NCBI GenBank assembly: GCA_944338165.1
Contig: CALVLN010000005.1
Location: 1 to 64,000, forward strand
From: an uncultured Clostridia bacterium
GTDB lineage: Bacteria; Bacillota; Clostridia; Christensenellales; Borkfalkiaceae
Length of the DNA stretch: 64,000 bases
Direction: 5' to 3'
In this document: piece by piece, positions 1-64,000 of the stretch
Layout of the letters: every line of letters begins with the position of its first letter
Position numbering within the stretch: the stretch's first letter is position 1
Program-made: the position numbers and the translations under genes
The notes under the pieces: generated by a model
Database searches by the model: none
Told to the model about the DNA's origin: nothing
Seen by the model: only the letters and a program-made list of their open reading frames with translations

Positions 1-90
1 CCCGTTCTGGGGCTGCTGCGCGCCGTAAGGCTGCTGAGGGGCGAACCCGTTCTGGGGCTACTGTGCGCCGTAAGGCTGCTGAGGAGCGAA
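1..90. repeat. 45-bp tandem repeat in the ftsZ tail
   Basis: Two adjacent 45-bp units, 1-45 and 46-90, differ at only three positions (42 of 45 identical), and a partial, more diverged unit follows from 91. Read on the minus strand each unit encodes a 15-residue Pro/Gln-rich block (PQNGFAPQQPYGAQ plus one Gln). In unit 46-90 the Gln codon CAG has become TAG at 58-60, which ends the ftsZ reading frame. The next unit, up to the window edge, stays in frame and has CAG at that position. Confidence 0.9.
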
Positions 91-1299
91 CCCGTTCTGC
101 GGCTGCGCGCCGTAATACGGCTGCGGCTGCACGCCCGCGCCGCGGGCAGCGGGCTGCTGCGGCTGCTGGGGACGCGCCCCGTGAATGGAAGTCTGTTGAC
201 CTGCAGCGGGCTGCTGCGGCTGCTGACGCATGGCCGCGCCGAAGGGGCTGGAAGCCTCCGTACGGGGCGCAACGGGGATCTCAAAGCGCTGCTCGGGCGC
301 AGGCTGACGGGGATCTTCGGGGCGGCTGGAGGACGGGAAGCCCGTGGCGATGACGGTAACTTCCACCTCGTCGCTGATGTTGGGGTCGATGCAGGAACCG
401 AAGATGATGTTCGCCGAATAATCGACCACGGAACGGACGAGACGCGCCGCGGTGCGCACTTCGTCAAAGGTGAGGTCGTTGCCGCCGACGACGTTGAGGA
501 GCACGCCGGTCGCGCCCTCGATGGTCGTATCGAGCAGCGGGCTGTTGACGGCGAGCTTGACCGCCTCCACAATGCGGTTTTCGCCCTTGGCGACGCCGAC
601 GCCCATATGCGCGAGCCCCCTGTCTTTGAGGATGGCGCGCACGTCGGCAAAGTCGAGGTTGATGAGCGAAGGCGTGACGATGAGGTCCGCAATGCCGCGG
701 ATACCCTGCTTGAGCACTTCGTCCGCGACGCGCAGCGCATCCGTCATGGACGCGTTCCTGGGCACGACTTCGCTGATCTTCTCGTTGGGGATGATGATGA
801 GCGTATCCACGTATTTGCGGAGGTTATCCAACCCCTTCATGGTATTGTCGAGGCGGCGTTTGCCCTCGAACTCGAACGGTTCGGTGACGACGGCGACCGT
901 AAGGATCTTGAGGTCCTTGGCGATCTTGGCGATGACGGGCGCCGCGCCCGTGCCCGTGCCGCCGCCCATACCGGCCGTGATGAACAGAAGGTCGGTATTT
1001 TCAATGGCGTGCATGAGCTCGTCTTTGTTTTCTTCCGCGGCAGCGCGGCCGATGTCGGGATCCGCGCCCGCACCCAGCCCCTTGGTGAGTTTGGAGCCGA
1101 TCTGGATCTTGCGCTCCGCGCGCGAGCAGGCAAGGATCTGCGCGTCGGTATTCACCGCGATGTATTCCGCGCTCGTGATCCCCGCTTCGATCATTCTGTT
1201 GACGGCATTGTTCCCCGCGCCGCCGACGCCGATGACCTTGATACGGGCTTTGCCCGTGATCTCGGGGCCCTGCGCCGTGGTCTCCATGGTTTCGTTCAT
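58..1299 (-). CDS. ftsZ: Cell division GTPase FtsZ, tail cut in a repeat
   Basis: Tubulin-like GTPase that polymerises into the Z ring at midcell. The G-box GGGTGTG lies at residues 112-118, the N-terminal GGAGNNAVNRM at about 26-36, and the GTPase and C-terminal domains run to about residue 325. A Pro/Gln-rich linker follows. Start ATG at 1299 follows a CGGAGG ribosome site and overlaps the ftsA stop (ATGA), so the two are translationally coupled. The 413-residue product ends in a 15-residue tandem repeat at TAG (58-60) and lacks the conserved C-terminal peptide (DIPxFLR type) that normally binds FtsA or SepF. The same frame stays open past the TAG to the window edge. Either the tail is truncated or the TAG is a sequencing error. 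The core identification is certain. Confidence 0.96.
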   Translation of the reverse strand: MNETMETTAQGPEITGKARIKVIGVGGAGNNAVNRMIEAGITSAEYIAVNTDAQILACSRAERKIQIGSKLTKGLGAGADPDIGRAAAEENKDELMHAIENTDLLFITAGMGGGTGTGAAPVIAKIAKDLKILTVAVVTEPFEFEGKRRLDNTMKGLDNLRKYVDTLIIIPNEKISEVVPRNASMTDALRVADEVLKQGIRGIADLIVTPSLINLDFADVRAILKDRGLAHMGVGVAKGENRIVEAVKLAVNSPLLDTTIEGATGVLLNVVGGNDLTFDEVRTAARLVRSVVDYSANIIFGSCIDPNISDEVEVTVIATGFPSSSRPEDPRQPAPEQRFEIPVAPRTEASSPFGAAMRQQPQQPAAGQQTSIHGARPQQPQQPAARGAGVQPQPYYGAQPQNGFAPQQPYGAQ

Positions 1300-2456
1300 A
1301 ATTTACCTCCGAAAACGTTTAATATGCGGCAAAGCAAGCCGCGTTTACGGTGATCTTCATACGCCGTATCCACGAGCGCGATGCGCGAACTCGCGGAAGG
1401 TTTGTTGAAAAACGGCAGGTCGGGCGAGACGGGCTCGCAGACGCGGTTGAGCCGTTTTCCGATGTGTTCGAGCGCGCCGCGAAGATCGGGAACGCCCTCA
1501 CCGGTGACAAGAAGCGGTTTGTAGTCGAGCTCCTCCCCCGCGCATTCTTCGAGGAAGCCGCTCACGGCCTCGCACAGATCGTCCAATCCCGCCTTCACTT
1601 CTTCGAGAAGGCGCGGGACGGGGATCTCATACGAAGTCCCTTTGTAGGTGAATTCAAGCAGCGGGTCGCCGTCCTTGCGCGAAAGATTGACGCGGGAAAG
1701 GAGCAGCGCCGCCCCGTCGTACGGAAGCGAAAACGCTTCCATGAGCCGCGCGACGATCTGCCCGCGGCCCACCCAGAACGTCCTCTGCGTGAGGACGCCG
1801 TTGCCGAGCAGCACGCACACGGTCGACGCGAGGTAGCCGGTATCCAGAAAGAGCGCCGTCTCGTCCCGCGTTTCGGGCGGGATGAGGTAAGAAGCCTGCA
1901 CCGCCTCCGACGGGAGATAGCGCAATTCGACGGGCAGATGCCCGAAGACGGACTGCATGCGCTCCGCAAAATAGTTGCTGCAATAGAAGTAAGTGAGGAG
2001 CCCGGAAAGCTTGTCCGAGACCAGCCCCACGGGATCGATGACGCGGCGCTTGTCCGACGTCAGGAAAAACATGCTCGTCGCGCGGATGAAGCGGTAACCG
2101 GGGCATTCTTCCCTGCCGCTGTCAAACAATAGGGTGACGTCCCTCTGCGAAATGCGCTTCGAAGCCGGAAAACTGATCTCATGCTCCTTGGGGACGACGA
2201 GCGTGAACATGCCGGGAACGCCGACGTAAAGCGTGCGGATGCGTTCGCCGCAGACGCGCTCTACCCCGTCGACCGCGCGCAGCACGGCGTCGGCAAATCC
2301 CTTGTCGGCAAAGAATGCACCGTCCTCATCGTACCCTTCGTACGGCTCCGTCCTGCTCGCTTTGAACACGAACGTATGATTGACGCCGCGTTCCCCGATG
2401 AGTACCGTCACTTCCGAAGAACGGACGTCGAGCACTGCTACGCTTTTCCGTCCCAT
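1296..2456 (-). CDS. ftsA: Divergent FtsA-like actin-fold division protein
   Basis: Membrane tether for FtsZ, here a divergent 386-residue member. It has an actin-type ATPase layout starting VAVLDVRSSEVTVLIGE (phosphate-1 strand) and ends in a basic amphipathic stretch, RKRGLLCRILNVFGGKL, like the FtsA membrane-targeting helix. It lies directly upstream of ftsZ with a 4-base overlap, as usual for ftsA. The frame is open further upstream, but ATG 2456 is chosen because a perfect promoter lies at 2491-2519 and homology starts there. A PilM-like protein is the alternative fold match, but position and the C-terminal helix favour FtsA. Confidence 0.85.
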   Translation of the reverse strand: MGRKSVAVLDVRSSEVTVLIGERGVNHTFVFKASRTEPYEGYDEDGAFFADKGFADAVLRAVDGVERVCGERIRTLYVGVPGMFTLVVPKEHEISFPASKRISQRDVTLLFDSGREECPGYRFIRATSMFFLTSDKRRVIDPVGLVSDKLSGLLTYFYCSNYFAERMQSVFGHLPVELRYLPSEAVQASYLIPPETRDETALFLDTGYLASTVCVLLGNGVLTQRTFWVGRGQIVARLMEAFSLPYDGAALLLSRVNLSRKDGDPLLEFTYKGTSYEIPVPRLLEEVKAGLDDLCEAVSGFLEECAGEELDYKPLLVTGEGVPDLRGALEHIGKRLNRVCEPVSPDLPFFNKPSASSRIALVDTAYEDHRKRGLLCRILNVFGGKL

Positions 2457-2490
2457 TGATCGTAAAAATCCTTTTTCCGTTTTCCTTATT

Positions 2491-2519
2491 ATTATAGCAA
2501 AAAGCGATACCCATGTCAA
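2491..2519 (-). promoter_or_regulatory. Sigma-A promoter of ftsA-ftsZ
   Basis: On the minus strand TTGACA (2519-2514), a 17-bp spacer and TATAAT (2496-2491): a perfect consensus. It lies between the divIB terminator and ftsA, so ftsAZ has its own transcription start. Confidence 0.9.
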
Positions 2520-2550
2520 TGTTTTGCCCGAAAAAATTATCCGTGCAGGC

Positions 2551-2580
2551 AAAAAAAACCGTTTCCGCAGAGGGAAACGG
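2551..2580 (-). terminator. Intrinsic terminator after divIB
   Basis: Minus strand: CCGTTTCC (2580-2573), a 6-base loop, GGAAACGG (2566-2559), then eight T. It ends the mraZ-to-divIB transcript ahead of the ftsA promoter. Confidence 0.88.
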
Positions 2581-2649
2581 CCGTATTTCGGGAGATAAAC
2601 GGGCGGCAAACGCGGGAAAGCGCGCATTCTGCCCTTTCCGCCGCACGCG

Positions 2650-3420
2650 TCAGGCGTTTGTGCCGAGGTCGCGCGGGGTATACGTGGCGGTGAGTTCCCC
2701 GCTCGACGCGTCCCGCAAAACGACGATCCTGCCGAACATGCGGTCCTCATCGAAGAGGGAGGCATACTTTTCCATGGCGAGCGCCGCCTTTTCCGCCGCG
2801 GCGTCCGAAGGCTCGTAGAGGCAGACCTCCACCCCCTCGCTCATGCGGAGCAGAAAATAATCGTCGGCGCGGTCGCTCGTAGGCGCGTTCAGCGCGATGC
2901 TTGCAAGGTTCATGCGCACGTCGCCGATCGCCCCGTCGATGGCGGCCGCGACGTCGAGCGCGTAGGAAAACTGCTCGTCCTCCGCCGTCAGGCCGTTAAG
3001 GAGAATGTCGGGCGCGCCGTCGATGCGGGAAGCGTTCTCCGTCCGCGTCCCCAGCAGGAAGCCCTCCGCGTCGTAGATGCGGTAGCCCCCTTCCGCAGGC
3101 ACGGCAAAGCGCTCCTCCCGTTCGCGCACGGTGAGCACGACCGTCTGCGGATACTGCTTTTCCACCGCTTCCACGCAAAAATACGGGTAGCGTTCGGCGG
3201 CGGCCCGCACCTCTTCCGTGTCCAGAAAGACGGTGCTCGCCCCGACAAAGGCGTTGACGTCCTCTTGAAGCGCGAGCGCGTCTTGCTTGGCGGCGGAGGA
3301 AAACGCCGTGACCTCCACGCGGACGGCGGTCACGGAAAACACCGCGTTCAGCCCCGCCGCCGCTGCGGCGGCGAGCAGGATGACGGCGGCTGCCGTCGCC
3401 AGGACAAATTTGTGCTTCAT
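2650..3420 (-). CDS. divIB: Division protein DivIB/FtsQ
   Basis: Bitopic membrane protein of the divisome that holds FtsL/DivIC-type partners and the septal synthases together. Of 256 residues, 5-25 form one membrane helix after a short basic N-terminus. Residues about 30-100 resemble a POTRA domain (FSVTAVRVEV... ending VVLTVRERE), followed by the beta-domain with YRIYDAEGFLLG. It is the last gene of the mraZ operon, 21 bases after murA, with a GGGGG-type ribosome site and a terminator behind it. Sequence conservation in this family is low; position and topology carry the call. Confidence 0.85.
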   Translation of the reverse strand: MKHKFVLATAAAVILLAAAAAAGLNAVFSVTAVRVEVTAFSSAAKQDALALQEDVNAFVGASTVFLDTEEVRAAAERYPYFCVEAVEKQYPQTVVLTVREREERFAVPAEGGYRIYDAEGFLLGTRTENASRIDGAPDILLNGLTAEDEQFSYALDVAAAIDGAIGDVRMNLASIALNAPTSDRADDYFLLRMSEGVEVCLYEPSDAAAEKAALAMEKYASLFDEDRMFGRIVVLRDASSGELTATYTPRDLGTNA

Positions 3421-3441
3421 AGGTATCCCCCTGCGGGGCGG

Positions 3442-4698
3442 TCAGGTGCGCACGCGCCGGATATCCGCCCCCAGATTTTTCAGTTTGCCCGCAAAGTTGT
3501 AATACCCGCGGTCGATGTGCGAAAGATCGAGCACTTCCGAGGCCCCTTCCGCGCCGAGCGCCGCCAGAACGAGCGCCGCGCCCCCGCGCAGATCCCCCGC
3601 CGTCACCGACGCCCCGTGCAGCCGCGGGACCCCGCGCACAAAGGCGTTTCTGCCGCGGACGACGATATCCGCCCCCATCTTCTGCAATTCGGGCACGTAT
3701 TTGAAGCGCGTCTCGAAGAGGTTTTCCACGATGAGCGAACAGCCCTCGCAGGTACAGTTGAGCGCCGTCGCCTGCGCCTGCAGATCTGTGGGGAACCCCG
3801 GGAACGGCATGGTCTCGATGCGGCGGTTGCTCTTCAGCCTCCCGCTGCTCTCTACCCTTATTTTATCATTTTTTGTATGTATCTTGCAACCGTTTTCGCG
3901 CAATTTGTGCAGAAGCGAGGCGAGTTTTTCCGGCCGCACCCCCGTCACCTCCGCCTCTCCGCCGCAGAGGGCGGCAGCGATGAGGAAGGTGCCCGCCTCG
4001 ATGCGGTCCCCCGAGGGGCGGAAATCGGCGCCGTGCAGGCGGGAGACCCCCTCGATGCGGACGGTATCCGTGCCCGCGCCCTTTACCTTCGCGCCCATGC
4101 GGTTGAGAAAATTCTGCAGATCGACGATCTCCGGCTCCTTGGCGGCGCCGCCGATGCGCGTCTCCCCTTCCGCCATGACGGCGGCGAGCATGGCGTTTTC
4201 CGTGGCGCCCACGCTGGGGAAGTCAAGCTGGATCTCCGCGCCGCGCAACCTTCCGCATTCACAGAAGATGTATCCCTCCCGCTCGGTGATGGAAACGCCC
4301 AGCCGCTTGAGCGCGGAAAGGTGCAGATCGATGGGGCGAAGCCCGATGTCGCACCCGCCGGGATAGGCGATGCAGGCGCGATGAAAGCGCGTCAGAAGCG
4401 CGCCGAGCATAAAGACGGACGAGCGCAATTCGCGGGTGAGCGCGGAAGAAATGGTGTGCAGATGCGCATCCGCGCTCCTGACGGCGACGCCTTCCGCCGT
4501 GAATTCCGCCTCGGCGCCCAGCTCGCGCAGGATCTGCGCCATGCAGAGCGCGTCGGCGATCGGCGGCGCGCCGCGCAGGAATACGGGCTCGTCGGTGAGC
4601 ACGGCAGCGGCAAAAAGCGGGAGCACGGCGTTCTTGGCGCATTCCGCTTTCACGCTGCCGAACAGCCGTCTCCCCCCGACGATCATAAATTTATCCAT
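3442..4698 (-). CDS. murA: UDP-GlcNAc 1-carboxyvinyltransferase MurA
   Basis: First committed step of peptidoglycan synthesis: transfers enolpyruvate from PEP to UDP-GlcNAc, in the cytoplasm. 418 residues, normal length. Lys22-Asn23 of the substrate site (AECAKNA) and the catalytic Cys116 in PGGCDIGLRP are present; Cys at this site is the fosfomycin-sensitive form. The usual SGAKNA is changed to AECAKNA. The AAGGAGC ribosome site sits 8 bases from ATG 4698. It lies between ftsW and divIB, where murG would normally precede it; murG is not there. Confidence 0.96.
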   Translation of the reverse strand: MDKFMIVGGRRLFGSVKAECAKNAVLPLFAAAVLTDEPVFLRGAPPIADALCMAQILRELGAEAEFTAEGVAVRSADAHLHTISSALTRELRSSVFMLGALLTRFHRACIAYPGGCDIGLRPIDLHLSALKRLGVSITEREGYIFCECGRLRGAEIQLDFPSVGATENAMLAAVMAEGETRIGGAAKEPEIVDLQNFLNRMGAKVKGAGTDTVRIEGVSRLHGADFRPSGDRIEAGTFLIAAALCGGEAEVTGVRPEKLASLLHKLRENGCKIHTKNDKIRVESSGRLKSNRRIETMPFPGFPTDLQAQATALNCTCEGCSLIVENLFETRFKYVPELQKMGADIVVRGRNAFVRGVPRLHGASVTAGDLRGGAALVLAALGAEGASEVLDLSHIDRGYYNFAGKLKNLGADIRRVRT

Positions 4699-4715
4699 AC
4701 GATGCTCCTTAACGA

Positions 4716-5897
4716 TCAGTTGCGTTTCATCCGCTGTTTTCCACAGTCCATCTTATGAACGCTTCCGCTGCCGTTGTGCCTCGACACGCCGTATACGAGG
4801 CCCATCGCCGCCATCGTGACGATGAGCGAAGTGTTCCCCGCGCTGATGAGGGGCAGCGGGAGCCCCGTCGGGGGGATGCTGCCGCTGACCACGAGCGCAT
4901 TGAGCGCGCTCTGCACCGCGTAGACGAGGATGATGCCGCAGACGAGAAAGTATCCGTAAACGGTGCGGCAGCGCCCCGCAATGCGGAAACCGCGCCAGAT
5001 GACGAACCCGATGACCGCAAACAGGAGCAACACGCCGCAAAATCCCGTCTCTTCGCCGATGACGGAGAGGATGAAATCGCTCTCCGCGAAGGGAAGAAAG
5101 CGGTACTTCTGCCGGGAGCGGAAGAGCCCCGTGCCGAAAAATCCGCCGTTGCCCAGCGCGTAAAAGGATTGGATGAGCTGATACCCCTCCTCTTTGGGCG
5201 ATGCCCACGGGTCGAGAAAGGCGCTCAGCCGCGAGAGCCTGTACGGCTCGGCGAGGATGAGGGCGGGCACCAGCAGAAGGACGGGCACCGCGAGCACGGC
5301 GAGCGTCCTCGCCGACGCGCCGCCGAGCACGATCATGCCCAGCATGAGCGCTCCGGTACAGAGCGTGACGGAAAGGTTGGGTTCGGCGAGGATGAGCGCG
5401 CAGACGCATCCGCCCGCCGCGAGCAGCGGCAGGACGCCGCGGAAGGTGCGCGCCTCGGCGAGATGTTCGGAAAGATACCCTGCGGCAAAGAGGATAAATG
5501 CGTATTTTGCGATCTCGGAAGGCTGCACGGTGAGCGGCCCCAACCCGATCCAGCGCGTCGCGCCGTAATTGCTCCGCCCTACCCCCGGGACGAAGACGAG
5601 CGCGAGCAGGGCGAGGGAGACCGCCAGCGCGGCGAGGCCGCACCGCCGGAGCTTGCGGTAGTCGACAAAGGCGGCCGCCGCCATGCACGCCAGCCCGGCG
5701 AGAAAGCCGAACAGCTGCTTTCTGCCAAAATAGAAGGCGTCCCCGTACTGCACTTCGGCGTTGTACGAACTCGCCGAATACACGCACAGGACGCCGTAGC
5801 CCGCCAGGCCGATCACGGCGGCAAGAAAGAGAAGGTCGCCCTTCCCCCGCTCCGCAGCCGCGGCCGCCGGGCGCGCCTCACTCTTCGGCTTCCGCAT
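4716..5897 (-). CDS. ftsW: SEDS peptidoglycan glycosyltransferase FtsW
   Basis: Polytopic membrane glycosyltransferase that polymerises lipid II at the septum with its partner class B PBP (9705-11432). About ten hydrophobic segments; SEDS motifs include the RWIGLGPLTVQPSEIAKYA block and the C-terminal GLPLPLISAGNTSLI block. I take ATG 5897 (MRKPKSEARP, 393 residues), which follows GGGAGAGGGG and overlaps the end of murD by 20 bases. The frame is open further upstream, but that part reads as murD in another frame. Confidence 0.93.
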   Translation of the reverse strand: MRKPKSEARPAAAAAERGKGDLLFLAAVIGLAGYGVLCVYSASSYNAEVQYGDAFYFGRKQLFGFLAGLACMAAAAFVDYRKLRRCGLAALAVSLALLALVFVPGVGRSNYGATRWIGLGPLTVQPSEIAKYAFILFAAGYLSEHLAEARTFRGVLPLLAAGGCVCALILAEPNLSVTLCTGALMLGMIVLGGASARTLAVLAVPVLLLVPALILAEPYRLSRLSAFLDPWASPKEEGYQLIQSFYALGNGGFFGTGLFRSRQKYRFLPFAESDFILSVIGEETGFCGVLLLFAVIGFVIWRGFRIAGRCRTVYGYFLVCGIILVYAVQSALNALVVSGSIPPTGLPLPLISAGNTSLIVTMAAMGLVYGVSRHNGSGSVHKMDCGKQRMKRN

Positions 5898-7266
5898 CGC
5901 CCCTCTCCCGCCGCGGCGGCTCCTCTGCGAGCGACTGCACGATCTCGCGGAAGCGTTCGCCGCGCGCCTCGTACCCCGTAAACTCGTCAAAACTTGCCGA
6001 AGCGGGGCTCAACAGCACCGTTTGCCCCGGCTTTGCCGTGAGATAGGCGATGCGCACCGCCATATCGAAGGAACGGCACAGCGTGACGTTCTGAACGTTG
6101 CGGCTGAGCGCCGCTTTCAGCACGCGGAAGGCGTTTTCGCCGTAAATGACGGTATGCACGACCGACGAACGGATGACGGCGTCGAAGAGCGGCTCGTACG
6201 AATATCCCTTATCCTTGCCGCCCACCAGAAGGACGGTCTCCTCCGTGATGCTCGCGAGCGCATGCACGGCAGCATCGACGTTGGTCGCCTTGCTGTCGTC
6301 GATGAAGGTGACGCCGCCCGCCCTGCCGATCTTTTCTATGCGGTGCTTCACGCCGCGGAATTCCGCGAGCGCCTTTGCGATCGCCTCCGCGGGAAGCCCC
6401 ATGAGTTTCGCCGCGCAGACGGCGGCGAGGGCGTCCTGCTTGTTGTGGTCGCCTTCGAGCGGGAATGCCGATTCCGGAAGGATGCGCTCGCCCGCGTAAC
6501 AGAGCGCCCCGTCCTCTATGTAAGCCCCGTTCGTCTTTTCCCGCAGGGAAAACCCGACGCATTTTGCCTTGGTGCGTTCGGAAAAGGCGCGCACCACGGG
6601 ATCGTCGAAATTGAGCACGGCGTATTCGCTCTCCGTGCAGTTACGCAGCAGCCGCGACTTGAGGTAGACGTAATTTTCCATGTTGTAGTGGCGGTTGAGG
6701 TGGTCTTCCGTGACGTTCAGCACGACGGCGACGTGCGGGCAAAGCGAGCGCAGCGTTTCCAGCTGAAAGGAGGAGATCTCCGCCACGGCGACCGCATCTT
6801 CGCCGAGCTCTTTTAAACAGGCGGTGACGGGCGTCCCGATATTGCCGCAGAGCACGCTCTTTTTCCCCGCCGCGCGGAACATGGCGTCGATGAGGGAGAC
6901 GGTGGTCGTCTTGCCGTTCGTCCCCGTGACCGCGACGACGGGGCAGCGCAGCGCCATGGCGCCGAGTTCCGCCTCGCCCGTCACCCGTTTGCCCGCCTTC
7001 CGGAAGGCGACGGGAAGCGGATGATCGATGGGGATCCCCGGACTTAAAACGAGAACGTCGATCTCGCCGACGTGCGAAAAGGCCTCCTCCCCCGCAAGGA
7101 GGACGGCGCCCTTGCGGCCGAGCTCCTGCGCCGCGGCGAGCACCGCGCCTTCGCCGACGTCGTCGTAAAGATACGTCTTCGCCCCCTTCGAGAGCAGGTA
7201 CTCCGCCGCCGAGATGCCGGAGCGGGAGAGCCCCGCCACGAGAAAACTTTGCCGTTCAAATAACAT
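5878..7266 (-). CDS. murD: UDP-MurNAc-L-Ala--D-Glu ligase MurD
   Basis: Adds D-glutamate to UDP-MurNAc-L-alanine using ATP; the D-Glu comes from the MurI racemase encoded nearby. 462 residues from ATG 7266, which has AAAGGAGC upstream. The N-terminal Rossmann-like domain (VAGLSRSGISAAEYL) is followed by the Mur ligase P-loop GTNGKTT at residues 115-121 and later the DDSKATN block. It sits between mraY and ftsW as in Bacillus-type clusters. Confidence 0.95.
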   Translation of the reverse strand: MLFERQSFLVAGLSRSGISAAEYLLSKGAKTYLYDDVGEGAVLAAAQELGRKGAVLLAGEEAFSHVGEIDVLVLSPGIPIDHPLPVAFRKAGKRVTGEAELGAMALRCPVVAVTGTNGKTTTVSLIDAMFRAAGKKSVLCGNIGTPVTACLKELGEDAVAVAEISSFQLETLRSLCPHVAVVLNVTEDHLNRHYNMENYVYLKSRLLRNCTESEYAVLNFDDPVVRAFSERTKAKCVGFSLREKTNGAYIEDGALCYAGERILPESAFPLEGDHNKQDALAAVCAAKLMGLPAEAIAKALAEFRGVKHRIEKIGRAGGVTFIDDSKATNVDAAVHALASITEETVLLVGGKDKGYSYEPLFDAVIRSSVVHTVIYGENAFRVLKAALSRNVQNVTLCRSFDMAVRIAYLTAKPGQTVLLSPASASFDEFTGYEARGERFREIVQSLAEEPPRRERGDAEAEE

Positions 7267-7291
7267 ATTCGCTCCTTTGGGGCAGCCGTCT

Positions 7292-8245
7292 CTATGCGGC
7301 AAACGGAAGCAGCACCGCGGCGCCCGCCACCGCCGTGAAGGCGGAATAGGCAAAGACGATCTTCGCCTCCGTGTATCCCTTCTCCTGGAAATGGTGGTGG
7401 ACGGGCGCCATGAGAAAGATCCGCCTGCCCGTTTTTTTATAATATATTACCTGAAGGATGACGGATATGCTGGAAAGCACGAACATTCCCCCAACGACGG
7501 GGATCATGAGCGCGTTGCCGGAAAAAAGCGCCGCTGCCGCCGCAAATCCGCCCAGAGAAAGCGAGCCCGTATCCCCCATGAAGACGGAAGCGCGGTTGGT
7601 ATTGAAGATGAGGTAGGCAAACAGCGCCCCCGCGAGGCAGAAACAGAGCGCGGAGAGCGCATCCGCCCCGCCCTGCAGCAGGATGAGGAGCGCGAAAGAG
7701 AGAAAGTACAGCGCCGAAACCGAGCCCGCAAGCCCGTCCAGGCCGTCCGTCAGGTTGACGGAATTGACGGTGGCGAGAAAGACGAAGACGCCGAGCGGCA
7801 GCGTCCACCACCCGAGGTCGAACGCGAGGCGGGTGAAGGGAACGCGGAAGACGGTGAGCCCGTTCAAACAGCAGAAAAGCGCCGCGATGAAGGCGGCGGC
7901 GAGCTGGAAACAGATTTTCTGGTAGGCCTTCAGCCCCAGGTTGTCGCGGCGGCGCTTTTTGATGAGGTCGTCGAGAAGCCCGACGAGCAGATACGCCCCG
8001 CCCACGGCAAGCGCCGCGCAGAACCGCCTGTCCGCGGTGCCCTCTGCGCACAGCGCCACCGCGGATGCGGCGAGCACGAAGCCGAGCCCGCCCATGCTGG
8101 GCGTCCCCCCTTTGTCCGCGTGCTCCTTGACGTAGCGGAGGATGTTCTGCCCCGCATTCAGCCGCCGCAGCAGCGGGATCTCCGCCGCGCACAGCGCGAG
8201 AGACACAAAAAACGACGCGAGGAGCAGGATGAGGATACGGCGCAT
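7292..8245 (-). CDS. mraY: Phospho-MurNAc-pentapeptide transferase MraY
   Basis: Makes lipid I from UDP-MurNAc-pentapeptide and undecaprenyl phosphate in the membrane. 317 residues, about ten membrane segments. Diagnostic motifs are the DDL(I)KKRRRDNLGL cytoplasmic block, NSVNLTDGLDGLAG with its catalytic Asp, and the MAPVHHHF histidine loop. ATG 8245 is chosen because it starts a hydrophobic helix and lies two bases past the murE stop; the longer open frame overlaps murE. murF, normally between murE and mraY, is absent. Confidence 0.94.
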   Translation of the reverse strand: MRRILILLLASFFVSLALCAAEIPLLRRLNAGQNILRYVKEHADKGGTPSMGGLGFVLAASAVALCAEGTADRRFCAALAVGGAYLLVGLLDDLIKKRRRDNLGLKAYQKICFQLAAAFIAALFCCLNGLTVFRVPFTRLAFDLGWWTLPLGVFVFLATVNSVNLTDGLDGLAGSVSALYFLSFALLILLQGGADALSALCFCLAGALFAYLIFNTNRASVFMGDTGSLSLGGFAAAAALFSGNALMIPVVGGMFVLSSISVILQVIYYKKTGRRIFLMAPVHHHFQEKGYTEAKIVFAYSAFTAVAGAAVLLPFAA

Positions 8246-8247
8246 GA

Positions 8248-9681
8248 TCAGCCTCCGATGAGCTTTCTGATAACATCTTTGTCGTTGTAGCTGTATTTTA
8301 TTCCCATGATCTCCTGGCAGGTCTCTCCGCCCTTGCCCGCCACGAGCAGGATATCCCCTTCGGCGCACAGCCCGAGCGCGTATGCCGTGCCCTTCTCCCT
8401 GTCCTGCACGCAGACGTAGCGTCTGCTTCGCCTGCGGACGCCCTGCTCGATCTGCGCGATGATGGCACACGGATCCTCGTAACGCGGATTGTCGGAGGTG
8501 AGCACGATGAAATCGCAGTATTTTGCCGCCGTTTCCCCCATTTTGGCGCGTTTGTCCGCATCGCGGTTGCCGCCGCAACCGAAGAGGAGCAGCAGCCTCC
8601 CGCAGCAGTGCTCTTTGAGCGCCGCCAGCGATTTTTCCAGCCCGTCCGGCGTGTGCGCGAAATCGACGAAAACGTCCGCGCCGCGGAAATTTGCCACCCA
8701 TTCCAGCCTGCCGTCCACGCCGCTGAGGGAGGAAAGCCCGCGGGAGATCGCATCCGCGGCGACGCCGAGATGCTGCGCCGCCGTCGCCGCCGCAAGCGCG
8801 TTGTACACGTTGTGCCGCCCCGTCAGAGAGAGCGTGCATTCGCACAGTTCGTCGCTCAGGTTGAGCAGCAGGCGGCTCCCCCGCAGCGTCTCGCTCTCGA
8901 TGACGGCAAAGGAATCGGCAGGGCCTTCCTGCCCGTACGTGAGATGCGGGAGTTCTCCGTTCAGCCGCGCCGAAAAGGGATCGTCGGCATTGAGCACGGA
9001 AAATCGGCTCGTCCCCGCGCGGAAAAGCAGCGCTTTTGCCGCCCCGTACGCCTCCAAAGACGGGAAAAAGTCGAGGTGATCCTGCGTGAGATTGGTAAAA
9101 ACCGCCGTATCAAAGACGATCGGGCACACCTTTTTCAGGGCGAGCGCGTGAGCGGAGACCTCCATGACGCAGGTACGCACGCCTGCACGCTTCATGTCGG
9201 CGAGCAGAGAAAAGAGGGTCACGGGGTCGGGCGTGGTGAGATCGGGCGGCAGCGTCGTTTCCCCGAAGCGCGCGCCGAGCGTGCCGATGAGCCCCGCCTT
9301 CTCCCCCGCCGCTTCCAGGACGGAATGGAGCATGTGCGCCGTCGTCGTCTTGCCGTTCGTCCCCGTCACGGCGCAAAGGCGCATCTCCCGTTCGGGATGC
9401 CCGTAGAACGCCGCGGCAAGCCGCGCCATCGCTTCCCTGCCGTCCGAAACCACGATCTGCGGGCAGGAGACGGCGCATTCACGCTCGCAGACGACGGCAC
9501 ACACGCCCCGGCGCGCCGCCTCCGCCGCATAGACGTGCGAATCGGTATGCGTGCCGCGGAAACAGAAAAAAAGGTCGCCCGCCTCTGCGACGCGGCTGTC
9601 CGTACAGAGCGACGCGACCTCCGCATCGCGAAATTGCAGCGTGCGGCAGGGAAACCCGTTGAGCAACCGAGAAAGTTTCAT
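8248..9681 (-). CDS. murE: meso-DAP-adding ligase MurE
   Basis: Adds the third stem-peptide residue to UDP-MurNAc-L-Ala-D-Glu. 477 residues; Mur ligase P-loop GTNGKTTT at 107-114, and the DNPR motif that marks meso-diaminopimelate specificity (lysine enzymes differ there). This fits the dapL and dapF genes elsewhere in the window. ATG 9681 has a GGGGGAA-type ribosome site; spacing to the PBP gene is 23 bases. Confidence 0.95.
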   Translation of the reverse strand: MKLSRLLNGFPCRTLQFRDAEVASLCTDSRVAEAGDLFFCFRGTHTDSHVYAAEAARRGVCAVVCERECAVSCPQIVVSDGREAMARLAAAFYGHPEREMRLCAVTGTNGKTTTAHMLHSVLEAAGEKAGLIGTLGARFGETTLPPDLTTPDPVTLFSLLADMKRAGVRTCVMEVSAHALALKKVCPIVFDTAVFTNLTQDHLDFFPSLEAYGAAKALLFRAGTSRFSVLNADDPFSARLNGELPHLTYGQEGPADSFAVIESETLRGSRLLLNLSDELCECTLSLTGRHNVYNALAAATAAQHLGVAADAISRGLSSLSGVDGRLEWVANFRGADVFVDFAHTPDGLEKSLAALKEHCCGRLLLLFGCGGNRDADKRAKMGETAAKYCDFIVLTSDNPRYEDPCAIIAQIEQGVRRRSRRYVCVQDREKGTAYALGLCAEGDILLVAGKGGETCQEIMGIKYSYNDKDVIRKLIGG

Positions 9682-9704
9682 AACATTCCCCCTTCCGAAG
9701 ATGA

Positions 9705-11432
9705 TCAGCTTTCGTACGGCGCGATCTTTCGGAGGGAGATGATGCCTTCAAAGATCTCTTTGGCACAAGGCGCGGCGACCGTGCTCCCGTAATACTGCCC
9801 CTGCGGCTCGTCGACGATGACGAGCGCGAGGTACTGCGGGTCGTCCGCGGGGAAAAATCCCACGAATGAGGAGACGTATTTCCCCTGCGCGATGTGCCCG
9901 TCCTCGTATTTTTGCGCGGTCCCCGTCTTGCCGCCCACGCGGTATCCCTCGATGTACGCGTTTTTTCCGCTCCCGTCGCGCACCACCCCTTCGAGCATGC
10001 GGCAGAGGATGGACGAGGCTTCCTCGCTCACCGTTCTGCCTGCGAGCGCGCGCTCGACGGGGATGCGCACCGAACCGTCGTCCGACGCGATCTCCTTCAC
10101 GAGGCGCGGCACGTAATAATATCCGCCGTTGACCGCCGCGGCGGAAGCACACGCGAGCTGCAGGGCGGTGACGGCGATCGTCTGCCCGAAGCCGATGCGC
10201 GCGAGATCGCAGTCCCGCACCGTCCCCTCGGGCAGCAGCATCCCTATGCTTTCCCCCGAAAAATCGATCCCCGTCGCGCGCCCGAAGCGGAACGCTTCGA
10301 GGTAATCGTAAAAGGTTTCCTCCCCCAGGGAGAGCGCGATATCCACAAAACAGGGGTTGCAGCTGTTGTTGAGCGCCTCGGCGAGCGTCTGATTGCTGTG
10401 CTTGCCGTTTTTATGGTCGCTCCAGCAGCGGATGGTCGTGCCGTCCACCGTGCGCGTGCGCGAACTCGGAAAGATATGCGTCACGGAAAGCGCCTGCGGA
10501 TTGCCGCGCAGCGATTCTTCGATGTCGGCGGCGGCGGTAACGATCTTGAACGTCGACCCCGGCTCGAACACGTCGCTCAGCGTCCGGTTGCGGGAGAGCG
10601 CGTTGAGCGCGGACAGATCGTCGCGCGGGACCTCGTTGAGGTCGTACGACGGCAGGCAGACCATGGCGAGCACTTCAAAGGTATCGGGATCGAGCAGGAT
10701 GCACTGGGCAGACTTCGCCTGATGTTCAGCGAGCGCCCGGCCCATCGCCTCTTCGCAGAGCGCCTGCAGGCGCGCATCGACCGTGAGCGTGAGAGAGAGC
10801 CCCTTTTCCGCGGGCAGATACGCCGCGGCGGCGCCTTCGATCTCCGCCCCGACGAGGTCGGCGCTCTCCGCGATCTCCCCGTCCTTGCCGCGCAGGAATC
10901 GATCGTAATACCCTTCGAGCCCGGTCGTACCCGTGCGGTCGGCGGAAGTAAAACCCAGGATCTGGCAGCCGAGCGCGCCATACGGATAAAACCGCAGATT
11001 ATCGCGCGCGTAATACACGCCGGGAAGATCGAGGCCTTCCAGGGCGAGCACGCGCTCTTTTTCCGCCTGCTTTATCACGGTGACTTCCGAACGCGTGCGG
11101 TCGGTGAGTTTTTCGTAAAGCTCCGCGTAGGTGAGGCCGAGCGCGCCGGAAAGCGCCTGCGCCGTCCCTTCCGCGTCCTCCACGGCGGCCGCGCGCGCAT
11201 AGACGCTGTAGCCCGTGACGTTACCCGCAAGCAGTTCGCCGTTGCGGTCGAAGATCTTGCCGCGCTCGGCGATGACGGGGATCTCCCGCGTCCATTGTCC
11301 GATGGCGCGATAGCGGAGTTCGTCGTCCCAAACGACCTGTATGTAAAAAAAACGGGACAAAAAAAGGCAAAAAAGAAAGGTTATCGCCAATAGAACGGCA
11401 AATAACCTCTTTCGTAAGACAGACAGGGACAT
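9705..11432 (-). CDS. Septal class B penicillin-binding protein
   Basis: Transpeptidase that crosslinks septal peptidoglycan, partner of FtsW (FtsI/PBP2B/SpoVD family). 575 residues: an N-terminal membrane helix (about 8-30), the dimerisation domain (FDRNGELLAG), then the transpeptidase with S293-TF-K296, S357-C-N359 and K502-T-G. No PASTA repeats follow, unlike SpoVD and many PBP2B. Start is uncertain: ATG 11432 has no ribosome site close by, while GGAGGAGG at 11463-11456 sits 8 bases before an in-frame ATC at 11447. Confidence 0.93.
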   Translation of the reverse strand: MSLSVLRKRLFAVLLAITFLFCLFLSRFFYIQVVWDDELRYRAIGQWTREIPVIAERGKIFDRNGELLAGNVTGYSVYARAAAVEDAEGTAQALSGALGLTYAELYEKLTDRTRSEVTVIKQAEKERVLALEGLDLPGVYYARDNLRFYPYGALGCQILGFTSADRTGTTGLEGYYDRFLRGKDGEIAESADLVGAEIEGAAAAYLPAEKGLSLTLTVDARLQALCEEAMGRALAEHQAKSAQCILLDPDTFEVLAMVCLPSYDLNEVPRDDLSALNALSRNRTLSDVFEPGSTFKIVTAAADIEESLRGNPQALSVTHIFPSSRTRTVDGTTIRCWSDHKNGKHSNQTLAEALNNSCNPCFVDIALSLGEETFYDYLEAFRFGRATGIDFSGESIGMLLPEGTVRDCDLARIGFGQTIAVTALQLACASAAAVNGGYYYVPRLVKEIASDDGSVRIPVERALAGRTVSEEASSILCRMLEGVVRDGSGKNAYIEGYRVGGKTGTAQKYEDGHIAQGKYVSSFVGFFPADDPQYLALVIVDEPQGQYYGSTVAAPCAKEIFEGIISLRKIAPYES

Positions 11433-11455
11433 ATCCGTCGGTTTGATGTTGTTTT

Positions 11456-11463
11456 CCTCCTCC
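11456..11463 (-). promoter_or_regulatory. Ribosome site misplaced for the PBP ATG
   Basis: GGAGGAGG on the minus strand is the only strong Shine-Dalgarno in the ftsL-pbp gap. It is 23 bases from the ATG at 11432 but 8 bases from an in-frame ATC at 11447, which would add five residues. Confidence 0.5.
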
Positions 11464-11470
11464 GAGGGCG

Positions 11471-12277
11471 TTACGCGGGCAGGATCATGCCCATCTGCTG
11501 CGCAAACTCGGCGACGTTTTCAAAGCTCTGCACCGCGTCGATGCTCTGCTCGATGCTCATCGCCTGCGCGCGGAGCGTTTCCGCCGCCGTCTCCAGCGTG
11601 CCGAGCTCGGTGCTCAGCGTGCTCAGAACGGAGGTATTCACGCAGATGATGGCAAGCGCCACCACCACGACGAGCGCGATCGCCGCAAGCAGGAGCTTCG
11701 CCTTGTTCGTCAGCTCGTAGGCAGCGCCGAATGTCTGACGGCTCTGCGGTTCCGCGCTCACGGCTTCCCTGCGGCGGAGCGTCTCCATGGTGCGGGACGT
11801 CGGGCGCGCGTCCTCGTCCTCTTCCTCTGCGGCCGCGGGTGCGGGCATGGGAGCGGGCGCGGGTGCGGGCATGGGAGCGGGCGCGGAAACGGGGATCTCC
11901 ACGGGCGCGGCGACCGCCGCGGCGTCGTAGAGCACGCCGTCTTTATAGCTGAGGCCGTCGAACAGCCCCTTCTTCTCGATCGAGCGGACGGGAACGTACT
12001 GCGAGATGCGGCGGGCGGTCATATCCGCGTCGAAATCCGCCGCGGGAGCTGCGTACGCTTTCTCCAGCACGGGAGCAGACGCTGCCGCGGCCTGCGGTGC
12101 GGCAGCAGGCTGTTCGGACGCATAAGGTTCGCCCCCGAAGATGCGGGCATAGTTTTCAGAGATACGTCCGTTGAATTCGCGCGCTTCGCGCTCCTCGGCG
12201 CGCGCGCGGGCCTCGCGGCGTTCGGGCGATTCTTCTTCCGTATACGGCAGCGTTCTTTCCAAAATTGCAGTGGCCAT
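11471..12277 (-). CDS. FtsL-like protein with long cytoplasmic part
   Basis: Probable FtsL-type divisome protein, judged from its place between rsmH and the septal PBP. Of 268 residues only the end looks like FtsL: a membrane helix at about 194-214 (KLLLAAIALVVVVALAIIC) followed by a short coiled-coil-like region (TELGTLETAAETLRAQAMSIEQ). Ahead of it is a 190-residue hydrophilic part that is Ala/Pro- and Glu-rich, with an APAPMPAP octapeptide repeat. Usual FtsL is about 110 residues. The N-terminal part has no family I recognise. GGAGC ribosome site before ATG 12277. Confidence 0.75.
   Translation of the reverse strand: MATAILERTLPYTEEESPERREARARAEEREAREFNGRISENYARIFGGEPYASEQPAAAPQAAAASAPVLEKAYAAPAADFDADMTARRISQYVPVRSIEKKGLFDGLSYKDGVLYDAAAVAAPVEIPVSAPAPMPAPAPAPMPAPAAAEEEDEDARPTSRTMETLRRREAVSAEPQSRQTFGAAYELTNKAKLLLAAIALVVVVALAIICVNTSVLSTLSTELGTLETAAETLRAQAMSIEQSIDAVQSFENVAEFAQQMGMILPA
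11837..11884. repeat. Perfect 24-bp tandem repeat, two copies
   Basis: Units 11837-11860 and 11861-11884 are identical and encode tandem APAPMPAP octapeptides in the cytoplasmic linker of the FtsL-like protein. The copy number may vary between strains. Confidence 0.85.
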
Positions 12278-12320
12278 TTCCGTGCTCCTTATAGTTTATG
12301 TTTGTCCCTCCGCCGTCATG

Positions 12321-13256
12321 CTATCGTTTCTCGGCGACGCGGAGTTTTGCGCATTTGCTGCGCGAGTTTTCGGCAAGTTCCTGCGGGCCCGCCGTGACGG
12401 GCTTTTTCGTCACCGGCTCCAATTCCTTTTTCCTTCCGCAGACGCAGACGGGAAAGCTCTTGGGGCAGGTACAGTCGGTGCTCAGGTCGCGGAAGACGTT
12501 TTTGACGATCCTGTCCTCCAGCGAATGGAAGGTCAGCACCGCGATGCGTCCGCCGGGCTTCAGGCGCCTTGCAAGCCCCCTCACGCAGGCGTCCAGCCCT
12601 TCCAGCTCGCCGTTGACTTCGATGCGGATCGCCTGAAAGGTCTGCCTCGCACAGGGGCCCTGATGACGGAATTTTGCGGGGATAGCCTCTTCTATGAGTC
12701 GCGTGAGTTCCCCGCAGGTGGTGATGCGTGCCTTCGCCCTCGCCCGCGCGATATTCCGCACGATGAGGGACGCGAACCGCTCTTCCCCGTATTCCCTGAG
12801 GATGCGGACGAGCCGTTCCTCCGGATATTCGTTGACGACGGTCTCCGCCGTGAGCGGGCTGCAGCGGTCCATGCGCATGTCGAGCGGCGCATCCGCTTTG
12901 AGGTAGGAAAACCCGCGGTCTTTATCGTCGATCTGATGGGAGGAAACTCCGAAATCGAGCAGCACGCCGTCCAGAAGTTCCACCCCTTCCGCGTCCAGGA
13001 CGCGGGCGTAATCTTTATAATCGGAATGATGCAGGGAATACCTGCCGGCGAACGGCCGCAGCCGTTCCTCCGCCGCCGCCAGCGCCTCATCGTCCTTATC
13101 GGTGGCAATGAGCCGCACGGTCGGATCCGCGGAGAGGATGGCGAAGGAGTGTCCTCCGCCGCCTACGGTGCCGTCGAAATAGACGCCGCCGCTGCGGATG
13201 CGGAGCCCGTCGATGACCTCGCGGAGCATCACGGGAACGTGGTGAAAGGCAGTCAT
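12321..13256 (-). CDS. rsmH: 16S rRNA C1402 N4-methyltransferase RsmH
   Basis: SAM-dependent methyltransferase (MraW) that modifies C1402 in the 16S rRNA decoding site. 311 residues from ATG 13256 (MTAFHHVPVMLREV); SAM motif FDGTVGGGGHS and the conserved HQIDDKDRGFSY block are present. The start overlaps the mraZ stop (ATGA). It ends in TAG, which shows TAG is a normal stop codon in this genome. Confidence 0.95.
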   Translation of the reverse strand: MTAFHHVPVMLREVIDGLRIRSGGVYFDGTVGGGGHSFAILSADPTVRLIATDKDDEALAAAEERLRPFAGRYSLHHSDYKDYARVLDAEGVELLDGVLLDFGVSSHQIDDKDRGFSYLKADAPLDMRMDRCSPLTAETVVNEYPEERLVRILREYGEERFASLIVRNIARARAKARITTCGELTRLIEEAIPAKFRHQGPCARQTFQAIRIEVNGELEGLDACVRGLARRLKPGGRIAVLTFHSLEDRIVKNVFRDLSTDCTCPKSFPVCVCGRKKELEPVTKKPVTAGPQELAENSRSKCAKLRVAEKR

Positions 13257-13675
13257 CAGAAGCCCACCAGCTCGTACGCTTCGTCGACGCTGATGGAGGC
13301 GTTGAGTTTGTCGAACGCTTCCTTGGACCAGATCTCGAGATAATCGCCCATCCCGATGGTGACCACGTCCTTCTCGATGCCTGCATGCGCCCTGAGCGGC
13401 TGCGGCAGCAGCGTGCGGCCCTGGTCGTCCTCGTTCACCTCTTCCACCGAGCTCTCGATCTTGCGCTTGGCAAGCAGCTTCTGCGGTTCGGATGCGCGGA
13501 TGCTCTTGAGCGCTTCCAGCCGCTCCTCGAGCGCCGCCTTGGGATAGACGCCGATGCAGCCCTGCGAACCCGCCACGAAGTAGTACTCGTCGCCGAGATC
13601 CTTGCGGAACTTCTTCGGGATCCTGATTCTGTTTTTCCCGTCCAGCTGGTGGCTGACCGTCCCGCAAAACTGCAT
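13256..13675 (-). CDS. mraZ: Transcriptional regulator MraZ
   Basis: DNA-binding repressor of its own division and cell-wall operon, AbrB-like fold with two MraZ domains. 139 residues; the first copy has GTVSHQLDGKNRIRIPKKFR, the second NEDDQGRTLLPQPLR. It is the first gene of the operon, with a perfect promoter 32 bases upstream and repeated GTGG elements beyond the -35 box. Confidence 0.95.
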   Translation of the reverse strand: MQFCGTVSHQLDGKNRIRIPKKFRKDLGDEYYFVAGSQGCIGVYPKAALEERLEALKSIRASEPQKLLAKRKIESSVEEVNEDDQGRTLLPQPLRAHAGIEKDVVTIGMGDYLEIWSKEAFDKLNASISVDEAYELVGF

Positions 13676-13706
13676 GCACTTTCCCCTTTTTGACTAACTT
13701 GAATCT

Positions 13707-13735
13707 ATTGTAACACACACCCTTCATTCTGTCAA
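13707..13735 (-). promoter_or_regulatory. Sigma-A promoter of the dcw operon
   Basis: Minus strand TTGACA (13735-13730), 17-bp spacer, TACAAT (13712-13707), just upstream of mraZ. Confidence 0.9.
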
Positions 13736-13752
13736 CCACCTTTGACCACTTT
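13736..13752 (-). promoter_or_regulatory. mraZ: Possible MraZ boxes
   Basis: On the minus strand AAAGTGG (13752-13746) and AAGGTGG (13742-13736) lie 10 bp apart directly upstream of the -35 box, and a weaker AGGGTG lies inside the spacer. MraZ is known to bind closely spaced G-rich repeats in its own promoter. The match to a specific consensus is approximate. Confidence 0.45.
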
Positions 13753-13804
13753 TTTTGCGAAAATTGCAAAAAAATTTACTTTTTTGCGGACATGCCATCC
13801 GTTT

Positions 13805-14647
13805 TTATGGTCTTTGCAACAAAAACATTTGTTCGTATTGTATCAGATTGGTCATTTTTCCCTCTCCGAGGAAGAAAATTACCGTTTTTTTCCCGTTTTT
13901 TCCCCGTTTCAGGCAAAAATCCGAAAATTTGTTTGGATTTTCAGGGAAGTGGTCATCCGTCCCTATCGGCGCGGGGCGAGTGGTCACGTCTCCCTGCCCG
14001 CATGCGCAGCCGGGCCCCAGCAGGGCGGCGAGACGGCGGGCGGTCCCGTCGCAGCCGTCAAAGACGGGGGCGCGGTAAAAGGCGGATATGCGGTCGCGCA
14101 GGAAGCAGTAATGGGTACAGCCGAGCACCACGCCGTCGCAGGAAACGCGCGGCAGATGGGCGCTGAGGTCGAGGGAGGCAAAGTCTCCCCCCGCCCCTTC
14201 CACGGCGGAAGCGAGCCCGGGGCAGGCACGCACCTCCACGCGGCATCCCCGCGCGCGGGCGACGAGCGAGGCAAGGCGGCGGCTGGACGCGGTGTGCGGC
14301 GTCGCCAAAACGAGCACGCGCGCGCAGCGGGCGGCGGCGGGCAGAACGGCGGGCTCGACGCCGACGACGGGAAAGGCAAACTCGGCGCGCATGCGTTCCG
14401 CGGCGGCTGCCGTCGCCGTATTGCAGGCAAGCACGGCGGCGTCCGCGCCGAGGCGGGAAAAAAGGCGCATCGCACGGCGCGTAAGGGAGACGATCTCCCC
14501 TTGCGTGCGGCTGCCGTACGGCGCGTGCGCATTGTCCCCGAAGTAGAGATAGCAGGCGCCGGGACAGCGCGCGGCGCAGGCGTCCAGGACGTTGAGCCCG
14601 CCGATGCCGCTGTCAAAGACGCCGACGAGCGGATGAAAAAGCTGCAT
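13805..14647 (-). CDS. murI: Glutamate racemase MurI
   Basis: Makes D-glutamate for MurD in peptidoglycan synthesis. 280 residues from ATG 14647 with GGAGG upstream. Starts VGVFDSGIGGLNVLDA; the catalytic cysteines are in LACNTA and VVLGCTHYC. The last 45 residues or so form a Lys/Phe-rich extension beyond the usual end. It lies upstream of mraZ in the same direction, but the mraZ promoter separates them. Confidence 0.95.
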   Translation of the reverse strand: MQLFHPLVGVFDSGIGGLNVLDACAARCPGACYLYFGDNAHAPYGSRTQGEIVSLTRRAMRLFSRLGADAAVLACNTATAAAAERMRAEFAFPVVGVEPAVLPAAARCARVLVLATPHTASSRRLASLVARARGCRVEVRACPGLASAVEGAGGDFASLDLSAHLPRVSCDGVVLGCTHYCFLRDRISAFYRAPVFDGCDGTARRLAALLGPGCACGQGDVTTRPAPIGTDDHFPENPNKFSDFCLKRGKNGKKTVIFFLGEGKMTNLIQYEQMFLLQRP

Positions 14648-14716
14648 GAGACCTCCCGAAGGCGAGGAATTTGCCCCCGGCGGCAAAAAAATTTGCGCAA
14701 AGGCGGCGAAAAACAG

Positions 14717-14745
14717 TTTACAAGCATTTTATTTTATGCTAAAAT
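14717..14745 (+). promoter_or_regulatory. Promoter of rpsT
   Basis: TTTACA (14717-14722), 17-bp spacer, TAAAAT (14740-14745), in the AT-rich gap between murI and rpsT. Confidence 0.75.
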
Positions 14746-14800
14746 AAGTAAGGTTTTGAAAATCATCACGAAAAAGCATTGAATAAAGGAGAGATCTACC

Positions 14801-15067
14801 GTGCCTAACATCAAATCTGCGAAAAAGCGCGTTCTGGTGACCGAGAAGAAGACGGAGCAGAACAAAGCCATCAAGTCGGCCCTCAAGACGGCGATCAAGA
14901 AGTTCCTCGCCGCCGTCAACGCAGGCGACAAGGAAACGGCTGCCGCCCTCTATCCCGCGACGATCTCCGCGATCGATTCCGCCGTCACCAAGGGCATCCT
15001 TCACAAGAACAACGCCGACAATAAGAAGGCGAAGCTCGCAAAGAAGATGGCATCCCTCGCCGCATAA
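14801..15067 (+). CDS. rpsT: 30S ribosomal protein S20
   Basis: Primary 16S rRNA-binding protein. 88 residues, standard length and very Lys/Ala-rich (PNIKSAKKRVLVTEKK...). It starts with GTG at 14801 behind AAAGGAGAG, so the start is not ATG. It is monocistronic: its own promoter upstream and a terminator right after the gene. Confidence 0.97.
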   Translation: MPNIKSAKKRVLVTEKKTEQNKAIKSALKTAIKKFLAAVNAGDKETAAALYPATISAIDSAVTKGILHKNNADNKKAKLAKKMASLAA

Positions 15068-15091
15068 CTTTTTTTCTCGAACAAAACGGGA

Positions 15092-15122
15092 AGCGTCTGC
15101 CGTTACGGCAGGCGCTTTTTTC
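15092..15122 (+). terminator. Terminator of rpsT
   Basis: AGCGTCTGCCG, three-base loop, CGGCAGGCGCT (one G-U pair), then T6. Confidence 0.9.
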
Positions 15123-15136
15123 CGTGTCACCCCCCG

Positions 15137-15164
15137 CCCCGCCGCCCCGCGGCGGGGCTTCTTT
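15137..15164 (+). terminator. Second GC-rich hairpin after rpsT
   Basis: CCCCGCCG (15137-15144) pairs with CGGCGGGG (15150-15157), followed by CTTCTTTT. It may act as a back-up terminator insulating the next transcription unit. Confidence 0.55.
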
Positions 15165-15258
15165 TATCAAATTTGTCGCGCGCACGCGAGGCGACGGCAG
15201 GCTGCGGCCGCGGACAAAAAAATTTACAAAAATATTACAGAATTTGCCGTTCATTCAG

Positions 15259-15287
15259 TTGACAAACGCACAAGGAACCGCTATACT
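15259..15287 (+). promoter_or_regulatory. Promoter of the XRE-potABCD operon
   Basis: TTGACA (15259-15264), 17-bp spacer, TATACT (15282-15287). The 348-base gap 15068-15415 holds two hairpins, this promoter, an approximately 120-base leader with two operator-like palindromes, and a small hairpin (CGCCGC/GCGGCG) next to the ribosome site. Confidence 0.88.
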
Positions 15288-15299
15288 TTACCGCGGTTT

Positions 15300-15316
15300 G
15301 TTTATTCTTAGTAAAC
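15300..15316. promoter_or_regulatory. Operator-like palindrome 1
   Basis: GTTTA-N7-TAAAC just downstream of the -10 box, covering the likely transcription start. It has the same arms and 7-base spacer as the second site at 15357-15379. Confidence 0.6.
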
Positions 15317-15356
15317 TTTTTGTTTATTTTCCCTGTCGTTTCGGGAAAATAATGAA

Positions 15357-15379
15357 AAAGTTTACAATTACTAAACTTT
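15357..15379. promoter_or_regulatory. Operator-like palindrome 2
   Basis: AAAGTTTA-N7-TAAACTTT, a perfect 8-bp inverted repeat sharing GTTTA-N7-TAAAC with site 1, centred 60 bp downstream of it. Likely bound by the XRE regulator encoded next. Confidence 0.65.
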
Positions 15380-15415
15380 TAAGGGGGTAACGCCGCTTTC
15401 GGGCGGCGGGAGCGT

Positions 15416-15949
15416 ATGGAACTCGGCGCAAAACTCAAGGATATGCGGCAGCAGAAAAACCTCACGCAGGAAGAACTTGCCGACCGCTGCGAACTGACGA
15501 AGGGATACATCTCTCAGCTGGAAAACGATTTGACCAGCCCCTCCATCGCCACGCTCGTGGACATCCTCAATGCCCTCGGCAGCAACCTGAGCGACTTCTT
15601 CCACGAGGAAACGGAGGAAAAGATCGTCTTCTCCGAGGCGGAATACATCGAAAAGAATACGGACGGCGTCTGCATCAACTGGGTCATCCCCAACGCGCAG
15701 AAAAACCGCATGGAGCCGCTGCTCGTCGAACTTTCGCCGGGCGGCGCGACCGAGCCGGACGTCCCGCACGAAGGCGAGGAATTCGGCTTCGTGCTCGAAG
15801 GGCGCATCGCCGTCATCCGCGCAGACAAGCAATATCCCGTCAAAAAGGGCGAGAGTTTTTATTACACCGCGGACAAAGAACATTACATCGTCAACAAAGG
15901 CAAGAGCCGTGCGAGATTCCTCTGGGTCTCCACCCCTCCCAACTTTTAA
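15416..15949 (+). CDS. XRE-cupin transcriptional regulator
   Basis: Predicted DNA-binding regulator of the polyamine operon that follows. 177 residues: a helix-turn-helix at about 6-60 (LTQEELADRCELTKGYISQLEN) and a cupin fold at about 105-175 (PHEGEEFGFVLEGRIAV). This two-domain layout matches PuuR-like regulators, whose cupin senses small molecules. It is the first gene of the operon, 23 bases before potA, and two matching palindromes in its leader suggest autorepression. Whether it senses polyamines is inferred from context. Confidence 0.88.
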   Translation: MELGAKLKDMRQQKNLTQEELADRCELTKGYISQLENDLTSPSIATLVDILNALGSNLSDFFHEETEEKIVFSEAEYIEKNTDGVCINWVIPNAQKNRMEPLLVELSPGGATEPDVPHEGEEFGFVLEGRIAVIRADKQYPVKKGESFYYTADKEHYIVNKGKSRARFLWVSTPPNF

Positions 15950-15972
15950 GGTCATACAAAAGGAGATCTGCC

Positions 15973-17481
15973 ATGGCGGAGCACATCATCGAACTTCAGG
16001 ACGTCACCAAATACTACGACGACAACCTCGTCATCGACCACGTCAGCTTTTACGTCAAGAAAGGCGAATTCATCACCTTTCTCGGCCCCTCGGGGTGCGG
16101 CAAGACGACGACGCTGCGCATGATCGCGGGCTTTGACCTGCCCACGAGCGGCAAGATCCTGCTCAACGGCAAGGACATCTCGCTCCTGCCGCCCAACAAG
16201 CGCCCCGTCAACACCGTCTTCCAGCGCTATGCGCTCTTCCCCCACTACAACGTGTTCGAGAACATCGCCTTCGGGCTGCGCAACAAGCGCGTCCGCAACA
16301 CCTACCGCAACGAACGCGGCGAGGAATACACCAAGACCGAGCGCCTCTCCAAAGCGGAGATCCGCCGGAAGGTGGAAAAGGCGCTCGCGCTCGTCGATCT
16401 GGAAGGCTTTGAAAAGCGCTCCATCGCCACCCTCTCGGGCGGGCAGCAGCAGCGCGTCGCCATCGCGCGTGCCATCGTCAACGAGCCGGAGATCCTGCTT
16501 TTGGACGAGCCGCTCGGCGCGCTCGACCTCAAGATGCGCAAGGAGATGCAGATCGAACTCAAAGAGATGCACCGCCGGCTCGGCATCACCTTCATCTACG
16601 TCACGCACGACCAGGAGGAAGCGCTGACCATGTCGGATACCATCGTGGTCATGGCGGACGGTGTGGTGCAGCAGATCGGCACGCCGACGGATATCTACAA
16701 CGAGCCCGCCAACACCTTTGTCGCCGACTTTATCGGCGAGAGCAACATCTTCAACGGCGTGGTGGTCGGCGAACGCAAAGTCCGCTTCTGCGGCAAGACG
16801 TTTCCCTGCGTGGACGATTTTGAGAAGAACGAACAGGTGGACGTCGTCGTCCGCCCCGAGGACGTGAAGATGTGCGCCCCCGCGGAGGGCACCCTCTCCG
16901 GCAAGGTCATCTCCGTCGTCTTCAAAGGCATCCATTACGAGATCACCGTGCAGGTGGGCAAATTCGAAGTCGTCGTTCAGAGCACGGAGAGCCGCGCCGT
17001 GGGCGAGACGATCGGCCTTTCCGTCGACCCCGAGGGCATCCACCTCATGAAGCGCAAATACACGAGCAACGTATTCAGCGGCGTCATCACCAAGCGCAAC
17101 ACCGTGGAATTTGCCGACGGCGAATTTGAATGCGACGTCACGCAGCTGTATCCCGGCAGCCACCTCGACGAAGAGGAATACCTCATCACGGCGGCGGGCG
17201 AGAAGATCGACCTCACGGGCACGGAAGTCAACGTGGAGATCGGCATCGACGACGTCTCCATCAGCGACGATCCCGACGAGGGCGGCACCACGGGCAACAT
17301 CATCTCCATCATCTACAAGGGCGACCATTACCGCCTCATCGTCCGCACGGACGGCGAAGAGGAGGAGGATTTCGTCCTCGGCACCGACGATCTGTGGAAC
17401 GAAAACGACCGCGTCTCCGTCATCGTGCCCAAAGATAAGATCCGCCTGACCCTGAAAAACACGGAGGGCAAGAGAAAATGA
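15973..17481 (+). CDS. potA: Polyamine ABC transporter ATPase PotA, extended
   Basis: ATP-binding subunit for spermidine/putrescine import. Walker A GPSGCGKTT at 38-46, signature LSGGQQQ at 154-160, Walker B LLLDEP at 175-180, switch His212. At 502 residues it is about 130 longer than usual PotA. The excess is a second copy of the C-terminal regulatory (TOBE-type) domain: residues 257-360 and 365-497 share the pattern SN(I/V)F(N/S)GV...G.(V/I)IS(V/I)..KG.HY. There is also a charged insert at about 104-128 in the helical subdomain. AAAGGAGA ribosome site; the stop overlaps potB by 4 bases. Confidence 0.93.
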   Translation: MAEHIIELQDVTKYYDDNLVIDHVSFYVKKGEFITFLGPSGCGKTTTLRMIAGFDLPTSGKILLNGKDISLLPPNKRPVNTVFQRYALFPHYNVFENIAFGLRNKRVRNTYRNERGEEYTKTERLSKAEIRRKVEKALALVDLEGFEKRSIATLSGGQQQRVAIARAIVNEPEILLLDEPLGALDLKMRKEMQIELKEMHRRLGITFIYVTHDQEEALTMSDTIVVMADGVVQQIGTPTDIYNEPANTFVADFIGESNIFNGVVVGERKVRFCGKTFPCVDDFEKNEQVDVVVRPEDVKMCAPAEGTLSGKVISVVFKGIHYEITVQVGKFEVVVQSTESRAVGETIGLSVDPEGIHLMKRKYTSNVFSGVITKRNTVEFADGEFECDVTQLYPGSHLDEEEYLITAAGEKIDLTGTEVNVEIGIDDVSISDDPDEGGTTGNIISIIYKGDHYRLIVRTDGEEEEDFVLGTDDLWNENDRVSVIVPKDKIRLTLKNTEGKRK

Positions 17482-18269
17482 CCCGCCTTCGCTTCACGCG
17501 GAAGTCGTTGGGCATCCCCTATGCGGTCTTCCTGCTCTTTTTCGTCATCCTGCCCATGCTCGTGATCGTCTTTTACGCCTTCACGGACAAGCAGATGCAC
17601 GTCTCCTTCGGCAATTTCATCCAGTTCTTTTCCGACCCCACCAAGCTGAGCACCATCGTCTATTCGCTGGTCATCGCGCTCATCACCACGGCGGTATGCC
17701 TCCTCATCGCCTACCCCGTCGCCTATATCCTGGCGCGGAGCAAGATGAAGCGGAAATTCGTCATCCTGCTGCTCTTTGTGACGCCCATGTGGATCAACTT
17801 CGTGCTGCGCGTCAACGCCATCCGCGAGCTCCTGAACTGGATGGGACTTCTGGGCGAAGCCAACTATTTCAACACCATTTTCGGTATGGTGTACGACTTT
17901 CTGCCCTTTATGATCCTCCCCCTCTACACGACGCTTCTGAAGATCGACGAAAGCCTGTTTGAAGCGAGCGCCGACCTCGGCGCCGGGGGATTCACCACCT
18001 TCACGCGCATCACGCTGCCCCTCTCCATGCCGGGCGTCGCGAGCGGCATCACCATGGTGTTCCTGCCTTCCATGACCAATTACGTCGTCTCCGACATGCT
18101 GGGCAATTCCAAGGTCACCATCATCGGCAAATTTATCTACGAATACTTCGGCACCAACTGGCACATGGGCTCGATGGTCGCGCTCATCCTGCTCGTCGTG
18201 GTATTCCTCTCCACCTGGCTGACGGGCGGATTCAGGGAAGACGAAACGGTAAGGGGGGCAAACCTGTGA
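17478..18269 (+). CDS. potB: Polyamine ABC permease PotB
   Basis: Membrane permease of the spermidine/putrescine importer. 263 residues with about six helices and the EASADLGAGGFTTFTRITLPLSMPG coupling loop (EAA motif) that contacts PotA. ATG overlaps the potA stop and its own stop overlaps potC, so the operon is tightly coupled. Confidence 0.93.
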   Translation: MTRLRFTRKSLGIPYAVFLLFFVILPMLVIVFYAFTDKQMHVSFGNFIQFFSDPTKLSTIVYSLVIALITTAVCLLIAYPVAYILARSKMKRKFVILLLFVTPMWINFVLRVNAIRELLNWMGLLGEANYFNTIFGMVYDFLPFMILPLYTTLLKIDESLFEASADLGAGGFTTFTRITLPLSMPGVASGITMVFLPSMTNYVVSDMLGNSKVTIIGKFIYEYFGTNWHMGSMVALILLVVVFLSTWLTGGFREDETVRGANL

Positions 18270-19084
18270 ACAGAAAAACGCTTGCCTTCAACTGCATGAA
18301 GGCCGCCTTCATCGGCATCGTACTTTTGCTTCTGTACGCCCCCATCCTGCTGCTCGCCGTCTACAGCTTCATCGGCACGGACGTCATCGGCACGGGCGGG
18401 AGCTTCTCACTCGAACACTACGCCAAGCTCTTCACCGACGAGCAGGTGCTGACGATGATCGGCAACACCGTGGGGCTCGCCTTTGCTGCGGCGGCGCTCT
18501 CCACCGTCCTCGGGACGCTGGGCGCGCTCGGCATGTATTACAGCAAGCGCCGCGTGCGCGCGGCGATGGGCGCCGTCTCCCGCATCCCCATCATCAACGC
18601 GGAGATCGTCACCGCGCTCTCCCTCGCCATCATGTTCGTCGCCTTCGGGCTGCCGAAGTCCTACTTCACGCTGCTCATGGGGCATATGGTCATCTGCACC
18701 CCCTTCGTGGTGCTCTCCGTCATGCCAAAGCTCAAACAGATGGACAATTCGCTCTACGAAGCGGCGCTCGATCTGGGCGCAAGCCCCGCCGCCGCGCTCT
18801 TCAAGGTGGTCCTGCCGCAGATCATCCCCGGCATCATCTCCGGCTTCATGCTGGCGATCACCCTCTCGCTCGACGATTACATCGTCACCGTCTATACGCG
18901 CCCGTCGGGATTTGACACCATCTCCACCTACGTCTTCAACGCCACCATCCGCGGCAACGCGCATACGGCGGAGACGCTCTCCTCCTTCTGGGCGCTGACG
19001 ACCATCATCTTCGTCATCATCCTGCTCGTCGTCATCACCGCCAACCTCGCGGGGCGCAAGCAGAAAAAGGAGGTGCGCGCATGA
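18266..19084 (+). CDS. potC: Polyamine ABC permease PotC
   Basis: Second permease of the importer. 272 residues, about six helices, EAA loop EAALDLGASPAAALFKVVLPQIIPG. It begins inside the end of potB; the internal ribosome site is GTAAGGGGGG. GTG at 18266 appears to be the start (NRKTLAFNCMKAAF). Confidence 0.92.
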   Translation: MNRKTLAFNCMKAAFIGIVLLLLYAPILLLAVYSFIGTDVIGTGGSFSLEHYAKLFTDEQVLTMIGNTVGLAFAAAALSTVLGTLGALGMYYSKRRVRAAMGAVSRIPIINAEIVTALSLAIMFVAFGLPKSYFTLLMGHMVICTPFVVLSVMPKLKQMDNSLYEAALDLGASPAAALFKVVLPQIIPGIISGFMLAITLSLDDYIVTVYTRPSGFDTISTYVFNATIRGNAHTAETLSSFWALTTIIFVIILLVVITANLAGRKQKKEVRA

Positions 19085-20640
19085 ACAAGAAACGCTTTGG
19101 CGCATTGCTGCTCTCTGCGCTGACGCTGCTGCCCACCCTGCTCTTTGCGGCGGGATGCGGCGGCGAGCAGACCGTCGTGCTGCGCGTCTTCAACTGGGAA
19201 GAGTACATCGACGAGGGCGGCGAGGATTCCTGGGACGGCACCGAGGATGCCCCTGCCATGATCGAGCGCTTCGAAACGTGGTACGAGGACGTCTACGGCA
19301 CCCCCATCCGCGTCGAATACTCCACCTTCGGCACCAACGAGGACATGTACAACCAGCTGCAGCTGGGCGATACGTACGACCTTCTCTGCCCCTCCGAATA
19401 CATGATCATGAAGCTGGCGGCGGAGGGATATCTGCAGCCGTACGAGGAGAGCTTCTTCGACGCGAGCCGCGAAGAAAATTACTACATCCGCTCCGTCTCC
19501 CCCTTCATCCGCGAGATGTTTGAAAGCAACCGCATCAACAAGGCGGACGAGAGCGACGACGCCACCTGGGCGGACTACGCGGCGGGATACATGTGGGGCG
19601 TGACGGGGTTCACCTACAACCCCGAATACGTCGAGCTTGCAGAACTGTCGGAGCTCGGCTGGGACATCATGCGCGCGCCGCAATATCATAATAAGGTGAC
19701 GACCAAGGACAACGTCCGCGACTCCTATTTCGTCGCGCTCGCCATCTGCTACCGCGACGAGATCGAGGCCCTCGACAAAACTTCTCCCGATTACAACCAA
19801 AAGCTGACGGAGATCATGAACCGCACCGACGATGAGACCATCGCCAAAGTGGAAGCCATCATGCACGAGATGGACGAGAACATTTACGGCTACGAGACGG
19901 ACACCGGCAAGGCGGACATCGTCAGCGGCAGGATCTGGCTCAACTTTGCCTGGAGCGGCGACGCGGTATACGCCATGGATCTCGCCGAAGCGGGCGAGGA
20001 CGAAGAAGGAAACGAGACGGACAGCACCCTCTTAAACTTCTTTATCCCCGAAGAGTGCGCCAACCTGTGGTTCGACGGCTGGGTAATGCCCAAGGGCGCC
20101 AACACGCAGGCGGCGCAGGCGTTCGTCAACTTCCTCTCCATGCCGGAAAACGCCGTGCGCAATATGTATTACATCGGCTATTCGGGCGTCATCGCCGGCG
20201 AAGAGGTGCTCGATTACGTCAAGGAATGCTACGAGATCGACCCCGCCGATTACGAGAGCGATGAAGAATACGTCTCCTACGACCTCTCCTATTTCTTCGG
20301 CGATACGGTGGAGGCGGGCAGCGCCGTCTTCCTCGCCGACCGCGAACAGGCGGAGCATCGGCAGCTGCAGGCGCACTACCCCACGCAGGAAACGACCGCG
20401 CGCTGCGCCGTCATGGACTATTACGGCGAGGAAGCCAACGAAGCCATCAACGAACTGTGGTCGCGCATCAAGAGCGAGACGCTCGACGCCTGGGCGATCG
20501 CCGTCATCTGCGTCGGCGCTGTGCTCGTCGTGGCGGCAGTGCTGCTGCTCAAGTTCGGCAGCAAGATTGATTTCTTCCGCCTGCCGCCCAAAAAGGGCTA
20601 TAAGCTCGTCGGGCAAGAATCTGTCCGCCAGGACAAATAA
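19081..20640 (+). CDS. potD: Polyamine-binding protein PotD, doubly anchored
   Basis: Extracytoplasmic substrate-binding lipoprotein of the importer. The signal peptide ends in the lipobox LFAAGC with Cys26; the mature part begins VLRVFNWEEYID, typical of PotD/PotF. It is 519 residues instead of about 350. The extra part includes acidic inserts and a C-terminal membrane helix at about 470-491 followed by a basic tail (KFGSK...) that should lie in the cytoplasm. It would therefore be fixed to the membrane at both ends. The call is firm from family and operon position; the C-terminal anchor is unusual. Confidence 0.9.
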   Translation: MNKKRFGALLLSALTLLPTLLFAAGCGGEQTVVLRVFNWEEYIDEGGEDSWDGTEDAPAMIERFETWYEDVYGTPIRVEYSTFGTNEDMYNQLQLGDTYDLLCPSEYMIMKLAAEGYLQPYEESFFDASREENYYIRSVSPFIREMFESNRINKADESDDATWADYAAGYMWGVTGFTYNPEYVELAELSELGWDIMRAPQYHNKVTTKDNVRDSYFVALAICYRDEIEALDKTSPDYNQKLTEIMNRTDDETIAKVEAIMHEMDENIYGYETDTGKADIVSGRIWLNFAWSGDAVYAMDLAEAGEDEEGNETDSTLLNFFIPEECANLWFDGWVMPKGANTQAAQAFVNFLSMPENAVRNMYYIGYSGVIAGEEVLDYVKECYEIDPADYESDEEYVSYDLSYFFGDTVEAGSAVFLADREQAEHRQLQAHYPTQETTARCAVMDYYGEEANEAINELWSRIKSETLDAWAIAVICVGAVLVVAAVLLLKFGSKIDFFRLPPKKGYKLVGQESVRQDK

Positions 20641-20646
20641 GCGAAA

Positions 20647-20672
20647 ACGGACGCCGCCGCGTCCGTTTTTTT
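20647..20672 (+). terminator. Terminator of potABCD
   Basis: ACGGACGC (20647-20654), 4-base loop, GCGTCCGT (20659-20666), then T7. Confidence 0.92.
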
Positions 20673-20683
20673 GCGCCTCCGCA

Positions 20684-20712
20684 TTGACAAATGCCGCACG
20701 ATGCGCTATACT
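20684..20712 (+). promoter_or_regulatory. Promoter of the membrane-protein gene
   Basis: TTGACA (20684-20689), 17-bp spacer, TATACT (20707-20712), 12 bases past the pot terminator. Confidence 0.9.
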
Positions 20713-20741
20713 GTAATTATATTTTATGACAAAGGTGATTT

Positions 20742-21542
20742 ATGGATGACATCATCGCGCGGCGGCAATTCGACCCGCTGTATATCTGGCTGGATATCGC
20801 CTTCCTCGTCCTTCTGATCTCGGCGCTGCTGTGGAAGAAAAAGTACATGACGGTCCTCGTCGGGATCTTCTTCGGCATCGTCTATTTCGCCGTCGATTAC
20901 GGGCTGTTCCATCTCGTCTTCCACGCGCGCTCCATCACGGGAGGAGACCTCTTCTGGGTGCTCCTGTGGATGTCGATGAGCTACGGATTTACCAATTTTG
21001 CGTGGATCTGGCTGTGGCTCTCCAAGGACAAACACCTGCTGGAGTGGTCGCTCGCCATCCTCTTCTGGTGGCTGTGCTGCCCCATGCTCGCCGCGACCTT
21101 CGGCGGCGGCGGGGAGCCCGTCGTCATCCAGCGCACCACGGGGTCCTATCACGGCTGGATGGCGCTCATCCTCTTTGTGGGATACGTCGCCGTCATCGGC
21201 TGGAATCTCTTCCAAAAAGAGAAGACGCTCCGCGTCAACATCCTTTGGATCCTGGCGATCGGCATCCTCGTGCAGTTCGGCTGGGAAGCAGGGCTGCTCC
21301 TGGGCGGCATCCGCAGCGCAGGCTTTGAACAGTTCTCGGACAAGATCTTAACGCTCGTCACCAACTCGCTGCTCGAGACCAACCTCGGCATGCCGTACAT
21401 CTACCTCATCTTCCTCGCCTATTCCGCCAAATTTACGGAAACGCTCGAACGCAGAAAACAGCCGCTGACCCTGTTGGAGCGCCTGCGGGAAAACAACGCG
21501 GAGCGCGTGAAAAGCGAGGAATGCAGCGAATACCTCGCCTGA
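20742..21542 (+). CDS. Multi-pass membrane protein of unknown function
   Basis: I do not recognise the family. 266 residues with six to seven predicted membrane helices (roughly 15-31, 36-56, 66-88, 98-118, 136-156, 168-188, 210-230), several rich in Trp, and a short loop with GGGGEP after helix 4. The C-terminal 40 residues are charged and cytoplasmic (LERRKQPLTLLERLREN). It has its own consensus promoter, an AAAGGTG ribosome site and a strong terminator, so it is a free-standing single gene and not part of the pot operon. Confidence 0.85.
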   Translation: MDDIIARRQFDPLYIWLDIAFLVLLISALLWKKKYMTVLVGIFFGIVYFAVDYGLFHLVFHARSITGGDLFWVLLWMSMSYGFTNFAWIWLWLSKDKHLLEWSLAILFWWLCCPMLAATFGGGGEPVVIQRTTGSYHGWMALILFVGYVAVIGWNLFQKEKTLRVNILWILAIGILVQFGWEAGLLLGGIRSAGFEQFSDKILTLVTNSLLETNLGMPYIYLIFLAYSAKFTETLERRKQPLTLLERLRENNAERVKSEECSEYLA

Positions 21543-21552
21543 GACAAGCAAA

Positions 21553-21580
21553 AAGGAAGCCGCACGGCTTCCTTTTTTTC
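21553..21580. terminator. Bidirectional terminator
   Basis: AAGGAAGCCG / CGGCTTCCTT with a two-base loop, flanked by A5 on the left and T7 on the right. It serves the membrane-protein gene (+) and the converging ynbB-like gene (-). Confidence 0.9.
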
Positions 21581-22808
21581 ATGCCTTGATGTATTTTGAG
21601 AGGATGTATCGGACGGCGATCTTGCAATGCTCGTACGTGAGACCGCCCTGAAAATAGGCGGTGTACGGCGCGCGGATGGGCGCATCGGCGGAAAGTTCGA
21701 TGGACGCTCCCTGCACGAAACACCCCGCCGCCATGATGACTTTGCAATCGTATCCGGGCATATCCCACGCTTCGAGGTGCACGAAACTGTCGACGGGCGA
21801 ACAATCCTGCACCGATTGGATGAAGTCGCACAATTCCGTTTCCGTGGAAAAGCGCACGGCGCGCGTGATGTCCGCGGGGAGTTTATGCGAATCGGGGAAA
21901 TTTTCGCAGCCGAGATCTTCCAGGCATCTGCCGATGAGCAGCCCTCCCTTGAGCGCCTGCGCCACCACGTGCGGCGCCAGGAAAAATCCCTGATAGAACT
22001 GCTGATATCCGTAGGCATAGGAGCCGATCTCCCCGCCCACGGAAGGCGCGGTGAGGCGGCACTCGCACAGGGAAATATACTTCTCCTTCCCCGCGATGTA
22101 GCCGCCCGTCGGGGCGAGCCCGCCCCCGGGATTCTTGATCAGAGACCCCACGATGAGGTCGGCGCCGACCTGCGTCGGCTCCTCTTTCTCCACAAATTCC
22201 CCGTAGCAGTTGTCCACGAAGATACAGCCCGAAAACCCCGCATCGCGCACGAGACGGCACATATCGCCGATCTCCGCCACGCTGAACGCGTCGCGCAGCT
22301 CATATCCGCGCGAACGCTGGATGTAGACCATATCGCACCGCCCCGCACGAAGCGCGGCGCGGACGGCCAATGCGTCGCACTTGCCCTCCGGGGTCAGAGG
22401 AACGACGTCAAACGCGACGCCGAACTCCGCAAGCGAACCGTTCCCCTCGCCCCGGATGACGCCGCGGATGGTATCGTACGGCATGCCCGTGATGCACAAA
22501 ACGCGCATTCCCGGACGCAGCACGCCGAACAGCGCCACGGTAAGCGCGTGCGTGCCGCTTAAAAGGGACGGCGAGACGATGGCGCGCTCGGCGCCGAATG
22601 CCCGCGCATATACCCTTCCCAAAACGTCGCGCCCTTCGTCCCCATAGCCGTAACCGGTGGACGGCAGGAAATGGCGGAGCGCGATGCGCTCCTCGCGAAA
22701 GGCGGAAAGCACCTTCTCCTGGTTGAAAAGCGCGATCTCGTCGATTTGTTCAAACAGCGGCAGGAGCGCCCGCTCCGCCGCTTTGATGCATTCGTCAATG
22801 CTGTTCAT
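21579..22808 (-). CDS. PLP-dependent lyase, aluminium-resistance family
   Basis: 409 residues of the methionine gamma-lyase/aluminium-resistance family (COG4100; B. subtilis ynbB is the usual example). PLP enzyme fold I with the likely Schiff-base Lys in GSLIKNPGGG and the phosphate-side GTHAL block. The in vivo substrate is unclear. It overlaps the end of miaA by 14 bases; in Bacillus ynbB lies in the miaA-hfq neighbourhood, but no hfq is present here. It is the last gene of the sir2-miaB-mutSL-miaA run. Confidence 0.88.
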   Translation of the reverse strand: MNSIDECIKAAERALLPLFEQIDEIALFNQEKVLSAFREERIALRHFLPSTGYGYGDEGRDVLGRVYARAFGAERAIVSPSLLSGTHALTVALFGVLRPGMRVLCITGMPYDTIRGVIRGEGNGSLAEFGVAFDVVPLTPEGKCDALAVRAALRAGRCDMVYIQRSRGYELRDAFSVAEIGDMCRLVRDAGFSGCIFVDNCYGEFVEKEEPTQVGADLIVGSLIKNPGGGLAPTGGYIAGKEKYISLCECRLTAPSVGGEIGSYAYGYQQFYQGFFLAPHVVAQALKGGLLIGRCLEDLGCENFPDSHKLPADITRAVRFSTETELCDFIQSVQDCSPVDSFVHLEAWDMPGYDCKVIMAAGCFVQGASIELSADAPIRAPYTAYFQGGLTYEHCKIAVRYILSKYIKA

Positions 22809-23706
22809 ATTCTTCGATCACCTCATCCGCCGCTTTTTCGGCGCTTTGCGGCGCAAGCAGGCGTAAATTTGCAAATTTTTTGAAAAACGTAAGCTGCCGT
22901 TTGGCATAATTGCGTGTGTTTTTCTTTATTATGTCAGACATAGTACTCTGCATATATCCGTTTTTTAGCCCTTCAACGACTTCTTTGTAGCCGATCCCCT
23001 GCATGCACTGCGCGTCTTCCGCCACGCCGCGCGCCAGGAGCCCCTTTACCTCTTCCACCAGCCCCGCGCGCATCATCGCATCGACGCGCGCGTCGATGCG
23101 GGCATACAGCTGCCCGCGCGGAAATGCGAACGCGACGGCGGAAAAATCGTAGCGCGGCGTCAGCGCGTCATGCTGTTCGGACTTCCGCTTGCCCGTGAGC
23201 GCATAGATCTCCAGGGCGCGGATGACGCGCCTGACGTCGTTTTCGTGCAGCGTCTCCGCACTTTCGGGGTCGACTTCGCGCAGCATCTCGTGCAGATATG
23301 CCTTCCCCTTCTCCTCCGCAACCGCCTCGAGACGGGCGCGGAGCGCGGCGTCCGCGGGCGCGCCGCCCAGCGTACGCTCGTATAAGAGCGCGTTGAGATA
23401 AAACCCCGTCCCGCCGCAGAGGACGGGGAGCTTCCCGCGCGCCAGAATATCCTCGACGATCGGGCGGGCGAGGCGTTCGTAATCGCTAACGGAAAACCGC
23501 TCGGTCGGCTCCGCCACGTCGATCATATGATGCGGGACGCCGCCCATCTCCTCTTTGGTCGGCTTTGCCGTGCCGATGGTAAGGCCGCGGTACACGAGCA
23601 GCGCGTCGGCGGAGACGACTTCGCCGTTCAGCCGCTTTGCGCATTCGACGGCGAGCGCCGTCTTTCCCGTGGCGGTCGCGCCGCAGACGACGAGCAGTTT
23701 TTTCAT
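22795..23706 (-). CDS. miaA: tRNA dimethylallyltransferase MiaA
   Basis: Adds the dimethylallyl group to A37 of tRNAs reading UNN codons. 303 residues, P-loop GATATGKTALA at the N-terminus, then the DALLVYRGLTIGTAKP block and the DAMMRAGLVEEVK region. MiaB, which thiomethylates the same base, is encoded 5 kb upstream in the same run. Only one base separates it from mutL. Confidence 0.96.
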   Translation of the reverse strand: MKKLLVVCGATATGKTALAVECAKRLNGEVVSADALLVYRGLTIGTAKPTKEEMGGVPHHMIDVAEPTERFSVSDYERLARPIVEDILARGKLPVLCGGTGFYLNALLYERTLGGAPADAALRARLEAVAEEKGKAYLHEMLREVDPESAETLHENDVRRVIRALEIYALTGKRKSEQHDALTPRYDFSAVAFAFPRGQLYARIDARVDAMMRAGLVEEVKGLLARGVAEDAQCMQGIGYKEVVEGLKNGYMQSTMSDIIKKNTRNYAKRQLTFFKKFANLRLLAPQSAEKAADEVIEEYEQH

Positions 23707-23707
23707 C

Positions 23708-25564
23708 TCACACGATCCTTTTGAAGAGTTTTTCGATCTCCGCCCGCGCGATCCGGACGGCGACCGGCCGCCCGTGCGGGCATTTGAGCGTCATATCCCC
23801 CTGCATGGCGCGGATGAGCGAGCGCACCTCGCCGTCCGTGAGCGCCTCGCCCCCTTTGACCGCCGCCTTGCAGGCAGCCGTCGCCAGCTTATCCTTGAGA
23901 AGGTCGGGCAGGCGGATGCCGCGCAGCGTCTCCATAGAGGCGAGCACTTCGCCGAAAAATTCCTCCAGGCGGATGTCCCTGAGGTCGGCGGGAACGGCGG
24001 AAATTTTCAAACTGTTGCCGCCGAACGGCTCCGCCTCAAAGCCGAGCTCGCGCAGAAGCTGCAGATTCTTTTCCAGAAAGGCAAATTCCTGCGCGTTGAC
24101 GTTGAGCAGATACGGCACGAGCATGGGCTGCGAGCAGACCGTCCGCGCCTCGCACTTTGCGCGCAGGCGGTCGTAGATGAGCCGCTCGTGCGCCGCGTGC
24201 TGGTCGATGAGATAGACGGTGTCCCCCAGCTCGTAACAGAGATACGTGCGGAAGATCTCCCCCTTATAGACGAGAAGGTCCGCGTCGATCTTGTCCTGCC
24301 TGGCCTTGTTCTCCCGTTCGAGCAAAAAGCGGCGGTTTTCCTCAAAGACGTCCTCACGCGGGGCAGGGGCAGCCGGCGCATGCACCTCAAGCTCGTTGCG
24401 CTCCTCGCGGAAGGGACGCGGGACCGGCGTGCGCCCGCCGAGGGGCGGAACGTCGAAAGAAAGCTGTTTTTTTGCCTGCTCGTAGCTCATTTGTGCCGGC
24501 GCGGGCGCGGCGGGCGCCGCTGCGGCCGCAGGCGCGGCTTCCCCTTTTCTCCCGTCCGCCGGTACGAGATATTCGAGCGCGCGGGCATTGCCGTCGAGGA
24601 TGGCGGAAACGACGGAGTACACGCAGCCGTAGATGACCTGGTTTTCCGCGAAGCGCACGTCCGCCTTATTGGGATGCACGTTGACGTCCACCACCTCGGG
24701 CGGGACCTCGAGAAAGAGCACGAAAAAGGGATACTGCCGCTTCATGAGATACGCCCCGTAGGCGTTGGAAACGGCGGCGGAGACCGTCTGGTTGACGACG
24801 TACCGCCCGTTGACGAACAGGCTCTGATAGCTGCGGTTGGGCTTGGAAAACTCGGGCGCGCCCAGAAACCCGTGCAGGCGGATGCCGTTCTTTTCCGCGT
24901 CGAATTCGTACGTCTTGTTCAAAACGTCCGCGCCGTAGACGACGGCGAGCGCCGAGCGCAGCCCGTCGCCGAAGGAGCGGTATTTCACCTTGCCGTTCGC
25001 CGTATAGGTAAATGAGACTTCGGGGCGGGAAAGCAGGAACCTCGAGAGCATATTCGCGATGTCCGCATCCTCCTGCGCGTCGGATTTTAAAAATTTTCTG
25101 CGGGCGGGCGTGTTGAAGAAGAGATCTTCGACGAGCGCGCAGGTCCCGTCCGCCCCGCCGTCGCGGGTAAGTTCCCCCAGCGCGCCCCCTTCGGAACGGA
25201 GCGAATACGCCTCGCCGTCCTTGGTTTTGGAGGTGAGCTTCATGCGGGAAACGGCGGCTATGGAAGCGATCGCCTCGCCGCGGAAGCCGAGCGTGCGGAT
25301 GCGCTCCAGATCCTCCGCGCGGGAAAGTTTGCTGGTCGCATGCGGCAGATAGGCAAGGCGCAGCTCGTCTTTGGGGATGCCGCAGCCGTTGTCCGTCACG
25401 CGGATGAGGCGCTTGCCGCCCCCTTCCGTCTCCACGCCGATCTCCGTCGCGCCCGCGTCGAGCGCGTTCTCCACCAGCTCCTTGACGACGGAATACGGCC
25501 TGTCGACGACCTCTCCCGCCGCGATCTTGTTGAATACGTCCGCAGAAAGCACATGGATGCTCAT
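23708..25564 (-). CDS. mutL: DNA mismatch repair protein MutL
   Basis: ATPase and nicking endonuclease of mismatch repair. 618 residues from ATG 25564, which overlaps the mutS stop. GHKL ATPase motifs: ENALDAGAT, DNGCGI, TLGFRGEAIASI. The C-terminal endonuclease site is present as DQHAAHERLIYD, ACKAAVK and CPHGRP, which fits organisms without MutH. In the first motif the last acidic residue is Asp instead of the usual Glu. A Pro/Ala-rich linker separates the domains. Confidence 0.95.
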   Translation of the reverse strand: MSIHVLSADVFNKIAAGEVVDRPYSVVKELVENALDAGATEIGVETEGGGKRLIRVTDNGCGIPKDELRLAYLPHATSKLSRAEDLERIRTLGFRGEAIASIAAVSRMKLTSKTKDGEAYSLRSEGGALGELTRDGGADGTCALVEDLFFNTPARRKFLKSDAQEDADIANMLSRFLLSRPEVSFTYTANGKVKYRSFGDGLRSALAVVYGADVLNKTYEFDAEKNGIRLHGFLGAPEFSKPNRSYQSLFVNGRYVVNQTVSAAVSNAYGAYLMKRQYPFFVLFLEVPPEVVDVNVHPNKADVRFAENQVIYGCVYSVVSAILDGNARALEYLVPADGRKGEAAPAAAAAPAAPAPAQMSYEQAKKQLSFDVPPLGGRTPVPRPFREERNELEVHAPAAPAPREDVFEENRRFLLERENKARQDKIDADLLVYKGEIFRTYLCYELGDTVYLIDQHAAHERLIYDRLRAKCEARTVCSQPMLVPYLLNVNAQEFAFLEKNLQLLRELGFEAEPFGGNSLKISAVPADLRDIRLEEFFGEVLASMETLRGIRLPDLLKDKLATAACKAAVKGGEALTDGEVRSLIRAMQGDMTLKCPHGRPVAVRIARAEIEKLFKRIV

Positions 25565-28128
25565 CCGTTCTCCTCCGCCTGTTTCTTCCATTCGCAAAGC
25601 AGCATCAGCGCCTGCATGGGCGAGAGCGCGTCGACGTCAAGTTCGCGCAGGCGCCGCGCAAACCCGTCCGCCGCCGCGGGCGCCTCTTCCGGCGCGGGCG
25701 CGTATTTCCTGCGCGTAAGGTCGTTCTTTTCCAGCGAGCGCAGGATGCTCTTTGCGCGCTCCGTGACCTCCGCGGGCACGCCCGCGAGCGCCGCCACCTC
25801 CACGCCGAAGCTGCGCGACGCGCCGCCGCGCACGATCTTGCGCAGAAAGACGATGCTCCCGCCCAGTTCGCGCACGTTGATCTTATAATTTTTTACGCCG
25901 TCGAGCTTGCCCTCAAGCTCGGTGAGTTCGTGATAGTGTGTGGCAAACAGCGTCTTTGCGCGCACCTTTTCCGTGAGGTATTCGATGACCGCCCAGGCAA
26001 TGGAAAGCCCGTCGTACGTGCTCGTGCCCCGCCCCACTTCGTCGAGGATGAGCAGGCTCTTCTGCGTCGCGTTGCGCAGGATCTCCGCCACCTCCGTCAT
26101 TTCCACCATAAAGGTGCTGCGGTCGAGGATGAGATTGTCGCTGGCGCCGATGCGCGTAAAGATCCGGTCGCAGAGCGGGATGCGCGCGCGCTTCGCGGGC
26201 ACGAAGCTGCCGATCTGCGCGAGGTAGACGATGAGCGCGATCTGTCGCAGGTACGTGCTCTTCCCCGCCATATTCGGGCCGGTGATGACCATCGTGCGGT
26301 TCTCCCCCTCGTCCAAAATGCAGTCGTTGGGCACGAACCGCTCGCGGGAGATGGCCTCCACGACGGGATGGCGCCCCTCTTCGACGAGGAGCTCGCCCCC
26401 GTCGCAGATCTCCGGCCGGCAGTACTTGTTTTCCTTGGCGACCGTAGAAAGCGAGAGAAAGACGTCGAGGTCGGCAAGCGATGAGGCGATGCTCTGCAAT
26501 ACGGGAATGTTGCGTTCGAGCACGGACAAGATCTCTGCATACAGTTCCGCCTCCAGCCGCTGCGCGCCCTCCTCGCTGCCGAAAATGCGCTGTTCGAGGT
26601 CTTTGAGCTCCTGCGTGACGTAGCGCTCGCCGCCCGCGAGCGTCTGGCGCCGCTCGTAGGTATAGGGCACCTTATCGAGGAAGGACTTGCTCACCTCGAT
26701 GTAATAGCCGAACACGCGGTTGAAGCCGACTTTCAGGGTGCGGATGCCCGTCTGCTCGCGCTCGCGCGCCTCGAGTTCGGCGATGAGTTTTTTGCCGTCC
26801 GTACGCGCCGAACGCAGTTCGTCGAGTTCGGCGCTGTACCCCTTGCGGATGTAATCGCCCTCCTTCAAGGTGGTCGCCTCGGGAGAAATGGCGCGGTCGA
26901 GGAGCGAACAGATCTCCTTGGTATCGGCGAGCCCCGCGGCGATCTCCTTCATCCGCGCGGAAGAAAAGCCGCTCAGCTGAAAGCGGATATTGGGCACGGC
27001 GGCGAGCGATTGGGAGAGCGCGATGCAGTCGCGCGGCTGCAGGTTGCCGTTGGAGATCCTGCCCGTCAGCCGCTCCACGTCGCGCACGCCGCCCAGCATA
27101 TCGGCAAGCCCCATGCGGATGACGGTGGCGCGGCAAAGCTCGTCCACCGCATCGAGCCGCGCCTCGATGGCCGCCCTGTCAAAGAGCGGGGAAAGCATGA
27201 GGGCGGAAAGCCGCCGCGCGCCCATCCCCGTTCTGGTGCGGTCGAGCAGCCAGAGGAGAGAGCCGTAACGCTTCCCCTCGGCGTTGTTTTTCAGAAGTTC
27301 GAGATTGCGCACGGCGGTCGGATCGAGCGCCATATACCCCGCGCGGTCGGAAAAGCGAAGGGAATTGACGTTTTTGAGCGCCCGCTTCTGCGTCTCGCGC
27401 AGATATTCGAGCAGCGCGCCCGCCGCCCGCACGGCATCCGGATGCGCGGAAAGGCCGAGCGCCTCCACCGAAGCGACGGAGAACTGCTCTTTGAGGCTGC
27501 GCTCCGCCGCGCCCTGCTCAAACGCCTGCGGCAGATAGCAGGAAGGCTGCGGCAGAAGCCCGCGCTCCGTCTCCGGCCGCTCCTTCAAAAGGAAGAGCGC
27601 CTTGTCGTTGCAGACGATCTCGGCGACGGACAAATTGACGAGGCGGGAACACGCCGCATCCTCGCTCTCCTCCTCCGCCGCGCGGAATTCGCCCGTGGTG
27701 ATGTCCGCCCAGGCGAGGGCGTATTTCCCGCCGCCGAAATAGAGACAGGCGGCAAAATTGTTTTTCTTTTCGTCGAGCAGGGAATCTTCGATGACGGTCC
27801 CCGCCGAAACGACGCGGATGACGTCGCGGTCCACCATCCCCTTGGACGCCTTGGGGTCGCTGAGCTGTTCGCAGACGGCGACCTTTTCGCCCAGCGCCAC
27901 GAGCTTGGCGATATAGACGTCCGCGGCGTGATAGGGAATGCCGCACATGGGCGCGCGCTCGGCAAGGCCGCAGTCCCGCCCCGTCAGCGTGAGATCGAGC
28001 AATTTGGAGACGCGCACGGCATCGTCAAAAAACATCTCGTAAAAGTCCCCGAGACGATAAAACACCACGCAGTCCTTGTATTTTTCCTTCACCTGAAGGT
28101 AATGCTGCATCATCGGTGAAAGCGCCAT
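25561..28128 (-). CDS. mutS: DNA mismatch recognition protein MutS
   Basis: Recognises mismatches and recruits MutL. 855 residues, normal length. The mismatch-reading Phe-X-Glu motif is in GDFYEMF near residue 30; the P-loop GPNMAGKSTYLRQ, the DEVGRGTSTYDG Walker B and the ATHYHELTELE block mark the ATPase. It ends in the MutL gene start (ATGA overlap). Confidence 0.97.
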   Translation of the reverse strand: MALSPMMQHYLQVKEKYKDCVVFYRLGDFYEMFFDDAVRVSKLLDLTLTGRDCGLAERAPMCGIPYHAADVYIAKLVALGEKVAVCEQLSDPKASKGMVDRDVIRVVSAGTVIEDSLLDEKKNNFAACLYFGGGKYALAWADITTGEFRAAEEESEDAACSRLVNLSVAEIVCNDKALFLLKERPETERGLLPQPSCYLPQAFEQGAAERSLKEQFSVASVEALGLSAHPDAVRAAGALLEYLRETQKRALKNVNSLRFSDRAGYMALDPTAVRNLELLKNNAEGKRYGSLLWLLDRTRTGMGARRLSALMLSPLFDRAAIEARLDAVDELCRATVIRMGLADMLGGVRDVERLTGRISNGNLQPRDCIALSQSLAAVPNIRFQLSGFSSARMKEIAAGLADTKEICSLLDRAISPEATTLKEGDYIRKGYSAELDELRSARTDGKKLIAELEAREREQTGIRTLKVGFNRVFGYYIEVSKSFLDKVPYTYERRQTLAGGERYVTQELKDLEQRIFGSEEGAQRLEAELYAEILSVLERNIPVLQSIASSLADLDVFLSLSTVAKENKYCRPEICDGGELLVEEGRHPVVEAISRERFVPNDCILDEGENRTMVITGPNMAGKSTYLRQIALIVYLAQIGSFVPAKRARIPLCDRIFTRIGASDNLILDRSTFMVEMTEVAEILRNATQKSLLILDEVGRGTSTYDGLSIAWAVIEYLTEKVRAKTLFATHYHELTELEGKLDGVKNYKINVRELGGSIVFLRKIVRGGASRSFGVEVAALAGVPAEVTERAKSILRSLEKNDLTRRKYAPAPEEAPAAADGFARRLRELDVDALSPMQALMLLCEWKKQAEENG

Positions 28129-28158
28129 GATTTTTCTCCTCCGCCGCCCGCAACGCGG

Positions 28159-29472
28159 TCAGTCCTCCGCGGTCCCGTAAAGCGAAATGCCGTTGGCTTC
28201 CGTCACCTTCAGGGTGACGAATTCGCCGATGCGGCTTCGTTTGTCCGCAAAATACCCCATTCTGCCGTACTCGTCCCTGCCCAGATACAACCCTTTCTTT
28301 GCGTCGTAATCTTCGCAGAGGATCTCCGTACGTTTCCCCACGTACTTCGCGCTCTTTTCCCGCGTCTGCGCGTTGACCGCTTCGACGAGGCGCATGATGC
28401 GCGCTTTCTGGACGTCTTCGGGGATCTGTCCCTGCATCGCCGCCGCTTTGGTGCCCGCGCGCGGCGAATAGACAAAGGTGAACGCCGAAGAAAAGCCGAC
28501 CTCCCGCACGAGGGAGAGCGTCTCCTCAAATTCCTCCTCCGTCTCCGTGGGAAAGCCGACGATGAGGTCGGTTGTCACCTCGCAGTCGGGAAGATACCGC
28601 CTGAGCAGCGCGATCTCGGAACAATATTTTTCCCGCGTGTAGCGACGGTTCATGAGCGATAGGATGCGGTCGGACCCCGACTGAACGGGCAGATGCAGCA
28701 GGCGGCAGATCTTGGCGTGCTTCTGCATGACCGCCGCGAGTTCTTCCGTAAAATCTTTGGGATGCGAGGTCATAAAGCGCAGGCGGAACTTCCCCTCGAC
28801 GGAGGCGACGGCGTCGAGAAGTTCGGGGAAACTCATCCCGCCCTGCCCGTCGCTGTCGTAGGAATTGACGTTCTGCCCCAGCAGCGTGATCTCCTTATAC
28901 CCCGCGGAAACGAGGTCGCGGCACTCCGCGAGGATGTCCTCCGCGCGGCGGCTGCGCTCCCTGCCGCGCACGTATGGCACGATGCAGTAGGAACAGAAAT
29001 TGTTGCAGCCGTACATGATGTTCACCCAGGCATTGGGGTAGCTGGTGCGCACGGGCTGAATGCCGTCTTCCGTCTGCGCGCGCTCGGGCGCGATCTCCAC
29101 GACCGCCTTTTTCTGCTTCTTTTTCCGCTCGATCATCTCCCCGAGCGCGGGCAGATTATGCGTCCCGAAGATAATATCGATAAAGGGAAACTTCTCGCGC
29201 AGGATCTTCGCCTTCCCCTCCTCCTGCGCCATACAGCCGCCGACGGCGATGAGCAGGCCCTTTTTCTGCCGTTTCAGCTTCTTTAAGGCGCCGATGTTGC
29301 CGAATGCGTGATTTTCCGCGTTTTCGCGGATGCAGCAGGTGTTGAAGACGATGATATCCGCCTCCTCTTCCCCCGTCTCCCGCGTATAGCCGTGGTCGCG
29401 CAAAATGCCCGCGATCTTTTCCGATTCGTGGACGTTCATCTGGCAGCCGTAAGTTACGATGTGGTAATTCAT
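28159..29472 (-). CDS. miaB: tRNA 2-methylthio-i6A synthase MiaB
   Basis: Radical SAM methylthiotransferase acting on i6A37 made by MiaA. 437 residues from ATG 29472 behind AAGGAG. N-terminal UPF0004 domain with cluster cysteines in TYGCQMN, NTCCIRENA and VGGCMAQ; radical SAM motif CNNFCSYC; C-terminal TRAM domain. The longer open frame upstream overlaps the sirtuin gene and is not used. Confidence 0.95.
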   Translation of the reverse strand: MNYHIVTYGCQMNVHESEKIAGILRDHGYTRETGEEEADIIVFNTCCIRENAENHAFGNIGALKKLKRQKKGLLIAVGGCMAQEEGKAKILREKFPFIDIIFGTHNLPALGEMIERKKKQKKAVVEIAPERAQTEDGIQPVRTSYPNAWVNIMYGCNNFCSYCIVPYVRGRERSRRAEDILAECRDLVSAGYKEITLLGQNVNSYDSDGQGGMSFPELLDAVASVEGKFRLRFMTSHPKDFTEELAAVMQKHAKICRLLHLPVQSGSDRILSLMNRRYTREKYCSEIALLRRYLPDCEVTTDLIVGFPTETEEEFEETLSLVREVGFSSAFTFVYSPRAGTKAAAMQGQIPEDVQKARIMRLVEAVNAQTREKSAKYVGKRTEILCEDYDAKKGLYLGRDEYGRMGYFADKRSRIGEFVTLKVTEANGISLYGTAED

Positions 29473-29480
29473 GATCTCCT

Positions 29481-30191
29481 TCAGATCTGCAGTCCGCCCA
29501 GCGTTTCTCCCACGCCGGCATGGATGCAGAGGGTGCATTCTTTGTCGATGGGCGTTTCGCTCTTGTTGATGAGCACGAGTTCTTCGCCCGAAAAACAGCG
29601 CAAAAATCCCGCCGCAGGGTATACGGAAAGCGACGTTCCCGCCACGATGAGCGTATCGGCGGAAGCAATGGCGTCCACGGCGCCTTCCACCGTCTCCCCG
29701 TCGAGCGGTTCGCCGTACAGCACGACGTCCGGCTTGACGATCCCCCCGCAGGAGGGGCAATGCGGCACGCCCTGCGTCTTTGCGATCTCCTCGCCCGTAA
29801 ACTTCCTGCCGCAGGTAAGGCAGGTGTTTTTGTGGATGCTGCCGTGCAATTCAAAGACGCGTCGGCTCCCCGCCTTCTGATGCAGCCCGTCGATGTTCTG
29901 CGTGACGACGGCGGAAAGGATGCCCTTTTCTTCCCAGTCGGCGAGCACCCTGTGCGCGGCGTTGGGCTGCGCATCGAGGACGAGCATCTTCTCGCGGTAA
30001 AACGCATAAAACTCCGCGGGATGCGCATAGAAAAATTCCGCGCTCAGAATGGTCTCGGGCGGAACGGCGCCCCTCTGGCGGTACAATCCGTCCGCAGAGC
30101 GGAAATCGGGGATGCCGCTCTCCGTGGATACGCCCGCCCCGCCGAAAAAGACGAGGCGGCGGCTTTTTTTGACGATCTCCTGCAATGTCAT
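29481..30191 (-). CDS. Sir2-family NAD-dependent deacylase
   Basis: Removes acyl groups from protein lysines using NAD. 236 residues from ATG 30191 (AAAGGAG upstream). NAD site GAGVSTESGIPDFR, TQNIDGLH, catalytic His116 in ELHGS, and a complete zinc site Cys124/127 and Cys145/148. It heads the minus-strand run with miaB 8 bases behind it. No obvious substrate-protein gene is adjacent. Confidence 0.94.
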   Translation of the reverse strand: MTLQEIVKKSRRLVFFGGAGVSTESGIPDFRSADGLYRQRGAVPPETILSAEFFYAHPAEFYAFYREKMLVLDAQPNAAHRVLADWEEKGILSAVVTQNIDGLHQKAGSRRVFELHGSIHKNTCLTCGRKFTGEEIAKTQGVPHCPSCGGIVKPDVVLYGEPLDGETVEGAVDAIASADTLIVAGTSLSVYPAAGFLRCFSGEELVLINKSETPIDKECTLCIHAGVGETLGGLQI

Positions 30192-30207
30192 ACGAACTCC
30201 TTTCCTC

Positions 30208-30236
30208 ATTATATCACAAAACGCCGCCCGTTTCAA
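30208..30236 (-). promoter_or_regulatory. Promoter of the sir2-mutSL run
   Basis: Minus strand TTGAAA (30236-30231), 17-bp spacer, TATAAT (30213-30208). Confidence 0.85.
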
Positions 30237-30290
30237 CAAAAGCGGGCGACGTGACGCAAATTTTTTGTGCGATTGCAGATACTGTCGGGG

Positions 30291-32480
30291 ATGAAACGCA
30301 TCGGAAAACTCCTCATCCTGGCCTTGGCGGCGATTTTGGCCGCTGCCGCCGTATTCTTCGGATATTACCTCCTTTCCACGCGGAATGCAAAGCTCGACGC
30401 GGAAAAACTCAGCCTTTCCTTTGCGAGCGTCCGCATTTTCGACGCGGAAGGCACCCTCTGCGAAGTGCGCGCGGCGGGCTCCGCGCGGGAAAACGTGCCC
30501 TTCGAGTCGCTCCCCGAGCACGTGCCGCAAGCCTTCGTCGCCGTGGAGGACAAGCGCTTCTATTCCCATCACGGACTCGACTATAAACGCATGATCAAGG
30601 CGGCGGCGAAAAATCTCCTCTCCTTCTCCTTCCGCGAAGGTGCGTCCACCATTTCCCAGCAGCTCATCAAAAACACGCACCTCTCGGGAGAGAAGACCAT
30701 CGGCCGCAAACTCACGGAGATCCGGCTCACGAAGCAGCTGGAAAAGCGCTATTCCAAGCGGCAGATCCTCGAACTATACCTCAACTCCATCTACTTCGGG
30801 CACAGCAGCTTCGGCATCTCCTCCGCCGCGCGCTTTTACTTCGGCAAGGGCGCGGACGAACTTTCCCCCGCCGAAAGCGCGCTGCTCGCCGCACTCGTGC
30901 GTTCCCCCAACCGCTATTCCCCCTTCCGCGATCCCGCAGCCTGCAAAACGCGGCGCGATCAGGTGCTCTCGCTCATGCAGGAACAGGGATTTCTCACCGC
31001 GGAGGAAGCGCGGGAGGCAAAAGAAGCGCCGCTTCCCGCCGCGCCCTGCGAGGAAGGAGGCGCGAACGCCTACGTTTCCCTCGTCATGGAAGAACTTTCC
31101 GCCATCTTCCCCGACGCGGGCAGCAGCGCGCTGCGCGGCCTCTCCGTCTATACGGCGCTCGATCCCGCGCTGCAGGCGGCGCTGGACGGGCAGGAAACGC
31201 CCTGCGGGCGCGCCCTCTTCGTGCGGGAAAACGCGTCGGGACGCATCCGCGCCTTCTCGTCGACCGCGGGAATGCCCCTCCGTCAGCCCGCCTCCCTCAT
31301 CAAGCCGCTCGCCGTCTACGCGCCCGCCGTCGAAGAAGGGCTGCTTTCTCCCGCCACGCCCATCCTCGACGAAAAGGTGGATTTCGGCGGCTATTCGCCC
31401 GAAAATTACGGCGGGACGTACGGCGGCTATATGAGCGCGCGCGAAGCGCTTGCAAGGAGCGTGAACGTCCCCGCGGTCAAGGTCCTCAACACGCTCGGCT
31501 GCGAAAAATCAGCCCTTTACCTGGAAAAAATGGGGCTTGCGGTGCCGGAATCGGACAAAACGCTCGCCCTGGCGCTCGGCGGCACGGCGCAGGGCTACAC
31601 GATCCGGCAGCTGAGCGACGCGTACGCAGCGCTTTGCGACGGGACGTATTCCCCTTCGCATGCCGTCGTGCGCATCGAAACCGAAGCCGGAAAGACCATC
31701 TACGAGGAAGCACCGCCGCGGCGGGTGCGCGTCTTTTCCGAGGAGACGTGCGCGCTCGTCGGCGATATGCTGGAAAGCGCCGTGCAGGAGGGCACGGCAA
31801 AAAAACTGCGCGTGCTGCCCTATGCCGTGCGCGCCAAGACGGGAACGGGCGGAACGAAACAGGGCAACCGCGACGCCTATACCGTCGCCTACACCGCGGA
31901 ACACACCGTGGGCGTCTGGCTGGGGAACGCGGACAATACGCCCGTCGACGCGACGGGCGGCGGCCTCCCCGCTTCCCTCGCCCTTTCCGCCCTGCGCGCG
32001 CTCTATGCCCGACGGGACCCCGCGCCGTTTGCCCCCTGCGAAACCGTCGTGCGAACGGCGCTCGACCGCGAAGCCTACGAACGCGAACACGCGGTGGTGC
32101 GCGCCGATCCCGCTTCTCCCCCGCAGGAGATCTTCTACGAATTGTTTGCAAGCGACGCGCTCCCGGCGGGCGAAAGCAGCCGGTTCAGCCGCCCGACCAT
32201 CCGCGCGCCGCAGATTTTTGTGAGGAATCACGCCGTCTGTATAGAACTATGTCAGACAGAGTACTATGATTATGTCATAAAAAGGCTGCATGACGGCAAG
32301 GAAACGACGATTTATTGCGGCCCTTATACGCATACGGTGACGGACAACGCCGTGCGCGCGGGCGAAACGTACGTCTACACGGTCCAGCCGCGCTACCTCG
32401 GCCACGCCGGAGAGGTCTACCGCCTCCCCTCCGTCTGCCTCCCCGGCGCGGACGATACGCCGGACGGTTGGTGGGAATAA
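30291..32480 (+). CDS. Class A penicillin-binding protein (PBP1a)
   Basis: Bifunctional peptidoglycan synthase, about 729 residues from ATG 30291. One membrane helix at about 6-27; glycosyltransferase domain with EDKRFYSHHGLDYKR, GASTISQQLIKNTHLS and the YLNSIYFG block; transpeptidase domain with SLIK (SxxK), SVN and KTGTGG. A GTG at 30267 is an alternative start adding 8 residues; neither has a strong ribosome site. The last 100 residues include a fibronectin-like or beta-rich tail. The gene is divergent from sir2 and ends at a strong bidirectional terminator. Confidence 0.93.
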   Translation: MKRIGKLLILALAAILAAAAVFFGYYLLSTRNAKLDAEKLSLSFASVRIFDAEGTLCEVRAAGSARENVPFESLPEHVPQAFVAVEDKRFYSHHGLDYKRMIKAAAKNLLSFSFREGASTISQQLIKNTHLSGEKTIGRKLTEIRLTKQLEKRYSKRQILELYLNSIYFGHSSFGISSAARFYFGKGADELSPAESALLAALVRSPNRYSPFRDPAACKTRRDQVLSLMQEQGFLTAEEAREAKEAPLPAAPCEEGGANAYVSLVMEELSAIFPDAGSSALRGLSVYTALDPALQAALDGQETPCGRALFVRENASGRIRAFSSTAGMPLRQPASLIKPLAVYAPAVEEGLLSPATPILDEKVDFGGYSPENYGGTYGGYMSAREALARSVNVPAVKVLNTLGCEKSALYLEKMGLAVPESDKTLALALGGTAQGYTIRQLSDAYAALCDGTYSPSHAVVRIETEAGKTIYEEAPPRRVRVFSEETCALVGDMLESAVQEGTAKKLRVLPYAVRAKTGTGGTKQGNRDAYTVAYTAEHTVGVWLGNADNTPVDATGGGLPASLALSALRALYARRDPAPFAPCETVVRTALDREAYEREHAVVRADPASPPQEIFYELFASDALPAGESSRFSRPTIRAPQIFVRNHAVCIELCQTEYYDYVIKRLHDGKETTIYCGPYTHTVTDNAVRAGETYVYTVQPRYLGHAGEVYRLPSVCLPGADDTPDGWWE

Positions 32481-32484
32481 AGCA

Positions 32485-32518
32485 AAACGCGCCCCTGCGA
32501 TATCGCAGGGGCGCGTTT
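32485..32518. terminator. Bidirectional terminator between PBP1a and thiI
   Basis: A 16-bp perfect inverted repeat (AAACGCGCCCCTGCGA and its complement) with a two-base centre, ending in short A and T runs on either side. Confidence 0.85.
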
Positions 32519-32529
32519 CATCGTATCCT

Positions 32530-33684
32530 TCAGATCTCGATGACCTCGAGGCTTTCCAGCGCTTCCGCAAGGAGCGCTTCCGTATCCAGCTTTCCTTCTT
32601 CCGCGAGGATATCCGCCATTTTGGGCTTGATGACGGGAAATTCCGGCAAAAAGACCGTACAGCAATCCTCAAACGGGAGCACGGACGTCTCGTACGCGCC
32701 CATCTGCATGGAGCGCTCGATGATCTCCTCTTTGTCAAATCCGATGAGCGGACGCAGAACAGGGAGCGATTCCACCACGGAATCGGAAGACGTGATGCCC
32801 TCGATGGTCTGACTTGCGACCTGCCCCAAACTTTCGCCCGTGATGAGGCACTGCGCGCCGATCTTTTTGGCGAGCCGTTCGGCGATGCGGTACATGAACC
32901 GCCGCAGCAGCGTCACCATGAATTCGGGGGCGCATTTTTCGTGGATGCTCTCCTGGATGTGCGTCACCTTCACGGTGCGCAGCTTCGCCGTGCCCGCATA
33001 GCGCGAGAGGATGCGCGTGAGCTCCACGACCTTCTCCTTCGCCTGTTCGTTGGTGTAGGGATAACTGTGGAAATGCAGACATTCCACCGTCATGCCGCGC
33101 TTCGCCATGAGATATCCCGCGACGGGCGAATCGATGCCGCCGGAAATGAGCAGAAGCCCTTTCCCCGCCGTGCCGACCGGCATCCCGCCGAGCCCCTTTT
33201 TAAATTCGCTGAATACGAGCGTCGAGCCGTTCTCGCGCACGTCGAGGAAGACGTACGCCTGCGGTTCGTGCACGTCGACTTTGAGGGCGGGATTTTCGCC
33301 GAGCAGCCGCCCGCCGATCTCCGCATTCAACTGCATGGAATTGAGCGGGAATTTTTTGTCCGCGCGGTGCGTATCCACCTTAAAGGTGCCGCTTTGGGGC
33401 GCAACGAGGCGGGCGCAGGCGTAGATCTGATCGAGATCGCTCTCCGTCTTGAGCCCGACGGAATAAGAATGCACGCCGAACACGCGGGAAATGCGGTCGC
33501 AGATCTCCCCGACGCGCTCTCCGTCGAAGGCTTCAACGAGATATCTGCCGCTGGTGCGGCGCAGTTCGTGGCGCAGCCCCTTTAAGGCGCGCTCGAGGTT
33601 GACGCAGAACACGCGCTCGAAATAGCCGCGGTTCTTGCCTTTGAGATGGATCTCCGCATAGCGGATGATGACGATCTTTTCCAT
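32530..33684 (-). CDS. thiI: tRNA 4-thiouridine sulfurtransferase ThiI
   Basis: Transfers sulfur from a cysteine desulfurase to U8 of tRNA. 384 residues: ferredoxin-like and THUMP domains to about 165, then the PP-loop SGGIDSPVAGYL and the C-terminal DCCTVF cysteines. The rhodanese domain found in E. coli ThiI is absent, as in Bacillus. It is paired with the cysteine desulfurase gene 3 bases upstream, the usual partner. Confidence 0.95.
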   Translation of the reverse strand: MEKIVIIRYAEIHLKGKNRGYFERVFCVNLERALKGLRHELRRTSGRYLVEAFDGERVGEICDRISRVFGVHSYSVGLKTESDLDQIYACARLVAPQSGTFKVDTHRADKKFPLNSMQLNAEIGGRLLGENPALKVDVHEPQAYVFLDVRENGSTLVFSEFKKGLGGMPVGTAGKGLLLISGGIDSPVAGYLMAKRGMTVECLHFHSYPYTNEQAKEKVVELTRILSRYAGTAKLRTVKVTHIQESIHEKCAPEFMVTLLRRFMYRIAERLAKKIGAQCLITGESLGQVASQTIEGITSSDSVVESLPVLRPLIGFDKEEIIERSMQMGAYETSVLPFEDCCTVFLPEFPVIKPKMADILAEEGKLDTEALLAEALESLEVIEI

Positions 33685-33687
33685 ATA

Positions 33688-34809
33688 TCAGTTCATCCTT
33701 TCCCGCAGGTCCGTCGCCGTGCGGTTGAGTATTTCTGCCGCGGCGTCCGCTTCTTCCCGCGTCGTCTGCGGGGAAAAACTCAGCCGCAGCACGCCGTCGA
33801 GCACCCGTTCGGGATAGCCGCACGCCGAAAGAACGCGGCTGAAGCGGTGGCGCGAGGAGCACGCGCTGCCCGTGCCCGCCATCAGCCCGCCGTCGGCGAG
33901 CATGCGCTGCAAAACCTCCCCGCGCAGCCCCGCCGCCGAAACCGTAAGGATATACGGCGTGCCGTTTTGCGGCGAAATGCGCGTAAAAATGCCGTGATCG
34001 AGCGCGTCCCACAGGCGTTCGCGCACTTCCCGCAGCCGCGTGCCCGCCTGCTCGGCCGCCGCAAACGTCTCGCGCGCGGCGTGGTAAAACACCATGATGC
34101 CGAACACGTTTTCCGTACCGCTGCGCATGCCGCCTTCCTGCCCGCCCCCGTATATGAGCGGCGGAAGCGCCAGCTTTTTGCGGCGGATGAGCGCACCCGT
34201 CCCCTTGAGCCCGCCGATCTTATGCGCGCTCACCGAATACAGATCGACGTCATCGGAAAGGCGCACGGGGATCTTCCCGTATGCCTGCACGCCGTCGCTG
34301 TGGAAAACGGCGCGGGGATTTTTTTTCTTGACCTGCGCGGCGAGCGCGGCAATGTCGTTGACGGCGCCCGTCTCGTTGTTGACGTGGATGACGGAAACGA
34401 GGCTCGTCTTTTCATCCACCAGCGACAAAAGCGCCGCCCCGTCCACGCTGCCGTCCGCGTGAAGCGGCGCATAGCGCACCTCGATGCCGCGGGCTTTCAG
34501 CGCCTGCGCGCTCTCATACACCGCCGCATGTTCGCCCGCCGTGGTGACGAGGTTTCCCCGCCTGGCACAGCCGAACAGCGCCTGATTGTCCGCCTCCGAG
34601 CCGCAGGACGTGAAGATGAGTTCATAGCGGAAGGGATCGGCGACCTGCGCGAGCAAAAACTTGCGCGCCGCCGCGATCTCCCTGCTCACGGCAACCCCTC
34701 CGCCGTAGAGCGCGGAGGGATTGAAATAACATTCCGAAAGATAGGCGCCGGCGGCTTCCAGGGCGCGCGCAGAAGGGCGCGTCGTCGCCGCGTTGTCAAA
34801 GTATATCAT
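33688..34809 (-). CDS. Cysteine desulfurase (NifS/IscS-like)
   Basis: PLP enzyme that takes sulfur from cysteine. 373 residues. PLP Lys in SAHKIGGLKGTG; the persulfide Cys lies in GSACSSRH. The pairing with thiI suggests it mainly feeds tRNA thiolation, like B. subtilis NifZ; this is an inference. No iscU/sufU scaffold is nearby. Confidence 0.93.
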   Translation of the reverse strand: MIYFDNAATTRPSARALEAAGAYLSECYFNPSALYGGGVAVSREIAAARKFLLAQVADPFRYELIFTSCGSEADNQALFGCARRGNLVTTAGEHAAVYESAQALKARGIEVRYAPLHADGSVDGAALLSLVDEKTSLVSVIHVNNETGAVNDIAALAAQVKKKNPRAVFHSDGVQAYGKIPVRLSDDVDLYSVSAHKIGGLKGTGALIRRKKLALPPLIYGGGQEGGMRSGTENVFGIMVFYHAARETFAAAEQAGTRLREVRERLWDALDHGIFTRISPQNGTPYILTVSAAGLRGEVLQRMLADGGLMAGTGSACSSRHRFSRVLSACGYPERVLDGVLRLSFSPQTTREEADAAAEILNRTATDLRERMN

Positions 34810-34848
34810 ACATAGTACCTCGCAAACCGCTTGATTATGCCGTTTGCG

Positions 34849-37800
34849 TCAGAATTCCACCGTGCCTTCGTAGATCTTGGAGACGTTGCCCGTCAACGTT
34901 ACCGTGCCGTCCTTGTGGTAGACGACGAACAGATCCCCGCCCTTCACCTTGACGGTGATCTCGGTATCGTACGGGCAGAAGCCGTTGAGGACGCAGGCGA
35001 CCGCCGCGGCGGATGCGCCCGTGCCGCACGCCATCGTCTCGCCGTTGCCGCGCTCCCAGACGCGCATCTTGACGGTCGTCTCGTTGACGACGCGGATGAA
35101 TTCCACGTTGGTGCGCTGCGGGAAGTAACGGCTGGTCTCGATGGCGGGCCCCAGCGTTTCCACGGGGACGTCGTCCACCTTGTCGCAGAAGATGACGCAG
35201 TGCGGGTTGCCGAGGTTGACGAGCGTCACCTTGTATTCCTTCCCGTTGATCTCCATGGGCTGGCCGACGATCTTATCCCCCTTCCAGACGGACGGGATCT
35301 TCTCGCCGCGCAGTTCGGCTTTGCCGAGGTCGGCGCTCGCCGAAGTGACGACGCCGCCGAAGGAATAGACGCTGACTTCTTTGACGCCGCTGTTCGTCTC
35401 GATGGACATCTGTTCCTTGGGGACGATGCCGCTCTCATAGAGGTACTTGGCGACGCAGCGGATGGCGTTGCCCGCGATTTGCCCTTCGCTGCCGTCCTGA
35501 TTGAAGATGCGCATCCTGGCGTCCGCGCATTCCGACTTCTGCATGACGACGAGCCCGTCGCCGCCGATGCCGAAATGGCGGTCGGCAAAGTTGACGGCGA
35601 GCGATTCGGGGCAGGTGATCCTGCCTTCCATATCCTCGAAGTAAATGTAATCGTTGCCGCACGACTGCATCTTGACGAAGGAAAGCGCCGTCTTTTTGGT
35701 GCGCAGATCGTTGATATCCACGAGCTCGGTGTTATATTCCGTAAACTTGCTGGCGATGATGTCGCACAGCGCGTTTGCCGTATCCAGCGAGGTGAGCACG
35801 GTGATGCCGAGCAGGATGGCGTGGTGATGCAGTTCGATATAGTCGGCAATGGAGTCTACGTCCGTCTTGCCCGTATAGATGATGTAATCGATCTTGCCCT
35901 CGTCCATGAGGCCCGAGACCTGTTTGGTCGCTTTCAGGCGGTCGACGACGGTGACGTCGATGCCGAGATCGGAGATGACTTTGGCGGTGCCCGCCGTGGC
36001 GTACAGCGTACAGCCGAGGTCGGCAAACTTCTTGGCGATGGAGACGATCTCGAATTTATCCTGGTCGTTTACGGTGAAATATACGCCGACGGGACGGGCC
36101 TTGGTGGGATGGCACATCTTGAATCCCGCCGAGACGAGCCCCTTAAAGAGCGCTTCTTCGATGGTCTTGCCGATGCCGAGCACTTCGCCCGTCGACTTCA
36201 TCTCCGGGCCGAGCTGGGAGTTGACGTCGTTGAGTTTTTCAAAGCTGAACACGGGCACTTTGACGGCGACGTAGGGCGAATTGGGGTACAGCCCGGTGCC
36301 GAAGCCGAGTTTTTTGAGCTTTGCCCCCACCATGATCTTGGTGGCGAGTTCCACCATGGGAACGCCCGTCACCTTGGAGATATACGGGATGGTGCGCGAT
36401 GCGCGCGGGTTGACCTCGATGACGTAGAGGCGGTTCTGGTAGATGAGGTACTGGATGTTGATGAGCCCCTTCGTCTTCAATGAGAGCGCCAGCTGCGTGG
36501 AGACTTCCACGATCTTTTTCAGCATGGCGTCGCTGAGATGATACGGAGGATACACCGCGATGGAGTCGCCCGAATGCACGCCCGCGCGCTCGATGTGCTG
36601 CATGATGCCCGGGATGAGCACGTCGGTGCCGTCGGAAATGGCGTCGACTTCAAGCTCGGTGCCCATGAGGTATTTGTCGCAGAGCACGGGGTTTTCGATG
36701 TGCTGGGCGAGGATGACGTCCATATAGCGGGAAATGTCGTTTTCCGTGAAGGCGATGGTCATGTTCTGCCCGCCGATGACGTAAGACGGGCGCAGGAGAA
36801 CGGGATAGCCGAGCGTTTCCGCCGCGCGGATCGCCTCTTCCTTGGTCATGACGGTCAATCCCTTCGGCCGTGCGATGTGGAAGCGTTCCAGAAGTTCGTC
36901 GAAGCGCTCGCGGTCCTCCGCCATGTCGACGGAATCGGCGCTCGTGCCGAGGATGCGCACCCCCTTCTTGTCGAGATATCCGCACAGTTTGATGGCGGTC
37001 TGCCCGCCGAAGGTGATGACGACGCCGTACGGCTTTTCCACGTCGATGACGTTCTGCACGTCTTCGGGCGTCAGCGATTCAAAGTACAGCCTGTCCGCCG
37101 TATCGAAGTCGGTGGAGACCGTCTCGGGGTTGTTGTTGATGATGATGACCTCATACCCGAGCTGCTTGAGCGTCCAGACGCAATGCACGGAAGAATAATC
37201 GAACTCGATGCCCTGCCCGATGCGGATGGGCCCCGAACCGATGACGATGATGCGCTTTTTCTTGCTGTTTTTGACGAAGGGAAGCGCCTCGTCGTGATCG
37301 GGTTCGTCGTAAGTCGAATAGAAATACGGCGTCTTGGCGGAGAACTCCGCGGCACAGGTATCGACCATCTTGAAGACGGCGCGGCGGTGCGGCGGCAGCT
37401 TTTCGCCCGAGAAGCGCGAGAGCGCCTGATCGGGATAGCCGAGTTTCTTACCTTTCAGATACTGCGCGCGGGTGAGCTTTTTGCCCGCGATCTCCCGCTC
37501 GAACTCGCAGAGATTTTTAAGTTTGCAGAGGAACCACTCGTCGATCTTGGTGACGGCGTAAATCTCGTCGACGGAGATGCCGCGTTTTAAGGCGGCGTAT
37601 ACGGCGAACAGGCGCTCGTCCGTCATTTTGCCGATCTCCGCGCGCAGCTCCTCCTGCGTCATGTCCGCAAACTTGGGATGATTCAGGGTATCCAGCCCGA
37701 TCTCCGCGCCGCGCACCGCCTTCATGATCGCCTGTTCGAAGGAAGTGCCGATCGCCATGACCTCGCCCGTCGCCTTCATGCGGGAGCCGAGCTCGCGCTT

Positions 37801-38904
37801 GGCGTACAGGAATTTATCAAACGGCCACTTGGGGAGCTTGACGACCACGTAGTCGATGGCAGGCTCGAAGCAGGCGTACGTTTTGCCCGTGACGTCGTTG
37901 CGGATCTCGTCCAGCGTATAGCCCAGAGCGATCTTGGTGGCAACTTTAGCGATGGGATATCCCGTCGCCTTGCTCGCGAGCGCCGAGGAACGGGACACGC
38001 GGGGGTTGACCTCGATGACGGCGTATTCAAAACTGTCCGGATGCAGGGCGAACTGGCAGTTGCAGCCGCCCTCGATGCCGAGTTCCGTGATGATGTTGAG
38101 GGACGCCGTGCGCAGCATCTGATATTCCTTGTCGGAGAGCGTCAGACAGGGCGCGACGACGATGGAGTCGCCCGTGTGGATGCCGACGGGATCGACGTTT
38201 TCCATGGAGCAGACGGTGATGACGTTGCCTGCACCGTCGCGCAGCACTTCAAATTCGATCTCCTTCCAGCCGCCGATGTATTTTTCGATGAGCACCTGCG
38301 TGATGGGAGAAAGCATGAGCCCGTTGTGAGAGATGAGGCGCAGCTCCTCCTCGTCATGCGCGACGCCGCCGCCCGCGCCGCCCAGCGTGAAGGCGGGGCG
38401 CACGATGACGGGATAGCCGAGCTTGTCCGCGATCGCCACGCACTCCTCCACCGTATAGGCGATGTCGGAAGGGACGACGGGCTGGCCGATCTTCTGCATG
38501 GTCTCCTTGAAGAGCTCGCGATCCTCCGCGCGGTCGATCGCGTCGAGCTTCGTGCCGATGAGCTTGACGCCCCATTCGTCGAGGAAGCCGTCCTTGGCGA
38601 GCTTGCAGCCGAGCGTAAGCCCCGTCTGCCCGCCGAGCGAGGCGAGCAGGGAATCCGGCCGTTCCTTGATGATGATGCGCTTGAGCGTATCTTCGGTGAG
38701 CGGCTCGAGATAGATCTCGTCCGCAAGCATGTTATCCGTCATGATGGTGGCGGGGTTGGAGTTGCAGAGGACGACGTTGACGCCCGCATCCTTGAGCACG
38801 CGGCACGCCTGCGCGCCCGCGTAGTCAAATTCCGCCGCCTGCCCGATGACGATGGGCCCGGACCCGATCACGAGTACTTTTTTGATATCACTTCTCTTCG
38901 GCAT
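34849..38904 (-). CDS. carB: Carbamoyl-phosphate synthase large subunit fused to DapF
   Basis: 1351 residues in one open frame. Residues 1-1072 form a complete CarB: two ATP-grasp halves (each with a GSGPI(V/R)IGQ start) and the C-terminal allosteric domain ending in NTELVDINDL. Residues 1073-1351 (34849-35688) are a whole diaminopimelate epimerase-like domain with no linker. In that domain the first catalytic Cys is Ala1144 (IAGNAIRC instead of CGN), the second, Cys1293, is kept in ACGTGA, and a new Cys1082 stands in SCGND. CarB function with CarA is secure. Epimerase activity is doubtful, and an intact dapF lies at 57947-58786. carB overlaps carA by 17 bases. Confidence 0.93.
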   Translation of the reverse strand: MPKRSDIKKVLVIGSGPIVIGQAAEFDYAGAQACRVLKDAGVNVVLCNSNPATIMTDNMLADEIYLEPLTEDTLKRIIIKERPDSLLASLGGQTGLTLGCKLAKDGFLDEWGVKLIGTKLDAIDRAEDRELFKETMQKIGQPVVPSDIAYTVEECVAIADKLGYPVIVRPAFTLGGAGGGVAHDEEELRLISHNGLMLSPITQVLIEKYIGGWKEIEFEVLRDGAGNVITVCSMENVDPVGIHTGDSIVVAPCLTLSDKEYQMLRTASLNIITELGIEGGCNCQFALHPDSFEYAVIEVNPRVSRSSALASKATGYPIAKVATKIALGYTLDEIRNDVTGKTYACFEPAIDYVVVKLPKWPFDKFLYAKRELGSRMKATGEVMAIGTSFEQAIMKAVRGAEIGLDTLNHPKFADMTQEELRAEIGKMTDERLFAVYAALKRGISVDEIYAVTKIDEWFLCKLKNLCEFEREIAGKKLTRAQYLKGKKLGYPDQALSRFSGEKLPPHRRAVFKMVDTCAAEFSAKTPYFYSTYDEPDHDEALPFVKNSKKKRIIVIGSGPIRIGQGIEFDYSSVHCVWTLKQLGYEVIIINNNPETVSTDFDTADRLYFESLTPEDVQNVIDVEKPYGVVITFGGQTAIKLCGYLDKKGVRILGTSADSVDMAEDRERFDELLERFHIARPKGLTVMTKEEAIRAAETLGYPVLLRPSYVIGGQNMTIAFTENDISRYMDVILAQHIENPVLCDKYLMGTELEVDAISDGTDVLIPGIMQHIERAGVHSGDSIAVYPPYHLSDAMLKKIVEVSTQLALSLKTKGLINIQYLIYQNRLYVIEVNPRASRTIPYISKVTGVPMVELATKIMVGAKLKKLGFGTGLYPNSPYVAVKVPVFSFEKLNDVNSQLGPEMKSTGEVLGIGKTIEEALFKGLVSAGFKMCHPTKARPVGVYFTVNDQDKFEIVSIAKKFADLGCTLYATAGTAKVISDLGIDVTVVDRLKATKQVSGLMDEGKIDYIIYTGKTDVDSIADYIELHHHAILLGITVLTSLDTANALCDIIASKFTEYNTELVDINDLRTKKTALSFVKMQSCGNDYIYFEDMEGRITCPESLAVNFADRHFGIGGDGLVVMQKSECADARMRIFNQDGSEGQIAGNAIRCVAKYLYESGIVPKEQMSIETNSGVKEVSVYSFGGVVTSASADLGKAELRGEKIPSVWKGDKIVGQPMEINGKEYKVTLVNLGNPHCVIFCDKVDDVPVETLGPAIETSRYFPQRTNVEFIRVVNETTVKMRVWERGNGETMACGTGASAAAVACVLNGFCPYDTEITVKVKGGDLFVVYHKDGTVTLTGNVSKIYEGTVEF

Positions 38905-39970
38905 TTTCTTTCTCCTTCTTCATGCTCCCGATGAACTTGTCAAACAGGAAGTTTGCATCGTGCGGGCCGCCGCACGCCTCGGGATGGAACTGCACCGTAA
39001 AGGCGTTCACGGACGGATAGTCGACGCCCTCGCACGTCCCGTCGTTGCCGTTGACGAAGGTGAGTTCCCCCATCCCCTTCACCGATTCGCTCACCACTTC
39101 ATAGCCGTGGTTCTGCGAGGAGATGAACACTTTGCCCGTCTTCAGATCTTTTACGGGCTGGTTGGCGCCGCGGTGGCCGTACTTCATCTTGCGCGTCTGC
39201 CCGCCCATCGCGAGGGCGAACAGCTGATGCCCGAGGCAGATGCCGAAGATGGGCTTTTTGCCGATCAGCCGGCGGATGGTCTCGATGACCTCCGTATTCT
39301 CCGCGGGATCGCCGGGGCCGTTGGCAAGCATGATCCCGTCGGGGGAAAGCGCGAGCACCTCGTCCGCCGTAAAGGAGGCGGGCACCTCGATGACGCGGCA
39401 GCCCCGCCGCACGAGTTCGCGCACGATGTTCTGTTTGGCGCCGAAATCGAAGAGCACGACGCGCAGGCCGTTTTCCTCCCCCGATTCGCGCACTTTGCCC
39501 GAAGAGACCGCCGCCACGGCGCCCTTCACGCGGTATTCTCTGAGCGCGGTGAAGTCGGTGACGGGTTTGAAGGTGATGGCGGCGTTCATGACGCCCGCCT
39601 CGCGCACGATACGCGTGAGCTCGCGCGTGTCCACGCCCCAGACGGCGGGGATCCCCTGTTCTTTGAGGAATCGCTCCAGCGTCATCTCGCAGCGGAAGTT
39701 GGAGGGAGCGTCGCATTTTTCGCGCACGATGTACGCCGTCAGCCAGCACTTCTTGCTCTCCTTGTCCGAAAGGATGATGCCGTAATTGCCGATGAGCGGG
39801 AACGTCTGCGCGACGATCTGGCCGTAATAGCTCGGGTCGGTGAGCGTTTCGATATAGCCCGTCATGCCCGTGGTGAACACGAGCTCGCCGAGCGCTTCCT
39901 TGTCTGCGCCGAAGGAATAGCCTTCGAACACCTTGCCGTTTTCCAGCGTAATGTAAACTTTTTTCTCCAT
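38888..39970 (-). CDS. carA: Carbamoyl-phosphate synthase small subunit
   Basis: Glutaminase subunit supplying ammonia to CarB. 360 residues, class I amidotransferase with the nucleophile in FGICLGHQLFALAMGG and the His/Glu pair in VQFHPEA. Its place directly after argF indicates an arginine-dedicated enzyme. The gap to argF is 19 bases. Confidence 0.95.
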   Translation of the reverse strand: MEKKVYITLENGKVFEGYSFGADKEALGELVFTTGMTGYIETLTDPSYYGQIVAQTFPLIGNYGIILSDKESKKCWLTAYIVREKCDAPSNFRCEMTLERFLKEQGIPAVWGVDTRELTRIVREAGVMNAAITFKPVTDFTALREYRVKGAVAAVSSGKVRESGEENGLRVVLFDFGAKQNIVRELVRRGCRVIEVPASFTADEVLALSPDGIMLANGPGDPAENTEVIETIRRLIGKKPIFGICLGHQLFALAMGGQTRKMKYGHRGANQPVKDLKTGKVFISSQNHGYEVVSESVKGMGELTFVNGNDGTCEGVDYPSVNAFTVQFHPEACGGPHDANFLFDKFIGSMKKEKENAEEK

Positions 39971-39989
39971 GCGTGACCTTCCGTACCGT

Positions 39990-40892
39990 TTATTTCATGA
40001 GCTTGCACATGACAGCTTTTTGCGCGTGCAGACGGTTTTCCGCCTCCTCGAAGATCTCCCCCGCGTGCGCCTCGAAGACGTCCGCCGTGATCTCCTCACC
40101 GCGGTGCGCGGGCAGGCAGTGCAGCACCATCGCGTCTTTTTTGGCGGCCTTCATGAGCGTTCCGTTGATCTGATACCCCGCAAACGCCTTGACGCGGCGC
40201 GCCTTCTCCTCTTCCTGCCCCATCGAAGCCCAGACGTCGGTATAGAGCACGTCGGCGCCCTCCGCCGCCTCGCCCACGTCCTGCGTCACCGTCACGTCGC
40301 CGTTTTCCTTGCCCCAGGCGACGAGGTCGGCATCCGGCTCGTACCCCGCCGGGCAGGCGATGGAAAAACGCATGCCCATCCTGACGGCGCCGACGAGGAG
40401 CGAATTCGCCATGTTGTTGCCGTCGCCCACAAAGCAGAGCTTGAGGCCGCGGAAGGAGCCCTTGACCTCGCGGATGGTCATGAGGTCGGCGAGCACCTGG
40501 CAGGGATGGCAGTAATCCGTGAGCCCGTTGATGACGGGGATGCTGCCGAAACGCGCAAAATCCTCGACTTCCTGCTGGGCAAACGTGCGGATCATCAATC
40601 CGTCGAGATATCGCGAGAGGACACGCGCGGTATCCTCCACCGGTTCGCCGCGCCCGATCTGCAAATCGCGGTTGGAAAGGAAGAGCGCGCAGCCGCCGAG
40701 TTCGTACATGCCCGCCTCAAAGGAGACGCGCGTGCGCGTGGATGACTTCTGAAAGATCATGCCCAGTTTTTTGCCCTGCAGATACGGGTGAAACACGCCG
40801 TTCTTGCGCTCGTATTTGAGCTGGTCGGCAAGGTTCAGGATGGTCAGGATCTCTTCGCGCCCGAGATCGCCGAGTTTCAACAGATGTTTCAT
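39990..40892 (-). CDS. argF: Ornithine carbamoyltransferase ArgF
   Basis: Makes citrulline from ornithine and carbamoyl phosphate. 300 residues; carbamoyl-phosphate loop SSTRTRVSFE, ornithine-side HCLPAHRGEEI. Overlaps argD by 4 bases and precedes carA, so the two substrates are made by neighbours. Confidence 0.95.
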   Translation of the reverse strand: MKHLLKLGDLGREEILTILNLADQLKYERKNGVFHPYLQGKKLGMIFQKSSTRTRVSFEAGMYELGGCALFLSNRDLQIGRGEPVEDTARVLSRYLDGLMIRTFAQQEVEDFARFGSIPVINGLTDYCHPCQVLADLMTIREVKGSFRGLKLCFVGDGNNMANSLLVGAVRMGMRFSIACPAGYEPDADLVAWGKENGDVTVTQDVGEAAEGADVLYTDVWASMGQEEEKARRVKAFAGYQINGTLMKAAKKDAMVLHCLPAHRGEEITADVFEAHAGEIFEEAENRLHAQKAVMCKLMK

Positions 40893-42055
40893 TTTTTAAG
40901 TACCTCGCTTAATATCGTAAGACCTTCGTCCATTTCCGTCTTGCTGACGGTGAGCGGCGGCAGGAGCCGCACCTTATCGTGCGCGGTGAGCACGAGCAGC
41001 CCGCGCCGCAGGCATTCCGCCGCCACCTGCTTGGGCGGGAACCGGGTGGAAAGCCCGATCATCATGCCCAGCCCCGTCACTTCCTCCACGCCTTCCATGC
41101 CGCCGAGCTTGGCGCGCAGATAGGCGGCCTTCCCCTTGACTTCCAGCAAAAAATCCCTGTCGAGCCGCTCCATGACGTAACAGCCCGCGGCGCAGGATAC
41201 GGGATTTCCGCCGAACGTCGAACCGTGATCGCCCGCCTTCAACGTGTGTTCCGTCTTCTCAAAGAAGAGGCAGGCGCCGATGGGAAGCCCGCCCGCGAGC
41301 CCCTTCGCCGTGGTGACGATGTCGGGCGAGATGCCGTATTGTTCATAGGCGTACAGCGTGCCCGTGCGGCCGTTCCCGGATTGCACCTCGTCGCAGACGA
41401 GCAGGATATCTCGCTCCTTGCAGAACGCCGCGAGCGCCTGCACGAACGCCGCGTCGAGCGCCCGCACGCCGCCCTCCCCCTGCACGGGTTCGATGATGAC
41501 GGCGCAGGCGTCCCGCCCGCACGCCGCTTTCACCGAGGAAAGCGTCGCCTCCGCATAGGAGACGCCTGGCACGAACGGCCCGAAATAGCGGTGGAACTCC
41601 TCCTGCCCCGTCGCGGTGAGCGTGAACAGCGTGCGCCCGTGGAAGCTCCCCTTCAGGGAGACGATGCGCGATCTGCCCTCGCCGTATTTTTCAAAGGAAT
41701 ATTTGCGCGCGGCTTTGAGCGCGCACTCGTTGGCTTCCCCGCCCGAGTTGGAAAAGAAGACGCGTTTTGCCCCCGTCTTTTCGCAGAGGAGCCGCGCCAG
41801 CCTGACCTGCGGTTCCGCATAGTAATAGTTGGAGACGTGCTGGATCTTGTTGAGCTGGTCGATGACCGCCCGTTTCCAGCCCTCGTCCCCCACGCCGAAG
41901 ACGTTGGTCGCGATGCCCGCGCCGAAGTCGATGTATTGCGTTCCGTCCGCGCCGAGAAGCGTCGCGTTGCTGCCGCCGACGAGGGCGACGGGAAAACGCG
42001 CGTACGTTTCCGCCAGATATTCGCGGTCCAGCCGTTCGATCTCTTCAAATTGCAT
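40889..42055 (-). CDS. argD: Acetylornithine aminotransferase ArgD
   Basis: Class III PLP aminotransferase. 388 residues; PLP Lys in TTAKGLAGGLPIGA, phosphate-side NSGGEANE. A 40-base gap to argB holds a terminator-like hairpin, so expression of argD and the genes after it may be lower than argB. Confidence 0.94.
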   Translation of the reverse strand: MQFEEIERLDREYLAETYARFPVALVGGSNATLLGADGTQYIDFGAGIATNVFGVGDEGWKRAVIDQLNKIQHVSNYYYAEPQVRLARLLCEKTGAKRVFFSNSGGEANECALKAARKYSFEKYGEGRSRIVSLKGSFHGRTLFTLTATGQEEFHRYFGPFVPGVSYAEATLSSVKAACGRDACAVIIEPVQGEGGVRALDAAFVQALAAFCKERDILLVCDEVQSGNGRTGTLYAYEQYGISPDIVTTAKGLAGGLPIGACLFFEKTEHTLKAGDHGSTFGGNPVSCAAGCYVMERLDRDFLLEVKGKAAYLRAKLGGMEGVEEVTGLGMMIGLSTRFPPKQVAAECLRRGLLVLTAHDKVRLLPPLTVSKTEMDEGLTILSEVLKK

Positions 42056-42075
42056 AGAAAAAAGTCCTCGACTGT

Positions 42076-42101
42076 AAAAAAGACTGATGCTAAGATCAGT
42101 C
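42076..42101 (-). terminator. Terminator-like hairpin inside the arg operon
   Basis: Minus strand GACTGAT (42101-42095), 6-base loop, ATCAGTC (42088-42082), then T6 (42081-42076). The argB stop codon TGA lies inside the left arm. The stem is short and AT-moderate, so partial termination is more likely than a full stop. Confidence 0.6.
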
Positions 42102-42953
42102 GCCTTTTACAAACATTGTCCCCATCCCTTCGTCCGAAAGAAGTTCGAGCAAAACGGAATGGGCAACGCGGCCATCCGTGATGAACACGCGGTTGACGCC
42201 GCGGCGGATCGCCTCTTTGCAGCAGTTGATTTTGGGGACCATCCCGCCCGAAATGATGCCCTCCTTGACGAGGGACGGGATGTCGGAAACGTACACCTTT
42301 TTGATGAGGCTGCTTTCGTCGTCCTTATCCTGCAGGAGCCCGCGGATATCCGTCATCAAAATGAGGCTCTCCGCTTTGAGCGCCCCGGCGATGGCGGACG
42401 CCGCCGTATCGGCGTTGACGTTGTAGATGTTGCCGACGTTGTCGTATCCCACCGAAGAAATGACGGGGATATAGCCCGCGTTCAGGCAGTCGTCGATGAT
42501 CTCCGTATTGACGGAAACGATCTTACCCACGAACCCGAGGGCTTCGCTTTCCTTTTCGCAGAGGAGCAGGTTGCCGTCCATGCCGCACAGACCGACGGCC
42601 TTATCGCCCATGGCGCCGAGCATGTGTACGAGCGATTTGTTCACTTTGCCCGCAAGCACCATCCGCACGACTTCCGCCGTCTCTTCGTCCGTGTAGCGCA
42701 GGCCGTTGACGAATTTGGACTCGATCCCCATGCGCGAAAGCGTCTGGGAGATCTCCGGCCCTCCGCCGTGCACGAGCACGACTTTGATACCCACGCAGTG
42801 CAGGATGGTCAGATCGCGCATGACCGACCAGCGCAGCTCGTCGGTGAGCATGGCGTTGCCGCCGTATTTGATGACCAAAACCTTGTTCTGGTATTTTTTG
42901 ATATAGGGCATCGCCTCGAGGAGGACTTCTGCCTGTTGCTTTTTATCCAACAT
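42096..42953 (-). CDS. argB: Acetylglutamate kinase ArgB
   Basis: Phosphorylates N-acetylglutamate, usually the arginine-inhibited step. 285 residues; VLVIKYGGNAM near the N-terminus, VLVHGGGPEIS, and a C-terminal GMVPKINCCKEA block. The N-terminal helix extension (about 20 residues) resembles arginine-sensitive forms. Adjacent to argJ with a one-base overlap. Confidence 0.95.
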   Translation of the reverse strand: MLDKKQQAEVLLEAMPYIKKYQNKVLVIKYGGNAMLTDELRWSVMRDLTILHCVGIKVVLVHGGGPEISQTLSRMGIESKFVNGLRYTDEETAEVVRMVLAGKVNKSLVHMLGAMGDKAVGLCGMDGNLLLCEKESEALGFVGKIVSVNTEIIDDCLNAGYIPVISSVGYDNVGNIYNVNADTAASAIAGALKAESLILMTDIRGLLQDKDDESSLIKKVYVSDIPSLVKEGIISGGMVPKINCCKEAIRRGVNRVFITDGRVAHSVLLELLSDEGMGTMFVKGD

Positions 42954-44176
42954 CAGGTTCTGTAATCTCCGTTGATCTTGACGTATTCATAGGTGAGGTC
43001 GCACCCCCACGCCGTCGCCTTGCAGCGCCCGTCGCGTAAGGTCACCTCGATGACGATCTCCTCTTCCGAAAGCACTTTTTTGGCATGTTCTTCGGAAAAC
43101 TCCACGCCGCGCCCCTCTTTGCAGACGGGAAGTTCGCCCGCCGCAGAGCGGAAGGTGACGGCGACGTGCGAGACGTCCATCTTCGCGCCCGAATACCCGA
43201 GCGCGCAGAGCACCCTGCCCCAGTTGGCGTCCGCCCCGAACATCGCGGCCTTTAAAAGCGGCGAGTTGATGACGGATTTTGCGGCGAGGCGCGCGTCGTT
43301 TACGCTGCGCGCCCCCGTTACCCTGCATTCGATGAGCTTGGTCGCGCCCTCTCCGTCGCGGGCGATCATGCGGCACATGGCGGTCGTCACCGCGTTGAGC
43401 GCGCGGCAGAACGCCTTGAAATCGGCATTCGCCTCCGCGATCTCCGCATTGCCCGCAAGGCCGCTCGCCATCACGCAGAGCGTATCGTTCGTCGACGTGT
43501 CGCGGTCGACGCTGACCATATTCAGCGATTTTTTCACGTCCGCGGAGAGCGCTTTCTGCAGCATGGCGGGCGAGATCTTGCAGTCGGTGGTGACGAACAT
43601 GAGCATGGTCGCCATATTCGGGCAGATCATCCCCACGCCCTTGGCGATGGCGCCGATGCGGCATTCCTTGCCGCCCGCGCGGAACCGGAAGGCGATCTCT
43701 TTGGAAACGGTATCCGTCGTCATGATGGCTTCCGCCGCCGCGGTGCTGCCGTCCGCGTCCCCGTTCAGCCCCGCGCAGAGCGCCTGCATGCCGCCCGCGA
43801 CGGGCTCCAGGGAAAGCTTCTGCCCGATGACGCCCGTGGAGGCGACGACGACGTCCTCTGCGGGAATGCCCGTATGCGCTTCCACGAGCTTACACATGCC
43901 TTCCGCAATGCGCTCGCCCCCTTCGTTGCAGGTGTTGGCGTTGCCGCTGTTGACGATGACCGCCCGGGCATAGCCGTCCTTCACGTGTTCTTTGGTGACG
44001 AGGATGGGCGCGCCCTTGACGAGGTTGGTGGTATAGACGCACGCCGTCGCGCAGCGCACGTCGGCGACGATGAGCGCGAGGTCCTTCTTGCTCTTGTTTT
44101 TGCGGATCCCGCAATGCACGCCGTTCGCGCGGAACCCGAGGGGCGCGCAGACGCCCCCTTCGATCTTAGTTATCAT
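42953..44176 (-). CDS. argJ: Bifunctional ornithine acetyltransferase ArgJ
   Basis: Recycles the acetyl group from acetylornithine to glutamate; the precursor cleaves itself into two chains at a Thr in the IMTTDT motif. 407 residues from ATG 44176. No argA-type synthase is seen, so ArgJ probably also makes acetylglutamate. It has its own promoter at 44202-44230 in addition to the operon promoter. The longer open frame upstream overlaps that promoter and is not used. Confidence 0.94.
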   Translation of the reverse strand: MITKIEGGVCAPLGFRANGVHCGIRKNKSKKDLALIVADVRCATACVYTTNLVKGAPILVTKEHVKDGYARAVIVNSGNANTCNEGGERIAEGMCKLVEAHTGIPAEDVVVASTGVIGQKLSLEPVAGGMQALCAGLNGDADGSTAAAEAIMTTDTVSKEIAFRFRAGGKECRIGAIAKGVGMICPNMATMLMFVTTDCKISPAMLQKALSADVKKSLNMVSVDRDTSTNDTLCVMASGLAGNAEIAEANADFKAFCRALNAVTTAMCRMIARDGEGATKLIECRVTGARSVNDARLAAKSVINSPLLKAAMFGADANWGRVLCALGYSGAKMDVSHVAVTFRSAAGELPVCKEGRGVEFSEEHAKKVLSEEEIVIEVTLRDGRCKATAWGCDLTYEYVKINGDYRT

Positions 44177-44201
44177 GTATCCGATTTTCCTGATTTTACT
44201 G

Positions 44202-44230
44202 ATTATATCATACTCCCGCGCCTTCGTCAA
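44202..44230 (-). promoter_or_regulatory. Internal promoter for argJ
   Basis: Minus strand TTGACG (44230-44225), 17-bp spacer, TATAAT (44207-44202), at the very end of argC. Confidence 0.75.
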
Positions 44231-45149
44231 GCCCTTTGCCCTCATCCAGGCCGAGCGCGAGGTTCATATTCTGTACGGCGGCGCCGGAAGCGCCCTTGCC
44301 GAGGTTGTCAAAGCACGCCGTGAGGAGCGCCTGCTCCTCGTTTCCGTTGACGAAGATCTGCATCCGGTTGCTGCCGACGAGCGTGTTTGCGGCGATATAA
44401 CCGTCTTCCGACCGGGAAACGGAAAGAAACCGGCTGCCCGCATACTGCGCGCGGTACAGCTCCTCCAGGGAAGCGACGCTCGTCCCCGCGCGGAGATCGC
44501 ACAAAAAAACGGGAACGCTCACGCTCATACCGCTGTAAAAATCGCAGATATACGGGTTGAAGACGGGCTTCCTCTTCAGCCCGCTCACCTGCATCATCTC
44601 CGGGATGTGCTTGTGCGAGAGGCCGAGCGCGTACAGGCGCGGCGTTTTCAGCGATGCGTCCCGCTCCGCCGCCTCATATTGCGCGATGCCCTTGTTACCC
44701 GCCCCGGAATAGCCGCTCACCGCATGGCAGACGAAGCGCGTTTCCGCCGACGCGACGCCGGAGGCGATCAGCGGATAGACGAGCGCCAGAAACCCGCTCG
44801 CATAACAGCCCGGGTTGGCGATGCGCTTGCTGCTGCGGATACGCGCGCGGTGGGCGGCGGACAGTTCGGCAAACCCGTATGCCCAGCCCTCCGCCGTGCG
44901 GTGCGCCGTGGACGCGTCGATGACGACGGTCGCGGGATTTTCCACAAAGGCGGCAGCTTCCCGCGCCGCGTCGTCGGGCAGGCACAAAAAGACGACGTCC
45001 GCATCGTTCATCGCCTCTTTGCGGGCGGCGGGATCCTTGCGGAAACGTTCGGAAAGCGAGATGACCGAAACGTCATCCCGCTTTTCCAGCCGCTCGTAAA
45101 TGCGCAGGCCCGTGGTGCCCGCCTTTCCGTCGATAAATACGCGTATCAT
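44208..45149 (-). CDS. argC: N-acetyl-gamma-glutamyl-phosphate reductase ArgC
   Basis: NADPH-dependent reductase of arginine synthesis. 313 residues, the shorter type 2 form: N-terminal GKAGTTGLRI and catalytic Cys115 in NPGCYASG. It overlaps the argG stop by one base. The last residues (Gly/Asp/Glu-rich) are encoded across the argJ promoter. Confidence 0.93.
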   Translation of the reverse strand: MIRVFIDGKAGTTGLRIYERLEKRDDVSVISLSERFRKDPAARKEAMNDADVVFLCLPDDAAREAAAFVENPATVVIDASTAHRTAEGWAYGFAELSAAHRARIRSSKRIANPGCYASGFLALVYPLIASGVASAETRFVCHAVSGYSGAGNKGIAQYEAAERDASLKTPRLYALGLSHKHIPEMMQVSGLKRKPVFNPYICDFYSGMSVSVPVFLCDLRAGTSVASLEELYRAQYAGSRFLSVSRSEDGYIAANTLVGSNRMQIFVNGNEEQALLTACFDNLGKGASGAAVQNMNLALGLDEGKGLDEGAGV

Positions 45150-46378
45150 TATTTGAGTTTGTGCTGCGCGAGCATCGCCCGCACCTTAACGGGCAGGCCG
45201 AAGAGGTTGATGAATCCTTCCGAATCCTTCTGGCTGTACGCGCCGCCGTCGTCGTCGAAGGTGGCGATGTTTTCGCTGTACAGGGAGTACGGCGAGGTCA
45301 TGCCGGCGTTGGTGACGTTGCCCTTGTAGATGCGCAGTTTCACGTCGCCCGTGACCGTCTTCTGCGTCTCGCTGACGAAGGCGGAAAGCGCCTCGCGCAG
45401 GGGCGTGAACCACAGCCCGTCGTAGACGAGCTCGCCGAATTTGATGGCGACGTGCTGCTTGAAGTGCTGCGTCTGCTTGTCCAGGCAGATCATTTCCAGC
45501 ATCTGATGCGCCGCGTAGAGAATGCTGCCGCCCGGCGTCTCGTACACCCCGCGCGACTTCATGCCGACGAGGCGGTTTTCCACCATATCCACGAGCCCGA
45601 CGCCGTTTTCGCCGCCCACCTTGTTGAGCGTTTCCATGAGCTCCACCGCGCCCATCGCCTTGCCGTCGACGGCGGTCGGGATGCCCTTCTCGAAGTGGAT
45701 GGTGATATAGGTCGGCTTGTCGGGCGCCTGCACGGGAGACACGCCGAGTTCGAGGAACCCGGGCTTTTCATACTGCGGCTCGTTGGCGGGATCTTCGAGG
45801 TCCAGCCCCTCGTGGGAGAGATGCCACAGATTTTTATCCTTGGAATAGTTGGTCTCGCGGCTGATCTTGAGCGGGATCTGATGCGCTTCCGCGTATTCGA
45901 TCTCCTCCTCGCGGCTCTTGAGATCCCAGATGCGCCAGGGCGCGATGATCTTCATCTCGGGCGCAAACGCCTTGATGGTGAGCTCGAAGCGCACCTGATC
46001 GTTGCCCTTGCCCGTGCAGCCGTGGCAGATGGCGTCCGCCCCTTCCTTCTTGGCGATGTCCACGATCGCCTTGGCGATGACGGGACGCGCAAACGAAGTG
46101 CCGAGCAGATACATATCCTCATACTTCGCCCCCGCCTGCACGGTGGGGAAAATGTAATCCTCGATAAATTCCTTTTTGAGATCGAGCACGTAAAGTTTGG
46201 AGGCGCCCGTCTTTTTTGCCTTTTCCTCGAGCCCCTCGAGCTCGGTGCCCTGCCCGACGTCGCCGGAAACCGCGATGACCTCGCAGTTATCGTAATTTTC
46301 TTTCAGCCAGGGGATGATGATGGAGGTATCCAGCCCCCCGGAATAGGCGAGTACGACCTTCTTGATCTTCTTTTCCAT
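45149..46378 (-). CDS. argG: Argininosuccinate synthase ArgG
   Basis: Joins citrulline and aspartate with ATP. 409 residues from ATG 46378 ([19 protein letters not shown]), P-loop AYSGGLDTS. First gene of the arginine operon behind a consensus promoter. argH, the next enzyme of the pathway, is not in the window. Confidence 0.96.
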
Positions 46379-46413
46379 ATAATTTCCTTCCTTTGCGTTG
46401 AATTCCAAAGCGT

Positions 46414-46442
46414 ATTATACCCGCTCTGCGCGGACAAGTCAA
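46414..46442 (-). promoter_or_regulatory. Promoter of the arg-car operon
   Basis: Minus strand TTGACT (46442-46437), 17-bp spacer, TATAAT (46419-46414). Upstream, 46443-46519 is very AT-rich and holds the inverted repeat TACAAAT (46461-46467) / ATTTGTA (46480-46486), which could be an UP element or operator. An ArgR-type box is plausible but I see no clear consensus match. Confidence 0.8.
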
Positions 46443-46519
46443 GCAATTTTATGCAAAAAGTACAAATTTTTCGGCGATTATTTGTATATTTCTTTTTATT
46501 TTTATTTTTTATTCAGCAA

Positions 46520-47266
46520 TTATGCGTTTCCGCCGTCGGAAAAAACAAGCGCGCACAGCGTACACAGCTCCCCGCCGGAGACGGCGTAAACAAAGCTTTC
46601 CGCCCCCGCATCGCGGCGGAGCAGCACGATCTCCGACCCCGCGCGGATCTGTTTCGCATAAGAGATGCGGAAGCCCTTGAGCGGGCGGGCGGAAAGTTCT
46701 TCCATGGAAAAACAATCGAGGAAGAGGTCGAGATAGCGCGCGTTGTTGACGTGCAGGAAATGATCGCACAGGGAAGGCGTTGCCTGAAGGCGGCGCACCT
46801 CCCGCTCGCTGCCGTCCGGCTTTTCCACTTTGAACGTGCCGGAAAGCGCCTTTTCGGGATTGTACGGGCAGGACGCGTGCGCGTTCAGCTTGTCCGGCGT
46901 GAGCAGCGCCATGTTTTTGAGGTCGACGAGGCACCAGCGCGAAGCGGCAGCCGCACAGACCTCCCCCTTCTCGTCCGTCAGGCGGTAATCGCGCTCGAAG
47001 ATGACGTGGCGGGGCGGCAGCGGCCAGGTGCCGACTTCGACCTTCTCCCCCACGCGCACGGGGCGCAGGAACTCACAGCAGGTCGCCACGACCAGAAACC
47101 CGTAGCCGAGCGGCTTTAAGTCGCCGTAGCCGAAGCCGAGCTCGTCCGCGCTCGTACTCGCCGCGTCCTGCGCGAAGGCGAGGAAGGAAGAAGGTTTCAG
47201 CACATCCTGAAAATCGACGTCCGAATAGCGGACGTCGAACGATCTTTTATGACAGTATCCGTTCAT
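46520..47266 (-). CDS. Acyl-ACP thioesterase family protein
   Basis: Hot-dog fold thioesterase, two repeats, 248 residues. N-terminal half has VRYSDVDFQDVLKPSSFLAFAQDAA and the second half CDHFLHVNNARYLDLFLD, as in bacterial relatives of FatA/FatB. It likely releases fatty acids from acyl carrier protein or CoA; the substrate is not predictable. The promoter's -10 box ends 6 bases before ATG 47266 and there is no ribosome site upstream, so the mRNA should be leaderless. It overlaps no other gene and precedes argG by 141 bases. Confidence 0.87.
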   Translation of the reverse strand: MNGYCHKRSFDVRYSDVDFQDVLKPSSFLAFAQDAASTSADELGFGYGDLKPLGYGFLVVATCCEFLRPVRVGEKVEVGTWPLPPRHVIFERDYRLTDEKGEVCAAAASRWCLVDLKNMALLTPDKLNAHASCPYNPEKALSGTFKVEKPDGSEREVRRLQATPSLCDHFLHVNNARYLDLFLDCFSMEELSARPLKGFRISYAKQIRAGSEIVLLRRDAGAESFVYAVSGGELCTLCALVFSDGGNA

Positions 47267-47272
47267 GACCCC

Positions 47273-47301
47273 ATTATAGCAGGAACGCCCGCCTTTGTCA
47301 A
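47273..47301 (-). promoter_or_regulatory. Perfect promoter giving a leaderless mRNA
   Basis: Minus strand TTGACA (47301-47296), 17-bp spacer, TATAAT (47278-47273). Six bases separate the -10 box from the A of ATG 47266, which should itself be the transcription start. The -35 box overlaps the cwlD-like stop codon. Confidence 0.85.
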
Positions 47302-48005
47302 CCGCTTGCGGCGGATGCGAGAAAGGCAAGCGCGCCCCGCGCGATGGCCGCGGCGAGCTTTTTCTGATAGCCGCGCGTGACGAGCAGCGCCTCGTCCTGC
47401 GCGTTGGACAAAAAGCCGCCCTCGACGATGACGGAGGGATAATCGCTGCAGTTGAGGATGAAGTAATCGCCTGCCAGCGGACTGCTCTTTTTCACGCATT
47501 CCTCCATCCCGTTGAGCGAATCCTGGATCATGCAGGCGAGCGCCTGCGAGCGCTCCGACCCCGCGCGGAAAAACACCTGTCCGCCCCGCCGCGCGGAGGA
47601 AGAAAAGAAATTCTGATGCACGGAAATGACGAGCGCGGGCGCGGCGGAGGCGATGATCTCCGCCCGCTTCTGCATATCCCGCTTCTTATAGCCGGGCGCG
47701 GCGGTACCGTACAGCCCCGCTTCGGTCAGGCGCGTCTGCACCACCTGAAAGCCCGCTTCTTCCAATTCCTGCCCGAGATAGCGCGAGACGGCGAGGTTGA
47801 TGTCGCTTTCCGCCATGCCCGTCTTGACGCCCGTGACGCCGCCGTCGATCCCGCCGTGGCCCGCGTCGATGACCACGGTCAGGCGATGCGCCTCCGCCGC
47901 CGTGCGGGCGAGCGCGAAAAAGCAGACGGCAAACGTGAGGAGCACGGCGAGCGCCACCGCGGCAAATCCCAGCGCCACGCGGTTGCGTATGAAAAACCCT
48001 TTCAT
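47298..48005 (-). CDS. N-acetylmuramoyl-L-alanine amidase (CwlD-like)
   Basis: Zinc amidase of the AmiC/CwlD family acting on the cell wall. 235 residues from ATG 48005 with one N-terminal signal or anchor helix (about 10-33). Zinc-site motifs: VIDAGHGGIDGG, the Glu region KRAEIIAS, SVHQNFF, and the C-terminal VIVEGGFLSN. CwlD makes muramic delta-lactam in spores of Bacillus and Clostridium; the size fits, but sporulation context is missing here. A 15-residue longer start is possible. Confidence 0.88.
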   Translation of the reverse strand: MKGFFIRNRVALGFAAVALAVLLTFAVCFFALARTAAEAHRLTVVIDAGHGGIDGGVTGVKTGMAESDINLAVSRYLGQELEEAGFQVVQTRLTEAGLYGTAAPGYKKRDMQKRAEIIASAAPALVISVHQNFFSSSARRGGQVFFRAGSERSQALACMIQDSLNGMEECVKKSSPLAGDYFILNCSDYPSVIVEGGFLSNAQDEALLVTRGYQKKLAAAIARGALAFLASAASG

Positions 48006-48052
48006 ACCTATATCGTATGAAAGGCAGGCGGAAAATATCCTGATCTGCATGC

Positions 48053-48079
48053 AAAAGCGCCCCGGACAAGCCGGAGCGC
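48053..48079 (-). terminator. Terminator of nfnAB
   Basis: Minus strand GCGCTCCGG (48079-48071), 5-base loop, CCGGGGCGC (48065-48057) with one wobble pair, then T4. Confidence 0.75.
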
Positions 48080-48095
48080 CCCTGTTTATACCGTT

Positions 48096-49490
48096 TTATC
48101 CCCGCTTGGAGCGGCAATACTCGTCAATGGCGGAAGCCGCGGTCTTGCCGGCTCCCATGGCGAGGATGACCGTCGCCGAGCCCGTCACGGCGTCTCCGCC
48201 CGCAAACACGCCCGCAAGCGACGTCTGCCCTCTCTCGTCCGCGGCGATCTCCCCGCGCGGTTTCGTTTCCAATCCGTCCGTCGTCTTTTTGATGAGCGGA
48301 TTGGGCGAGGTGCCGAGCGCCATGATGACGCAGTCGCAGGCGAGCGTAAACGCGCTCCCTTCGACGGGCACGGGGCGTCGCCTCCCGGAGGCATCCGGCT
48401 CCCCGAGCTGCATGCGGATGCAGCGCATCCCCGTGACGTTATCCTCCCCGTCCGTCACGATCTCCTCGGGATTGGTGAGGAAGCGGAAGACGACGCCTTC
48501 CTCCTCCGCGTGCTCGACTTCCTCCGCGCGGGCGGGGAGCTCCTCCCTGCCGCGGCGGTAGACGACCGTCACTTCCTCCGCGCCCAGGCGCATGGCGCTG
48601 CGCGCCGCGTCCATCGCCACGTTGCCGCCGCCCACGACGGCGACCTTTTTGGCGTGCAGGACGGGCGTCGCGCTCCCTTCGCGGTACGCCTTCATGAGAT
48701 TGCTGCGCGTGAGGTATTCGTTGGCGGAAAACACGCCCTTCGCGTTCTCCCCCGGGATGCCCATAAAGCGGGGCAGCCCCGCGCCCGTGCCGAGAAAGAC
48801 GGCGTCGTATTCTTCCAGCAGTTCTTCCACCGTGAGCGTGCGCCCGATGACCATATTGGTGAGAAAGGTGACGCCGAGCGCCTTGAGCTGCCCGACTTCC
48901 TGCTCCACGATGGCCTTGGGAAGGCGGAATTCGGGGATGCCGTAGACGAGCACGCCGCCCGCAACGTGCAGCGCCTCGTAGACGGTGACCGCATACCCGA
49001 GCTTTGCGAGGTCTCCCGCGCAAGCGAGCCCCGCCGGCCCGGACCCGACCACGGCGACCTTATGCCCGTTGGGCTGCGGCCGTTTCACCGCCCCGCCGCC
49101 GTGCAGATTGTACCAGTCGGCGACGAAGCGCTCCAGCCGCCCGATGGCGACGGGTTCGCCCTTGATGCCGCGCGTACACTTGCCTTCGCACTGCGTCTCC
49201 TGCGGGCAGACCCTGCCGCAGACGGCAGGCAGCGAGGAGGAATCACGGATGATCTCGTATGCGCCCGCAAAGTCCCCCTCCGCCACGCGGGCGATGAATT
49301 CGGGGATGCGGATGCGCACGGGACAGCCCGCGATGCACGGCTTGTTCTTGCAATTCAGGCAGCGTTTCGCCTCCTCGACGGCCGTTTCCGCCGTATATCC
49401 GAGCGCGACTTCCCGGAAATTGCGGCGGCGCTCGGCGGGATCCTGCACGGGCATCGGATGCTTTTTCGGGTCCATATTGAACTTGGGCAT
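48096..49490 (-). CDS. NfnB-type flavoprotein (NADPH/ferredoxin)
   Basis: Large subunit of the electron-bifurcating NADH-dependent ferredoxin:NADP oxidoreductase, or the closely related sulfide dehydrogenase SudA. 464 residues: N-terminal [4Fe-4S] cysteines CLNCKNKPCIAGCP and CGRVCPQETQCEGKC, FAD site VVGSGPAGLACAGDLA, NADPH site VVGGGNVAMDAARSA. Its partner is the gene just upstream, 1 base away. A glutamate synthase small subunit is the other relative, but no gltB is present. Confidence 0.9.
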   Translation of the reverse strand: MPKFNMDPKKHPMPVQDPAERRRNFREVALGYTAETAVEEAKRCLNCKNKPCIAGCPVRIRIPEFIARVAEGDFAGAYEIIRDSSSLPAVCGRVCPQETQCEGKCTRGIKGEPVAIGRLERFVADWYNLHGGGAVKRPQPNGHKVAVVGSGPAGLACAGDLAKLGYAVTVYEALHVAGGVLVYGIPEFRLPKAIVEQEVGQLKALGVTFLTNMVIGRTLTVEELLEEYDAVFLGTGAGLPRFMGIPGENAKGVFSANEYLTRSNLMKAYREGSATPVLHAKKVAVVGGGNVAMDAARSAMRLGAEEVTVVYRRGREELPARAEEVEHAEEEGVVFRFLTNPEEIVTDGEDNVTGMRCIRMQLGEPDASGRRRPVPVEGSAFTLACDCVIMALGTSPNPLIKKTTDGLETKPRGEIAADERGQTSLAGVFAGGDAVTGSATVILAMGAGKTAASAIDEYCRSKRG

Positions 49491-49491
49491 C

Positions 49492-50334
49492 TCACGTCAC
49501 CTCCTTTTTGTAAAGGTTGCAATGCGCCTCGCGCGCCTCCCGTTCAAATTCCGCATACAGGCGGGAGCGCTTGATCGCCTCGTCAAAGTCGATGAGGTGC
49601 GCGTCGAAATCCGGCCCGTCCACGCAGGCGAACTTCGTTTCGCCGCCCACGGTGACGCGGCAGCCGCCGCACATCCCCGTGCCGTCCACCATGATGGGGT
49701 TCATGCTGGCGACCGTCTTCACGCCGTACGGCTTGGTCGCCTGCGCCACGAACTTCATCATGACGAGCGGGCCGATGGTGATGACTTCGTCAAACGCCGC
49801 CCCCGCCTCCAGAAGCCGGCCGAGGGGAAGGCAGACGTTGCCCTTCTCCCCATAGCTGCCGTCGTCCGTCATCATATGAAATTCGTCCGAACAGGCGCGG
49901 AACTCCCGCTCGAGAATGACGAGATCCTTGTTCCGGAAGCCGACGATGCTCGTCACGCGGGTGCCCTGCGCGTGCAGCGCGCGCGCCACGGGCAGGGCGA
50001 TGGCGCATCCCACGCCGCCGCCCACGACGGCGACGTTTTTGAGCCCCGCGATCTTCGTCGGCTCGCCGAGCGGCCCCACGAAATCGGAGAGACGATCGCC
50101 TTCTCGCTTTTCATTGAGCGCCATCGTGGTTGCGCCGACGACCTGGAAGATGATCTCCACCCCGCCGGTCGCCGCGTCCGTTCCCGCCACGGTGAGCGGG
50201 ATGCGCTCCCCTTCCCCGTCCACGCGCAGGATGACGAACTGCCCCGCGCGCGCCTTGCGGGCGACGAAGGGCGCTTCCACCACCATGCGCGTTACGGTCG
50301 GATGCAGGCTTTCCCTTTTGAGGATCCGGTACAT
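49492..50334 (-). CDS. NfnA-type NAD/FAD [2Fe-2S] subunit
   Basis: Small subunit paired with the NfnB-like gene. 280 residues from ATG 50334 behind GGAGG. FAD-binding barrel (AGQFVILRVDGEGERIPLT), NAD site VAVVGGGVGCAIALP, and a C-terminal [2Fe-2S] cluster (MCGGCRVTV...FACVDGPDF). The pair links NADH, NADPH and ferredoxin in anaerobes. Confidence 0.92.
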   Translation of the reverse strand: MYRILKRESLHPTVTRMVVEAPFVARKARAGQFVILRVDGEGERIPLTVAGTDAATGGVEIIFQVVGATTMALNEKREGDRLSDFVGPLGEPTKIAGLKNVAVVGGGVGCAIALPVARALHAQGTRVTSIVGFRNKDLVILEREFRACSDEFHMMTDDGSYGEKGNVCLPLGRLLEAGAAFDEVITIGPLVMMKFVAQATKPYGVKTVASMNPIMVDGTGMCGGCRVTVGGETKFACVDGPDFDAHLIDFDEAIKRSRLYAEFEREAREAHCNLYKKEVT

Positions 50335-50365
50335 TGTTTCTCCCTCCGTGATGTGATTATCCTTC

Positions 50366-50394
50366 ATTATATAACGGAACGCGCGGTTTGTCAA
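50366..50394 (-). promoter_or_regulatory. Promoter of nfnAB
   Basis: Minus strand TTGACA (50394-50389), 17-bp spacer, TATAAT (50371-50366): perfect consensus. Confidence 0.9.
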
Positions 50395-50440
50395 TCGCGT
50401 CGCGGAATTATTTTATAAATTTTCCGTATTTTATGCTGCA

Positions 50441-50462
50441 TTATGCGGAAAATCCTGCATAA
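50441..50462. repeat. Inverted repeat in the nfn-degV gap
   Basis: TTATGC-N10-GCATAA, with another TTATGC copy directly before it (50431-50436). It lies between the divergent nfnA and degV promoters and could be an operator. No regulator is identified. Between it and degV is a weaker GTCAC-N8-GTGAC at 50521-50538. Confidence 0.35.
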
Positions 50463-50545
50463 ATTACCGTTTCAAGCGTAAATACGCGCATGCCGCGCCG
50501 CAGCGGACGTTCCGCCGCCTGTCACAAAAGAGCGTGACAAAATCC

Positions 50546-50574
50546 TTGACCTTTTCTGCATTTTTTGCTATAAT
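50546..50574 (+). promoter_or_regulatory. Promoter of degV
   Basis: TTGACC (50546-50551), 17-bp spacer, TATAAT (50569-50574). Confidence 0.88.
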
Positions 50575-50620
50575 GGCAAAGGTTTGTAAAAAAACTAATC
50601 AATGAAATTGGAGAGTAACA

Positions 50621-51493
50621 ATGCAGAACGTGAAGATCGTGACCGATTCGAACAGCGGCATCACGCAGGCAGAAGCGGAGAAACTGGGAATCTCCGTGGT
50701 GCCGATGCCCTTTCTGATCGACGGCGAAACGTACTTTGAGGATATCAACCTCACACAAGAAGAGTTTTACGCGCACCTGAAGGAGGATGCGAACGTCTCG
50801 ACGTCGCAGCCCGCTATCGGCGACTTGACCGACCTTTGGGACCGCCTGCTCGAAGACGAGGACGCACAGATCGTGCATATCCCCATGTCGAGCGGGCTTT
50901 CCGAATCCTGCCATACGGCGCAGGCGCTCGCCCGCGACTACGGCGGCAGAGTGCACGTGGTGGACAACCAGCGCATCTCCATCACGCAGAAGGAGAGCGT
51001 GCGCGACGCGCTGCTCCTTGCCTCCCGCGGGTGCTCGGCCGCGGAGATCAAAAATTACCTCGAGACGACCGCGCGGGAGAGCAGCATCTACATCACCCTG
51101 GAAACGCTCAAATACCTGAAAAAAGGCGGGCGGCTCACCCCTGCCGCGGCGCTCATCGGCACCCTGTTGCGCATCAAGCCCGTCCTGCAGATCCAGGGCG
51201 CCAAGCTGGACGCCTTCCGCAAAGTGACGAGCGTCAAAGCCGCCAAAAAGGTGATGATCGACGCCGTCCGCAGCGACGCGGAAACGCGCTTTGCCGCCCT
51301 GCGCAAAAAAGGCGAACTCGAACTCGCCATCGCGCACACCGCGAACGCAGAGGAAGCCGCGGTCTTTGCCGAGGAACTTCGGCAGGCGTTCCCCGATATC
51401 CCCTTGCGCGACGTCGACCCGCTCTCGCTGAGCGTCGCCTGCCACATCGGTCCCGGAGCACTCGCCTGCGGGCTCACGCACATCCTGAAATAA
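50621..51493 (+). CDS. DegV family fatty-acid-binding protein
   Basis: Binds a fatty acid and can serve as a FakB-type partner of a fatty-acid kinase. 290 residues, EDD fold: VKIVTDSNSGI at the N-terminus, the VSTSQPAIGDL lipid-side loop and IPMSSGLSESC. No fakA is nearby. GGAGAG ribosome site; single gene with its own promoter and terminator. Confidence 0.93.
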   Translation: MQNVKIVTDSNSGITQAEAEKLGISVVPMPFLIDGETYFEDINLTQEEFYAHLKEDANVSTSQPAIGDLTDLWDRLLEDEDAQIVHIPMSSGLSESCHTAQALARDYGGRVHVVDNQRISITQKESVRDALLLASRGCSAAEIKNYLETTARESSIYITLETLKYLKKGGRLTPAAALIGTLLRIKPVLQIQGAKLDAFRKVTSVKAAKKVMIDAVRSDAETRFAALRKKGELELAIAHTANAEEAAVFAEELRQAFPDIPLRDVDPLSLSVACHIGPGALACGLTHILK

Positions 51494-51525
51494 AAGATCC
51501 CCGCGCCCTTACGGCGCGGGTCTTT
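51494..51525 (+). terminator. Terminator of degV
   Basis: CCCGCGCC, 5-base loop, GGCGCGGG, then TCTTTC, with AAAGA on the left side. It also faces the converging HEPN-CBS gene. Confidence 0.75.
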
Positions 51526-52220
51526 CATTCTTCCAGAAGTTTGAGAAGCTGCGGGATATCCGCGCTCGTCAGAAGATTGCAGATGGCGCCCTTCCCGTCG
51601 GTGACGATGACGGCGTTGAGCTTCCTGTTGGCGGAAAACGCGTCGATCGCCTCCTGCACGGCGTCGTCTTCCGACAATACCTTATAATACCGGAAGAGAT
51701 CTTCGTCGGAGAGCATCTCCCCGCAAGGCGTCTTTAAAAACGCGTCCGCGCCCCGCCCGCTTTTGACCGCCTTGCCCAGCTCGCGTACGATGCGGCGGTT
51801 GTTGAGCATGCCGACGATGCGCTCCCCGCGGTAGACGGGCAAATTGGAAAATCCGCTCTCTGCAATGCGCACCACGGCGTCGGAAAGCGGCTTGTCCGCC
51901 CCGATGCCGACGAGCGCCTTGCGCTTTAACCGCTTCAGCTGCGGCGGGCGGCTGAGCAGGCGGGCGATCGAGCAGATCTCCCGCGTCGCATCGTCGCACG
52001 GCTCGGCGATGATGCGCTCTTTGGTGCTGTTGTGCACGATGGCGTTGCGCAGGCGCGCATAGGCGAGGAGTTCATCTTCAAACCGGCGCACCGTGGGATT
52101 GAAATCGGCGCAGCGCCGCACGAGGTCGGAAAACTGCGGGTTTCCCTTCCCCTTGTACAGCTCGCGCAGGCGGGCGTCGATCTCGTTATAGGCGGAGATA
52201 AATTCGATGGCGTTGCTCAT
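51525..52220 (-). CDS. Possible HEPN-like domain fused to CBS pair
   Basis: 231 residues from ATG 52220. The N-terminal 90 residues are helical and carry LRNAIVH, an R-N-x3-H motif (Arg58 to His63) like the RNase signature of HEPN proteins. Two CBS repeats follow (about 108-160 with FSNLPVYRGERIVGMLNNRR, and 180-229 with KLNAVIVTDGKGAICNLLTS), which usually bind adenine nucleotides. The combination suggests nucleotide-controlled activity, but the HEPN call rests on one motif. Promoter TTGCAT/TATACT ends 6 bases before ATG, so the mRNA is probably leaderless. Confidence 0.75.
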   Translation of the reverse strand: MSNAIEFISAYNEIDARLRELYKGKGNPQFSDLVRRCADFNPTVRRFEDELLAYARLRNAIVHNSTKERIIAEPCDDATREICSIARLLSRPPQLKRLKRKALVGIGADKPLSDAVVRIAESGFSNLPVYRGERIVGMLNNRRIVRELGKAVKSGRGADAFLKTPCGEMLSDEDLFRYYKVLSEDDAVQEAIDAFSANRKLNAVIVTDGKGAICNLLTSADIPQLLKLLEE

Positions 52221-52226
52221 GCCTGA

Positions 52227-52255
52227 AGTATAGCACAAATCGCGCGCAAATGCAA
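52227..52255 (-). promoter_or_regulatory. Promoter giving a leaderless mRNA
   Basis: Minus strand TTGCAT (52255-52250), 17-bp spacer, TATACT (52232-52227), then 6 bases and ATG 52220. No ribosome site is seen. Confidence 0.7.
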
Positions 52256-52258
52256 GGC

Positions 52259-52933
52259 TTAAAAGCCGTCCCGCCGGCGGGGTGCGATGCCGCGGCGGCG
52301 CGTCTCCACGAGGTGGTATTCCCGTTCCCGCTCCGGGCGGAAGATCGCGGGGCTTTCGGGCGAGGCAAACGCCAGCTCGCCCGCGGGATCGGCGGCCTGC
52401 GCGTACCCGTAAGCGCACAGGCAGACGGGCACCCCGTAAAAAAAGGCGGCGGCGCGGATCAGCGTCTGCTCGAGCGTCTCCGTAAGCGATTCGAAAATGC
52501 AGAGGATGAGATCGGCACCGCAGTCGGAAAGCGTCTCGAGAACGCGGGGAAAATACAGATCCTCGGCGACGACGACGCCGAGCTTGCCCGCGCGCGTATC
52601 GTATACCTTGACGTACGCCCCGCAGCTGTAGGACCCGCCGTCGACGCGGTTGAGCATATCCGAAACGCCGAGGATGCGGCCGCGGTCGGCGACGACCGCC
52701 GACTTGTGCCGCGTTCCCCGCGCCACCGTATAACAGCCGCTGACGACGACGTTCTGCCGCGTCTTGGAGCAGAGCGCCGCATCCTCGAAGAGGGACGTCT
52801 CCCCCTTGAGCTCGCGCTCGTAATTCACCTCCCCCAGCCCGCGAAAGGAAAAACAGACGATATCCGCACTCACGTCCGCATGATTTTCTTCAAACTCTCC
52901 CAGCGTCCCGTCGCTGACAAAACAGATGCGCAT
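52259..52933 (-). CDS. Nitrilase-superfamily protein lacking catalytic Cys
   Basis: 224 residues resembling carbon-nitrogen hydrolases: NVVVSGCYTVARG, KSAVVADRGRILG, then KLGVVVAEDLYFPRVLETLSDCGADLIL, which matches the region normally reading G..IC.D..FPE...L...GA..I. The nucleophile Cys is Ala here (VAED), and the usual catalytic Lys (YRKxHL) is not found (GVSDMLN). It is therefore probably a pseudoenzyme or a much-changed one. The C-terminus is short and Arg-rich. GAGAAGAGG ribosome site. It lies 38 bases upstream of the HEPN-CBS gene on the same strand. Confidence 0.7.
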   Translation of the reverse strand: MRICFVSDGTLGEFEENHADVSADIVCFSFRGLGEVNYERELKGETSLFEDAALCSKTRQNVVVSGCYTVARGTRHKSAVVADRGRILGVSDMLNRVDGGSYSCGAYVKVYDTRAGKLGVVVAEDLYFPRVLETLSDCGADLILCIFESLTETLEQTLIRAAAFFYGVPVCLCAYGYAQAADPAGELAFASPESPAIFRPEREREYHLVETRRRGIAPRRRDGF

Positions 52934-53027
52934 GCCTCTTCTCCCCGTCGCCGCCGACTCTGCTACACCTCATCATATCCGACAGCGTGAAAAAATGTGC
53001 ATTCCGCCCGTTTTTCGGGAAAACGAG

Positions 53028-53056
53028 AAAAAACCGCCGATTTCTCGGCGGTTTTT
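53028..53056. terminator. Bidirectional terminator after mscL
   Basis: CCGCCGA (53034-53040), 4-base loop, TCGGCGG (53045-53051), flanked by A6 and T5. It ends the purA-to-mscL run on the minus strand. Confidence 0.88.
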
Positions 53057-53084
53057 ACATAATATGTCACAAATAATACTATGT

Positions 53085-53588
53085 TTACTTTATTTTTTCT
53101 GCATCCGAAGCGGCAACCTCCGCGCTTTCCGCCTCCGCTGCGCCCTCTTCGGCTTCGTCTTTGCCCATCACTTTATCCGCAAGTTCGCGCGCGCCTTCCT
53201 GCGCCTTCTCGCTCACCTTCTTCAGCCCCATCATGAGTTTGATCATGAGGAACACGACGAGCGCGATGATGAGGAAGTCTATGATGGTCTGCAGGAAGTT
53301 GCCCCAATTCCACGTAAGCGCTTCCTGGATGACCGCCCCCGTCTCGTCGAGCACGGCGGGACGCAGCTCCACGCTGAGCTCCGCAATGCTGTTCTTGCCC
53401 ATGGCGAGCGTGATGAGCGGCATGATGATGTCGTTCGTCAGCGACGTGACGATCTTGCCGAACGCGGCGCCGAGGATGACGCCGACTGCGAGATCGAGGA
53501 TGTTCCCCTTGCTGATGAACTCCTTGAATTCGCGCAGGAACTTTGCGATGCGGCCCTCTTTCTTTTCCTTCTTCTGTTCTTCTGCCAT
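53085..53588 (-). CDS. mscL: Large-conductance mechanosensitive channel MscL
   Basis: Membrane tension-gated channel protecting against osmotic down-shock. 167 residues: N-terminal amphipathic helix (KFLREFKEFISKGNILDLAVGVILGAAFGKIV), two membrane helices at about 29-50 and 95-120, and a C-terminal Ala/Glu-rich tail longer than usual. 12 bases after malQ. Confidence 0.95.
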   Translation of the reverse strand: MAEEQKKEKKEGRIAKFLREFKEFISKGNILDLAVGVILGAAFGKIVTSLTNDIIMPLITLAMGKNSIAELSVELRPAVLDETGAVIQEALTWNWGNFLQTIIDFLIIALVVFLMIKLMMGLKKVSEKAQEGARELADKVMGKDEAEEGAAEAESAEVAASDAEKIK

Positions 53589-53600
53589 TTCCTTCTCCTT

Positions 53601-55109
53601 TTATACGTTGTGTTTTCTTCCAAAAGCCGTGACCGCCTTTTTCAGCAGTTTCATGACGCGCCGCGGCGGAAATTTTTCCAGGCGGAACATCCAGTTGTCG
53701 CCCAGGATCCCCGGGCGGTTCATGCGCGACGCGTCGTCCGCGCAAAGCAGATCCTGTACGGGAATGACGGCGAGGCGCGCCTTGGAACAAAGCGCCAGCG
53801 CAATGAGCGCCGTGCAGAAACTCTTCGGCGATTCGTTCAGGGGAAGCGAAAGCCCCGCGTGTTCCATCTCCGCCGCCACGCGCGATTTGAAGAGGATATA
53901 TTCCTCCGCACTGAGCGAACTTAAATATCCCGCGACGGTGGAATTGTCGTGCGTGCCCGTATAGATGACGCAGTTTTCCCCGATGTTGCTGGGCAGATAC
54001 GTGTTGTCGGGATTGCCGTCGAAGGCAAAGAGGAGGATCTTCATCCCCGGGAAGCCCATCGTGCGGAGCAGCTGCTGGACGCTCTCGTCATAGTCGCCGA
54101 GATCCTCGGCGATGATGCGGCGCCGCTCTTCTTCCGAAAAAGAAGCAAACAGCTCCTTCTTGGGCCCGTCCTGCCAGGTCCCCGCGATGGCATTTTCCGC
54201 GCCGGCGTCCACCTCGTAATAACGGTCGAGCCCGCGGAAATGATCGATGCGCACGATGTTGTAGGTATCGAGCGCGGAAAGGAGGCGGCGGCGCCACCAG
54301 GCGATGCACGCCTCTTTATGCCCCTCCCAATCGTAGACGGGGTTGCCCCACAGCTGACCCGTGGCGCAGAAATAATCGGGCGGAACGCCCGCCACCTTTT
54401 TGGGGCTCAGATCCTCGTTGAGCCGGAAGAGCTGCGGATGCGCCCAGACGTCCGCGCTGTCGGCGGCGACGTAAAGCGGGATATCGCCGATGATGGAGAC
54501 GCCGAGGCCGTTTGCATAGTCCCTGAGCCTGTTCCACTGACGGCGGAACTCGTACTGCAGGAACTGCCAGAACAGGTACTCCTCGTGATGACTCGTCCGC
54601 AGCGATTCGAGGGCGGCGGGATCGCGCCGCCTGATCTGCTCGGGCCAGGCGGAAAACCCGTCGCCGTACACCGTCTTTGCGGTCATGTAAAGCGCGTAAT
54701 CTTCATATTCGCCCTGCTTCACGAAGGCGCGGAATCCCTCCCCGTCCAGGTTAAAGCGCGAAAACGCCCTGCGCAGCAGCGGATAGCGCGTCGCGTACAG
54801 CATGCCGTAATCGACGTTGCCCGCAGCGACTTCCGCCCCCTTGAGTTCGGCAGACGTCAAAAGCTTCTGCTTCTGCAGCGTTTCCAGGTCGATAAAATAG
54901 GGATTGCCCGAGTTGCAGGCGACCGAGCTGTACGGCGAATCGCCGTAGCCCGTCTGCACCAGGGGCAGGATCTGCCAATAACCGACGCCGCACTTTGCAA
55001 GTTTTTCCGCAAAGCGGTACGCCGCTTTTCCGAGCGAGCCGATGCCGTACTTCCCGGGCAGGGAAGAAATGTGGCACAGCACGCCCGCCTCTCTCCGATA
55101 GTCCGACAT
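53601..55109 (-). CDS. malQ: 4-alpha-glucanotransferase MalQ
   Basis: Family GH77 amylomaltase that rearranges maltodextrins, in the cytoplasm. 502 residues. Catalytic motifs VRIDHFRGLDRY, EDLGDYD and YTGTHDNST are in place. It sits between dapL and mscL with no other glycogen or maltose genes, so the link to glycogen turnover is not shown by context. Confidence 0.95.
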   Translation of the reverse strand: MSDYRREAGVLCHISSLPGKYGIGSLGKAAYRFAEKLAKCGVGYWQILPLVQTGYGDSPYSSVACNSGNPYFIDLETLQKQKLLTSAELKGAEVAAGNVDYGMLYATRYPLLRRAFSRFNLDGEGFRAFVKQGEYEDYALYMTAKTVYGDGFSAWPEQIRRRDPAALESLRTSHHEEYLFWQFLQYEFRRQWNRLRDYANGLGVSIIGDIPLYVAADSADVWAHPQLFRLNEDLSPKKVAGVPPDYFCATGQLWGNPVYDWEGHKEACIAWWRRRLLSALDTYNIVRIDHFRGLDRYYEVDAGAENAIAGTWQDGPKKELFASFSEEERRRIIAEDLGDYDESVQQLLRTMGFPGMKILLFAFDGNPDNTYLPSNIGENCVIYTGTHDNSTVAGYLSSLSAEEYILFKSRVAAEMEHAGLSLPLNESPKSFCTALIALALCSKARLAVIPVQDLLCADDASRMNRPGILGDNWMFRLEKFPPRRVMKLLKKAVTAFGRKHNV

Positions 55110-55113
55110 TTGT

Positions 55114-57941
<2,828 letters not shown>

Positions 57942-57946
57942 TTATG

Positions 57947-58786
57947 TCAGAGTTCCACTTCGCCCGTAAAGGAAAGCGCCGCTTCCCCCGTCATGAATAC
58001 GCGGTCTTTTCCGACGCGGATCGTAAGATCGCCGCCCAGAAGACGCACCGCGATGTCCGACTCCGCCGCGCACCGTCCGTTCAAAACCGCCGCGACGGCC
58101 GCCGCGCACGCGCCCGTGCCGCAGGCGCGCGTTTCCCCGCTCCCGCGCTCCCAGACGCGCATAACAAGTTCATTCGCTCCCGCAACGCGCACGAATTCCG
58201 TATTCACGCGCGCGGGGAAGGCGGGATGATGCTCGAATGCGGGCCCCAAGGCCCGGAGATCCAGCGCCGCGGGGTCTTCCGCAAAGACGACGCAATGCGG
58301 ATTGCCCATGGAGACGCAGGTGACGCGGTATTCCCGTCCGTTCACGGAAAGCGGCACGTTCACCGCGCGCTCCCCGGGGAAGTCCGCAGGGATCTCCTTC
58401 GGCGCAAGGACGGGTGCACCCATATCCACGGTGACGGAGGAGACCGCCCCCCCGTTCACGTGCAGAAAGAGCGTCTTGATGCCGCTCTTCGTCTCCACCG
58501 TGAGCGTTTGCTTTTTTATGCCGCCCCGTTCAAACAGATACTTCCCCACGCAGCGGATGGCATTGCCGCACATCATCCCCTCGCTGCCGTCCAGGTTGAA
58601 CATGCGCATCCGCGCGTCCGCCCTGTCGCTGCTTAAGATGAGCACGATGCCGTCCCCGCCTACCGAACGATGACGGTCGGAGAGGCGCACCGCCGCGGCG
58701 GAAGGATCGCGGAGAGGCTGCTCCCTGCAATCAAAGAAGATATAATCGTTGCCGATGCCGTGCATCTTGTAAAACGTCCGCAGCAT
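57947..58786 (-). CDS. dapF: Diaminopimelate epimerase DapF, intact copy
   Basis: Converts LL-DAP to meso-DAP by a two-cysteine racemisation. 279 residues from ATG 58786 behind GGAGG. Both catalytic cysteines are present: Cys73 in MMCGNAIRC and Cys222 in RACGTGAC; the substrate Asn is in MHGIGNDY. This copy can serve the DapL pathway, unlike the degenerate domain fused to CarB. Confidence 0.96.
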   Translation of the reverse strand: MLRTFYKMHGIGNDYIFFDCREQPLRDPSAAAVRLSDRHRSVGGDGIVLILSSDRADARMRMFNLDGSEGMMCGNAIRCVGKYLFERGGIKKQTLTVETKSGIKTLFLHVNGGAVSSVTVDMGAPVLAPKEIPADFPGERAVNVPLSVNGREYRVTCVSMGNPHCVVFAEDPAALDLRALGPAFEHHPAFPARVNTEFVRVAGANELVMRVWERGSGETRACGTGACAAAVAAVLNGRCAAESDIAVRLLGGDLTIRVGKDRVFMTGEAALSFTGEVEL

Positions 58787-58804
58787 ACCGCCTCCCCCGC
58801 ATTC

Positions 58805-58832
58805 CGCCCCTCCGCAGGGATGCGGCGGGGCG
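58805..58832 (-). other. GC-rich hairpin between purA and dapF
   Basis: Minus strand GCCCCGCCGCA pairs with TGCGGAGGGGC (one mismatch) around a 4-base loop. No T run follows, so it may be a processing or stability element, not a terminator. Confidence 0.45.
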
Positions 58833-58847
58833 TTGTTTGCTGAATGA

Positions 58848-60122
58848 TCAATCAAGTTTTAAATACGCGTCGCGCTCCGCACCGACGGAAACGTAGGTGA
58901 TCTTGCATTCGCAGAGCTTCTCCAGAAGGCGGATGTAGTCGAGCGCCTCCTTGGGAAGATCGGACGCCTTGCGGCAGGAAGAAATGTCGCAGTTCCAGCC
59001 CTTCACCTGCTCAAAGACGGGTCTGCACTCGTCGAGCACGTCGGTAAAGGGGAACTCATGGATGATCTTGCCGTTGAGTTCGTACGCCGTGCAGATCTCC
59101 AGCTCCTCGTGCCCGGAGAGGACGTCGAGCTTGGTGAGCGCGATCTCGTCCGCGCCCTGGCAGCGGATGCCGTAACGGGACGCCACCGCGTCGAAGGGCC
59201 CCACGCGGCGGGGCCTGCCCGTCGCGGCGCCGTACTCGCCGCCCGCCTTGCGGAGTTTTTCCGCCTTTTCGCCGAAGTATTCCGCCGTGAACGGGCCTTC
59301 GCCCACGCAGGTGGAATACGCCTTCATGATGCCGATGGAGCGGTCGATCTTGAGATGCGGCACGCCCGCGCCGATGGGCGCGTACGCCGCGATGGTCGAA
59401 GAACTCGACGTATAGGGATAAATGCCGAAGTCGATGTCGCGCAGGGCGCCGAGCTGCGCCTCGAACATGATCTTCTTGCCTTCTTTGTTGGCTTTGTCGA
59501 GGTACAGCCCCGTATCGCAGATGTACTCTTTGAACGGCTCGCCGTACGTTTTGAAGTATTCGATCATCTCCTCCGCCGTGACGGGTTCGTGCTTGTATCC
59601 GCCGACGATGGTGAGATTTTTCCATTCCACGATATCCTTCACGCGCTTATAGAGAAGGTCGGGATTGAGCAGTTCCCCCATGCGGAACGCCTTCTTCATG
59701 TATTTGTCCGCATAGACGGGCGCGATGCCGCGGCGGGTGGAGCCGAACTTCTTATCGGCAAGGCGCTCCTCTTCCAGGCAATCCAGAAGCACGTGATACG
59801 GCATGGTAATGACGGCTTTATCGCTGATCTTGAGGTTTTCCGGCGTGACGGAGATGCCCTTTTCGCGCAGACGGCCGATCTCCTCGGTGAGATGGCGGAT
59901 ATCGATGACCATGCCGTTGCCGAGCACGTTGACGACGTCCTCGCGCAGGATGCCGGAGGGCAGAAGATTCAGGATGAACTTCCCCTTCTCGTTGATGACG
60001 GTGTGCCCCGCATTGTTGCCGCCCTGATAGCGGCAGACGACGTCGTAGTCGCGGGAGAGAAGATCGACCATCCTGCCCTTGCCTTCGTCCCCCCAGTTGA
60101 TTCCGCAGATCGATGTAAGCAT
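58848..60122 (-). CDS. purA: Adenylosuccinate synthetase PurA
   Basis: First step from IMP to AMP, using GTP and aspartate. 424 residues from ATG 60122 with a near-perfect GGAGGAACT ribosome site. GTP and IMP motifs INWGDEGKGR and GGNNAGHTV are present. First gene of the purA-dapF-pyrG-dapL-malQ-mscL run, with a consensus promoter. Confidence 0.97.
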   Translation of the reverse strand: MLTSICGINWGDEGKGRMVDLLSRDYDVVCRYQGGNNAGHTVINEKGKFILNLLPSGILREDVVNVLGNGMVIDIRHLTEEIGRLREKGISVTPENLKISDKAVITMPYHVLLDCLEEERLADKKFGSTRRGIAPVYADKYMKKAFRMGELLNPDLLYKRVKDIVEWKNLTIVGGYKHEPVTAEEMIEYFKTYGEPFKEYICDTGLYLDKANKEGKKIMFEAQLGALRDIDFGIYPYTSSSSTIAAYAPIGAGVPHLKIDRSIGIMKAYSTCVGEGPFTAEYFGEKAEKLRKAGGEYGAATGRPRRVGPFDAVASRYGIRCQGADEIALTKLDVLSGHEELEICTAYELNGKIIHEFPFTDVLDECRPVFEQVKGWNCDISSCRKASDLPKEALDYIRLLEKLCECKITYVSVGAERDAYLKLD

Positions 60123-60186
60123 AGTTCCTCCTCCGTATGGCGGGATCCGACGCACGCCCTTTTCCGCCCCCAAAAAAATACACACT

Positions 60187-60216
60187 ATTATATAACGAAA
60201 CGCGCGCGATTGTCAA
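60187..60216 (-). promoter_or_regulatory. Promoter of purA
   Basis: Minus strand TTGACA (60216-60211), 18-bp spacer, TATAAT (60192-60187). The 301-base gap 60123-60423 also holds the divergent Nudix promoter, two leader hairpins and otherwise AT-rich DNA with nothing further recognised. Confidence 0.88.
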
Positions 60217-60315
60217 GCCCTGCACCGATTTTTTCCCCCGCGCTTTTTTTGTTTTGCGAGGCTAAAAAACGCAAAGATTTTACACTTTTATTGCAAATTT
60301 TTCACACGAAAAAGA

Positions 60316-60345
60316 TTGACAATTTCCCCCAAAAGCGAGTAAAAT
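60316..60345 (+). promoter_or_regulatory. Promoter of the Nudix gene
   Basis: TTGACA (60316-60321), 18-bp spacer, TAAAAT (60340-60345). Confidence 0.8.
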
Positions 60346-60353
60346 GGAGAAAA

Positions 60354-60397
60354 CGCCCGCAAGAACATCTGCGCGGGCGGACGGGGCGGACGCCCCG
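60354..60397 (+). promoter_or_regulatory. Two hairpins in the Nudix leader
   Basis: CGCCCGC (60354-60360) pairs with GCGGGCG (60373-60379), and CGGGGCG (60382-60388) with CGCCCCG (60391-60397). They lie between promoter and ribosome site (GGGAGGA). No known riboswitch is recognised. Confidence 0.45.
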
Positions 60398-60423
60398 AAA
60401 CGATCTGTAGGGAGGATACAATT

Positions 60424-60918
60424 ATGTTTTGCAGAGATTGCGGTGAAAAACTCACGCTCCGTTTCCTGGAAAACGAAGGACTTGTCCCCTATTGCCCCAA
60501 GTGCGAAAGCTTTAAATTCCCCTATTTCCCCGTCGCCGTGTCGATGACCGTCACCAACCGGGCGGAGGATAAGGTCCTGCTCGCCAAACATGCGGGGGAA
60601 GAGGAGTTTACCCTGCTCGCCGGCTACATCAAAAAGGGAGAGACTGCCGAAAAGGCCATCCCCCGCGAACTGCGCGAGGAGACGAAACTGACGGCGATCA
60701 AATGGCGGTACTACGGCTCCCGCTATCACGAAGAAAAGGATGTTCTCATGCTCAACTTTATCGTGACCGCGGAAGAAGGCCCCGTCACCCTCAAGGAAGA
60801 CGAATTGCAGGAAGTGCGCTGGTGCACCCCCGCCGAGGCGCGGGAACTCGTGCGCAAAAATTCCACGGCGGAATATTTCCTTTCGGGCGCGCTGGAAACG
60901 CTCGGCAAGAAAAAATGA
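60424..60918 (+). CDS. Nudix hydrolase with N-terminal zinc ribbon
   Basis: 164 residues. A zinc ribbon (Cys3, Cys6, Cys24, Cys27) precedes a Nudix domain, as in NudC-type NADH pyrophosphatases, but the NudC SQPWPFPxS motif is missing. The Nudix box runs from Gly67: G-x5-E73-x7-R81-E82-L-x-E85-E86, with Lys88 where the consensus has Gly. Likely cleaves a nucleoside diphosphate derivative; substrate unknown. GGGAGGA ribosome site. Confidence 0.88.
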   Translation: MFCRDCGEKLTLRFLENEGLVPYCPKCESFKFPYFPVAVSMTVTNRAEDKVLLAKHAGEEEFTLLAGYIKKGETAEKAIPRELREETKLTAIKWRYYGSRYHEEKDVLMLNFIVTAEEGPVTLKEDELQEVRWCTPAEARELVRKNSTAEYFLSGALETLGKKK

Positions 60919-60933
60919 TCCGGACAAGTCCTT

Positions 60934-60968
60934 TTCCCCTGCGCTTTGCGCGCGGGGGAATTTTTTTA
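60934..60968 (+). terminator. Terminator of the Nudix gene
   Basis: TTCCCC-GCGC stem with imperfect GCGC-GGGGGAA return arm, followed by T7. Confidence 0.75.
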
Positions 60969-60970
60969 CA

Positions 60971-61005
60971 AAACCAACGGGGCCGCTATGCAGCCCCGTT
61001 GGTTT
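60971..61005 (-). terminator. Terminator of the subtilase-Hint gene
   Basis: A 13-bp perfect inverted repeat (AAACCAACGGGGC and its complement) with a 9-base loop, 20 bases past the stop codon on the minus strand, followed by TTGT. Confidence 0.8.
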
Positions 61006-61025
61006 GTTCCGTTGATGGGAAATTC

Positions 61026-63614
61026 TTATGCGAGCATGCCACCGTAGCGCGCAGCCAAGGTACAGATCTCCTCTACCGTGATGAGCCCCTTCCCCACGGC
61101 GATTTTCAGGTATTCCCCGTTCACCGCCTCAAACAGTTCTTCACTCACGGGGCACAGCGCGTTCAGCTCCTCGTACGTATACAGCCCGTACTCCTCGATG
61201 TCCGCCTGCATCTGCGCCTCGTCGTAGGCGAGCGTTTCCGCATCTACTTCAAAAATATTGAACAGCCCTTCGATCCCGCCCGGCATCGACAGCATCCCGT
61301 TCACAAAATAGCACAGATGCCCGTACGTCACGGGGCTGTACGCCGCCCTCTCTTCCGACGCGATCTCCACGCCGACGAGCGTGACTTCCGTCAGGCCGTC
61401 CGCACCCTGCTTCAAAAAACTGTGCCCTATGTATTCCGCCGCGTCCGCGTCCAGATACACGTACTCGTTGAGCCCGACGTCGAAGAACCCGTGTTCGGAG
61501 ATGACCTCCACCGTGCTCCCGTCCGAGAAGGTGAGTCGGATCACCTCGTACACCGCCGCGGGATCGCTGTCGATGAAGATGACGGGCGCCGCATCGTACG
61601 TCCCCGTGTACATGTTCCATACGAGCAGCTGTTCCTCCCCCGTCAGATCCTCCACCGCCTTTTGGCTGCCGTCTGCCAGCGTGATCAGCGTCCCTTCCGC
61701 AACGCAGGTCTCCGGCTGATATACGGCCGTGAAAAACAACTGATCACCATATATAGCGGCTGGCAAGACATTATAAATTGTGACTGTTTTTTCTGTATAG
61801 CATGTATAGATGCTTTTATCATTCAACTGGAAATAGGCATAGTATTTGCGCCATTCCACAAAGGTATACCCCTCGATATCGGGAGCCGTGACCTGTGTGC
61901 CATATGTAGGATGTGGTTGATCGTAAACCATTTCCACGGTCGACCCGTCCACAATCTCGGTATCTGCAATATATGTCTGAATTGTCAATGTCCATCGCAT
62001 AGGGGACCACTGTGCATAAAGATTCAAATCTTGTGTTCCTGTAAAAACATCGGTATCCCCATTATAATATATATTTCCATTGGAATCATAATAATAACTA
62101 AACGTATAACCTGTTCGATTCGGATAATCGATTTTCGGCATCTCATCGCCCGTCTTTACATAAACAATTTCCGTTCCGTTTACTCCTCCGGCGAAATTAA
62201 AATGAATCGCTTTATACACCAATCTTAACGAATTGTAAACATTCAACCTGCCTCCCGTAGAACACATGTCTGAAAGCGCAGCAATTTCATCCACACCGTC
62301 CAAAATAACCGTTTTTAATTCTTCTACTGACAAATCGGAGGCAACGCTTTTGATCAAAGCAGCCGTCCCCGCAACCAATGGAGTGGAAAATGAAGTTCCA
62401 TATGCACCGCTACTGTATCCATTTTCATTGTTTGTGCTGACCATTTCCGTCCCTGGTGCAAATAAATTTACTGTATTCGCCCCATAACAGGATCCGAGAA
62501 AACCTTCCCAATCTACTTGTTCCGCGCAGAGATCGCTATTTGCCTTTGTTCCCCCAACGGATATGACATTGTTACAAATTGGCATAAGAGCTCCCGGAAT
62601 GGATGGAGTTGAGGAGCCCTTATTTCCTGCTGAAGCCACAACAAGTCCATTGTAATTATTTATAGCATTTGCCATAATATACAAACCTTCTATCATATCT
62701 GAGTCGATTGTCCCCTCTTCAAATCCAAAATTTCCACTGCAATTCAATATCGCTATATTGTTCTGTATCGCATATGTCAATGCTGCGACAAATATATTGC
62801 ACCACCATTTATCAATTTTTATAGGCACAAGTTTGACTCCAGGACATACGGCATTGACTAACCCTGCGACCATAGTTCCGTGTCCGTCGACATCTTCTGT
62901 ATTGTTATCATATTCAATTTGTTCAGAAATGCTTGCATTGCTAAAAAAATGTATTCCGGTCCCTACATTCAATTCATCATGTTCGGCGATCCCTGAATCA
63001 ATAATTCCAACCGCAACTTCTTCCTGACCTAATGTTGAAACGATTTCTTGCGCTTCCAACGCCTCAATACGCTCCAATCCCCATTGATTCCAATAATCTT
63101 CTTGAGTATAGTAGCTTCTTGTCGCCTCTCTAAAATCTTTTTCTTCTGCAACTCCCGCAGAATCAGTTGCAATCTTATAATTAGGACAAACAAATTTAAT
63201 TCCGTCAACAGCATATAATGCAGAAATAGCATCATGAATATATTCTACGCCGCACTCTTTCGGCAAACCAATTTGAAAAATCTGCCGAAAATTATCCTTA
63301 TCCAAATATTTTAGAGTTTCAATACCTCCTTCGATTGCTGTCAAATCCGTTATATATGTCTTTTCAAAATCACCAAAAAATGCATCAGTATGTATTTTAT
63401 TTACCTCACTGTGATATTTATCTACAACGATCAGCAAACTTTCGACATCAATATCATCTGTTAAATCGCTATTCCATTCCCAATAAACCTTTTGTTCACA
63501 CGGAACAACTGACTCTGCAAAAACATGAACTACACCAACATTGATAAAAACCAAAAAAGTACAAATCAAAACAAACAAAACAATAGGTTTACATTCAAAT
63601 AATTTCTTCATCAT
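61026..63614 (-). CDS. Secreted S8 subtilase with InlB repeats and Hint domain
   Basis: 862 residues, exported. Signal peptide to about 34 (MMKKLFECKPIVLFVLICTF...), prodomain-like region to about 170, S8 protease with Asp206 (GIIDSG), His245 (DGHGT), oxyanion Asn331 (SAGN) and Ser408 (GTSFSTP). Two InlB/Listeria-Bacteroides-type repeats follow (about 470-540 and 541-635: GYTFSYYYD..., GYTFVEWRK...). From Cys637 a Hint (hedgehog/intein) domain begins CVAEGTLITLADGS and includes SEHGFFD and CYFVNGML; the HN usually needed for splicing is absent. The Hint part is GC-rich and the rest AT-rich. AGGAGAG ribosome site; 21 bases after the upstream gene. Confidence 0.9.
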   Translation of the reverse strand: MMKKLFECKPIVLFVLICTFLVFINVGVVHVFAESVVPCEQKVYWEWNSDLTDDIDVESLLIVVDKYHSEVNKIHTDAFFGDFEKTYITDLTAIEGGIETLKYLDKDNFRQIFQIGLPKECGVEYIHDAISALYAVDGIKFVCPNYKIATDSAGVAEEKDFREATRSYYTQEDYWNQWGLERIEALEAQEIVSTLGQEEVAVGIIDSGIAEHDELNVGTGIHFFSNASISEQIEYDNNTEDVDGHGTMVAGLVNAVCPGVKLVPIKIDKWWCNIFVAALTYAIQNNIAILNCSGNFGFEEGTIDSDMIEGLYIMANAINNYNGLVVASAGNKGSSTPSIPGALMPICNNVISVGGTKANSDLCAEQVDWEGFLGSCYGANTVNLFAPGTEMVSTNNENGYSSGAYGTSFSTPLVAGTAALIKSVASDLSVEELKTVILDGVDEIAALSDMCSTGGRLNVYNSLRLVYKAIHFNFAGGVNGTEIVYVKTGDEMPKIDYPNRTGYTFSYYYDSNGNIYYNGDTDVFTGTQDLNLYAQWSPMRWTLTIQTYIADTEIVDGSTVEMVYDQPHPTYGTQVTAPDIEGYTFVEWRKYYAYFQLNDKSIYTCYTEKTVTIYNVLPAAIYGDQLFFTAVYQPETCVAEGTLITLADGSQKAVEDLTGEEQLLVWNMYTGTYDAAPVIFIDSDPAAVYEVIRLTFSDGSTVEVISEHGFFDVGLNEYVYLDADAAEYIGHSFLKQGADGLTEVTLVGVEIASEERAAYSPVTYGHLCYFVNGMLSMPGGIEGLFNIFEVDAETLAYDEAQMQADIEEYGLYTYEELNALCPVSEELFEAVNGEYLKIAVGKGLITVEEICTLAARYGGMLA

Positions 63615-63635
63615 AAATCTCTCCTAAATAAATAT

Positions 63636-64000
63636 TTACTTTGTTTTGGTTTCCTTGTAACCATCATCGACTCCGTAGCGAGGCAAACAAGACTGCACAT
63701 GATCGAAGCGAGAGAGTAGCCTCCCGTATTGTTCCACAACATCTTTGGGGGCGTCGTGATCCAGCACTCCGAGCGTATACAGCGGGGAAGCAGCTTCCTC
63801 TCCGCTCTTAAATGCATGATAGCTGACCCATGTGACAGACGGCCCTGCGGCGAATCCCGCAAAATCGTCCGCGGTAAAGATACGGCCTGCATACGCCCGA
63901 TCGATCTGTACCGTATAAGAGCCGAAAAAACTCAGCCAGGAATCCGGGATCTCCTCCAACGCTTCCTTTTCTTCCATAGGATAATGCCGCGTCTCGTAAT
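63636..64000 (-). CDS. C-terminal part of an unrecognised protein, partial
   Basis: The frame is open to the window edge, so the gene probably begins outside; an internal ATG lies at 63977. About 120 residues are visible (ending ...CLPRYGVDDGYKETKTK). No signal peptide, membrane helix or known motif is visible, and I do not recognise the family. Its base composition is mixed and less AT-rich than the protease part of the next gene. It ends 21 bases before the subtilase start, so the two may be co-transcribed. Confidence 0.6.
   Translation of the reverse strand, partial: YETRHYPMEEKEALEEIPDSWLSFFGSYTVQIDRAYAGRIFTADDFAGFAAGPSVTWVSYHAFKSGEEAASPLYTLGVLDHDAPKDVVEQYGRLLSRFDHVQSCLPRYGVDDGYKETKTK

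Follow-up and report, generated by a model that had tools for sequence, protein, structure and literature searches.

The window analysed here, a stretch of 64,000 nucleotides from an uncultured Clostridia bacterium, carries near its right end an open reading frame (61026..63614) for a secreted protein of 862 amino acids, which the ORF and Pfam matches identify as a subtilase, InlB-like repeat and Hint protein. This gene and all parts described below lie on the reverse strand, and a ribosome-binding-like GGAGAG stands upstream of the ATG. The hydrophobic N-terminus is a signal peptide (codons 1-35, 63510..63614), followed by a pro-like region and then by the Peptidase_S8 domain (residues 199-439, 62298..63020; PF00082, E 4e-27), in which the D206, H245 and S408 motifs make up the whole Asp-His-Ser triad of a subtilase. 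Residues 470-535 (62010..62207) match the InlB/List-Bact repeat slightly under the cut-off (PF09479, E 2e-5), and after them come a linker (codons 541-624, 61743..61994) and a short composition joint located by a GC3 change-point (codons 625-636, 61707..61742), immediately before Cys637. The rest of the protein (codons 637-862), which we call the tail, is a discrete cassette of 226 codons. It consists of a Hint domain (residues 637-780, 61275..61706), delimited by an alignment of 103 relatives, a structure model and fold matches, and a conserved helical end of 75-80 residues (within residues 781-862, 61029..61274) with five helices and the motif YG..TYEE...F...K...GKG. Upstream of the gene lies the 3' part of a lipoprotein gene (63636..64000), which continues to C5:64925.

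The base composition of the gene switches just before the tail. The earlier note had counted by hand 39/60 GC at 61501-61560 and 20/60 at 62761-62820, and both counts are exact. The whole tail has 60.3% GC and the passenger, as we call the part upstream of it, 38.8%, and every other 1.9-kb stretch within positions 1-61000 of the window has at least 54.9%. GC3 shifted as well, from 0.338 (codons 36-636) to 0.814 (codons 637-862), so the switch is not a matter of amino-acid choice alone, and the tail value lies in the range of the resident genes (0.71-0.85). The best GC3 change-point was codon 625 with a support interval of 624-634, which lies 3-13 codons, or 9-39 bases, ahead of the Cys637 codon, so the switch does sit at the domain junction as first proposed; its log-likelihood ratio was 86, and the maximum in 1000 permutations was 14. 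On its other side, too, the AT-rich stretch has a border, since the lipoprotein gene upstream returns to a higher GC content (GC3 0.65).

The first explanation given for this switch was that, recently and in this genome, an AT-rich foreign passenger had been fused to a GC-rich Hint already resident there, and both the sharpness of the GC3 switch and the agreement of the tail with the resident genes speak for it. However, a locus from another genus of the host's family (L048) has a full-length homologue of the gene with the same switch (GC3 0.35 in S8 and 0.75 in Hint) behind the same upstream lipoprotein gene (74% DNA identity), with different outer flanks, so the combination was either shared or transferred as a unit. 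The host genome, moreover, has a single copy of the tail. In the tail tree, the tail of this protein belongs to a group of six (support 100/99), whose passengers include a lipoprotein-like protein, InlB proteins and subtilases. These six come from several genera, so even the resident status of the Hint is uncertain. A recent joining in this genome is therefore improbable.

Identity to the L048 homologue is very uneven, with 49% in the S8 domain, 95% in the linker, 76% in the Hint domain and 66% in the helical end of the protein, and at the DNA level with 92% in the linker and 56% in the S8 part. Such a well-matched linker beside a divergent protease points to a distinct and recent exchange event near the joint. 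The L048 copy (L048:3480-6003) seems to be decayed or misassembled, since its linker contains an in-frame stop and a start codon is not clearly recognisable. A lipoprotein gene also lies directly upstream of the tail-bearing genes of L026, L028, L031, L032 and L033, where the lipoprotein families differ; the one at this locus might inhibit the protease or act as its partner.

In the structure model of the 226-residue tail (mean pLDDT 94.3), with Cys637 counted as residue 1, the beta fold of the Hint extends to around residue 142, and the five helices begin at residue 163. The Hint model matched the fold of the DnaB mini-intein 1mi8 (Z 19.1), the RecA mini-intein (18.7), the Hedgehog autoprocessing domain (18.3) and the Clostridium thermocellum BIL 2lwy (17.5). 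The profile match to 2lwy reached E 0.0012 over residues 2-79, and other Hints scored similarly. Pfam gave a weak Hint match at residues 635-764 of the 862-aa protein, and no Hint family model of Pfam or NCBIfam reached its cut-off on it; at E<=0.01 none of the Pfam families matched the 226 tail residues, and the only NCBIfam match was an intein-bearing helicase model far under its cut-off. The tail thus appears to be an uncatalogued variant of the Hint superfamily, which no model in Pfam or NCBIfam identifies.

For the alignment and residue counts, 103 distinct tails were assembled. Cys1 (Cys637) and His72 (His708) were kept in all of them, and Asp46 (Asp682) was present in 85, this protein included, and missing from 18; in 84 of those 85 it occurred together with Cys132 (Cys768). 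The position of the block-B Thr (TxxH) holds Ile in this protein and Ile or Val in 96/103 tails, with Thr in 2/103, and this loss may make the reaction slow. The C-terminal HN is absent, as the earlier note had seen: Ser776-Met777 stand at its place, and the relatives lack it too. The main-group tail profile aligned to Hedgehog 1at0 without gaps over residues 1-72 with C1, D46 and H72 matched, at an E value (0.096) that is not significant alone, so the equivalence of these residues is weak by sequence and supported by the strong fold match. The Hedgehog active site consists of D243 (equal to position 46), T267 and H270, and the sterol recognition region (SRR) directs cholesterol towards the thioester (PMC7906309). 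Cys132 was also considered as a counterpart of the motif-J cysteine of Hedgehog; on our reading of the motif order, its position in the chain speaks against this, and we claim no equivalence.

The helical end was also modelled alone from 74 sequences (pLDDT 89.7). Compared with the PDB, it had no Foldseek match at E<=0.001 and, on a second look, none at Z>=2, a result that does not speak for a new fold. It had no detectable similarity to the SRR or to PDB sequences, and no SRR structure exists for comparison (PMC7906309). Weak calmodulin matches to tail residues 141-191 were no longer seen once the end was searched with a deeper profile, and they were dismissed. Two lysines of the end, Lys201 and Lys206 of the tail (Lys837 and Lys842 of the protein), are 97-99% conserved among the 103 tails.

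A profile search found relatives of the tail in 87/398 genomes of the host's family. Matches at E<1e-30 came from 74 of these 87 genomes, in 10/18 genera, and the remainder were partial or generic Hint matches. The tail also occurs in scattered other gut Clostridia outside the family. The named tail-bearing records are mostly gut MAGs, including Candidatus Gallimonas caecicola and bins labelled Christensenella, Oscillospiraceae and Ruminococcus. Two records labelled Corallococcus (L107 and L114) have tails deep within the Clostridial tree and are probably misnamed bins. At L103, L062, G497:C64, G549:C3 and G596:C6, two or three Hint-tailed genes are clustered, several of them with a single internal stop. 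Viral contigs had only distant Hint matches, mostly ending near residue 140, and so gave no sign that the cassette is phage-borne; the viral match that extended furthest into the helical end was a Hint at 5001-5630 of L188, 34% identical over residues 1-214. A literature search with few subscription journals in its scope, on Hint domains in connection with gut bacteria, sortase or anchoring at the surface, turned up no description of this subfamily.

The other explanation offered by the earlier note, that Hint cassettes are used repeatedly with different secreted passengers, was borne out, because closely related tails sit on unrelated passengers and the DNA similarity is confined to the cassette. 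Among 470 tail pairs that were at least 65% identical, the passengers had no detectable similarity in 257, and Hint ends of 65-86% identity stood behind unrelated passengers even inside single genomes (L047/L049 and L112/L122). In most of the close pairs with unrelated passengers that were tested, the DNA similarity started at most 20 bases from the Cys1 codon and ended near the stop codon, and in L047/L049 and L027/L028 it started at +0 to +3 relative to Cys1. Of 71 passengers, 9 were subtilases, 27 had List_Bact repeats and 17 had BspA-type LRR, and InlB-repeat giants are among the proteins that bear the tail. Peptidases of the papain, C10, M64 and trypsin-like kinds were found once or a few times, as were hydrolases, camelysin-like proteins and prepilin N-termini. 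A hydrophobic export segment was present at the N-terminus of 55/67 complete tail-bearing proteins, and Pfam families at E<=1e-4 gave no second surface anchor in the 71 passengers. Some passengers are possible fibre subunits: those of L082 and L090 have prepilin-like (type IV) N-termini, and those of L065, L075, L097, L110, L120 and L121 have camelysin/TasA-like N-termini with SipW-type signals.

The composition break was recurrent too. Tail GC3 exceeded passenger GC3 in 75/96 tail-bearing genes, and for 17 of the 21 strong change-points the support interval came to within 12 codons of Cys1 on either side; the genes behind these counts are related and so are not independent events, although their passengers differ. 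A break of DNA composition that recurs before Cys637 points to replacement of the passenger (or of the tail) by recombination at the cassette edge. Tail GC3 correlated with host GC at r 0.73 and passenger GC3 at r 0.65, and this slightly closer tracking is expected if tails outlast passengers in a lineage, with the direction not proven. No conserved partner gene was found at 97 tail loci, where the best cluster, a small lipoprotein, was present at 10/97, and the loci shared no downstream gene. A small sigma-factor-like gene lies near Hint-tailed genes in six loci, including L047, L062, L089, L091 and L105. Judged from these sequence comparisons, the tail is almost certainly a portable, swappable C-terminal cassette of secreted proteins that runs from Cys637 to the stop codon.

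Among known systems, the Hedgehog Hog domain resembles the tail in several ways: it is C-terminal behind a secreted passenger, has the Hint fold without HN, works independently of the passenger, has Cys1, Asp46 and His72 at equal positions, and has a further region after the Hint, where the place of the SRR is taken in the tail by a helical end unrelated to it by sequence. In contrast to Hog, the tail is bacterial, lacks the block-B Thr and stands behind many different passengers. We would not file it as a Hog domain, since the block-B Thr and a demonstrable SRR are missing, while the architecture and three catalytic residues appear to match. BIL domains (types A and B) are also Hints in variable secreted bacterial proteins, and 2lwy is a fold match, but the tail has no HN and always ends with the conserved 75-80 residues and a stop; it also stays outside the cut-offs of the existing Hint Pfam models. 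The mini-inteins (DnaB, RecA) gave the best fold matches and lead one to expect N-terminal Cys chemistry, but the tail has no splicing C-terminus or C-extein and does not interrupt a conserved housekeeping protein. An intein was rejected, as in place of a C-terminal His-Asn and a +1 nucleophile there are Ser-Met, a conserved domain and the stop. Pretoxin-HINT domains of polymorphic toxins likewise stand towards the end in large secreted proteins; a polymorphic toxin was rejected too, since the part after the Hint is conserved rather than a variable toxin and no conserved immunity-gene candidate lies downstream. Sortase/LPXTG anchors have the same place in the protein and the same kinds of passenger (proteases, LRR, InlB repeats), but the tail has no LPXTG, its catalysis would be in cis, and the family is almost without sortase.

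The earlier note had preferred self-cleavage or attachment to splicing, and this fits, as there is neither HN nor a variable C-extein. The invariant Cys1 and His72, the common Asp46 and the missing HN fit a Hedgehog-like N-S acyl shift with self-cleavage. From the Hint fold and these residues, we propose that after export Cys637 would attack the carbonyl of Thr636 with assistance from His708, giving a thioester, and that the reaction would terminate in cleavage because HN and C-extein are absent. Cleavage at Cys637 is likely, given the conserved residues and the modelled fold. For the last step we prefer, by analogy with Hedgehog, that Asp682 and the helical end would recruit a small envelope nucleophile, for which a lipid, a glycan or a peptidoglycan amine is a candidate, so that the passenger would leave the tail covalently fixed to the cell. 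Transfer is favoured because of the conserved helical end, the surface-type passengers, the lack of a second recognised anchor and the fact that the family is nearly devoid of sortase; on the Hedgehog analogy, transfer rather than plain hydrolysis is a good possibility that falls somewhat short of being probable.

The alternative in which water hydrolyses the thioester and frees the passenger, with the helical end only folding or tethering the precursor, is rather unlikely, though it accounts for the conserved Cys1 and His72 and the absent HN, and a Hedgehog Hint lacking the SRR does cleave without attachment (PMC7242414). It leaves unexplained why the C-terminal helical domain is invariant and why the tail stands on adhesin-, pilin- and LRR-type passengers in which no other anchor was recognised. 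If the Hint fold did not cleave and had been retained solely as a stable module for sorting or binding at the C-terminus, the loss of the block-B Thr and HN would be understandable, but Cys1 and His72 would hardly be invariant in 103 tails, nor would the homology start at Cys1, both of which speak for chemistry at that residue, and we consider such a module quite unlikely. Attack on the thioester by Lys837 or Lys842 of the helical end, which would branch the protein through an intramolecular isopeptide, could draw on the conservation of these lysines, but we know of no precedent for it, and it is very improbable.

Fastening secreted proteins to the cell is usually the job of other machinery in such bacteria. 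Sortase was found in 3/398 genomes of the host's family vs 128/245 across the class, and none was found in the host genome; the C-terminus of the 862-aa protein has no LPXTG, membrane segment or positive tail. The near lack of sortase is only suggestive of the tail as an anchor, and some findings count against anchoring: most sortase-less genomes of the genus have no tail, the exclusivity of tail and sortase across the class is not significant (2/8 vs 126/237, p 0.16), and InlB giants of the same genus that have no tail end in a transmembrane segment or in nothing. The tail-less InlB giants of L241, L243, L250 and L251, from a genus without sortase over the cut-off, have a transmembrane helix and a Lys-rich end without LPXTG. 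Taken whole, the preferred explanation, a portable processing cassette that cleaves and preferably transfers its passenger to an envelope nucleophile, has in our judgement about an even chance of being right. Only tentatively, by analogy, would we call it a bacterial Hedgehog counterpart, a swappable tail that cleaves off and covalently attaches its passenger and so serves gut Clostridia as a cis-acting, sortase-independent anchor.

Even if the tail only cleaves, it represents a large Hint subfamily, as yet uncatalogued, with an exact edge that shows where recombination of secreted proteins takes place, and it would be a source of compact self-cleaving tags. The Hint-directed small-molecule ligation by Hedgehog has been called singular (PMC7242414). 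If transfer is true, the tail would be a second case of such ligation beside Hedgehog, and it would give gut bacteria that are nearly without sortase a self-contained means of decorating their cells.
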